From positions 78,581 through 117,588 of the forward strand of contig CACBPP010000002.1 in assembly GCA_902541175.1 (NCBI GenBank): 39,008 nucleotides of DNA. Reading direction: 5' to 3'. The notes beneath the pieces are model-generated. The model saw only the letters and a program-made list of their open reading frames with translations. It did not search any database and had not been told where the DNA came from. The position numbers and the translations under genes are program-made. Below are positions 1 through 39,008 of this stretch, in pieces (the stretch's first letter is position 1; the number at the start of each line of letters is the position of its first letter). Source of the stretch: an uncultured SAR86 cluster bacterium (GTDB lineage Bacteria > Pseudomonadota > Gammaproteobacteria > Magnimaribacterales > D2472).

Positions 1-621
1 AATAAACCACCCTCCCCATAAGCTTTCATTTCTATCAAATAAGCCTCTGGCGGACCAATGTTGCACTGGTGTGAAGGTAAAGGTAAATTCATCAACTTTA
101 ATATCATCCCACCACGAAAACTCTTTAACATTTTTAATGTTTCTTTTTTTGAAAATATCTATATCCCCTTTTGGAATTAAAAAAATTAATTCTGGATTTA
201 GTCGTGATAGTTTTTTTAATGATCTTATATCTAAATGATCATAGTGATTATGACTTATAGTTACTACATCAATTTTTGGTAGCTGTTCGAGATTTATGCT
301 GGGTGGAATCAACCTTTTTGGTCCCAACCTCTTAAAAGGAGATGCTCTATTTGAAAAAACAGGATCAGTGAGGATCGTTAAATCATCAACTTTTATAATA
401 AATGTTGAGTGACCTATCCAAATAGTATGATTTTTATTTAAATCAGAATTGGTCCAATCATTGGATATATCTATAGAAGCTAAAACTGGTTTTTTTTGAT
501 TTCTTTGCCATCGAATTAAATCTTTAATTGATTTATCTATAGCCTGACCATTAGTATTTTTATATTCTCCTAGAATGGTTAATGGTATTAAAGCTAATAC
601 TACAAAGAAATATTTATACAT
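1..621 (-). CDS. MBL-fold metal-dependent hydrolase, NAPE-PLD/UlaG-like (3' end outside window)
   Basis: I translated this by eye from ATG at 621-619; the frame stays open to the window edge, giving 207 residues and no stop. The N-terminus (MYKYFFVVLALIPLTILG) is hydrophobic, like a signal peptide or membrane anchor. A WIGHSTF segment and a TDPVFSNRASPF segment lead to the metal-binding SHNHYDHLD motif. Near the edge lies QHWSARGLFDRNESLWGGW. This set is typical of the lactamase_B_2 family that includes N-acyl-phosphatidylethanolamine phospholipase D-like enzymes. Such enzymes use two metal ions to hydrolyse phosphodiester or related bonds. The true substrate cannot be told from sequence. A periplasmic or membrane-associated location is inferred from the N-terminus. 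Confidence 0.85.
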   Translation of the reverse strand, partial: MYKYFFVVLALIPLTILGEYKNTNGQAIDKSIKDLIRWQRNQKKPVLASIDISNDWTNSDLNKNHTIWIGHSTFIIKVDDLTILTDPVFSNRASPFKRLGPKRLIPPSINLEQLPKIDVVTISHNHYDHLDIRSLKKLSRLNPELIFLIPKGDIDIFKKRNIKNVKEFSWWDDIKVDEFTFTFTPVQHWSARGLFDRNESLWGGWFI

Positions 622-773
622 TATTTTTTAACTTGAGACTTTATATATAAATTCATTAAAAAAATAGAAAATTTAGAAATATAAGAAAATATAAATTTTA
701 CAAAGGTCACTTTTAATATTTTTAATTTTTGTATCATATTTAAATTATATATTTTTTCTAATAATTAGATAAA

Positions 774-800
774 AAAAACCGGGGTAAAACCCCGGTTTTT
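774..800 (-). terminator. Rho-independent terminator of TBDR 1
   Basis: There is a perfect inverted repeat with arms 774-784 and 790-800 and core CCGGGG/CCCCGG. The loop is 785-789. On the minus strand it is followed by a run of T (window A run 771-778). It lies 18 bases after the stop codon of the TonB receptor. The T run on the other side would let it work in both directions. Confidence 0.9.
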
Positions 801-818
801 AAAAGTTTTAACAAAAAC

Positions 819-3770
819 TTAGAACACCATATCTAGTCTAAGATTCCAATACATACCTAGGTTGTCATAAAAACCACCCATAGTATTACCATAACCATTA
901 GAAAGAACGTCACCAACAATTGGTGGAGTTTCGTCTAATAAGTTATTGATTGAAAGTGATACACCGATATTGTCATTGATTGAATAAACAGCATTCATGT
1001 CTATTAGATAGTACATGTCTTCAATTTCTGCTTGAGCAACTTTATCAGCTGCATAATCTGTATCAATACCTGACATTGTTCTTAAAGTACCTTGTACTGA
1101 CCAATCACCACCATTGGTAAAACCAACTTTAGTGTTTGTTCTTGTTTCAGGTGAAGGGAAACATTTGTTATTCCATAAACCTACACAATCAGTAACAGAT
1201 GACTCAACACCTGGTAAAAGTGTTGTTTCTTTTGTTAGTAAGTGTGTAATTGTTGAAGTAACAGATAATGTTCCTTTTGAAAGATCGAAATCTCCAGAAG
1301 CAACAACGTCAACACCTTCCCAAACTTTCTCAGCAACGTTTTGTACTTTGTCATCAACATAACCGCCAGTTAACCATAAGCTACCTGCCGCATTTCTGTT
1401 AATAGCATCACAAAGGATATTTAAAGTAGCACAAACTTCGATAATAGTTTCTTCATCCACAGATGAAATAGCTTTATCGATTTCAATAGACCAGTAGTCT
1501 ACAGATGCAGTAATTCCATTAGCAAATGTTAAAACCGCACCAGCTGTAACTGTTTCTGCTTCTTCAGGTACAAGGTTAAGGTTACCACCACCTCTATTGT
1601 AGTACTGTGAAGCAGGACTTAATGTAACACTGCCGTATTGAGAAGCAGTCATACCAGTTCTAGCACATTGCTCTTGAGTATAAACAGGAGTGCTACCTGC
1701 ACAATTATCTGTACCTTCCCATAATCCTTGTGATGATGGAATAAAGTAGTTAGCAACTGATGGAGCTCTTTCAGCAGTATTAAATCCAACTCTGAATTTT
1801 GCTACATCATTCATCACGTATGAAAGACTTATACGAGATGTTGTAGTACTTCCGCTTATTTCATAATCTGAAGATCTAAACGCAACGTCACCAGTAAGTT
1901 GTTCAGTTAATGGCACAGCAGCTTCTAAATAATATTCATCTACGCTAATTGTTCCAGAAACACCTTTAACAGCTCCACCAAATCCAAGAAGTAAACCTTC
2001 TTCATATGCTGAATCAGGAAGTCTGTCATAGGTTCTATCACTTTGCTCAACACCAACTACCATACTAACTGGTGCAGGTGAACCAGGAACTTGAAGATCA
2101 GTAGTACCACTAACAGTAAAGTTAAATGCTTCCACTTCGTTTGTACCTTTCATTGATCCTGTGATTCCAACCCCAGCTGCTTGCTCAGGTGTTACGCCTT
2201 GATAAGTGAATACGTTATAGTCTTCTATAGCTGTACCACCTTCAATTACATTTTTCAATTTGTCCGCGCTCATATCATTAACATAGAAAGAAGACGAATT
2301 TGTCTTACCGTATAAATATGAGAAATCATATGCCCAATCGCCAAGACCAAGATCGCCTTTTAAGCCCATGACAAATCTACCTGCATCGACGTTAATTTCG
2401 TCTTGTCTAGGTCCACCTTCTACGTTTCTTTTACCAACATATGTTGCATAACCAACCCATGTTCCGCAAATAGCAGTTGCTGGATCGTATACATAAGTTG
2501 AATTGCCATCTTCATCTTCAGCAGTTTGACCAAGACAGTATTCAGCATTTTTAGTCATACCACCATCTGCATAGTTAGCACCTTTAATAAATGCATTATC
2601 AACCGAATCTTTCCAAGCTTGTGGCATAGATTTATTATCAAATAACAATTGATACTCATCATTAAAGAAAGTACCTGATTGTGCGATACCACCAACTGTT
2701 GCAAATGTACTGTAATTCATTTCCATGTATGCAGTACCAACGCCTTCGATTTCAAACTCACCAAAAGCACCCATACTATCTCTTTTAGATGGATTTAACA
2801 TTTGAGCAACAGCAGCATAGTTATATCTAGTACCATCGTCATTAATTAAAGAACCGTCAGATGTCATGATTGACCAAAAATCTTGCTCATAAGCAGTGAT
2901 GTTTGTACCAATTAATTCTGGATCAGTATGTTGTGTAACTGTAAGTATTGGATATATGTCAAAGTGAGGTATTGGTGTATTAGCTGAACCACCACATGAA
3001 GTACCTGCTGTGCTTAATCCACAAGCAGCATAGTCACGATCAATGTTAGCCACCATAGCGTTTTCAGCTCTACTAATATACATTGTTATGTTACCAGCAC
3101 CATCCTGAACATCAGTACCCATAATCATTGAGAAACTATCTGTATCTCCATCATTTGCAGTACCTGAAGGATAAGGGAAGTTTTTAGCTTTTAGAGGAGC
3201 AATCACGATATTGTCATTATCATTGTCGTGTCTGTACCCACCAGTACTAACTGAAACTTCTACGCCATTAACCTTTCTAGTAATAAAGTTAACAACACCA
3301 GCAATAGCATCAGAACCATAAACAGCAGATGCACCACCAGTTAGAACGTCAACTCTTTCAAGTAATTGGACTGGTACTTGACCAACGTCAGCAACTTCAC
3401 TCCAAATACTTCCAGGCTGCATTCTTTTTCCATTTAATAGAGTTAATGTTCTAGATCCGCCTAATCCTCTAAGATCTAAACTTGCTGTACCAGTTTCACC
3501 ACTTGGTTCAAAACTTGAGTTAGCTGTCTCAATCTGAGGCATTTGGTTAAGAACGTCTTCTATTCTTGTTTGACCTGTTCTCTTAATGTTGTCTGCAGTA
3601 ACAACTGTAACTGGACTAACAGCCTCAAAGCCATCGACTTTAAGCCTTGTACCAGTAACAATTACTTCCTCAACATCGTCCGCAGACTCGTCTTGTGCAA
3701 CAAGATTGGTATTTAGAACACCAAAAGATAACACAAGAACAGAGAACAAATAATTTTTATAATTAAACAT
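819..3770 (-). CDS. TonB-dependent outer-membrane receptor 1 (983 aa)
   Basis: This is an outer-membrane active transporter that imports a ligand using TonB-ExbBD energy. A signal peptide of about 25 residues ends at VAQ/DES. A TonB-box-like stretch follows (VEEVIVTGTR, residues ~34-43). The plug domain occupies roughly residues 50-165, with TLTLLNGKRM and the signature RVDVLTGGASAVYGSDAIAG. The rest is a long beta-barrel ending in the aromatic LRLDMVF, as expected for outer-membrane insertion. The start has a strong AGGGG Shine-Dalgarno a few bases upstream. It is monocistronic with its own terminator and is divergent from fabI. The ligand is unknown; no TonB/ExbB or regulator gene is nearby. 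The long barrel is like receptors for larger organic molecules rather than classic siderophore receptors, but this is only a size argument. Confidence 0.95.
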   Translation of the reverse strand: MFNYKNYLFSVLVLSFGVLNTNLVAQDESADDVEEVIVTGTRLKVDGFEAVSPVTVVTADNIKRTGQTRIEDVLNQMPQIETANSSFEPSGETGTASLDLRGLGGSRTLTLLNGKRMQPGSIWSEVADVGQVPVQLLERVDVLTGGASAVYGSDAIAGVVNFITRKVNGVEVSVSTGGYRHDNDNDNIVIAPLKAKNFPYPSGTANDGDTDSFSMIMGTDVQDGAGNITMYISRAENAMVANIDRDYAACGLSTAGTSCGGSANTPIPHFDIYPILTVTQHTDPELIGTNITAYEQDFWSIMTSDGSLINDDGTRYNYAAVAQMLNPSKRDSMGAFGEFEIEGVGTAYMEMNYSTFATVGGIAQSGTFFNDEYQLLFDNKSMPQAWKDSVDNAFIKGANYADGGMTKNAEYCLGQTAEDEDGNSTYVYDPATAICGTWVGYATYVGKRNVEGGPRQDEINVDAGRFVMGLKGDLGLGDWAYDFSYLYGKTNSSSFYVNDMSADKLKNVIEGGTAIEDYNVFTYQGVTPEQAAGVGITGSMKGTNEVEAFNFTVSGTTDLQVPGSPAPVSMVVGVEQSDRTYDRLPDSAYEEGLLLGFGGAVKGVSGTISVDEYYLEAAVPLTEQLTGDVAFRSSDYEISGSTTTSRISLSYVMNDVAKFRVGFNTAERAPSVANYFIPSSQGLWEGTDNCAGSTPVYTQEQCARTGMTASQYGSVTLSPASQYYNRGGGNLNLVPEEAETVTAGAVLTFANGITASVDYWSIEIDKAISSVDEETIIEVCATLNILCDAINRNAAGSLWLTGGYVDDKVQNVAEKVWEGVDVVASGDFDLSKGTLSVTSTITHLLTKETTLLPGVESSVTDCVGLWNNKCFPSPETRTNTKVGFTNGGDWSVQGTLRTMSGIDTDYAADKVAQAEIEDMYYLIDMNAVYSINDNIGVSLSINNLLDETPPIVGDVLSNGYGNTMGGFYDNLGMYWNLRLDMVF

Positions 3771-3808
3771 ACAATTCCCCTGTAGTTTTTGTTAAATTTG
3801 ATGAAAAA

Positions 3809-3833
3809 CACGATCAAACTCGTGAGTTTCACG
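3809..3833 (-). other. Two mutually exclusive small hairpins in the TBDR 1 leader
   Basis: On the minus strand CGTGA-AAC-TCACG (3833-3821) is followed by CACGA-GTTTGA-TCGTG (3824-3809). The two stems share bases 3821-3824, so only one can form at a time. They lie 39-63 bases before the start codon. Function, and even transcription of this stretch, is inferred. Confidence 0.3.
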
Positions 3834-3995
3834 TTATGACAGACATTGTTTCAGAGTTTTGGCTATAAATCTACATTTTTTTACATTTATTTATAATTTA
3901 TTATAAGTAGAAAATATATCTATAAAAAACGTATATAGTTCTAGTTTTTACTTAAATATAACTTTTAAACGATTTTTTCTCTTACAATATAAAAA

Positions 3996-4001
3996 TATAA
4001 T
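3996..4001 (+). promoter_or_regulatory. Candidate -10 element of the fabI operon
   Basis: TATAAT lies 13 bases before the fabI ATG, with no recognisable -35 and no Shine-Dalgarno. An alternative -10 is TACAAT at 3983-3988. The surrounding DNA is very AT-rich, so a chance match is possible. Confidence 0.35.
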
Positions 4002-4014
4002 TAAAACAACGCTT

Positions 4015-4806
4015 ATGCTTTTAAAAGATAAAAAATTCTTAATTTCAGGTTTGGCTAACAAATATTCGATTGCTTCAGGTATAGCTTTAGCTATGAATCG
4101 TGAAGGTGCGGAACTTGCTTTTACATACCAAAATGAGAGGTTATTAAAAAACCTAAAACCTATTGCAGAGCAATGTAACTCTGATATTTTTTTGGAATGT
4201 GATGTTGCTGATGATAATTCTATTGCTGCTACTTTTAAACAATTATCTTCTAAATGGAAAAAATTTGATGGCTTTGTTCACTCCATAGGTTATGCACCTG
4301 CAGACCAACTAGAAGGAGATTTTTTAGAAGCTACTAATCGTGAAGGATTTAAGATCGCCCATGATATTAGCTCATATAGTTTTACAGCAATGGCTAAAGA
4401 GGCTAAATCAATGCTCAATGAAAACTCTGCTCTTTTAACCTTAACCTATTTAGGTTCAACTCAAACAATGCCAAATTACAATGTGATGGGTCTTGCCAAA
4501 GCAAGCTTGGAGGCTAATACACGATTTTTAGCTGCATCCTTAGGTAAAGATAATATTCGTGTAAATGCTATATCTGCTGGTCCAATTAAAACATTGGCCG
4601 CATCAGGTGTAAAAAATTTTAGAAAAATGCTCTCTCAACATTCTAATAGAGCGCCTCTAGGAAGAACAGTAACTGCAGAAGAGGTTGGAAATGTTGCTGC
4701 TTTTTTATGTTCTGATTATGCAAGTGGAATCACAGGGGAAATTACTTACGTAGATGCTGGTTTTAATATTGCAGCTATGCCACTTACAGAATTTAATAAT
4801 GATTAA
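4015..4806 (+). CDS. fabI: Enoyl-[acyl-carrier-protein] reductase (NADH)
   Basis: FabI reduces trans-2-enoyl-ACP to acyl-ACP in the last step of each fatty-acid elongation cycle, in the cytoplasm. The 263-residue length fits the family. The sequence matches E. coli FabI closely by eye: [39 protein letters not shown], and the catalytic Tyr-x6-Lys in YNVMGLAK (Tyr155, Lys162) with the second active-site Tyr145. [17 protein letters not shown] is also present. The N-terminal nucleotide-binding segment is of the modified SDR type ([12 protein letters not shown]). It is the first gene of a plus-strand run and overlaps the start of the methyltransferase gene. A start at 4015 matches the usual N-terminus. 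It is not next to other fatty-acid synthesis genes. Confidence 0.96.
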
Positions 4807-5422
4807 AGCTGCATACGAAAAATTTTTGCTGCCGAAGCTTTTAGATACATGTTGTTCAACCAAGCCGATTCAATATCAAAGAAAAAAAATAGTGCCTCAA
4901 GCAAAAGGTACTGTACTTGAAATTGGTGTGGGTTCAGGTCTTAACATTCCTTTTTACGAAAAAAAAGATATTCATAAGATTTATGGCTTAGATCCATCTG
5001 AAGAACTATGCGAAATGGCAAGAAAAACTGCTGAAAATAATCAATTAAAAATAGACTTTTTAATAAATGGTGCTGAAGAAATTGAACTTCCATCAAATTC
5101 AATTGATACAGTGCTTATTACTTATACTTTGTGCACCATCCCAAATCCAAATGATGCTTTGAAAGAAATTAAAAGAGTGATGAGATCAGATGCCAGAATT
5201 CTTTTTTGTGAACATGGCACTGCTCCAGATAAAAATATTGTTAAATGGCAAAATAGAATAAACCCTTTATGGGGAAAATTATTTGGTGGTTGCAATATAA
5301 ATAGAGATATACCTAATATATTGGTGAGTGCTGGTTTCAAAATTAAAAATCTTGATCAAATGTATCTTCCAAGCACTCCCAAAATAGTTGGATATAACTA
5401 TTGGGGGAATGCCTCGACCTAA
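4799..5422 (+). CDS. Class I SAM-dependent methyltransferase (207 aa)
   Basis: I chose ATG 4799, which overlaps the fabI stop by 8 bases; an in-frame upstream start would run far into fabI. A Rossmann-type SAM-binding motif I is clear ([11 protein letters not shown], residues 39-49). It is followed by an acidic segment in the motif II position ([10 protein letters not shown]) and the later motif [19 protein letters not shown]. The C-terminal half has [20 protein letters not shown], as in UbiE/METTL7-type methyltransferases. The substrate is unknown. The overlap with fabI implies coupled translation, and the family often acts on lipids or quinones, so a lipid substrate is possible but unproven. 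Confidence 0.85.
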
Positions 5423-5426
5423 AAAT

Positions 5427-6872
5427 ATGAAAAACAGGCCTGTCGTTGTTGGGATAAGTTGTCTTCAACAAAAAGGAGATTTTAATGATCTCGATGAAGC
5501 GCTAATACTTATGGATAAGGCTACCAAGGCCGCAATAAAAGATTCTACAAATAAAAATATTGTAAATTACATCAATGAAATTCGTATTCCAAAAGGTTTT
5601 TGGAGATATAGGGATCCCGGTAGATGGGTTGCTGAAAATAATAATATAAATTCAGCTGAAACAAGCGTTACAAAAATAGGGATTCTGCAACAAAATCTAA
5701 TTAATTCTGCTTGTAAAAGAATCATCAATGGTGAAATTAATGGTAGTTTAGTTTTGGGTGGAGAATCTAGATATAAGATGCTCAGAGCTTCGATTGAAAA
5801 TAAAGAATATGTTGAAACTCCGTTAAATAAAAATCCTGATAATTATATTAAAGCTCCTGACGAACTTCAGCTAGATGTTGAAGAACAAGAATTAGGTCTT
5901 ATGGCTGTTGGGTATTATGCAATACTAGAAAGCGCCTTTAGGGCCGCATCCAGAAGTAAAATTGATAAACATAATGATTTTATAGCTAATCTTTATGCTC
6001 ATTTTTCAAAAATTGCAGCAAAAAATAATGATGGATGGATAGAAAAATCTCTTAAAAAATCTGAAATCCTTAACGAATCTAAAAAAAATCCAGCTCAGGC
6101 ATATCCATATAATAAATATCATTGTACAAGTTGGAATGTCAATCAATCAGCTGCAATAATAATCTGTTCTGAAGAGGTAGCTGATAATCTATCAGTACCA
6201 TTTGAGAAAAGAGTTTATCCCCTAGCCTCTTCAGAAAATAATCATATGATTGCTACCCTTCAGAGACCAAACTTAATTAGACCATTTGGAATGCAGCTGG
6301 CTTCTGAATTTATTCTACAAATATGTAAAAAAAATAATCTCAATATAGATTTCTATGATTTGTATAGCTGTTTTCCTGTTGCGATACAAATGTTTGCTAA
6401 ATCTCTTGAAGTAAAAGATCTTAATAATTCTTCTATTACAGGAGCAATGCCATTTGCTGGAGGACCTATTAACAGTTTTGTTCTTCATTCCTCTGCAAAA
6501 TTAATATCAAGAATCAGGGAAGAACAAAAAGGAATCGGTATTATTACTGGAGTGTCAGGAATGATGACAAAACAATCTTATGCCTTATGGTCCAAAAATC
6601 CAGTTATTGATTTTATTTATAAAGATTATACAAATGAGGCTAATTCTATAGAAATACCAATAGAGTTATCAAATGATGTTAATGGAGATGGTACTATTAT
6701 TGGGTATACGGTAATAAAAAAAGATTTCTCGAAAGCAGTGATTTATCTTGATACAACTGATAATAAAAGAAAATTGATTACTTCGTCTGATAAAACTATT
6801 ATTAAATTAATGGAGAATGAAGAATGGGTAGGAAAAAAAGTACATTTCAAAAATCATCAATTAGTTTTATAA
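5427..6872 (+). CDS. Thiolase-like protein with C-terminal OB-type domain
   Basis: Starting at ATG 5427 (4 bases after the methyltransferase stop) gives 481 residues beginning MKNRPVVVG, the usual family N-terminus. ATG 5409 is the alternative; neither has a good Shine-Dalgarno. The thiolase fold shows in INGSLVLGGES, the central domain with YDLYSCFPVA, and GAMPFAGGPINSFVLHS in the position of the thiolase glycine/histidine loop. The last ~85 residues look like an OB-type appendage. By eye the nucleophilic Cys expected before LQQNLINSA is missing (VTKIG). The C-terminal Cys is also replaced (GIITGVSGMM). This places it with the thiolase-like proteins annotated as acetyl-CoA acetyltransferase, whose activity is uncertain. 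Its operon with fabI and a methyltransferase suggests acyl-CoA or lipid chemistry. Confidence 0.8.
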   Translation: MKNRPVVVGISCLQQKGDFNDLDEALILMDKATKAAIKDSTNKNIVNYINEIRIPKGFWRYRDPGRWVAENNNINSAETSVTKIGILQQNLINSACKRIINGEINGSLVLGGESRYKMLRASIENKEYVETPLNKNPDNYIKAPDELQLDVEEQELGLMAVGYYAILESAFRAASRSKIDKHNDFIANLYAHFSKIAAKNNDGWIEKSLKKSEILNESKKNPAQAYPYNKYHCTSWNVNQSAAIIICSEEVADNLSVPFEKRVYPLASSENNHMIATLQRPNLIRPFGMQLASEFILQICKKNNLNIDFYDLYSCFPVAIQMFAKSLEVKDLNNSSITGAMPFAGGPINSFVLHSSAKLISRIREEQKGIGIITGVSGMMTKQSYALWSKNPVIDFIYKDYTNEANSIEIPIELSNDVNGDGTIIGYTVIKKDFSKAVIYLDTTDNKRKLITSSDKTIIKLMENEEWVGKKVHFKNHQLVL

Positions 6873-8269
6873 CTTTATTATTTCTTTGTAGCTTCATTTC
6901 AGCTGATGAAGTTCTAAAAAATATTGAAAAGCACAAACAAAAATTTGAAAACGTAGCAAATGAAATTTGGGATTATGCTGAAGTTGGTTATCAAGAGTTA
7001 AAGAGTGCAAATTTATTAATTAATGCGCTTCAATCTCAAGGATTTGAGATTAAAACTAATTTAGCAGGAATACCTACAGCTTTCATAGCTGAATTTAATA
7101 ATGGTGGTCCAATTATTGGCATCCTTGGAGAATTTGATGCCCTTCCAGGTTTGGCTCAAACAAAATCTCCATTTAAAGAGGTAATTAATAATTCTACAGG
7201 TGCTGGTCATGCTTGTGGTCATCACTTATTTGGAGCTGCATCAGCATGGGCTGCAGTGGCAATAAAAGAATGGATAGTTGAAAATAATATTGAAGGGACC
7301 ATAAGGTTTTATGGTACTCCAGCTGAAGAAGGTGGATCTGGAAAAGTTTACATGGTAAGAGAAGGTCTATTTAATGATGTTGATATTGTTCTTCACTGGC
7401 ATCCAGATGATGTAAATAGCGCCAACTCAAGAACGTCGAATGCAAATAAATCTGCAAAATTTACTTTCAAAGGCATTTCCGCTCATGCGGCTGGTTCGCC
7501 TGAACAAGGAAGATCAGCGCTTGATGGTGTTGAAGCAATGAATCACATGGTAAATATGATGCGTGAACATATTCCTCAAGAATCAAGAATTCATTATGTC
7601 ATTACAAAAGGAGGCTTGGCACCAAATGTAGTACCAGATATTGCAGAGGTTTATTATTATGTGAGACATCCAAAAATGTCTGTAGTTGATGATCTTTTCA
7701 AAAGAGTTGTAAATACAGCATCAGGGGCTGCAATTGGGACAGATACTAAAATGTCATATGAAGTAATGCATGGAAATTTTTCACTACTGCCAAACGATAC
7801 TATTCAAAAGATAGTACATAAAAATCTTGAGGCGATTGGAGGCGTTAGTTATGACGAAGAAGAAACTAAGTATGCTACCGAAATATACGAAACTTTTTTT
7901 GAACCTGATAATGAGATAGGCACTCAAGAGTCCATTAGACCCTTTAAGACATCACATAGTTATGGCTCTACTGATGTTGGAGATGTGAGCTGGAATGTTC
8001 CAACTGCAGGTTTAAGGACTGCAACCTGGGTCCCAGGCACTGCAGCTCACTCATGGCAAGCTGTAGCAATTGGTAGAACATCAATAGGATTAAAGGGTGC
8101 GGAAGTTGCAGCTAAAGTGCTTGCAAAAACAGCGGAAGATATCTTCTTAAATCAAAATATTATTACGGAAGCAAAAAACGAACATAATGCTAGAATTGGA
8201 TCTGATTTCAATTACACGCCACTTCTTGGTGATAGAGAGCCTCCCTTAGATTATAGAAAAGTTAATTAG
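6824..8269 (+). CDS. Exported M20 amidohydrolase, AbgB-like
   Basis: This 481-residue protein has a signal peptide (hydrophobic core SFITLLFLCSFISA, residues 14-27). The start ATG 6824 has GGAG at 6812-6815, and the gene overlaps the thiolase-like gene by 49 bases. Metal-ligand motifs of family M20 are present: LGEFDALPG (101-109), GHACGHH (128-134), PAEEGG (166-171) and HWHPDD (191-196). The dimerisation region AHAAGSPEQGRSALDG and the C-terminal STDVGDVSWNVPT and AHSWQ strongly resemble AbgB, the catalytic subunit that cleaves p-aminobenzoyl-glutamate. E. coli AbgB is cytoplasmic and works with AbgA. Here there is an export signal and no abgA, so a periplasmic aminoacyl or N-acyl amino acid hydrolase is equally possible. 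It converges on ggt, overlapping by 8 bases. Confidence 0.88.
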   Translation: MGRKKSTFQKSSISFITLLFLCSFISADEVLKNIEKHKQKFENVANEIWDYAEVGYQELKSANLLINALQSQGFEIKTNLAGIPTAFIAEFNNGGPIIGILGEFDALPGLAQTKSPFKEVINNSTGAGHACGHHLFGAASAWAAVAIKEWIVENNIEGTIRFYGTPAEEGGSGKVYMVREGLFNDVDIVLHWHPDDVNSANSRTSNANKSAKFTFKGISAHAAGSPEQGRSALDGVEAMNHMVNMMREHIPQESRIHYVITKGGLAPNVVPDIAEVYYYVRHPKMSVVDDLFKRVVNTASGAAIGTDTKMSYEVMHGNFSLLPNDTIQKIVHKNLEAIGGVSYDEEETKYATEIYETFFEPDNEIGTQESIRPFKTSHSYGSTDVGDVSWNVPTAGLRTATWVPGTAAHSWQAVAIGRTSIGLKGAEVAAKVLAKTAEDIFLNQNIITEAKNEHNARIGSDFNYTPLLGDREPPLDYRKVN

Positions 8270-9983
8270 ATTGAACTGAAACTCCAGCATTTGGTCTTCT
8301 TAAATCAGCAAATCCTGTATTAACTCCATCTACAACATGAATACTTTGAGTGCTTCCTATTGTCATTTCATATTCTGTTTCATGTCCCATAGTTTTTAGT
8401 CTTCTTACAATATCTCTGCTTACTGCCCTTTCATGCTCAAGTCCTGAATAAGGCCAGTCTTTATGAATTCTTGGGAGCATTGTTGCCTCACCAATATCTA
8501 AGTTAAAATCTATGACTCCTGTTACTACTCTTAAAATTGCAGCTGGGATATCTGAACCTCCTGGAGATCCGGTTATTAAAAATAATTTATTATCTTTATC
8601 AAAGACGATTGTAGGTGCCATAGTACTCATAGGTTTTTTTCCAGGTTCAAACCTATTTCCAGGACTTGCAGCTCTTCCAATTTCAGTTTTATCTCCATAT
8701 CTATAAGCAAAATTATTCATTTGACTATTCATTAGAATCCCCGTACCTGGAATAGTAACTCCTGATCCAAAAGATAATCCCAAAGTATAAGTGTTTGAAA
8801 CTGCATTTCCTTCTTTATCAATTATCGAATAATGTGTGGTATCTTTGCTTTCTTTTCTTAACTTGAATGGCTTAACTTTGCTTGGTGGGCTAGCTTTATT
8901 AGAGTCAATTGTTTTGGAAAGTTCTATTATTCGTTTGTTTGAAAGAAGTTCTGATATTGGAACATCAAAATACTCCGGATCACCAACAAAATGAGATCTG
9001 TTGTTATGTCCTCGCCTTAATGCTTCAGCCAAGTAGTGATATGTCTTTGTAGAATCACTTTTATATTTTGTAATATTAAAATTATTAAGTATCCCAAGTG
9101 ATGTTAATAAGGTAATGCCTCCACCTGATGGAGGAGATGCCGTAAATACTTTGAAGCCCTTATAATTTATTGCAATAGGCATTCTAAAGAACGATTTGTA
9201 ATTTTTTAAATCGTCATGTGTTATGAGTCCATTATTGACTTCCATCGCTTTTACAATTTTGTCTGCAACAACGCCTTCATAAAAACCCTTTATTCCATTT
9301 TTAGAAATTTCCCTAAAAGTATTTGCTAGATCTGGTCTTTTGAAAACTGAAAATTCTTTTCGAGGCTCACCATCTTTAAAATAAATTGAAAATGATTCTT
9401 TGTCGCTCCTTAATTGAGGAGTGACCTCAATTACATAACTAAGATCTTTCGAAACAACAATTCCATTTTCAGCCTGCTCAATTACTGGCTCCATTATTTT
9501 TTTTAGATCTAGCTTTCCAAAATTTTCATGTGCCTCAAGTAAGCCATACACCGTTCCGGGAATTCCTGAAGCGAGATAGGTATAATCAACTCTATTCCAT
9601 AATTCTGAATCTCTATCTGGAATTTGCTTTACTCCTAATAATTTTTCAATTGATGCGTTTCTTGGTGATTGACTTCTATAGTCAATATAAAATAATTCAT
9701 CTTTTTCTTTAATGTAAACCAACATAAAACCACCGCCACCAAGATTGCCAGCCCTAGGTAAAGTAATTGCTAAAGAAAAGCCTACCGCAACTGCAGCATC
9801 AACTGCATTGCCACCCATATCAAGAATTTTTACTCCCAAATCTGAAGACAAAGCACTTTGACTAACCACCATACCGCCCGAACTAGATGTTGGATGAAAT
9901 GGATGCGGATAATCAATATAATCTTGACCAGATTGTATCGATATAGAAAATAAAATAACGATTATAAATTTCTTAAAAATCAT
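8262..9983 (-). CDS. ggt: Gamma-glutamyltransferase
   Basis: GGT cleaves or transfers gamma-glutamyl groups from glutathione and related compounds, normally in the periplasm. The N-terminus (FKKFIIVILFSISIQSG) is a signal peptide. The 573-residue precursor is the normal length. Motifs in order: SSGGMVVSQSALSS, GGNAVDAAVA (58-67), LGGGGFML, PSGGG (285-289), the autocleavage/catalytic site DTTHYSIID with the nucleophile at Thr382, GILMNSQMNNF, and the oxyanion-region GSPGGSDIP. Self-processing into large and small subunits at Thr382 is expected from the family. It lies 3 bases after the stop of the SLC13 transporter and is probably co-transcribed with it. Its 3' end overlaps the M20 amidohydrolase gene, leaving no room for a terminator. 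Confidence 0.95.
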   Translation of the reverse strand: MIFKKFIIVILFSISIQSGQDYIDYPHPFHPTSSSGGMVVSQSALSSDLGVKILDMGGNAVDAAVAVGFSLAITLPRAGNLGGGGFMLVYIKEKDELFYIDYRSQSPRNASIEKLLGVKQIPDRDSELWNRVDYTYLASGIPGTVYGLLEAHENFGKLDLKKIMEPVIEQAENGIVVSKDLSYVIEVTPQLRSDKESFSIYFKDGEPRKEFSVFKRPDLANTFREISKNGIKGFYEGVVADKIVKAMEVNNGLITHDDLKNYKSFFRMPIAINYKGFKVFTASPPSGGGITLLTSLGILNNFNITKYKSDSTKTYHYLAEALRRGHNNRSHFVGDPEYFDVPISELLSNKRIIELSKTIDSNKASPPSKVKPFKLRKESKDTTHYSIIDKEGNAVSNTYTLGLSFGSGVTIPGTGILMNSQMNNFAYRYGDKTEIGRAASPGNRFEPGKKPMSTMAPTIVFDKDNKLFLITGSPGGSDIPAAILRVVTGVIDFNLDIGEATMLPRIHKDWPYSGLEHERAVSRDIVRRLKTMGHETEYEMTIGSTQSIHVVDGVNTGFADLRRPNAGVSVQSN

Positions 9984-9986
9984 AAA

Positions 9987-11423
9987 TTAAAAAATAAGTG
10001 GGGCTAAATAGTATGCAAAGACTGTTACTACAAAGATACCTATTATATTTAATGCGAATCCAGCTCTCATCATTGTTGCAATTGTAAATTTATTTGAACC
10101 ATAAACAATTGCATTTGGAGGTGTGGCTACTGGCAACATAAATGCGCAACTTGCAGCCAAACATACTGGCACTGTCAAAGAAACTGGAAGCACTCCAATT
10201 GCTATAGCTAACGCTCCAAACACAGGTAAAAACGTAGTTGTTGTAGTTACATTACTTGTGATTTCTGTTAAGAAAATAATCAAAGTTGCAACAGCCAATA
10301 TTAAAAGAATTGGAGGGACTGTACTCAATATTAATAAACTATTGCCTATCCAAATACCCAAACCACTCGAGCTAATTTGCGCCGCTAAAGATAGTCCTCC
10401 ACCAAATAATATGAGCAAGCCCCATGGTAAATCTTTAGATTTTTCCCAATGAAGTAAATCACCCTTTTTTGAGGCAGATGGTGTCATAAAAATTAGTATT
10501 GCAGCTATTATTGCTATTCCGGCATCAGTCAACCCAGAAAGTACCTCTATCCTATTTAATAAAGTTCTGAATACCCATGCAAAAACTGCTAATCCAAAAA
10601 TTACAGAAATTCTTTTTTCATCTTTTGTAAATGATCCCATGTTATTTAACATTACTTTGAGTTCATTTCTCGCCTCAATTGAGGACGTAAAATTTATTGG
10701 AAAAACGTATTTTGTTAATAGTATCCATGCTCCGAATAGTAAAATGCTTGCTAAAGGAACTCCTAGCATCATCCAATCAAACATTGAAATTTCAACGCCA
10801 TATGTATCTTGCATGAAAGCACTAAACACTATATTTGGAGCAGTACCAATTAATGTTGACATACCTCCAATAGTTGCTGCGTATGCAATACCAAGAAGTA
10901 AAGCTGTATCAAAATTAGATTTGTCTTTATCAGTAAGTCCTGGAATAGTTTCTGACATTACTCCACATACTGCCAATCCAATTGGTAACAGCATTAAAGT
11001 TGTTGAGGTATTCATTACCCACATACTTATAAGAGCAGCAACGAGCATAAATCCACCCACTAATGTTCTTCCACTTGATCCAACTGAAATTATCATTTTT
11101 AGAGCAATTCTTTTATGAAGTCCGGAGCTCTCTATTCCTAATGCAAGCATAAAACCACCTAAAAATAGATAAATGTTCTTATTCGCATATGGTACTGCAG
11201 CTTCTTCAAAGGACGTTACTCCAAGCAATGGAAATAATGCCAGAGGTAATAATGCTGTAATTGCGACAGGAACTGTCTCAGTTGCCCACCAAATGGCCAT
11301 TAAAACTGCAACGGCTGCAACATTCCATGCTATTTCACTTAAACCAGCAGGAGCTGGTGAAATCAACATAATTAGAAATAGTAAAATTCCTATTGAAAAA
11401 CCCTTCTTTTTATATGCTGACAT
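9987..11423 (-). CDS. SLC13/DASS family sodium:anion (dicarboxylate-type) symporter
   Basis: This 478-residue polytopic inner-membrane protein has about 11 hydrophobic segments and little else. Family marks are WWATETVPVAITALLP, an SNT-type motif MNTSTT near residue 138, a second one in EITSNVTTTTTFLP, and ATPPNAIVYGS near the C-terminus. DASS proteins import C4-dicarboxylates, citrate or other anions with sodium. Substrate choice cannot be read from the sequence. It is the first gene of a two-gene operon with ggt. Its start codon is six bases from a TATAAT box with no Shine-Dalgarno, so a leaderless message is predicted. Confidence 0.92.
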   Translation of the reverse strand: MSAYKKKGFSIGILLFLIMLISPAPAGLSEIAWNVAAVAVLMAIWWATETVPVAITALLPLALFPLLGVTSFEEAAVPYANKNIYLFLGGFMLALGIESSGLHKRIALKMIISVGSSGRTLVGGFMLVAALISMWVMNTSTTLMLLPIGLAVCGVMSETIPGLTDKDKSNFDTALLLGIAYAATIGGMSTLIGTAPNIVFSAFMQDTYGVEISMFDWMMLGVPLASILLFGAWILLTKYVFPINFTSSIEARNELKVMLNNMGSFTKDEKRISVIFGLAVFAWVFRTLLNRIEVLSGLTDAGIAIIAAILIFMTPSASKKGDLLHWEKSKDLPWGLLILFGGGLSLAAQISSSGLGIWIGNSLLILSTVPPILLILAVATLIIFLTEITSNVTTTTTFLPVFGALAIAIGVLPVSLTVPVCLAASCAFMLPVATPPNAIVYGSNKFTIATMMRAGFALNIIGIFVVTVFAYYLAPLIF

Positions 11424-11429
11424 TATTTA

Positions 11430-11435
11430 ATTATA
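11430..11435 (-). promoter_or_regulatory. -10 element of the SLC13-ggt operon (leaderless type)
   Basis: TATAAT is separated from the ATG by exactly six bases (TAAATA). The expected start point seven bases after the hexamer is the A of ATG (11423). There is no clear -35; the expected place is taken by the TBDR 2 terminator. Confidence 0.55.
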
Positions 11436-11451
11436 TGTTTAAAAGGCAAAA

Positions 11452-11477
11452 AAAAGGGAGTTAAATAACTCCCTTTT
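11452..11477 (-). terminator. Rho-independent terminator of TBDR 2
   Basis: The inverted repeat has arms 11452-11463 and 11466-11477, core GGGAGTTA/TAACTCCC. On the minus strand it is followed by a T run (window A run 11448-11455). It lies 13 bases after the TBDR 2 stop codon and ends just before the SLC13 promoter. Confidence 0.88.
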
Positions 11478-11490
11478 ATAATGAATGATT

Positions 11491-14400
11491 TTAGAAATCC
11501 ATTCTTAGATCTAGATAGAAATGTCTTCCTTCATCTCTATGTATATCAGAATAGAAACCAAAGAATCCGTCTGCAAGAGGAGCTCTTTCATCGGCTATGT
11601 TTTTAACCATAAATCTTACTCTTGCATCATTACCATTGAGTGTAAAGTTTTTATAAACACTCAAGTTAGCAGTTGTCATAGTTGGGATTTTCCAAACCAA
11701 TCCATCAGATGTTTTTACACCTTGATCAAGAAGTTCACCCAATCTAAGTGCTGATAATGTTGCACCCCAGTCTCCTCTTTTGAAGTTGACCTTTAAAGTA
11801 TCTTTCTGATCAGTACCAGTAGTCTCAACCCCTAGAAGATCACCATAACCAGAAATAGTTGTGTAAGCTGGGAGAACACCACTTTGTACTGCAGCATTGA
11901 TTCTAGCAAATTCAGCAGAAGGTTCTTGTTCAAACTCATCTGTTATAGAGCTTTGGAAAGTAATACCAAATTCTCCAAGACTAGTTTCAAAGTTATAGTA
12001 AACTGAAAAATCTGTACCTTTAACTGTTCTTGTTGCTAAATTTCTATATGGTTCATAAATAACATCTTGCTGACCTGCTGGACAAATTCCTGCATTTAAG
12101 AATTGCTCATCAGTTGCAGAACTCGGATCTTTATCCCTAAATACAACAGATCCATTGATAGCATATTTACCAAATTGGCTATTTAGTACATTTTTGCCAT
12201 CACAAAACGCTAGCATATCAGCTACAGTTGTTGCTCCACCAATTCCCTGTTCTATTCTCAATAAAAGATCTAGAACACTCTGATTAACTCTTCCAAAAAG
12301 ACCAATTGTATTTTCTTTTTCAATTGACCACGTATCAACTGTAATTGTTAGCGCATCAGTAGGAGTCAATACAACACCTAGTGTAGAGTTATCAGATTCC
12401 TCTGGTTTAAGATCTGGATTACCAAGTCTGAAATGTAAAGTATTTGCGACAGTCCAATCATCAACAAATTTAGATCCTGATTTTGATGGAAGTGCGTCAC
12501 CATTATTTTTATAAATTCTGTATTTCTGCACTGCATCATCTCTAGTTCCAGTTCTTGTGACATATGGTTGATTCATTTGTAGAATGTTTGGAGTTCTAAA
12601 TGCAGTTGAAAAAGAACCTCTAAATTTCACATAATCATTTAAGTTGTAACCTATGGCTATTCTACCAACAGTAGTTGACTCTGAATCAGAAAAATCTTCT
12701 TGTCTTAAAGCGATTTGAGCATCCATTTTAGATGTTATTGGTAATACAAATTCAACAAATGAAGAATTAACCCTTTTCACACCGAAAACATCAACAGTAG
12801 GACTTGAACCCATTACAGCAGATGTAAATGGATGAGATCTGGTTTGACTGGTTACACCACAACAATCTTGGTTTGTAATCGTTCCATCTAAGAGCATATC
12901 TCTGTCATCAGTATATGTTTCTTTTCTTCTTTCAATACCAATCAAAACAGCAACTGGACCAGCTGGAAGATCAAAAGCCTCAGGATTAGACATTTTAAAA
13001 TCAAACATATCTAATGTTGATTTATCATCTCTTGTTATATCTGCAAGGATGTTATCACCATTATTAGTTTCCCAGTTTGTATCGAAAATATTAAAAGCTG
13101 CAGCAGTTTTACTTAGATCTCCTTGGAAATTTTCATATAGTAATGGGTAAGTCATTCTGTCTTTTGCTAAATCATTACTTCTTGCCTTTGAGCTTGTAAT
13201 CGCAGACTCCCAGTCCCAACCATTACTGAAAGTACCTCTTAAGCCTAATACTAGTCTTGTGCTGACTTTATCGACATGAATTTGTCTACCCTTATTAAAA
13301 GGTCTCCAACCATCGACAGCAACACTTTTATTAGTTGGAAAATTAATGGCTTCAGGTAATTGTGAGAACCAGTAATAATCACTGCTAATTGAAAAAACAC
13401 CGCCTCTAAAACTACCAGCAGAAATATCTCTACTTGATGATGCAGTGTAATATCCTAATTCGTTAAATAGTTCTATACCATTATCAAATTCATGATTAGT
13501 AAAGATGAAAATTTGAGACCTTTGCATTTCACCTCTGTAATCACCAAGACCTCTTTGGTTTGATCTATTGTCACCCAAGTTAGTATCAAACAAACAAGTT
13601 CCAAAACCTGTTAGAACTGCTCCTTCAAGAGCACATAATGCAGCACCACCTCTAGGATCGGTAGCATCAGCCATTTCGGTTTCTCCATCATTAGAGGCAT
13701 GCCATGCTTCACCAACACCTTTCCCACTCAAGTCAAGTTGAAACCAACCATAAGTGCTAGTGTTATTCATTGAAGATATTCCTGAGAATGGTGAGTCATC
13801 AGAAATGTATCTTCTATAATCCTGGTTATACCAGCGCTCATCTTCACTTGCGCTTATGCTACCCCGATCTCTATGTCGTGCAAAAATAGAAATGTTTGTA
13901 GCGCCACCGTTTAGATCAGTACCAAATTTGTAACTTATATCTGTATCAGTTGCATCGAAGTGCTCATAACCTGTAACTCTTACAGATAATCTTGAACCTT
14001 CATAATCAGTATCTAAAACATTATTTACTACACCAGCAACAGCATCAGCACCGTAAATAGCAGATGCACCATCTCTTAGTATTTCTAGTCTATCTAAGCC
14101 GTTTGTTGGTATTAGGTTGGTATTAACAGTTACAGTAGGAACAAAGTCACCACCAATATATTCTGTTTGATAACCTGCATTATTTACCATTCTTCTTCCA
14201 TTTAGAAGTGTTAGTGTATTTCCAACACCCATACTTCTAAGGTTGTATGCACCGGAGTCACCTCTTGATGCGTTAACACCACCAGAAGCCTGCTCTTGCT
14301 CATTAAAGAAATTTAGACCTTGTTCAACTAAATTTTCAACAAGTTCGTCACCATCACTAACACCCAATGCTGAGATATCGTCAGCAGACAGTACAGTAAC

Positions 14401-14541
14401 AGGCAAAGCAGCAGTTATTGAAGCTCCTTTTATTTGAGAACCAACAACTACAACTTCTTCAACATCAGTTGAGTCTTCTTGTGCAGTTAAAGCGAAAGGT
14501 AATAATAATAATATAGTAAAATAATATTTTAAATTGCTCAT
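11491..14541 (-). CDS. TonB-dependent outer-membrane receptor 2 (1016 aa)
   Basis: A signal peptide of about 20 residues ends at LTAQ. A TonB-box-like DVEEVVVVGSQ follows. The plug domain (about residues 40-180) has NTLTLLNGRRM and RLEILRDGASAIYGADAVAG. A very long barrel ends in HFYLDLRMDF with the terminal Phe expected for barrel assembly. It differs from TBDR 1 throughout the barrel, so the two probably take different ligands. The start is fixed by an AGGGGA Shine-Dalgarno and a good sigma70-like promoter upstream. It sits just upstream of the SLC13-ggt operon on the same strand but is separated by a strong terminator. A functional link with those genes is inferred only from position. Confidence 0.95.
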   Translation of the reverse strand: MSNLKYYFTILLLLPFALTAQEDSTDVEEVVVVGSQIKGASITAALPVTVLSADDISALGVSDGDELVENLVEQGLNFFNEQEQASGGVNASRGDSGAYNLRSMGVGNTLTLLNGRRMVNNAGYQTEYIGGDFVPTVTVNTNLIPTNGLDRLEILRDGASAIYGADAVAGVVNNVLDTDYEGSRLSVRVTGYEHFDATDTDISYKFGTDLNGGATNISIFARHRDRGSISASEDERWYNQDYRRYISDDSPFSGISSMNNTSTYGWFQLDLSGKGVGEAWHASNDGETEMADATDPRGGAALCALEGAVLTGFGTCLFDTNLGDNRSNQRGLGDYRGEMQRSQIFIFTNHEFDNGIELFNELGYYTASSSRDISAGSFRGGVFSISSDYYWFSQLPEAINFPTNKSVAVDGWRPFNKGRQIHVDKVSTRLVLGLRGTFSNGWDWESAITSSKARSNDLAKDRMTYPLLYENFQGDLSKTAAAFNIFDTNWETNNGDNILADITRDDKSTLDMFDFKMSNPEAFDLPAGPVAVLIGIERRKETYTDDRDMLLDGTITNQDCCGVTSQTRSHPFTSAVMGSSPTVDVFGVKRVNSSFVEFVLPITSKMDAQIALRQEDFSDSESTTVGRIAIGYNLNDYVKFRGSFSTAFRTPNILQMNQPYVTRTGTRDDAVQKYRIYKNNGDALPSKSGSKFVDDWTVANTLHFRLGNPDLKPEESDNSTLGVVLTPTDALTITVDTWSIEKENTIGLFGRVNQSVLDLLLRIEQGIGGATTVADMLAFCDGKNVLNSQFGKYAINGSVVFRDKDPSSATDEQFLNAGICPAGQQDVIYEPYRNLATRTVKGTDFSVYYNFETSLGEFGITFQSSITDEFEQEPSAEFARINAAVQSGVLPAYTTISGYGDLLGVETTGTDQKDTLKVNFKRGDWGATLSALRLGELLDQGVKTSDGLVWKIPTMTTANLSVYKNFTLNGNDARVRFMVKNIADERAPLADGFFGFYSDIHRDEGRHFYLDLRMDF

Positions 14542-14573
14542 AGTATCCCCTTATGAATCATATAATTTTCAAC

Positions 14574-14603
14574 ATTATAGGCATTCTTAGCTGAATCTGT
14601 CTA
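14574..14603 (-). promoter_or_regulatory. Sigma70-type promoter of TBDR 2
   Basis: On the minus strand TAGACA (14603-14598), an 18-base spacer and TATAAT (14579-14574) form a near-consensus promoter. The predicted start is near 14567, giving a leader of about 25 bases that contains the AGGGGA Shine-Dalgarno close to the ATG. This is the clearest leadered promoter in the window. Confidence 0.7.
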
Positions 14604-14636
14604 CTTTTGTATCTAAATTCTATACAAATTTTTTTA

Positions 14637-16019
14637 TTAGAATGTTAGTAATTTTTCTATTCTTTCAAGTGATAGTTCCTTACCAAAAATAACAAGTGTT
14701 AAACCCAAGCCAGGAGATTTTGTTTTGCCAGTTAAGGCTATTCTAACCGGTTGGTTAACTTGAGGAACTTTAAGATTATTATCCTCTTGGTATTTAGTTA
14801 ATGCATTGTTAATAGATTCTTCATCCCAATTATCAATATTGTGAAGAATTTCCTTTAAATCATGCAAAATGGTATTGCCGGTAACAAATTTTTTTATTGC
14901 TGCATCATCGTATTCTTTAATATCTTTGTAATATGGATAAAGCATATTCGCAATGCCTGATAGATTGTTGTCAGATGTTCTTAAAGACTCAATTAAAAGA
15001 TCGACATTTTCATGATCATTAATGTTAATGCCAATTTCATCTAAAAATGGTTTAAGCAAATTTTTAAATTCTTCAAGACTAAGTTTTGAGAGATGCTGAG
15101 AGTTCAACCAATCAAGTTTTGTTATATCAAATATGGCTCCAGCCTTCTGAACTTCCTTAATGTTAAAGTTCTTTATCAAGTCATCAAGGTAAAAAACTTC
15201 ATTTTCACCCTGAGACCAACCCAATCTAGCAAGCGTGTTTAAAATTGCAGAATCGAGATATCCTTTATCACGATATTCTTCCAGACTAGTTGCTGCATTT
15301 CTTTTTGATAATCTTTTTTTATCTGTTCCAAGAACAAGCGGTAAATGAGCATATTCAAGATCTGGATAACCTAGAGCTTTTTGTATATGTATTTGTCTTG
15401 GGGTGTTGCTAATATGATCTTCGCCTCTAATTACAGTTGTAACATTTTGCTCATAATCATCAACAACATTGCATAAATGATATGTAGGAGTTCCATCACT
15501 CCTTAAAAGGATTAAGTCATCCAGTTCACTATTATTAAATTTTATTTCGCCACGGATAAGGTCATTTACAATAATTTCTCCGTCTTCAGGAGTTGCCAGT
15601 CTTAATACTGTCTTTTCTGATTGCTGTATTCCTAAATTCCTGCTTCTTCCGTCATACATTGGTTTTTTACCAGCTGCAATTTGCTCTTTTCTCATTTGAT
15701 CTAAATTCTCTTGAGAACAATCACACCAGTAAGCATTTCCTGACTCAATAATTTTTTCAGCAGCTTTAATATATATATTATTCCTTTGAGACTGATTAAT
15801 AGGCTTTTCATCAGGAATAAGTCCTATTGAAGATAAGTTATTTAAAATGTTTTCCTCGTATTTTTTTTGTGATCTTTCCCTATCAGTATCTTCAATTCTT
15901 ATTAAAAATTTTCCATTATTTTGCTTAGCATAAACATAATTAAATAATGCGGTCCTAACACCACCAATATGAAGAGTTCCAGTGGGACTTGGAGCAAACC
16001 TAGTAACAATTTCTTTCAT
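14637..16019 (-). CDS. gltX: Glutamyl-tRNA synthetase
   Basis: GltX charges tRNA-Glu with glutamate in the cytoplasm. I use ATG 16019, giving 460 residues starting MKEIVTRFAPSPTG. GGAG (16032-16029) is well placed for it, and its A overlaps the dnaQ stop (TAATG). An upstream in-frame ATG at 16034 would destroy that arrangement. HIGG (17-20) is the class I HIGH motif and KRLSKR (235-240) the KMSKS motif. RIEDTDRERS and RGEDHISNTPRQ match the family. The Zn-site Cys pair (Cys99, Cys101) is present, but the second pair (Cys125/His127 in E. coli) reads Ser126/Asn128, so zinc binding is probably lost. It is the last gene of rnhA-dnaQ-gltX. Confidence 0.96.
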   Translation of the reverse strand: MKEIVTRFAPSPTGTLHIGGVRTALFNYVYAKQNNGKFLIRIEDTDRERSQKKYEENILNNLSSIGLIPDEKPINQSQRNNIYIKAAEKIIESGNAYWCDCSQENLDQMRKEQIAAGKKPMYDGRSRNLGIQQSEKTVLRLATPEDGEIIVNDLIRGEIKFNNSELDDLILLRSDGTPTYHLCNVVDDYEQNVTTVIRGEDHISNTPRQIHIQKALGYPDLEYAHLPLVLGTDKKRLSKRNAATSLEEYRDKGYLDSAILNTLARLGWSQGENEVFYLDDLIKNFNIKEVQKAGAIFDITKLDWLNSQHLSKLSLEEFKNLLKPFLDEIGININDHENVDLLIESLRTSDNNLSGIANMLYPYYKDIKEYDDAAIKKFVTGNTILHDLKEILHNIDNWDEESINNALTKYQEDNNLKVPQVNQPVRIALTGKTKSPGLGLTLVIFGKELSLERIEKLLTF

Positions 16020-16735
16020 TAATATTTTCTCCATATTGTTTTTGTAGAGTATTTTTTTTCAATTTCACTGATTCTTTTTTCATGCTCCTTAATATCTGAT
16101 TTAGAAGCATTTATCTTTGGCAAGTTGTCTATTTGGTCAATAACAAAGTTCTTTGAATTATTATTTTTTTCTGATAATGAGGCTCCATTTGAAATAAATT
16201 CAAACTTGCTTTGACCACCCGTAAGTTGCATGTATACATCTGCTAAGATATTTGCATCAAGTAGAGCTCCATGAAAAGTTCTATCATAACCAGAAATATT
16301 ATATCTACTTGCAAGTGCATCTAGAGAATTCCTTTGACCAGGATATTTATTCCTCGCAATTGTTAATGAGTCTTCAACTTCACATATTTCTTCTAAGTTT
16401 GGGTAACTAGTAGATGCCAGTTTTAATTCATTATTTAAAAATCCAAGATCAAATGGTGCATTATGAATAACTAAAGTCGATCCCTCAATAAAGCTAATAA
16501 ACTCCTCAGCAATTTCATCAAAAAAAGGCTTATCCTCAAGGTCAGAGTTTGTAATTCCATGGACTTTAGATGCCTCTTCATCAATCAGTCTTGATGGATT
16601 TAAATATGTATGAAAGTGTTCTTCAGATTTCTTTCGATCATTCAGTAGTACTGCCCCAATTTCAATAACACGATGTCCTTGTTTTACCTCTAGGCCAGTC
16701 GTCTCAGTATCCAGAACTATGTATTTTTTAGCCAT
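16019..16735 (-). CDS. dnaQ: DNA polymerase III epsilon subunit (3'-5' proofreading exonuclease)
   Basis: DnaQ removes misincorporated bases during replication. All exonuclease motifs of the DEDDh family are visible: ExoI DTETTG (Asp9, Glu11), ExoII HNAPFD (Asp96), and ExoIII HGALLDA (His155, Asp160). The 238-residue length is normal; the Lys/Ser-rich C-terminal third is the flexible region that in E. coli binds the polymerase subunit. It starts 2 bases after the rnhA stop and overlaps gltX by one base, so translation is probably coupled. In E. coli rnhA and dnaQ are divergent; here they run in the same direction. Confidence 0.95.
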   Translation of the reverse strand: MAKKYIVLDTETTGLEVKQGHRVIEIGAVLLNDRKKSEEHFHTYLNPSRLIDEEASKVHGITNSDLEDKPFFDEIAEEFISFIEGSTLVIHNAPFDLGFLNNELKLASTSYPNLEEICEVEDSLTIARNKYPGQRNSLDALASRYNISGYDRTFHGALLDANILADVYMQLTGGQSKFEFISNGASLSEKNNNSKNFVIDQIDNLPKINASKSDIKEHEKRISEIEKKYSTKTIWRKY

Positions 16736-16737
16736 TA

Positions 16738-17169
16738 TTAGAGATTATCAATTCCTTTATTTGCAAGACTATCTGCAATTTCGTTTTTATCATGTCCTGA
16801 GTGTCCTTTCACCCAGGTCCACTTTACATTGTGTTCAGAGGTTAGTTGATCAAGTTCTATCCATAAATCTTTATTTTTAACGTCTTTCTTTGAAGAATTT
16901 TTCCAATTATTTTTTTTCCAGCTTTTAATCCATGACGTAATGCCATCCATCACATATTTAGAATCTGTAGTTATGTGAACATCACATGACTCTTTTAATG
17001 AACGTAAACCTTCGATTGCTGCTTTTAGCTCCATTTTATTATTGGTAGTATTTTTTTCACCACCAAAAAGTTCCTTTTTTATATCTTCGTATTCAATTAA
17101 TACTCCCCAACCTCCATCACCTGGGTTACCTCTACAAGCGCCATCGGTATAAATATTTACTCTTTTCAT
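16738..17169 (-). CDS. rnhA: Ribonuclease HI
   Basis: RNase HI cuts the RNA strand of RNA-DNA hybrids. The 143-residue protein has the complete catalytic set: Asp9 (YTDGACRGNPG), Glu47 (KMELKA), Asp69 (TTDSKYV) and Asp133 (NEIADSLA), with the helper His123 in KGHSGH. It also has the basic handle (IKSWKKNNWKN) that helps bind hybrids. It is the first gene of rnhA-dnaQ-gltX and is divergent from gloB with only 22 bases between the two start codons. No Shine-Dalgarno is visible, and a leaderless message is predicted. Confidence 0.96.
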   Translation of the reverse strand: MKRVNIYTDGACRGNPGDGGWGVLIEYEDIKKELFGGEKNTTNNKMELKAAIEGLRSLKESCDVHITTDSKYVMDGITSWIKSWKKNNWKNSSKKDVKNKDLWIELDQLTSEHNVKWTWVKGHSGHDKNEIADSLANKGIDNL

Positions 17170-17175
17170 AAATTT

Positions 17176-17181
17176 AAACTA
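17176..17181 (-). promoter_or_regulatory. Candidate -10 of rnhA (leaderless type)
   Basis: TAGTTT, followed by AAATTT and then ATG, keeps the six-base spacing seen at several other genes here. The match to consensus is only T-A-...-T. It overlaps the gloB -10 on the opposite strand at a shared CTAG. Confidence 0.35.
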
Positions 17182-17185
17182 GAAT
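17180..17185 (+). promoter_or_regulatory. Candidate -10 of gloB (leaderless type)
   Basis: TAGAAT, then TTGTAT, then ATG at 17192. A weak -35 (TTTACT, 17156-17161) lies 18 bases upstream, inside rnhA. The predicted start is the A of ATG. Confidence 0.45.
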
Positions 17186-17191
17186 TTGTAT

Positions 17192-17956
17192 ATGTTAACT
17201 GTAGAACCAATAAAAGCATATGATGATAATTATATTTGGTTAATAACAACTAATGAAGGGTCATTGGTTGTAGATCCTGGTGAGTCAAATAAAATTATCG
17301 AGCTTATTGATAGCAATAAGATCAATTTAAGAGGTGTATTAATTACACATCATCATTACGATCACACAAATGGGTTATTGGATCTTATTAAAAAGAAAGA
17401 TCTAGAGGTATATGGTCCAAACAACAATATACAAGAAATTAATAACAGAGTTATCGAATTAGATAAAATCACTATTATTGGAATTGAGTTTGAGGTCATA
17501 GAAATTCCTGGACATACCTTGGACCATATTGCTTTTTATTCATTCAATAATGGCGAGCCTATGTTATTTTGTGGTGATACTTTATTTGCAGGTGGATGCG
17601 GAAGAGTGTTTGAAGGTACATATAATCAAATGTTTGATTCTCTAAAAAAAATTTCATCTTACCCACAAGAAACAAAAGTATATTGTGGTCATGAATACAC
17701 ATTGTCTAATTTAAAATTTGCATTAGAGGTCGATACTAATAATCATGAACTAGAAAATGAATTTAATAATGTTAAGAGTTTGATTGCATCAAATACCCCA
17801 TCACTTCCAACAACTTTACAGAAAGAATTGAAAATAAATCCTTTTTTAAGGTGCAATCACAGCACTATTAAAAATAAAGTTATTAAAAAATTTGATATGG
17901 TTGATGATGAATTAGAAATATTTACCGCATTAAGAAAATGGAAAGACAATTTCTAG
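17192..17956 (+). CDS. gloB: Hydroxyacylglutathione hydrolase (glyoxalase II)
   Basis: GloB hydrolyses S-lactoylglutathione to lactate and glutathione, the second step of methylglyoxal detoxification. ATG 17192 gives 254 residues starting MLTVEPIKAYDDNYIW, the usual start; a TTG six bases earlier is in frame but unlikely. Metal-binding motifs are THHHYDHTNG, GHTLDH, the bridging Asp in FCGDTLFAGGCGR, and YCGHEYT. The C-terminal NPFLRCN is typical of glyoxalase II. It is followed by mltD with a 19-base overlap, a neighbourhood shared with E. coli. The predicted message is leaderless. Confidence 0.95.
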   Translation: MLTVEPIKAYDDNYIWLITTNEGSLVVDPGESNKIIELIDSNKINLRGVLITHHHYDHTNGLLDLIKKKDLEVYGPNNNIQEINNRVIELDKITIIGIEFEVIEIPGHTLDHIAFYSFNNGEPMLFCGDTLFAGGCGRVFEGTYNQMFDSLKKISSYPQETKVYCGHEYTLSNLKFALEVDTNNHELENEFNNVKSLIASNTPSLPTTLQKELKINPFLRCNHSTIKNKVIKKFDMVDDELEIFTALRKWKDNF

Positions 17957-19407
17957 CATTATTATACATATCAATATTTCTTGTTGGATGCCAACAAGTT
18001 GAGATTAATCAATCAAATCCAAAAGATTTAATCGTAAGTAATAAAGTTTCCAATGAAGCTATTAATGATGACAAAATCTACTTAAATATTTGGGACTACA
18101 TGTATATAAATAGCTATAAAGACAAAGTTATTCTCAATGAACAAATATTGTCTTATATGAATTTACACTTACAAGATTTGGATAAATTTGAGGAATATTT
18201 AAGTGATTCATACTATTTTATTTATTTTGCTATAGAAGAATTAGAAAAAAATAATCTTCCGATTGAGCTTGCAATTCTTCCATATATTGAGAGCAATTAT
18301 GATCCTTTTTCAATTTCACCTTCTGGTGCTGTTGGAATATGGCAATTCATGCCAAGAACAGGAAGATTATATGAACTCAACAAATCCTGGTGGAATGAGG
18401 ATAGGCATGATCCATTCAAGTCTACTCAAGCTGCTGTAGGTTACTTAAAATATTTATACCAAAGATTTGATGAGGATATATATCTTACTATTGCTGCATA
18501 TAATGCTGGTCCCTCTCTTGTTGATAGAAGAATAAATCAAAATAAAAGAAAAGGTGAAAAAACAGATTTTTGGTCACTAAATCTGCCATCTCAAACAAAG
18601 AATTATGTTCCAAAATATATTGCTCTTAGAGAGCTGATATTAAACTCAGACAAATATGGCGTAAAAATGCCAAATATACCTTACGAAGATGTTGTTAAAA
18701 AAATTACCATTCCTGGTCAGGTTGAAATATTAGCTTTAAGTGAATTCTTAGAAATTAAACCGGAACTTTTGTATAAATTAAATGCTGGATATACAAAATG
18801 GGCTTCTGCACCAAAAGATGAAAGTATTTTTTATATTCCTAAAGAAAAATATTATCTTTATGCTAGCGAAAACAATCCATTTAATAAAACAAATGATATT
18901 AATTGGATATCTCATATAGTAAAAAGCGGTGATAATCTTTGGGACTTATCAATAAAATACGATACTGAAGTTAATATCATTAAAGAAATAAACTATTTAA
19001 ATAATGACCTCTTGTCTATTGATGATACTTTGCTAATTCCATTAGGGAAAAGTAAATCTAATAATTTTATACCTTATGAGATGTATATTGTTTCAGAAGG
19101 AGATTCATTGTGGAGTATTGCAAGAAAATATAACTTAGATGTAAACGACTTGGCTAAAATGAATTCGTTAAATGAGAATGAATATTTACAACTAGGCCAG
19201 CAATTGTCTATAGGCAATAAAAATATACATAGAAATATTGAATCCAAGAAAAGAACAATACTCTACTCTGTTAAACAAGGTGACAATTTATACAAAATAT
19301 CTGAGTTATTTGATGTGACTATAAAGAGTATAGAAGAGATTAATGATTTTAATGAATCAACTTTAATGCCAGGTCAAATTATTAAGGTTGCTATTAGAGC
19401 TTTTTAA
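17938..19407 (+). CDS. mltD: Membrane-bound lytic murein transglycosylase D (lipoprotein, three LysM)
   Basis: MltD cleaves peptidoglycan glycan strands, leaving anhydro-muramyl ends. A lipobox LVGC puts the lipidated Cys at 18, predicting an outer-membrane lipoprotein. The SLT domain has LPYIESNYDP with catalytic Glu118, SGAVGIWQFMP and AAYNAGP (187-192). Three LysM repeats follow at about 325-369, 382-425 and 442-486, each with the GDxLW/Y core. E. coli MltD has two LysM copies. The ATG overlaps the gloB 3' end by 19 bases, so the two are co-transcribed. Its stop overlaps the convergent oppC by 4 bases. Confidence 0.93.
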   Translation: MERQFLALLYISIFLVGCQQVEINQSNPKDLIVSNKVSNEAINDDKIYLNIWDYMYINSYKDKVILNEQILSYMNLHLQDLDKFEEYLSDSYYFIYFAIEELEKNNLPIELAILPYIESNYDPFSISPSGAVGIWQFMPRTGRLYELNKSWWNEDRHDPFKSTQAAVGYLKYLYQRFDEDIYLTIAAYNAGPSLVDRRINQNKRKGEKTDFWSLNLPSQTKNYVPKYIALRELILNSDKYGVKMPNIPYEDVVKKITIPGQVEILALSEFLEIKPELLYKLNAGYTKWASAPKDESIFYIPKEKYYLYASENNPFNKTNDINWISHIVKSGDNLWDLSIKYDTEVNIIKEINYLNNDLLSIDDTLLIPLGKSKSNNFIPYEMYIVSEGDSLWSIARKYNLDVNDLAKMNSLNENEYLQLGQQLSIGNKNIHRNIESKKRTILYSVKQGDNLYKISELFDVTIKSIEEINDFNESTLMPGQIIKVAIRAF

Positions 19408-20252
19408 TTATCAGATGTTTTTGGATCAAGAGCATCCCTGAGGCCGTCTCCAAAGAAATTTAAAGCAAATAGAGTAACGGTAAATGTTATCCCTGGATAA
19501 ATAAGTAACCAACTAAATTCTTCCATGGACTCAACTCCATCTTTGATTAATGTCCCCCAACTACTCATAGGTGGTTGTATACCTAATCCAAGAAAACTTA
19601 AAAAACCTTCCAATAACATTACTTGAGGGATGGTTAATGTTGCATAAACCGCAATTGGTCCGAGTATGTTTGGAAGCAAATGTCTTCTAAACATTGATAA
19701 ATTAGAAACACCCATGGCTTTTGCAGCCATCACAAATTCTTGATTTTTTAATCCTATAACTTGTCCTCTTACAATCCTTGCCATTGTAAGCCACTCTACA
19801 GCTCCAATTGCACCAAACAAAAGCCATAAATTTCTACCAAAAATTACCATTAATAAAATTATAAAAATAATAAATGGGAGTCCATATAAAATATCCACAA
19901 TTCTCATCATTATTGAATCCACTCTTCCCCCAATATATCCTGCAATAATTCCCCATGAAACTCCTATTACTAAAGCAACTCCTGTAGCAACAAAACCAAC
20001 CAACAACGAGATCCTTGCTCCATAAAGTATCCTACTCAACAGATCTCTGCCTAAAACATCAGTTCCTAATAAATGATCTGTGGACGGTGGACTAGCACCC
20101 AAACTTAAGTTCTGATACGAATAAGAGTAAGGTGCGATCCAAGGTGCAAGAGCAGCACAAATTATTAATAAAATTAATATGAACCCGCCAAACATTGCTG
20201 CTCTATTTCTAGAGAGTCTGTATAAAGCATCAGACCATAAAGAATTATTCAT
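19404..20252 (-). CDS. oppC: Oligopeptide ABC transporter permease (OppC type)
   Basis: This 282-residue inner-membrane permease has an N-terminal segment followed by the binding-protein-dependent transport domain. The EAA loop that contacts the ATPase reads FVMAAKAMGVS. LLGTDVLGRDLLSRILYGARIS and GLGIQPPMSSWG are characteristic of OppC/DppC. It overlaps oppB by 4 bases (ATGA), so translation is coupled. It is the last gene of ppiD-oppA-oppB-oppC; no ATPase follows. Peptide rather than another substrate is inferred from similarity of the whole set to Opp. Confidence 0.9.
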   Translation of the reverse strand: MNNSLWSDALYRLSRNRAAMFGGFILILLIICAALAPWIAPYSYSYQNLSLGASPPSTDHLLGTDVLGRDLLSRILYGARISLLVGFVATGVALVIGVSWGIIAGYIGGRVDSIMMRIVDILYGLPFIIFIILLMVIFGRNLWLLFGAIGAVEWLTMARIVRGQVIGLKNQEFVMAAKAMGVSNLSMFRRHLLPNILGPIAVYATLTIPQVMLLEGFLSFLGLGIQPPMSSWGTLIKDGVESMEEFSWLLIYPGITFTVTLFALNFFGDGLRDALDPKTSDN

Positions 20253-21172
20253 GATGCGTCTCTAGACCTAGGATTTAACCAAAGCGCTGCTAAATCAGAC
20301 ATCAAATTAAAGAATACAATCATTGCAGAGAAAAATATTGTTGTCCCTAAAATCATTGTGTAATCTCTATTAAATGCTGCTTCGACATAAAATCTTCCAA
20401 GACCTGGTATTTGAAAAATGGTTTCAACTACAAATGATCCTGCTAATAGTCCAGCAATTGCTGGTCCAAGAAAAGAAACAACAGGAATCAGTCCACCTTG
20501 CATTGCATGCTTAATAACAACCATTCTTTCTGTAAGTCCTTTTGCTCTTGCTGTTCTAATGAAATCTTGATTAAGTACTTCCAACATACCTCCTCTGCTC
20601 AATCGAGCGATATATGCAGCATAAGCAAATCCCAAGGTTAAAGATGGCAAAATTTTGTCGCCAGGTAATTGTCCCCAACCTGAAACTGGAAGTATCTCAA
20701 GATTTATTCCAAATATTAGAACTAATAAAGGCCCCATAAGAAAAGTTGGGACACATATTCCAATCATTGCTATTGCCATTGGGATAAAATCAAGAAAGGT
20801 ATTTCTTTTTAGCGCAGCTAAAACTCCAGAAAATATTCCCATAACAAGTGCAATTAAGATTGCATAAAATGCCAGTTCAAATGTGACTGGCAATCCAGTT
20901 GCAATCATCTCAGTTACAGAGCGTCCTGGAAACCTAAAAGATGGTCCTAAATCACCTCTCAACAAACCAGACATATAATCAACATATTGCTCCCAATTAG
21001 AGGCATCTAAATTATATGCCTCATTTAAATTTTTAAGTACTTGAGGTGAGACGGCCTTATCTGCATCAAAAGGACCACCAGGCGCAATTTTTATTAAGAA
21101 AAAAGTAATGCTAGCAACTGCTAACAAAACAGGAATTGCTACTAAAATTCTTCTAAAGAAAATCGCTATCAT
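20249..21172 (-). CDS. oppB: Oligopeptide ABC transporter permease (OppB type)
   Basis: This 307-residue inner-membrane permease closely follows E. coli OppB along its length: FFRRILVAIPVLL at the start, APGGPFD, a GDLGPSF segment, and the EAA loop FIRTARAKGLTER. PVVSFLGPAIAGLLAGSFVVE and IPGLGRFYVEAAFNRDY complete the match. About six membrane segments are visible. It begins 6 bases after the oppA stop and overlaps oppC. Confidence 0.93.
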   Translation of the reverse strand: MIAIFFRRILVAIPVLLAVASITFFLIKIAPGGPFDADKAVSPQVLKNLNEAYNLDASNWEQYVDYMSGLLRGDLGPSFRFPGRSVTEMIATGLPVTFELAFYAILIALVMGIFSGVLAALKRNTFLDFIPMAIAMIGICVPTFLMGPLLVLIFGINLEILPVSGWGQLPGDKILPSLTLGFAYAAYIARLSRGGMLEVLNQDFIRTARAKGLTERMVVIKHAMQGGLIPVVSFLGPAIAGLLAGSFVVETIFQIPGLGRFYVEAAFNRDYTMILGTTIFFSAMIVFFNLMSDLAALWLNPRSRDAS

Positions 21173-21178
21173 GCGAAA

Positions 21179-22798
21179 TTAATCTCTTTCTAAATAAATA
21201 AATTTAGGATGATGATGATCAAGAATATGTGGATTAAATCCCTTAACATCTGGAGATAATTGATAAACCCTAACATAAGTGTAAAGAGGAATTATTGGCA
21301 TATTATCAATTAATATTTTCTCTGCTTCATTAAGCAACTCATATCTTTTTTCTTGATCATTAATTGTATTTGCCTCTTCAACCAATGCGTCAAAATCCAT
21401 ATTCTCCCAACCAGTTTTATTATTTCCTCTATTTGGCCTCATTAAATCTAGAAAGGTATTAGGATCTTCATAATCTCCAATCCAGCCAGCTCTTGATATT
21501 TGGAAGTCTCCTACCATTTCCCTACTAAGATAGACTTTCCAATCTTGATTCACGAGCTCAACTTCAATGCCAAGTTCGTTTTGCCACATTTGCTGAATTG
21601 CTAAGGCAACCTTTCGATGTCCCTCATTAGTGTTAAAAAGAATCTCTAATTTAGGAAATGGATTTTCTGGGGAGTATCCGGCCTCAGTTAATAATTGTTT
21701 TGCTAAAACAGGATTATATGGTATTTCGGTTGAGGGTTGATAGCCATTTGAACCTGGGGGCGTAAAAGAATATGCTGGAATTTGACCGCATTGAGTTACC
21801 TTGTCAACCAAAAGTTGTCTATCAATTGAGTAGGCTAAAGCTTTTCTTACTCTTACATCACTTAATGTCTCATTTTTAGTATTAATTCTATAAAAATATG
21901 TTCCCATGTATGGATCAATCTTTAAATTTGGATTTTTTTCTTCTATATATATTGGGCACTTTTGAGTTGGCATGCTTGAAGTTAAATGTAATTGTCCAGC
22001 CCTAAACATTCTATCTTCAGTCATAACATTTGAAACCGGATAATAATGAATTTCATTAAGGCGTACCATCGATGCATCATAATAATAAGGATTCTTTTCA
22101 ACAACAATCTTATTATTAAGCTCCCATGTTTTAAGTTGAAAAGGACCGTTGCATACAAAGTTTCCAGGCCTTGTCCATTCTCCGTTTCTATCATCGATAT
22201 CGCCGAACTTTAAAACAGTTTCTTTATGCACAGGCCATGTACTGTAATGACTTAAAAGACCAATGAAGAAAGGTGTTGGATTTTTTAAATTAACCTTTAG
22301 TGTATGTGAGTCTAGGGCCTTTACTCCCACTTCATCAAAATTATCTATTTCCCCATTATGATACTCATAAGCACCTACTAAATAATAAAGCATGTCAGGA
22401 TATTGCGATCCAAGACTAGCGGTTAGAATTCTTTTCCATGACCAAACAAAATCATAAGCGGTAACAGAATCACCATTTGACCATTTTGCGTTTTTGTTTA
22501 ATTTAAAAATATATTCCTTTCCATCATCACTAATAGTCCATGACTCTGCAGTTCCAGGAATATATCCATCAGAACCCTTAGGATTAGGATTTGGAATAGT
22601 TAACCCTTCGCATAAACTAATAAGAATATGATGCTCAGGAACGCCTGTGACGATGTGTGGATCTATTCCTTGAGGCTCAGAGCCATTTCCATGGTGATAT
22701 ATTTGTTGCTCTAGGCCTGAATCAACTGGAGAAATATTTTCTGAACATCCAATTAAAAATATTAAGGTTATAGACAGTATGTGTATTTTCTTAATCAT
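21179..22798 (-). CDS. oppA: Oligopeptide-binding lipoprotein (OppA type)
   Basis: This substrate-binding protein is anchored by lipid: the lipobox LIGC places the modified Cys at 18, whereas E. coli OppA is a free periplasmic protein. SBP family 5 features include GSEPQGIDPHIVTGVPEHHI, LCEGLTIPNP, YIPGTAESW, LNKNAKWSNGDSVTAYDFVWSW and RVRKALAYSIDRQ. The 539-residue length is normal. AAGGA lies 7 bases before ATG 22798 and 10 bases separate it from the ppiD stop, so it is probably co-transcribed with ppiD. It delivers peptides to OppB/OppC; the partner ATPases are not in this window. Confidence 0.93.
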   Translation of the reverse strand: MIKKIHILSITLIFLIGCSENISPVDSGLEQQIYHHGNGSEPQGIDPHIVTGVPEHHILISLCEGLTIPNPNPKGSDGYIPGTAESWTISDDGKEYIFKLNKNAKWSNGDSVTAYDFVWSWKRILTASLGSQYPDMLYYLVGAYEYHNGEIDNFDEVGVKALDSHTLKVNLKNPTPFFIGLLSHYSTWPVHKETVLKFGDIDDRNGEWTRPGNFVCNGPFQLKTWELNNKIVVEKNPYYYDASMVRLNEIHYYPVSNVMTEDRMFRAGQLHLTSSMPTQKCPIYIEEKNPNLKIDPYMGTYFYRINTKNETLSDVRVRKALAYSIDRQLLVDKVTQCGQIPAYSFTPPGSNGYQPSTEIPYNPVLAKQLLTEAGYSPENPFPKLEILFNTNEGHRKVALAIQQMWQNELGIEVELVNQDWKVYLSREMVGDFQISRAGWIGDYEDPNTFLDLMRPNRGNNKTGWENMDFDALVEEANTINDQEKRYELLNEAEKILIDNMPIIPLYTYVRVYQLSPDVKGFNPHILDHHHPKFIYLERD

Positions 22799-22808
22799 AA
22801 TGAGATCC

Positions 22809-24683
22809 TTATAGAGCCAAATTGCTCAAATTTACTCTTGCTTTGTCAAAAACATCTTCATTAATTATTTGCGACATTTTTGTCATTAAAACATCCTCAC
22901 TAAAAGAAGTATATTCATTTAATAAATCTTCAATTTCTGAGCCACTTGGAGAATTAAATTTAGCAATATCAATTATATATTTATCACCATTACTAGCAGT
23001 AGCAGTAATCTCAGAGCCACTTTTACTATTAAATACTTCTGTTAAGATCTCTCTTGGCATTAGTGATGAATATCTTTTAACGCCAACGAAAGACTCTTCA
23101 GTAACATAAGGGTATGTATTAATAAATTTTTGTTTATCATCTAAATTTTCAATTTGATCTAATTCATTGCTTAAAAGAGTAACTTTTTCTATTGCTTTTA
23201 GATTAGAAAGCTTTTTGTTAACCTGATCTTCAACAGAATCATAATTCTGAAGCTCAGGTTCTTTAATCATGTTTACTGACATAATTATTACCCTATCAGA
23301 TAACTCAATTATATATGGTTCACCAATATTAGCTTCTGAAGAAAATAGATAATCTTTAATTTCAGGATCTGTTAAATCAAAGTCATATGTAAGAGTCGAA
23401 TAAAGATCTGTGCTATTAATTTCTTTATTAAGAGATTCTGAAATATCATTAAGCATACTGTTATCTAAAATTAAATTTTCAGTTTCATTTAAATCATCTT
23501 GCATCAATGCAAAAGATTCAGTTTCAATGAGCTCGTTTAAGAGGTTTTCTTTAATTTCATCTTCTGCCATAGGTTCTTGAAATGTTTTTTCAGTAACTTT
23601 TAAGATGTGAAAAGTTTCATCAAGTTCTACTATTTCACTTATTTCGTTTAATTCTAAATTTTTTAATGCTTCATCAAATTGAGGAGGAAAAATATCTTTT
23701 TCAAAATACTCTAGATCGCCGCCAACATCTTTGGTAACAATATCCTCACTAAAGTCCTTAACAATGCTAGAAAATTCATTACCCTCATTAAGGAGATTCT
23801 GAACATTTTCAATTGAAGACAATGCATCTTCTCTTGAATCATAATTAATTTTTTCAATCATAATGTGTGAGAATCTTATTTGTGCACTATTTTCGAAATT
23901 TGCTAAGTATTGATTATATGACTTTGTGAGGTAATCATCTGGAACTTGAACTAAGTCTGCATAGTCAGATTGCAGCAATGTAATATATTCAAAGCTTCTT
24001 TGTTCGTCAGAATAAAACAGTATTTCGTTCTCATTGTAATAATCTAATAATTCTGATGAAGTATTGGTGATTGCATCTTCAAGACCAGCGAAATTAATTT
24101 TAATAAAATTTAAATCTGATGATTTTTCAAATAGCTCTGCTAATGTTTGTAACTCTTTTTGTGTTACAAAACTGATAGCATTAAGAGAGCCTCTATACAA
24201 ATCTGATGCAGTAAAATCTGTCATGACATCTATATAACCTTCTTTTGTATAACCATTAGAGTTTACTTGAGCCTCATATACCCCTTCATTAAAAATTCCA
24301 TCTATTTGAAAAATGGGGCTTTGAACAATCTCCTTTTTAGTTTCATTTCTTGTTGATTCATTAATAAATCCTAATGACCTTGCTTCTGCTAATAAAACTT
24401 TTTGAAGTATTAGTTCTTGTTTGATAGTTTGATTTTTAAAATCCTCATCTAGTAAATTAAAATCAAAATCTTCGCCATATATGCTTTGGAACCTTTGAAC
24501 AGTCGAACTTGAAGCCAATGCAACATCTGTTTCAGTAACATCTTCACCATTTATACTTCCAAAAGATCCTGTAAATCCTGTTCCAAGAGAACCTGTTCCT
24601 AAAAAAACAAAAGGAAGACCAAGCAATAGTATTACAAGTATGCCTGCAGGGCCTGATAAAAAATTTCTTAGAGAATCCATCAT
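22809..24683 (-). CDS. ppiD: Periplasmic folding chaperone / peptidyl-prolyl isomerase PpiD
   Basis: PpiD is anchored in the inner membrane and helps newly exported proteins fold near the Sec translocon. Of 624 residues, 1-34 hold a short cytoplasmic tail and one membrane segment (GILVILLLGLPFVFLG). A SurA-like N domain follows, then a parvulin domain at roughly 265-365 (IRFSHIMIE, GGDLEYFEKDIFPPQF, ETFHILKV). The C-terminal part is weakly conserved. Starts ATG 24683 and 24680 are adjacent (MM). The position after hupB and lon matches E. coli, supporting the name. It begins an operon with oppABC and has a TATAAT box just upstream. Confidence 0.9.
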   Translation of the reverse strand: MMDSLRNFLSGPAGILVILLLGLPFVFLGTGSLGTGFTGSFGSINGEDVTETDVALASSSTVQRFQSIYGEDFDFNLLDEDFKNQTIKQELILQKVLLAEARSLGFINESTRNETKKEIVQSPIFQIDGIFNEGVYEAQVNSNGYTKEGYIDVMTDFTASDLYRGSLNAISFVTQKELQTLAELFEKSSDLNFIKINFAGLEDAITNTSSELLDYYNENEILFYSDEQRSFEYITLLQSDYADLVQVPDDYLTKSYNQYLANFENSAQIRFSHIMIEKINYDSREDALSSIENVQNLLNEGNEFSSIVKDFSEDIVTKDVGGDLEYFEKDIFPPQFDEALKNLELNEISEIVELDETFHILKVTEKTFQEPMAEDEIKENLLNELIETESFALMQDDLNETENLILDNSMLNDISESLNKEINSTDLYSTLTYDFDLTDPEIKDYLFSSEANIGEPYIIELSDRVIIMSVNMIKEPELQNYDSVEDQVNKKLSNLKAIEKVTLLSNELDQIENLDDKQKFINTYPYVTEESFVGVKRYSSLMPREILTEVFNSKSGSEITATASNGDKYIIDIAKFNSPSGSEIEDLLNEYTSFSEDVLMTKMSQIINEDVFDKARVNLSNLAL

Positions 24684-24692
24684 AGTGCCGAT

Positions 24693-24698
24693 ATTATA
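24693..24698 (-). promoter_or_regulatory. -10 element of the ppiD-opp operon
   Basis: TATAAT lies 9 bases before ATG 24683 and directly after the hupB terminator, so the leader would be about 3 bases. No good -35 is seen in the terminator sequence that fills its place. Confidence 0.45.
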
Positions 24699-24704
24699 GA
24701 ATAA

Positions 24705-24730
24705 AAAAAGGGTGCATAAGCACCCTTTTT
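24705..24730 (-). terminator. Rho-independent terminator of hupB
   Basis: Arms 24705-24715 and 24720-24730, core GGGTGC/GCACCC, loop ATAA, with a T run on the minus strand after the stem. It is 15 bases after the hupB stop and separates hupB from the ppiD-opp operon. Confidence 0.9.
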
Positions 24731-24745
24731 AAAGTAAAAATTATT

Positions 24746-25024
24746 TTAACTATTTTTTACCTTATCTTTTAAACCTTTACCTGCTTTAAAGCCTGGGACT
24801 TTAGATGCTGGAATGTGCATTGCTGCACCGGTTTGTGGATTTCTTCCTTCTCTAGCAGCTCTATGTCTTACTGAAAATGTTCCAAAACCTACAAGCGCCA
24901 CTGAATCCCCTCTACCTAAAGCACCTGATATACCATCTAAAACAGCATCTACAGCTCGACCTGCTTCAGCTTTTGACATATCTGCACTTCCTGCAACTGC
25001 ATCAACTAAATCTGATTTATTCAT
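24746..25024 (-). CDS. hupB: DNA-binding protein HU
   Basis: HU is a small dimeric protein that bends and compacts DNA. The 92-residue protein has the family marks: [11 protein letters not shown] at the start, [21 protein letters not shown], and the Pro-containing beta arm ending [17 protein letters not shown] strong GAGGAG Shine-Dalgarno precedes ATG 25024. A TTGACT -35-like element at 25098-25093 lies in the 88-base gap to lon, but the -10 is unclear. It has its own terminator, consistent with high independent expression. Its place between lon and ppiD matches E. coli hupB. Confidence 0.96.
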
Positions 25025-25112
25025 ATTTATATACTCCTCTGTGATAATTTATTTAATAAATACCTCTCTATGAAAAGCTTTTTATAGCTAAAAGTCAAGT
25101 AAATAAAGGGTT

Positions 25113-27509
25113 TTAGTGAGCTGGTTTACTCTCAGATTTTCTAGAAGTTTTGGATTTTTGACCCTTAATTTTCTTAGTATTCGGAGTTGGCTCCTCAACT
25201 AAAGCAGCTGAAATAACTTCATCAATCCATTCTACTGGAATTATGTTAAGTGAATTAGTAATTTGTTTAGGAATTTCTTGAAGATCAGGTTCATTCTCTT
25301 TAGGTATAATTACATTTTTAATTCCGCCTCTTTTTGCGGCAAGTAATTTTTCTTTTAATCCACCAATTTTTAGTATTTGACCTCTTAATGTGATTTCTCC
25401 AGTCATTGCAGTATCTGCTCTCACTGGAATACCAGTAAAGATTGAAATTAAAGAAATAGCCATTGCACCACCTGCACTTGGACCGTCTTTTGGAGTTGCT
25501 CCTTCCGGCACATGAATATGTACATCATATTTTTCATAAAAATTTGGTTGAATTCCAAGAGATTCTGCTCTTGAGCGGACTACGGTTAGAGCAGCTTGTA
25601 TTGACTCCTGCATTACATCGCCTAAAGAGCCAGTTTTAATAACTCTTCCTTTACCATCAATATTTGAGGCTTCAATCGTCAGAAGTTCACCTCCTACTTC
25701 GGTCCAGGCTAGGCCAGTGACCTGTCCCACAGCATTATCTTTTTCTGCAACTCCATATTTGAATTTCTTAACTCCAGAGTATTTTTCAAGATTTTTAGAT
25801 GAAATAGACGTAGGTTTTTGTTTAGGGGAATTATTTACCAACCTTTCCTTAACAACCTTCCTTAAAATTCTCGCTATTTGTCTTTCAAGACCTCTAACAC
25901 CAGCCTCTCGAGTATAGAATCTAATCAATGAGAGAATTACATTTTTGTTTAACTTAATTTCTTCATCTTTCAATCCGTTTCGTTTCATTTGCTTAGGCAA
26001 TAAATACTTTTCTGCAATATTAATTTTTTCATCCTCTATGTAACCAGGAATTCTGATAATTTCCATTCTGTCTAAAAGAGGTGTTGGAATATTTAAACTG
26101 TTAGCGGTGCAGACAAACATAACTTCTGACAAGTCGTAGTCAACCTCAAGATAGTGATCACTAAAAGTGTTGTTTTGTTCAGGATCAAGAACCTCCAACA
26201 AAGCAGATGCTGGATCACCTCTGTGATCCATGCCAATTTTATCAATTTCATCTAAGAGAAATAATGGATTTTTAACACCTACTTTTGAAAGTTTTTGAAT
26301 AATTTTTCCAGGCATTGAACCTATATAAGTTCTTCTGTGTCCCCTAATTTCAGATTCATCTCTTACGCCACCAAGAGACATTCTTACAAACTTTCTGTTA
26401 GTTGCTCTGGCAATAGATTCACCTAAAGATGTTTTACCTACGCCTGGAGGACCAACTAGACATAAAACAGGAGCCTTCATTGACTTAACTCTTTTTTGAA
26501 CAGCTAAATACTCAACGATTCTTTCTTTTACCTCTTCAAGACCATAGTGATCTTCTTCGAGAATTTCCATTGATGCTTTTACATCTGTTTTAACCTTAGA
26601 CTTCTTCTTCCATGGCACATCGACTAGACAATCAAGATAAGTTCTTACAACTGAAGCCTCAGCTGATGATGGTGCCATATGTTTAAATTTTGCAAGCTCA
26701 CTCTTTGCTTTTTTTAAAGCTTCTTTTGTCATGCCTACTTCATGAATTTTTTTCTCAAGATTCTCTAGCTCATCGCCCTCTTCACCTATTTCACCGAGCT
26801 CTTTTTGTGCAGCTTTAATTTGCTCATTGAGATAATATTCTCTTTGAGATTTTTCCATTTGTTTTTTGACTCTATCCCGAACCTTTTTTTCAACATCAAC
26901 CACATCTAGCTGTGATTCTATAAAAGTTAGAACTTTTTCAGCTCTTTCTTTAAGATCAACTGTTTCTAGAATCTCTTGTTTCTTTGAAGTTTCAATTGAA
27001 AGATGTCCAGTAATTGTATCCATCAATCTTGATAATTCATCTAATGAATCTACTGTTGAGACTATTTCTGGCGGAATTCTTTTCGTAACACTAATGTAGT
27101 CTTCGAATTTTGCTTTAATTAGTCTAACTAAATTCTTGGACTCATTTTCTTTTAGGGGTATATCATCTTCTTCAGTAACTCTTGCGATAGTATATGAGTC
27201 TTTTTCAATAATTTTATCAATAGAGCACCTTTTATGGCCTTCAACTAAAACTTTCATGGTGCCATCGGGAAGTTTGATTAGCTGTAATAAGTTACTTATG
27301 GAAGCATACTGATAAATATCATCAACTTTTGGATCTTCATTACCTGCATCTTTTTGACTAACTAATACCAATTTCTTATTGGAAGTCATGGCAATATTTA
27401 AGGCTTCTACAGACTTTGCTCTCCCAACAAATAGTGTTGTTACTATTCCAGGAAAAACTACAACATCTCTGAGGGGTATTAAAGGCAAATCTGATTTAAT
27501 CTTACTCAT
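25113..27509 (-). CDS. lon: ATP-dependent protease Lon
   Basis: LonA degrades damaged and regulatory proteins. The 798 residues show the N-terminal substrate domain (LPLIPLRDVVVFPG), a coiled middle segment, Walker A GPPGVGKT (353-360), Walker B LFLLDEID (417-423), and the protease domain with Ser678 (PKDGPSAGGA) and Lys721 (GGLKEKLLAAKRGG). The last ~25 residues form a Lys/Ser-rich tail with no domain features, somewhat longer than in E. coli. The start has no Shine-Dalgarno; TTGATA and TATATT lie just upstream, six bases from ATG, predicting a leaderless mRNA. It follows clpX on the same strand with a 30-base gap. Confidence 0.97.
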   Translation of the reverse strand: MSKIKSDLPLIPLRDVVVFPGIVTTLFVGRAKSVEALNIAMTSNKKLVLVSQKDAGNEDPKVDDIYQYASISNLLQLIKLPDGTMKVLVEGHKRCSIDKIIEKDSYTIARVTEEDDIPLKENESKNLVRLIKAKFEDYISVTKRIPPEIVSTVDSLDELSRLMDTITGHLSIETSKKQEILETVDLKERAEKVLTFIESQLDVVDVEKKVRDRVKKQMEKSQREYYLNEQIKAAQKELGEIGEEGDELENLEKKIHEVGMTKEALKKAKSELAKFKHMAPSSAEASVVRTYLDCLVDVPWKKKSKVKTDVKASMEILEEDHYGLEEVKERIVEYLAVQKRVKSMKAPVLCLVGPPGVGKTSLGESIARATNRKFVRMSLGGVRDESEIRGHRRTYIGSMPGKIIQKLSKVGVKNPLFLLDEIDKIGMDHRGDPASALLEVLDPEQNNTFSDHYLEVDYDLSEVMFVCTANSLNIPTPLLDRMEIIRIPGYIEDEKINIAEKYLLPKQMKRNGLKDEEIKLNKNVILSLIRFYTREAGVRGLERQIARILRKVVKERLVNNSPKQKPTSISSKNLEKYSGVKKFKYGVAEKDNAVGQVTGLAWTEVGGELLTIEASNIDGKGRVIKTGSLGDVMQESIQAALTVVRSRAESLGIQPNFYEKYDVHIHVPEGATPKDGPSAGGAMAISLISIFTGIPVRADTAMTGEITLRGQILKIGGLKEKLLAAKRGGIKNVIIPKENEPDLQEIPKQITNSLNIIPVEWIDEVISAALVEEPTPNTKKIKGQKSKTSRKSESKPAH

Positions 27510-27515
27510 AGACTA

Positions 27516-27543
27516 AATATAGGGATAATTAAGCAAATATCAA
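27516..27543 (-). promoter_or_regulatory. Promoter of lon (leaderless type)
   Basis: On the minus strand TTGATA (27543-27538), a 16-base spacer and TATATT (27521-27516) are followed by TAGTCT and the lon ATG. Both hexamers are close to sigma70 consensus. The -35 overlaps the clpX stop codon. The predicted start point is the A of ATG 27509. Confidence 0.6.
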
Positions 27544-28796
27544 TTACCAGAAGAGGTTTTTTTAGATTTAGTTTTTAATAATTTTATAGGTTCAGATCTA
27601 TTAAGAACTGCTTTTTCATCAATGATTACTTTCTCTAAGTCAACATTAGGCAGATCAAACATAGTATCCATAAGTATATCTTCCATAATTGACCTAAGCC
27701 CTCTGGCACCTGTTTTCCTTTTAATAGCCTGTTTTGCAATTTCTTTAAGTGCTTCATCTCGGAATACTAATTCAACATTGTCAATTTCAAATAGGTGGCT
27801 ATATTGATTAACCAAGGCATTTTTAGGCTCTTTAAGAATTCTTACAAGAGCATCTTCATCAAGTTCATGAAGATTAGATATTACCGGCAGTCTACCAACA
27901 AATTCTGGGATTAGACCATATTTAACGAGATCCTCTGGCTCAAGATCATCAATGTTTTTTCCTATCTTGCTTACATTTGATTGAGTATCTACATCAGCAC
28001 TAAAACCAATACCTGTTTTGTTTGTTCTTTGCTCTATAACTTTATTAAGGCCAGAAAATGCTCCACCACAAATAAATAGAATATTGGATGTGTTGATTTG
28101 AATAAACTCTTGCTGAGGATGTTTTCTTCCTCCTTGAGGAGGAATTGACGCCACAGTTCCTTCTATTAATTTAAGGAGAGCTTGCTGAACTCCTTCACCT
28201 GAAACATCTCTTGTAATGGAGGGATTATCAGATTTTCGTGCGATTTTATCTATCTCATCTATGTAAACAATTCCTAACTCAGCTTTTTCTGGATCATAGT
28301 CAGCTTTTTGAAGTAATTTTTGAATAATATTTTCAACGTCCTCACCAACATAACCAGCTTCAGTCAATGTAGTAGCATCTGCAATAGTGAAAGGAACATT
28401 AAGTATTTTTGCTAAAGTTTGAGCTAATAATGTTTTTCCACTTCCTGTTGGCCCCAGAAGGAGCACATTACTTTTTTGAAGCTCAACATTATCTTTAGAT
28501 TTTCCTTTTCTGAGCCTCTTATAATGATTATATACAGCTACTGATAAAACCTTTTTTGCTTTTTCTTGACCAATAACATACTCATCAAGTTGATTGTATA
28601 TCTCAAGAGGTGATAAAGATTGATCATATGGTGACTCTTCATCATTTTTAATCTCTTCTTCAATGATATCATTGCAAAGATCTACACATTCATTACAAAT
28701 ATATACACTCGGTCCAGCTATGAGTTTTTTTACCTCATCTTGCACCTTTCCACAGAAAGAGCAATTTAATTTATCAGTTTGTGTTTCGTTATTCAT
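27540..28796 (-). CDS. clpX: ClpX, ATPase subunit of the ClpXP protease
   Basis: ClpX unfolds tagged proteins and feeds them to ClpP. The 418-residue protein has the N-terminal zinc-binding domain with Cys12, Cys15, Cys34 and Cys37 (CSFC...CNEC). It also has Walker A GPTGSGKT, Walker [10 protein letters not shown], the GYVGED pore-1 loop, and the sensor region [11 protein letters not shown]. The ClpP-docking IGF-type loop is present as TGIGFSAD. It starts 4 bases after the clpP stop, in the order tig-clpP-clpX-lon. Confidence 0.97.
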
Positions 28797-28800
28797 TATC

Positions 28801-29400
28801 TTATTTTCTTTCTTCTAATATTTTATCAACAATCCCATATGCTTTTGCAGCATTCGCATCAAGGAAATTATCTCTGTCAGTGTCTTTTTCAATTTTCTTT
28901 ATAGTTTGTCCAGTATGTTTTGCTAATATTTCATTAACTATTTTTTTCATATGCAAAATTTCTTTAGCATGAATTTCAAAGTCAGATGCTTGACCTTGAA
29001 ACCCGCCCAAAGGTTGGTGAATCATTATTCTTGAATTAGGTAAAGCAAACCTCTTTTTATTATCGCCTCCTGCTAACAAAAGTGCTCCCATGCTTGCAGC
29101 CTGTCCAATACACATCGTAGAGATTGATGGAGTAACAAATTGCATAGTGTCATATATTGCTAGTCCTGCAGAGATACTTCCACCCGGTGAGTTAATGTAT
29201 ATGGATATATCCTTTTCTGGATTCTCTGACTCCAAAAATAATAATTGAGCAACAACTAAATTAGAGATGTAATCATCAATAGGCCCAGATAGAAATATAA
29301 CTCTTTCTTTTAAAAGACGAGAATAAATATCAAAAGACCTCTCACCTCTAGGAGTCTGTTCAATTACCATTGGTATAAGCGCTGATTGAATATCGTTCAT
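28801..29400 (-). CDS. clpP: ATP-dependent Clp protease proteolytic subunit
   Basis: ClpP forms the tetradecameric serine protease chamber. The 199 residues carry the triad Ser103 (GQAASMGA), His128 (MIHQPLGG) and Asp177 (DRDNFL), and the oligomerisation region YINSPGGSI. The short N-terminal segment before [16 protein letters not shown] is probably a propeptide-like stretch. It starts 6 bases after the tig stop, so it is expected to share a transcript with tig and clpX. Confidence 0.97.
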
Positions 29401-29406
29401 ATAAAA

Positions 29407-30702
29407 CTATCTATTTGCTAATTCTGAAAATTTTATCACTTTCTTCTTAGATTTAAGAACATTTTCTAATTTTTCAACTAATTGTTTTTCTAAAACAATC
29501 ATTTTAAATTGCTCTAATTGTTGTGGTTGACCAGTTATCCATTTTTTATATTGATCAGGATCCTTATATCTTTTTGACTCCTCATCTATAAAATTATCAA
29601 TGTGCTGCTTTTCTACTTTTATATCAAAGTGATTAATTAACTCAGCAAATAGCAAATCAAGTTTTACTCTTTTTTCAGCTTTTTCCATAAAGCTTTCGAG
29701 TGGAAAAAGGTCATCACCAGCATTATCTTCGCTATGCCCAATTCTCATCAACGCATCTTTGCGCATCAAATCTGCTTGTTCATTAACCGTAGCATTAGGA
29801 ATTTTAAATTTATTTGTTTTTAATAGTGTTTCATACATTGACTCTTTAGTGAGTTCTTTCTCTTGAATTGCAACCTCATTTTTCATTCGAGATGTTATTT
29901 CATTCTTGAATTCTGATTTGTCTTTGATTTCCATTTGAAGCTTATCAAAAAGATCTTTATCAATATTTGCCTCTTTCATTTCCTGAACATTTTTAAGGTT
30001 AATTTCAAATTCTGCTTTAACTCCTGCTAAATCTTTTTTGAAATAGTCTTCAGGAAAGGTACATTCTATTGAAAACTTAGATGGTTTCTTTCCAATAATG
30101 CTATCTTCAAATCCTGGAATCATTGATTTACTCCCTAAAACTAACTTAAAGTCATTTGCAGTATTACCTTCAAATTCTTTATCATCAATTTTCCCAATGA
30201 AGTCAATTACAACCTGATCATCTAATCTCGCTTCTCTTTGCACATCATTCCAATCGCCATATCTCTTTTTGATGTCATCTATCGCAAGATTTATGTCGTT
30301 TTCCTCTATCTCAATTTCAAACTCTTCATAATTTGTCCACCTTGAGAGTTTAGGTTTAATTTCAGGAAATACTTCTATGATTGCTGAATAAGTTAAAGGT
30401 TTTTTTGGATCTTCTGAATCAATTGAAACCTGTGGTGATGATGCCGGCCTTATGTTATTTTCTGATATTGCCTTTGGATATGTCTCTTGAATAAGTTCGT
30501 TAATAACTTCATTATGAATAGAAGCTCCATACTTCTGTTCTAAAACATCATTTGGTACATTGCCCCTCCTAAATCCATCAACTTTAGCTTTAGTCTTGAT
30601 ATTTTTTAATTTTGCAGAAAATTTTAATTCATATTTATCAACTGGAACTGAAACTAAAACCTTCCTTTCAAGATCTTTTAATTTTTTAATACTTACTTTC
30701 AT
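29407..30702 (-). CDS. tig: Trigger factor, ribosome-associated chaperone
   Basis: Trigger factor binds at the ribosome exit tunnel and shields nascent chains. I use ATG 30702, giving 431 residues beginning MKVSIKKLKDLERKV; the open frame continues upstream only through tRNA-His sequence. The ribosome-binding signature is in the GFRRGNVPNDVLEQKYG segment. The central FKBP-type PPIase domain runs from about residue 145 to 235 (DQVVIDFIGKIDDKEFEG, GSKSMIPGFEDSIIG). The C-terminal domain is helical. A GAGAG element precedes the start, and only 17 bases separate the ATG from the tRNA-His CCA end, so tRNA and mRNA probably come from one transcript. Confidence 0.96.
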   Translation of the reverse strand: MKVSIKKLKDLERKVLVSVPVDKYELKFSAKLKNIKTKAKVDGFRRGNVPNDVLEQKYGASIHNEVINELIQETYPKAISENNIRPASSPQVSIDSEDPKKPLTYSAIIEVFPEIKPKLSRWTNYEEFEIEIEENDINLAIDDIKKRYGDWNDVQREARLDDQVVIDFIGKIDDKEFEGNTANDFKLVLGSKSMIPGFEDSIIGKKPSKFSIECTFPEDYFKKDLAGVKAEFEINLKNVQEMKEANIDKDLFDKLQMEIKDKSEFKNEITSRMKNEVAIQEKELTKESMYETLLKTNKFKIPNATVNEQADLMRKDALMRIGHSEDNAGDDLFPLESFMEKAEKRVKLDLLFAELINHFDIKVEKQHIDNFIDEESKRYKDPDQYKKWITGQPQQLEQFKMIVLEKQLVEKLENVLKSKKKVIKFSELANR

Positions 30703-30719
30703 TATTTTACTCTCATAAA

Positions 30720-30797
30720 TGGGGCGAGCGATGGGGTTCGAACCCACGGCCTCCGGAGCCACAATCCAGCGCTCTAACCAACTGAGCTACGCCCGCC
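30720..30797 (-). tRNA. tRNA-His (GTG)
   Basis: The minus-strand sequence folds as a full cloverleaf. The acceptor stem is GCGGGCG/CGCTCGC, with the histidine-specific extra G at position -1 (30797) facing C73. The D arm is GCTCAGTTGGTTAGAGC and the anticodon loop carries GTG. The T loop is TTCGAAC and the CCA end is encoded (30722-30720). It lies 17 bases before tig. Confidence 0.97.
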
Positions 30798-30809
30798 ACA
30801 AGATTCGAT

Positions 30810-30815
30810 ATTATA
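30810..30815 (-). promoter_or_regulatory. -10 element for tRNA-His and the tig-clpP-clpX run
   Basis: TATAAT lies 12 bases before the tRNA 5' end, placing the start about 5 bases before the tRNA. A consensus TTGACA at 30870-30865 is too far away to pair with it and may belong to a second promoter. Confidence 0.45.
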
Positions 30816-30887
30816 GTTTAAAAAAAATTATTATCTATTCTTGTTACGGCATTTAATAAATTAATGTCAAGCTTATAGTTTTATGAG

Positions 30888-31535
30888 TTATGTTACTGGA
30901 AAATATACCTTTTCAGACCCCTCCTCCCAAACATCAAATTTAAACATCACATCATTAAATAGCTCTGATTTCATATAATTATGAAGAACTTTTTGTATTT
31001 TTCTTATGTCTTTTTGACTATCAAACCAGTCTGGATTAGCAATTCTAAATTGTCTTATAAATGGTAAAATTGAAATGTCCAATTTATTTAGCTTTTTTCC
31101 AAAAATCCAATTCTTATCAGAAATAATTTTTTCTAGATCACATAGAATATTTAAGCATTTCTTTTGATGTAATTTTGAATCTACTTCTTGATATCTATTT
31201 GCATATTTATATCGATCTAGGTGATATTTAAAATCATTGTCAAAATGATTGATGATATTTTCAGTTAACTCAAGATATTCTTTACTTAGATTGCCCTCAA
31301 ATACATTTTTTTGATCTAAGGCCCAGTTAATAATATCTATGCTTTCATCAATTATTTGGTCTTTCAATATTAAAACCGGTACTGTTCCTTTTGGGGATGC
31401 TTTTAACATATGCTCGGGTTTATTGTTCAGTCTAATCTCTCTAATCACACACTTAAAATTTATTAGTTTAATAGCTGATCTTGCCCTTATTGCGTAAGGA
31501 CATCTAATAAATGAATATAAAATTGGATTACTCAT
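30888..31535 (-). CDS. Glutathione S-transferase-like protein with thioredoxin-fold N domain
   Basis: ATG 31535 gives 215 residues beginning MSNPILYSFIRCPYAIRAR; this is 7 bases after the trhO stop with a GAGA element in front. An upstream in-frame start would run into trhO. The N-terminal domain is glutaredoxin/GST-like: RCPYAIRAR (Cys12 in the active-site position), cis-Pro in GTVPVL (50-55) and the glutathione-contacting DESIDI (63-68). The C-terminal half is helical (GST_C-like, IFGKKLNKLDISILPFIRQF). Possible roles are glutathione-dependent reduction or detoxification; no substrate can be assigned. Confidence 0.8.
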   Translation of the reverse strand: MSNPILYSFIRCPYAIRARSAIKLINFKCVIREIRLNNKPEHMLKASPKGTVPVLILKDQIIDESIDIINWALDQKNVFEGNLSKEYLELTENIINHFDNDFKYHLDRYKYANRYQEVDSKLHQKKCLNILCDLEKIISDKNWIFGKKLNKLDISILPFIRQFRIANPDWFDSQKDIRKIQKVLHNYMKSELFNDVMFKFDVWEEGSEKVYFPVT

Positions 31536-31542
31536 AATCTCT

Positions 31543-32475
31543 TTATTTAATGACTTCCTCACGAGGTCCAATATGTTGTTTATTTCTTTTCTTCGCAATA
31601 TCAATTTGCTTTTGTCTACTCATATATCTAGATTTTTGTTCATCTGATGTTTTATCAAAGCATTTTGGACAGGCAACGCCTTTTATAAAATTTCTTGACT
31701 TTTTATCATCATCTTTTATTGGCATTCTACAACCATGACACATATCATATGTGCCTTCTGAAAGATCATGTTTTATAGAAACCCTATCATCAAAAACAAA
31801 ACATTCCCCATTCCATAGACTTTCTTTTTCCGGTACTGATTCAAAATAATTAAGTATTCCTCCTTTTAAGTGATAAACATTTTTGAATCCTTTTGTCCTC
31901 ATTAAAGATGAAGCTTTCTCACACCTTATACCGCCAGTACAAAACATAGCAACTTTTTTATTTTTTTTATAACTATCTGAGAAATTCTGAGACTCAAGCC
32001 ATTTTGGAAACTCTCTAAATTTTGTAGTGTTTGGATTTAATGCATTTCTAAAAGTTCCAATTGTGCATTCATATTTATTTCTTGTATCAATTAACAATAC
32101 ATCTTCATCTTCAATAATTTTATTCCATTCATTTGGCTCAACATAATCTCCACGATTTATATTGGGATTTACAGAACTATCTCCAATTGTGACTATTTCT
32201 TTTTTAAGCTTTACTTTAAGTCTCACAAAAGGACTTTTTTGTGAGAACGAATTCTTTGTATCAATGTTTTTGAATCCGCTTATAGATCTTATAAATGCTA
32301 ATGATTCATTAAGATTTTTTGAGCATCTTGCCGAAATAGTGCCATTAATACCCTCAGATCCGACAAGAACTGTACCTTTTATTGAGTTTTTTTTTAGCTC
32401 TTCTCTAATTTCATTATGAATCTTACGAGGATCGGGAATATTATGAAATTTATAAAGTGCTGAAATAATATACAT
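31543..32475 (-). CDS. trhO: tRNA uridine(34) hydroxylase, rhodanese type
   Basis: TrhO (formerly YceA) adds oxygen to uridine 34 of certain tRNAs in the 5-hydroxyuridine pathway. The 310 residues include an N-terminal acylphosphatase-like domain (GTVLVGSEGINGTIS), then a rhodanese domain with LLIDTRNKYE and the active-site loop FCTGGIRCEK (Cys179, Cys185). A C-terminal zinc-type cluster is MCHGC...CPKC. It begins a two-gene operon with the GST-like gene. The ATG is six bases after TATTAT; a leaderless message is predicted, although an AGG also lies close to the start. Confidence 0.92.
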   Translation of the reverse strand: MYIISALYKFHNIPDPRKIHNEIREELKKNSIKGTVLVGSEGINGTISARCSKNLNESLAFIRSISGFKNIDTKNSFSQKSPFVRLKVKLKKEIVTIGDSSVNPNINRGDYVEPNEWNKIIEDEDVLLIDTRNKYECTIGTFRNALNPNTTKFREFPKWLESQNFSDSYKKNKKVAMFCTGGIRCEKASSLMRTKGFKNVYHLKGGILNYFESVPEKESLWNGECFVFDDRVSIKHDLSEGTYDMCHGCRMPIKDDDKKSRNFIKGVACPKCFDKTSDEQKSRYMSRQKQIDIAKKRNKQHIGPREEVIK

Positions 32476-32481
32476 ACCTAT

Positions 32482-32487
32482 ATAATA
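32482..32487 (-). promoter_or_regulatory. -10 element of trhO (leaderless type)
   Basis: TATTAT, six bases (ATAGGT), then ATG 32475. A weak TTAAGT lies 17 bases upstream at 32510-32505. The hexamer overlaps a TATAAT on the plus strand (32481-32486) that may serve the divergent gene. Confidence 0.45.
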
Positions 32488-32521
32488 ATGCTTGTTTAAA
32501 AAAAACTTAATATCTTTTCAA

Positions 32522-33595
32522 ATGATTGGTAAAAAAATTTACATTAACAGTGAAAAATATATGTCTAATGATCAATATTTAAAAATTATTGGTCAACTAG
32601 ATTCAATTCAAAGTTCACCAAAACTTTTTCCTTTTAGTTTAGATATTCAAAATAATAAGATAGATTTTGTAGAAATGGAAAAATCTCATTATAAACAAAG
32701 CTTTTTTATAATGTCGCCAGGAAAGGGTCCGGGTTACTTAAAAAGCAAATCCTCATTCTCTATGAAATTTGATGATATTGTTGATATTTTTAAAGAAATT
32801 GAATTCGTAAATAACTCAGCAATAATATTTAATCATGGATTTTGTTGTGGCACTCTTTTATCAAGGCTTCTTGAAGAGTCTTTCAACGTGCTCTCTCTTA
32901 AAGAGCCGCCACTTTTGCATACTCTCAAACATCACTTAGAAAATAATAAAAACGATACTACAATCAAAAATACAATTTTTTGTTTACATAATAGGTCTTT
33001 TTCAAAAAAACAAAGAGTGTTGTGGAAGCCTAGTGACTATGCGTTTGATCTTATTGAACATACAGAACTTTTAAATATACCTTCTATATATTTATATTCT
33101 CCATTAAGGGAATACATTGCATCATGTTCAAAAGAGAAAAGAGATCAATGGATAAAAAATAGAGCAAATTTTGAAAAAATCTTAAACTATCTTGAAATTT
33201 CAAATATCAAAATTGACATTACAAAAACTGCTAACCAAGCAATGCTTTATTGGCTTTACTTTGCAAAAAAATTTACACATTTTAGTTCAAAGAGTAACAA
33301 TCTTTTTGCATTAAACTCAAGAGATTTACTAAATAATCCATCGGTTATTGCAGTCGTTGGAAAACATCTAAAATTAAACAAAAAAATTAATATTTTTGAA
33401 AAGTCCAAAATAAAAAAATTATTAAATACTTATGCTAAAACAGATAATTATGTTTTTAATAAAGATATTAGAGCCGAGCAATTAAATAAAATTATTAAAG
33501 ATAATCAAAGTGACATTGATGATGCCGAAAAAATTGCAGAAGAAGTGTTAAAAAAGGATATTGGAAATTTTAGGTTTGACAAAGAGCTTATATAA
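32522..33595 (+). CDS. Protein of unknown function with a sulfotransferase-like P-loop segment
   Basis: I do not recognise a named gene. ATG 32522 gives 357 residues; a TTG at 32492 and an ATG at 32561 are alternatives, none with a Shine-Dalgarno. Residues 101-115 (IIFNHGFCCGTLLSR) follow a beta-strand and look like the phosphate-binding loop of sulfotransferase-type P-loop proteins. VLSLKEPP (123-130) sits where such proteins have the next strand and a conserved Arg/Lys-Glu-Pro. IYLYSPLREYIAS further on resembles the later strand with a nucleotide-contacting Arg/Ser. The C-terminal 100 residues are helical and Lys-rich. No signal peptide is visible, so it is probably cytoplasmic. It stands alone between trhO and the tRNAs. 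A PAPS-dependent sulfotransferase is possible; the lack of a classic Walker A leaves this open. Confidence 0.65.
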   Translation: MIGKKIYINSEKYMSNDQYLKIIGQLDSIQSSPKLFPFSLDIQNNKIDFVEMEKSHYKQSFFIMSPGKGPGYLKSKSSFSMKFDDIVDIFKEIEFVNNSAIIFNHGFCCGTLLSRLLEESFNVLSLKEPPLLHTLKHHLENNKNDTTIKNTIFCLHNRSFSKKQRVLWKPSDYAFDLIEHTELLNIPSIYLYSPLREYIASCSKEKRDQWIKNRANFEKILNYLEISNIKIDITKTANQAMLYWLYFAKKFTHFSSKSNNLFALNSRDLLNNPSVIAVVGKHLKLNKKINIFEKSKIKKLLNTYAKTDNYVFNKDIRAEQLNKIIKDNQSDIDDAEKIAEEVLKKDIGNFRFDKELI

Positions 33596-33598
33596 AAA

Positions 33599-33675
<77 letters not shown>

Positions 33676-33676
33676 A

Positions 33677-33753
33677 TGGTCGGGGTAGTAAGATTCGAAC
33701 TTACGACCACTCGCTCCCAAAGCGAGTGCGCTACCAGACTGCGCTATACCCCG
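33677..33753 (-). tRNA. tRNA-Pro (TGG)
   Basis: Minus-strand cloverleaf: acceptor CGGGGTA/TACCCCG, D arm GCGCAGTCTGGTAGCGC, anticodon stem CTCGC/GCGAG with TGG, T loop TTCGAAT, A73 and encoded CCA (33679-33677). It precedes tRNA-Arg on one transcript. A possible promoter lies just upstream: TTGCTT, a 17-base spacer and TAATAT (33768-33763). Confidence 0.96.
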
Positions 33754-33820
33754 AGGATGCAAATATTAAAGTTAATATAATAAATAAGCAATCATCATGG
33801 GCATAAATATCAATTAATGA

Positions 33821-33826
33821 GATAAT
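33821..33826 (+). promoter_or_regulatory. -10 element of folD (leaderless type)
   Basis: GATAAT, six bases (AATATC), then the folD ATG 33833. A weak TGGGCA lies 17 bases upstream. No Shine-Dalgarno is at the normal distance. Confidence 0.45.
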
Positions 33827-33832
33827 AATATC

Positions 33833-34675
33833 ATGTCTGCAATTCTATTAGATGGTAAAGAGCTCTCAAGAATTTCTGAAGAATCTATAAAGAAAAAGGT
33901 TCAAGAGTTATCATCAAAAAATATAAAGCCAACTTTGGCAACTATTCTTGTTGGTAATGATCCGGCTTCTGAAACCTATGTGAAAATGAAAAGAAATACC
34001 TGTGCAAGAGTTGGAATGGAATCTATAGCTGTTGAATTATCAGAAGATACAACCACAGAAGAACTTTTAGAAGAGATAAGAAGTTTAAATAATGATGTGA
34101 ATGTTCATGGCATTTTGCTTCAACATCCAGTTCCATCTCAAATTGATGAAAGGTTGTGTTTTGATGAAATAGATATTAATAAAGATGTAGATGGAGTGAC
34201 CTGCCTGGGTTTTGGAAACATGTCGATGGGGCTTGATGCATATGGCTCATGTACACCTGCTGGTATTATGAGATTAATTAACCATCATAATATTCAGGTA
34301 GAAGGCTTAAATGCTGTCGTTGTAGGTAGAAGTGCAATTTTAGGCAAGCCAATGGCAATGATGCTCTTAAATATGAATGCTACAGTGACAATATGTCATT
34401 CAAGAACTACGAATCTAGATTTAATAATTAAAAATGCAGATATAATTGTTGGGGCCGTTGGAATACCTAAATTTATAAAGTCTGATTGGATTAAAAAAGG
34501 TGCCGTCGTTATCGATGCTGGTTACCATCCAGAAAAATGCGGAGATATTGATCTTGATAATATTGAAAAAATTGCAAGCGCATTTACTCCAGTGCCTGGA
34601 GGAGTAGGACCAATGACAATTAATACGTTAATTCTTCAAACGCTTCAATCAGCTGAGAGAGCAGCATCTAATTGA
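33833..34675 (+). CDS. folD: Bifunctional methylenetetrahydrofolate dehydrogenase / methenyltetrahydrofolate cyclohydrolase
   Basis: FolD interconverts 5,10-methylene-, 5,10-methenyl- and 10-formyl-tetrahydrofolate in the cytoplasm, using NADP. The 280 residues show the catalytic ETYVKMKR segment (Tyr49, Lys53), [20 protein letters not shown], the nucleotide-binding [14 protein letters not shown], and [10 protein letters not shown] near the end. It is a single gene divergent from tRNA-Pro and convergent with the DUF4389 gene (8 bases between stops). Confidence 0.96.
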
Positions 34676-34683
34676 TCAGTTTC

Positions 34684-35004
34684 TTATTTTGAGGATGATT
34701 CCTCAATTTCTTCCGCTTCAATTACAACCTCTTCTTCTGAATTGTTTTTGAAAGGAAAAGGTTTTTCTTCGGTTTGAAACAATAAGAATGATAAAGAATC
34801 TTCAAAAAACTCAATAACATAAGAATTTACATTAGCAATTGATGGATTTACTTTTGATGTAAAAAGAACAAATAAAAACTGAATAACTGCAAGCCCAATA
34901 CATATTGGTAAAACAAAATTTAATGCAAACGCATATAGAACCATAAAAATGAATCTAATCCACTTACTTGATTTTAAAATTTCGTCTTTGTTAATAGTTT
35001 CCAT
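34684..35004 (-). CDS. Small DUF4389-type membrane protein
   Basis: This 106-residue protein has two hydrophobic segments (about residues 16-48) and an acidic Glu/Ser-rich C-terminal tail. The WIRFIFMVLYAFAL stretch followed by a second membrane segment and a conserved FTSKVNPSIANVNSY region resembles DUF4389. The function of the family is unknown. It begins 2 bases after the gpsA stop, so it is co-expressed with gpsA, a common arrangement in gammaproteobacteria as I recall it. A GAG element precedes the start. Confidence 0.75.
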   Translation of the reverse strand: METINKDEILKSSKWIRFIFMVLYAFALNFVLPICIGLAVIQFLFVLFTSKVNPSIANVNSYVIEFFEDSLSFLLFQTEEKPFPFKNNSEEEVVIEAEEIEESSSK

Positions 35005-35006
35005 AC

Positions 35007-36017
35007 TCAGTAATTAAATTCTACATCAATCTCATTCGGATTATTAATTAAATCATCAATTAGTGTGTTTGGTGAAGCATTATTGTAAATTATATTATAC
35101 ATAGATTCGACTAGTGGCATTTTAATATTCAATTTTGATGATTCTTTTAAAACAACTTCAAGAGTTCTTAATCCCTCAGCAACTTGACCAACGCTTTCCT
35201 TTGCCTTTGATAAAGACATGCCAGATCCAATATTAAAACCAAGTTGATAATTCCTTGATAAAGTTGACATGCATGTTGCAACTAAATCACCCATTCCCGA
35301 TAATCCTAAAAATGTTATCGGATTTGCACCTTTTGCAACAGCAAAGCGACTCATCTCAGCCATGCTACGAGTTAGTATTAGTCCAATAGCATTTTCGCCA
35401 ACTTTAAGTGATTCAGCCATTCCGCATATTACTGCATAAATGTTTTTTAATGCGCCAGCCATTTCAACTCCTTGCATATCTTTACTTGAATATATTTTAA
35501 AAGTTTCAGAAGACAAAACTGATTTAACTATATTTATTAAACTTTCATCAGGACTTGCTATGACTGTACCTGCTATTTTTTCATCCGCTATTTCTTTAGC
35601 TAGGTTTGGGCCACTCAAAACACCAATAGTATTATTGAGTTTTGATGAAATAATATTTGATAATGGTCTAAATGGATCATCAAGGATACCTTTTGTACAT
35701 GAAACTAAATATGGTTTTTCATCTATATAATCAGAAATTCTTATTACGATTTGCTCGAAAACAATACTTGGTGTCGCAATAAAAATTATAGATTTATTAT
35801 TTAAAACTTCTTTTAAGTTATCAGATGCAATTATATTTTTAGATAATTTTAATTCAGGATGATATGTGGTGTTAGCTCCCTCCGAATTTATTCTTAAAGC
35901 TTGTTCAGAGTCCCTTACCCACAATGAAACGTTGTATCCATTTGATGCTGCTAAATTTGCTAGAACCGTCCCAAAACTTCCTCCTCCGAGAACTGCAACA
36001 CTTTTGGAATTTTTCAT
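35007..36017 (-). CDS. gpsA: Glycerol-3-phosphate dehydrogenase [NAD(P)+]
   Basis: GpsA makes sn-glycerol-3-phosphate from dihydroxyacetone phosphate for phospholipid synthesis. The 336-residue protein begins with the nucleotide-binding VAVLGGGSFGTVLA. It has SCTKGILDD, GVLSGPNLAKEIA, the catalytic-Lys region EMAGALKNIYAVICGMAE, LSGMGDLVATCMSTLSRN, and VAEGLRTLEVV. It lies between two small membrane-protein genes, 3 bases after the DUF4149 stop. Confidence 0.96.
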   Translation of the reverse strand: MKNSKSVAVLGGGSFGTVLANLAASNGYNVSLWVRDSEQALRINSEGANTTYHPELKLSKNIIASDNLKEVLNNKSIIFIATPSIVFEQIVIRISDYIDEKPYLVSCTKGILDDPFRPLSNIISSKLNNTIGVLSGPNLAKEIADEKIAGTVIASPDESLINIVKSVLSSETFKIYSSKDMQGVEMAGALKNIYAVICGMAESLKVGENAIGLILTRSMAEMSRFAVAKGANPITFLGLSGMGDLVATCMSTLSRNYQLGFNIGSGMSLSKAKESVGQVAEGLRTLEVVLKESSKLNIKMPLVESMYNIIYNNASPNTLIDDLINNPNEIDVEFNY

Positions 36018-36020
36018 GAC

Positions 36021-36428
36021 TTATAGAGTTGTTGCTCTAAATATTTGCACTATGGCTATAGCCATTATTACCACAGTATTGAATACACTAAGATTATGTA
36101 ACCATTTGAAAAGGTTATCCCAGCCTCTATCTCTAGCACTATTTGTGAGTGGAATAATTATGTATCCAAAAAAAGAGAAAAATACAGCCACAATTGCTAT
36201 ATAAACATCGAATATTTCAAAAAATAAATAGGATATTAATAAAGCAAGTAAGGTAATTAATAATAGTAGTAAGTAGTAGCGAGGAAAAATTTTTCTCAAG
36301 AATTTTGATGCATTTTGGTCATCCAGTACCTTAAATACCACTGGAGCTGTAAGAAGTACTTGTGCAAAAATGATTCCAAGTACTAGGGAGTAGCAAAGTA
36401 TTAAAAGACTTATGATTAAAGTATCCAT
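36021..36428 (-). CDS. DUF4149-type membrane protein
   Basis: This 135-residue protein has four hydrophobic segments and the pattern of the DUF4149/TMEM205-like family: FAQVLLTAPVVFKVL near the start and a C-terminal RWxxLHNLS-like FKWLHNLSVFNT. The function is unknown. The ATG is only 11 bases after the CCA end of tRNA-Asp, with no Shine-Dalgarno between. It precedes gpsA in the same run. Confidence 0.75.
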   Translation of the reverse strand: MDTLIISLLILCYSLVLGIIFAQVLLTAPVVFKVLDDQNASKFLRKIFPRYYLLLLLITLLALLISYLFFEIFDVYIAIVAVFFSFFGYIIIPLTNSARDRGWDNLFKWLHNLSVFNTVVIMAIAIVQIFRATTL

Positions 36429-36439
36429 AATAAATTCAG

Positions 36440-36514
36440 TGGCGGTCCGACGGGGAATCGAACCCCGAACGCCGCCGTGACAGGGCGGAATTATAACCGT
36501 TTAACTACCGGACC
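36440..36514 (-). tRNA. tRNA-Asp (GTC)
   Basis: Minus-strand cloverleaf: acceptor GGTCCGG/TCGGACC, anticodon stem CCGCC/GGCGG with GTC, T loop TTCGATT, G73 and encoded CCA (36442-36440). It is 47 bases after tRNA-Val and 11 bases before the DUF4149 gene. Confidence 0.96.
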
Positions 36515-36561
36515 ACTTAAAAGTTGAATCTTATATGTTATTAATAAAAGTTCAACCTTAA

Positions 36562-36638
36562 TGGTGGGTGATGACAGGTTCGAACTGCCGACCCTCTCGG
36601 TGTAAACGAGATGCTCTACCAAACTGAGCTAATCACCC
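36562..36638 (-). tRNA. tRNA-Val (TAC)
   Basis: Minus-strand cloverleaf: acceptor GGGTGAT/ATCACCC, D arm GCTCAGTTTGGTAGAGC, anticodon stem TCTCG/CGAGA with TAC, T loop TTCGAAC, A73 and encoded CCA (36564-36562). Confidence 0.96.
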
Positions 36639-36645
36639 TAACCTT

Positions 36646-36685
36646 CTTAATTAACAATTAAGGGTGCTAATAATACTATTATTAG
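36646..36685 (-). other. Two tandem AT-rich hairpins between the EamA gene and tRNA-Val
   Basis: There are two perfect inverted repeats: 36646-36652/36656-36662 (CTTAATT/AATTAAG) and 36667-36674/36678-36685 (CTAATAAT/ATTATTAG). Each has a 3-base loop. On the minus strand the T run comes before the stems, so neither is a standard terminator for the EamA gene. Confidence 0.35.
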
Positions 36686-36705
36686 AAAAAAAATAACATT
36701 ATTTG

Positions 36706-37602
36706 TTAGGTTTGTTTTTGTTGATTTCCAGTTAAATTGATTCTTGCTAAATAGATGCCAAAAAGTGCAACAAGTACAAATATTATTTGTGTAATATTTA
36801 AAATTTCTCCAAATATAAATGCAGCTAAAATAGTTGCTGTAATGGGTTGCATTAAAAGTCCCACAGATCCTTCAGAGGCAGATATTTTTCCAATTCCATG
36901 AGTAATTAAATATTGGCCTCCAAATTGACATAAAACTGCAAGTAATAATAAGTTAATCCATTCAAATGAAGTCGACGGTATCATATTTCCACCTTGAATT
37001 AGCATTGGTATTATAGAAAATAAACAACAAAATAATGTTGTGTAAAAAATTATATTTAGGGAATTTTCTTTACCTAATTTTGCAATTATTAATAAATACA
37101 CTCCATAAAAAAAAGCCGCAATTAAACACAGTATGTCACCAACAACTCTCCCAGTAGCATAATTATTTGAAAAATAAATTAACCCCATTATTCCAATATA
37201 AGTAATAAGGAAAGATACAACAAAACTCCTTGATAGTTTTTCCCTAAAAAATATATAGCCAAGTATGGCCACAAATACAGGAGAAGAATTAACTATAATA
37301 GTTGCATTGGATACAGATGTTATATTCATGCTGTAATGCCAAAGAGTTAAATCAGTTGTAAATGCTAAAGATGCTAATGCAGCAAAAAAAATTGTTTTAC
37401 TATCATTTACGGTGAACTTTAATTTTTTATTTAATCTTAAGTTTAATAAGAATAAAAAAGGTAAAGCTAGCAACATCCTATAAAAGCTTATTGCTGATGA
37501 AGACAATATGCTCCACTTAACAAAAATTGGTGCAAAGCCAATTAGTACAGCTCCAAGTGTGAGGATAAGAAAGTGATTTGTTCGCTGAAAATTAGTTTTC
37601 AT
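36706..37602 (-). CDS. EamA-family (drug/metabolite superfamily) transporter
   Basis: This 298-residue inner-membrane protein has about ten hydrophobic segments arranged as two EamA repeats. Typical features are FAPIFVKWSILSSSAISFYRMLLA in the first half, NATIIVNSSPVFVAIL, and the second-repeat LLMQPITATILAAFIFGE. The family exports amino acids, nucleobases or drugs; the substrate is unknown. It is divergent from xseA with only 17 bases between start codons. A TATAAC box lies 3 bases before ATG, closer than expected for a functional -10, so its promoter is unclear. No terminator separates it from the tRNAs downstream. Confidence 0.9.
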   Translation of the reverse strand: MKTNFQRTNHFLILTLGAVLIGFAPIFVKWSILSSSAISFYRMLLALPFLFLLNLRLNKKLKFTVNDSKTIFFAALASLAFTTDLTLWHYSMNITSVSNATIIVNSSPVFVAILGYIFFREKLSRSFVVSFLITYIGIMGLIYFSNNYATGRVVGDILCLIAAFFYGVYLLIIAKLGKENSLNIIFYTTLFCCLFSIIPMLIQGGNMIPSTSFEWINLLLLAVLCQFGGQYLITHGIGKISASEGSVGLLMQPITATILAAFIFGEILNITQIIFVLVALFGIYLARINLTGNQQKQT

Positions 37603-37607
37603 AAAGT

Positions 37608-37613
37608 TATACT
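37608..37613 (+). promoter_or_regulatory. -10 element of xseA (leaderless type)
   Basis: TATACT, six bases (TTCAAT), then ATG 37620. No convincing -35 or Shine-Dalgarno is seen. It overlaps TATAAC on the opposite strand (37611-37606), in front of the EamA gene. Confidence 0.45.
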
Positions 37614-37619
37614 TTCAAT

Positions 37620-38984
37620 ATGACTAGTAACATTGTAGTGCAGAATGATGAAATTATCTCAGTAGGCGAACTAAATAAATCTGCAAAATATTTATTAGAG
37701 AATAACTTCAACAATGTATCTGTTGTTGGTGAAATATCAAACCTTTCAAGACCTAGTTCAGGGCATATCTACTTCACATTAAAGGATGAGGAAGGAGCAA
37801 TAAGATGTGCAATGTTCAAAAATCAAAATATGAAATTAAATTTTTCTCCTGAAAATGGAGATCAGTGTGTGCTCAAGGGTCAAGTAAGTATTTATGCTCC
37901 TCGAGGTGACTATCAGTTAATAGTAAAAGCTATTGAGCCTGCAGGTGCAGGAAATCTAATGCAACAATTTGAAAAGCTAAAGAATAAATTAGAAAACGAG
38001 GGATTATTTAGTTTAAATAATAAAGTAGATATACCTCAATCACCTAATCACATTGGGATTGTAACCTCATCATCGACTGCTGCATTTCAAGATATTATTT
38101 CAACTGTTAAAAGAAGAGCACCAAACTCTAAAATTTCATTAAGTGATGCCGTTGTTCAGGGCGACAATGCCCACGTCAGTATAATCAATGCACTTAATAG
38201 AATAATTTTGCATAACGAGAAAAATCCTAATAATAAAATTGATGTTGTCATTCTAGCTAGAGGCGGAGGTTCAATAGAAGATCTTTGGTGCTTTAATAAT
38301 GAAGATTTAGCTAGAGAAATTTTTTCATACCCAATTCCAACCATATCTGGAGTTGGCCATGAGATTGATTTTACTATTTGTGACTTTGTTTGCGATATAC
38401 GCGTTCCCACTCCGACAGCATCTGCAGAGCTTGTCACTGAATTTAATTTTAAACTTTCAGATAAATTAGATGAATTTAAGTTAAGAATAAATAAAAATAT
38501 AAGAACTTTTATTGAAGACTTAAGACGAAATCTAGATTTTAATCGATCAAAATTAAAAGATCCTTTGTCCTTATTAAGAGAAAAAAATCAATATTTAGAC
38601 AATCTGGATCTAAGAATACAAAAACAACAAAAATCAATCATTAATGATAGAAAGACTCAAATTGAAAAAATTGATTCTCAGATTAGTTTTAACAATCCAA
38701 TTAGAAAATTAGATCTTGTTAAAAATAAATTAATTCAAGCTAACGAAAGACTTCATAGAAATATCAATGAAAAGATAATGCTAAATAAAAATTTAATTGA
38801 TAAATTGCTTAAAAATATAAAAATACTTAGCCCACTATCAATATTAGATAGAGGGTATGCGATCGTTACTAATAAAAAAGGTGAAGCAATAAAGTCTTTT
38901 TCAGATGTCACCAAAGGAGAGATTTTAAAAACTAGATTAAATAAAGGCTCGTTAGATGTTGAAGTAATAAAAAATGAGAAATAA
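37620..38984 (+). CDS. xseA: Exodeoxyribonuclease VII large subunit
   Basis: XseA with the small subunit XseB degrades single-stranded DNA from both ends in repair. The 454 residues show the N-terminal OB domain (VSVVGEISNLSRPSSGHIYFTLKD split over residues 33-56, and GDYQLIVKAIEPAG). The catalytic core has IGIVTSSSTAAFQDI, ILARGGGSIEDLW, and GVGHEIDFTICDFVCDIRVPTPTASAE. A long helical coiled region (about 270-420) and the final DRGYAIVTNKKG follow. xseB is not in the window. Confidence 0.96.
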   Translation: MTSNIVVQNDEIISVGELNKSAKYLLENNFNNVSVVGEISNLSRPSSGHIYFTLKDEEGAIRCAMFKNQNMKLNFSPENGDQCVLKGQVSIYAPRGDYQLIVKAIEPAGAGNLMQQFEKLKNKLENEGLFSLNNKVDIPQSPNHIGIVTSSSTAAFQDIISTVKRRAPNSKISLSDAVVQGDNAHVSIINALNRIILHNEKNPNNKIDVVILARGGGSIEDLWCFNNEDLAREIFSYPIPTISGVGHEIDFTICDFVCDIRVPTPTASAELVTEFNFKLSDKLDEFKLRINKNIRTFIEDLRRNLDFNRSKLKDPLSLLREKNQYLDNLDLRIQKQQKSIINDRKTQIEKIDSQISFNNPIRKLDLVKNKLIQANERLHRNINEKIMLNKNLIDKLLKNIKILSPLSILDRGYAIVTNKKGEAIKSFSDVTKGEILKTRLNKGSLDVEVIKNEK

Positions 38985-39008
38985 GCTTAAAAATTCTTCT
39001 ATTTGTTG
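38974..39008 (+). CDS. Possible start of a further gene (cut by window edge)
   Basis: ATG 38974 overlaps the last 11 bases of xseA in another frame and reads MRNKLKNSSIC before the window ends. The basic start could be a signal sequence. Overlapping starts are common here, but 11 codons cannot prove a gene. Confidence 0.35.
   Translation, partial: MRNKLKNSSIC

Follow-up and report, generated by a model that had tools for sequence, protein, structure and literature searches.

In Escherichia coli, γ-glutamyltransferase (GGT) holds the α-amino group of its donor, or gates the donor pocket, with residues that include N411 and D433. N411 is described as bonding to Y444 of the lid. D433 is described as touching the donor α-amino group (PMC8062742). 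In the same account the single change D433N abolishes transfer and adds hydrolysis of glutaryl-7-ACA, while the mutant enzyme retains about 82% of its hydrolytic activity (PMC8062742). The SAR86 bacteria are reported to be without sulfate assimilation, and the ggt and pepB genes found in all four of their families have been proposed to turn glutathione into cysteine (PMC11582366).

The window analysed here is a stretch of 39,008 nucleotides from an uncultured SAR86 cluster bacterium (contig CACBPP010000002.1, positions 78,581 to 117,588, forward strand), and all positions are those of the window. An original prediction had described four of its genes as a possible scavenging module in which an exported M20 amidohydrolase, a GGT, an SLC13-type symporter and a TonB-dependent receptor could act on glutamyl conjugates. 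The gene models and coordinates hold, and the features are as follows.

5388-6872, plus strand: thiolase-like gene upstream of M20, a neighbour that is probably outside the module
6824-8269, plus strand: M20, a probably exported AbgB-like amidohydrolase of 481 aa (Peptidase_M20 and M20_dimer, TIGR01891), accessory member
8262-9983, minus strand: ggt, a GGT-family enzyme with an altered donor pocket (G_glu_transpept, TIGR00066)
9987-11423, minus strand: DASS/SLC13 sodium-coupled anion symporter, closely spaced with ggt (Na_sulph_symp, TIGR00785)
11452-11477, minus strand: conserved intrinsic terminator in the TBDR1-DASS spacer
11491-14541, minus strand: TBDR1, a TonB-dependent receptor of 1016 aa (TonB barrel and plug)
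14574-14603, minus strand: promoter-like site upstream of TBDR1 (11/12), from a scan that overall gave no more sites than shuffled sequence

M20 and ggt lie tail to tail, as had been predicted, with an overlap of 8 bp, and DASS is upstream of ggt with a gap of 3 bp. An Rfam scan of the window returned tRNAs only and no riboswitch, and a literature search found no publication on this SAR86 gene cluster.

Are these genes neighbours by chance, or do they belong together? Counts of GGT and M20 are of distinct sequences with identical ones merged, so that 102 GGT hits became 72 plus that of the window; hits below 35% (GGT) or 45% (M20, DASS) identity, or below 85–90% coverage, were left out. Downstream of M20, directly or past one LysR gene, is ggt or TBDR1 for 69 of the 70 family M20 genes, and the single exception is 314 bp from the end of its contig. 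DASS is followed by ggt on the same strand in 68/72 named loci (median gap -1), and is absent from three loci with sufficient flank (L065, L071 and L216). In other genera TBDR1, DASS and ggt are turned round together as one block, which a second SAR86 family retains next to gltX at 36–56% identity. Gene order is conserved generally in the family, including the adjoining gltX-dnaQ-rnhA block, so linkage alone says little within it. None of the DASS homologues outside SAR86 adjoins any of the cluster genes; in the non-SAR86 genome G245, two TonB-dependent receptors, a GGT (G411/T433) and an M20 (53% identity) are clustered. The linkage of the cluster is real and exceeds chance. Since the genes stay together in close relatives, a link that had been put down to position only can be upgraded.

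The idea of a four-gene module stands in part: all four genes are linked, but M20 is an optional accessory and not a core step. It is truly absent from 6 of the 28 assembled loci of the genus, all six of which keep ggt-DASS, it lies on a different contig from the cluster in the second SAR86 family, and it is located elsewhere in genomes G137, G273 and G123. The link does cross strands in the window, yet in 29/70 M20-bearing genomes M20 has the orientation of TBDR1, and also that of DASS and ggt if the contig extends to them.

The AbgB protein of E. coli is a cytoplasmic enzyme encoded beside AbgA and AbgT. M20 is 39% identical to AbgB over 469 aa (2e-113) against 25% to AbgA, 109 of 171 invariant M20 positions are common to AbgB, and by sequence M20 agrees with AbgB at its likely metal and carboxylate residues. 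The two differ at the N-terminus, which is hydrophobic in M20: within its first 40 aa the highest 12-residue hydropathy mean is 2.42, compared with 0.02 in AbgB, and 57/58 M20s reach 1.6. Judged by hydropathy alone, M20 is thus probably exported, in keeping with the original prediction. Also as predicted, no partner accompanies it: neither AbgA nor AbgT is encoded adjacent to M20, which adjoins the receptor, GGT and DASS genes instead. The sole other M20 match in the genome, on contig C1, is 25% identical to M20, 27.7% to AbgA and 24.4% to AbgB.

Might M20 instead be unrelated to the ggt side, and pair with the thiolase-like and fabI genes to hydrolyse N-acyl amino acids, its place being inherited gene order? 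The M20 ATG and the thiolase-like stop overlap by 49 nt, the thiolase-like gene immediately precedes M20 in 57 of 69 M20 loci, and ggt-DASS occurs without M20 in six loci. The structure model of M20, a weak one (mean pLDDT 63.8), has HmrA and PM20D2 as its best fold matches, and the nearest solved folds include HmrA and acylglutamine aminoacylase. However, the thiolase-like gene is missing from 12/69 M20 loci, whereas ggt or TBDR1 is there in every locus with sufficient sequence, AbgB is the closest characterised sequence among those compared with M20, and in G245 M20 adjoins receptors and GGT, not a thiolase. We consider it unlikely that M20 belongs with these lipid-side neighbours.

The product of ggt matches TIGR00066 over its full length with 479 bits, against a curated cut-off of 358. 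Its residues T382, R103, G402, Q421, N424 and S453/T454 correspond to T391, R114, N411, Q430, D433 and S462/S463 of the E. coli enzyme. The two share the catalytic Thr, R114, Q430, S462, the oxyanion-hole Gly-Gly and a hydrophobic N-terminus, and they differ in that the cluster enzyme has N411G, D433N and S463T and is without the lid Tyr444. Among the 73 distinct cluster GGTs, T391 is kept in all, R114 in 72, and G483 with G484 in all; Q430 is also kept, and the donor α-amino site is otherwise changed, N411 being replaced by Gly and D433 by Asn in 73/73. Tyr was found at the Y444 column, which falls in a poorly aligned loop, in 0/73. An unlinked GGT paralogue in the genome of the window, at 29270-30793 of contig C4, keeps N and D at 411 and 433, and in a sample of the class 16 of 21 GGT matches read RNEDSS at the six sites. 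In the tree, the SAR86 cluster GGTs including that of the window are monophyletic with support of 100/100, and the GGT of G245 falls outside this clade. With N411 and D433 replaced, we class the product as a probable hydrolase of the GGT family and do not call it a GGT on grounds of activity. To our knowledge, such a pocket change has until now been seen chiefly in engineered enzymes and in class IV cephalosporin acylases. With these acylases and with GGT D433N (PMC8062742) the cluster enzyme shares Asn in place of D433; it differs in also having Gly at 411, and the likeness is one of residues.

What does this pocket mean for glutathione? Glutathione use is how ggt in SAR86 has generally been read in print (PMC11582366): GGT would free glutamate and Cys-Gly, peptidases would free cysteine and DASS would import the glutamate. 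The kept catalytic Thr and R114 fit this, and since E. coli D433N retains most of its hydrolysis the altered pocket does not exclude γ-glutamyl hydrolysis. Against it, the replacement of N411 and D433 in every cluster GGT, together with a paralogue in the same genome that keeps both, makes glutathione an unlikely substrate of the cluster enzyme. Glutathione is, moreover, small enough for porins, and a dedicated TonB-dependent receptor would be unneeded. We regard glutathione use by this cluster as distinctly improbable. On the same evidence glutathione and ordinary γ-glutamyl peptides, which the original prediction had named among the substrates, are poor candidates.

We give a probability of roughly 0.45 to the reading that TBDR1, DASS and ggt are a core scavenging unit for acidic amides, with M20 optional. 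TBDR1 would import into the periplasm an acidic conjugate whose size keeps it from passing porins. There, the putatively exported GGT-family enzyme may cleave an amide with an acyl part in which the distal carboxylate of γ-glutamate is present and, as the changes at N411 and D433 suggest, a free α-amino group is not; candidates are a glutaryl-type group or an N-acylated γ-glutamyl residue, as within an isopeptide chain. Going by its family, DASS would then import what is released, a dicarboxylate or an acidic amino acid, together with sodium, and M20, as an amidohydrolase of exopeptidase type, could trim the resulting product or a conjugate related to it. We infer this order of action, from outer membrane to cytoplasm. 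On the residues of the pocket, the favoured reading is that glutaryl-type or N-blocked γ-glutamyl (acidic isopeptide) amides may be cleaved and the acid taken up by DASS.

Could the imported conjugate be folate? TBDR1 might import pteroyl-polyglutamates, whose blocked α-amino groups would suit the altered GGT in trimming the γ-glutamyl tail, for a host unable to make folate. Dihydropteroate synthase has no match in any of the 34 genomes of the genus, and in the order matches above the cut-off are confined to 33/203 genomes, all of family f3, with weak matches in long frames in the window's own family f1. There is also no match over the cut-off for pabB in the genus, and the f3 genome G282 gave no match to a cluster-type GGT at 1e-150. 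However, homologues of folB and folK were found in a search that covered 507,292 of the 1,155,361 genome bases, and folA and thyA are elsewhere on the contig, so the folate pathway is not simply gone; simple folate auxotrophy is weakened by the folB and folK finds. The single chorismate enzyme, in a trp-type operon, also aligns to pabB, and if M20 cut pABA-Glu it would break folate down. The link between presence of GGT and absence of dihydropteroate synthase involves a single genome from each of f2 and f3: the pairing covered G137, with the cluster and no listed match to the synthase, and G282, with the synthase and no cluster GGT. Folate capture therefore seems very doubtful to us.

An extension of the acidic-amide reading is that SAR86, bacteria that are among the most abundant in the ocean, has a distinct GGT-derived enzyme selected for acyl groups without a free α-amino group and set in a TonB-to-symporter unit. 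Nature would then have its own equivalent of the glutaryl acylase engineered as D433N. We think this rather unlikely as it stands. The amides concerned could be internal γ-glutamyl bonds of folate tails or of acidic isopeptide polymers, or glutaryl amides. If one GGT does have another substrate, then the inference from ggt to glutathione-derived cysteine in SAR86 needs partial revision, and a single purified enzyme would be enough to test for a dissolved-organic-matter niche of acidic isopeptides, glutaryl amides or folates. The 73 enzymes are in any case a natural sequence set for the pocket change, which is invariant over them.

Some genera add to the unit a LysR gene and a putatively secreted enzyme like poly(aspartate) hydrolase. 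An α/β hydrolase is inserted between TBDR1 and DASS in 17/69 M20 loci, and its best PDB match is poly(aspartic acid) hydrolase-1 (PahZ1; 3.6e-43), a type described as cutting β-amide bonds and not α-amide bonds (PMC4456602). This likeness by sequence fits the acidic isopeptide reading. The gene is absent from the cluster of the window, and a homologue is present elsewhere in the genome.

TBDR1 has plug and barrel domains, and its model, a weak one (pLDDT 61), has generic siderophore and B12 receptors as fold matches. A terminator is present in the cluster, as the original prediction had it; its place is 11477-11452 in the TBDR1-DASS spacer, and not the M20-ggt junction. It is conserved, with 44/45 spacers positive against 1–4/45 in five shuffles, which weakens a single TBDR1-DASS-ggt transcript. 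The symporter scores 298 bits with TIGR00785 (cut-off 199), and NaCT, SLC13A2 and VcINDY are its best PDB matches. It has the second SN[TV] motif of DASS/SLC13 symporters, which reads SNV in 75/76 rows and XNV in the other, and it differs from NaCT and VcINDY in the first motif, MNT in place of SNT in 76/76. MNT as a marker of the cluster was rejected: 7 of 8 non-SAR86 relatives (L153-L159) also have it, the motif search of the eighth, L152, having returned nothing, and MNT is thus a trait of the subfamily.

The cluster is best read as a module for the scavenging of acidic amides, with an altered gamma-glutamyltransferase (GGT) at its centre. Family scans confirm each of its four genes.

6824-8269, + strand: M20, AbgB-like amidohydrolase
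8262-9983, - strand: ggt, GGT family
9987-11423, - strand: DASS, SLC13 symporter
11491-14541, - strand: TBDR1, TonB-dependent receptor

Here the convergent M20 and ggt overlap by 8 bp, 3 bp separate DASS from ggt, and M20 starts within an upstream thiolase-like gene (49 nt overlap). The source assembly, G000 (1,155,361 bases, 13 contigs, completeness 90%; the window is C2:78581-117588), is assigned to SAR86 because its DASS shares 98% identity with the DASS of a single-cell genome from uncultured SAR86 and the same genome set includes SAR86A and SAR86B records.

The linkage of these genes, originally predicted from position, is real. Among all 70 family M20s (the window and 69 fetched loci), ggt or TBDR1 is downstream in 69; the sole exception is L202, where the contig stops 314 bp past M20. 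M20 is followed by ggt in 40 cases, the window among them, by TBDR1 in 20 and by a LysR regulator gene in 10. In 29 of the 30 loci with TBDR1 or LysR next, M20 is co-directional with TBDR1 (L202 ends before it), and DASS and ggt share this direction where the contig extends that far. The block has thus been inverted as a unit between genera. Starting from DASS, the next gene is ggt on the same strand in 68 of 72 named SAR86-type DASS loci; two others run off the contig end and two (L102, L103) hold a DASS copy in a different context.

TBDR1-DASS-ggt is the core of the cluster, despite loci lacking DASS (L065, L071, L216), and M20 is accessory. M20 orthologues are present in 22 of 34 genomes of the genus (at least 71% identity) and 70 of 107 of the family. 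This division is drawn because M20 is absent from the assembled locus in six genus genomes (G003, G006, G009, G012, G027, G028) and because G137, from a second SAR86 family, has gltX, ggt, DASS and TBDR1 together, the three cluster genes at 36–56% identity, with its M20 on a different contig. Six further genus genomes (G007, G014, G017, G024, G026, G029) have a fragmented or unassembled locus. Where DASS is absent, in five genus genomes, the neighbouring gltX is also absent or (G026) the contig end is reached. DASS lies tightly against ggt, with a median gap of -1 over 68 pairs, and a terminator was found between TBDR1 and DASS in 44 of 45 spacers versus 1–4 of 45 in each of five shuffles. LysR genes are present in 22 of 69 M20 loci.

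TBDR1 (11491-14541 in the window; loci L036-L064) is much more variable than its neighbours: L044 compared with the window has 93% identity in DASS, 83% in ggt and 44% in TBDR1, and the L059 TBDR1 has 84%. DASS and ggt sort into classes of about 80–98% and 62–65% identity, mixed in L045 and L048, as if alleles had been exchanged.

Alignment with E. coli Ggt shows Gly in place of N411 and Asn in place of D433 in every one of the 73 distinct cluster GGTs. All 73 keep T391 and both oxyanion glycines; 72 keep R114, and 72 carry Thr for S463, the L071 GGT being the exception at positions 114, 462 and 463. The cluster GGTs form a single clade with 100/100 support. Among 369 genomes sampled from the class, a 1e-150 threshold gave 21 matched places in 17 genomes, most with E430. 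Residues at 114, 411, 430, 433, 462 and 463 read RNEDSS in 16, RGQNST in three, all SAR86, and RGQTSS and RMNNSS in one each, both from G245, a gammaproteobacterium with a 4.1 Mb genome.

According to a review (PMC8062742), D433 of E. coli GGT touches the donor alpha-amino group and N411 bonds the lid Y444; D433N abolishes transfer, retains about 82% of hydrolysis and gains glutaryl-7-ACA cleavage. Class IV cephalosporin acylases, in the same review, carry Asn at 433, as do the cluster GGTs. Because the N411 and D433 sites are altered, the usual preference for free gamma-glutamyl donors is unlikely in the cluster GGT. Glutathione, which the original prediction offered as an example substrate and which is the published general use of SAR86 ggt (PMC11582366), is disfavoured for the cluster copy because its pocket is altered and a paralogue in G000, with E430, retains N411 and D433; a further GGT-family protein there is divergent.

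Could the substrate instead be a folate? In favour, a dihydropteroate synthase profile matched none of the 34 SAR86 genus genomes and gave no above-cut-off match in the window's own family (f1), such matches in the order being confined to another family, f3; against it, folB and folK homologues are present in G000, as are those of folA and thyA, despite the absent synthase match. An acidic isopeptide or glutaryl amide would be our first-choice substrate. A secreted alpha/beta hydrolase lies between TBDR1 and DASS in 17 of 69 M20 loci, and the PDB entry that it matches best is poly(aspartic acid) hydrolase-1, with an E-value of 3.6e-43; PMC4456602 describes this enzyme type as cleaving beta-amide but not alpha-amide bonds. 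G000 has a homologue outside the cluster.

The description of M20 as AbgB-like was right, with 109 of 171 invariant positions matching AbgB. These include C131, H133, E168, E169, H193, H409, N268 and R281, which we take to be metal and carboxylate ligands. The N-terminus is hydrophobic in the M20 orthologues, whereas that of AbgB is not.

Outside SAR86, one G245 run holds two TBDRs, a G411/T433 GGT, a binding protein read from its sequence as TAXI-like, and an M20 at 53% identity. This GGT falls outside the SAR86 clade, so its G411 would be of separate origin or much older. A creatininase-like gene, also by sequence reading, immediately follows the G245 M20 (L183:13617-14444) and could hint at the substrate there. 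M20 matches were found in just 4 of 118 genomes of the G245 family. In two of the three besides G245 (L192, L193) M20 is behind a TBDR, directly or one gene later; it is not so placed at L194, G273 or G123. The L192 and L193 M20s are AbgB-like with hydrophobic starts, and genes read from their sequence as FecR-like lie upstream, a hint that other bacteria may have TBDR-M20 pairs under regulation.

At L102 and L103, the same DASS type occurs without ggt and a gene of the 'GNSYLYYNDSLHNHV' kind is immediately downstream; the window's own contig carries a homologue of it (L079:664-1443). Contigs labelled Verrucomicrobia TMED44 and Hyphomicrobiales (L088, L097) bear the gltX-TBDR1-DASS segment of SAR86, with identities like those within SAR86, and are probably misbinned.
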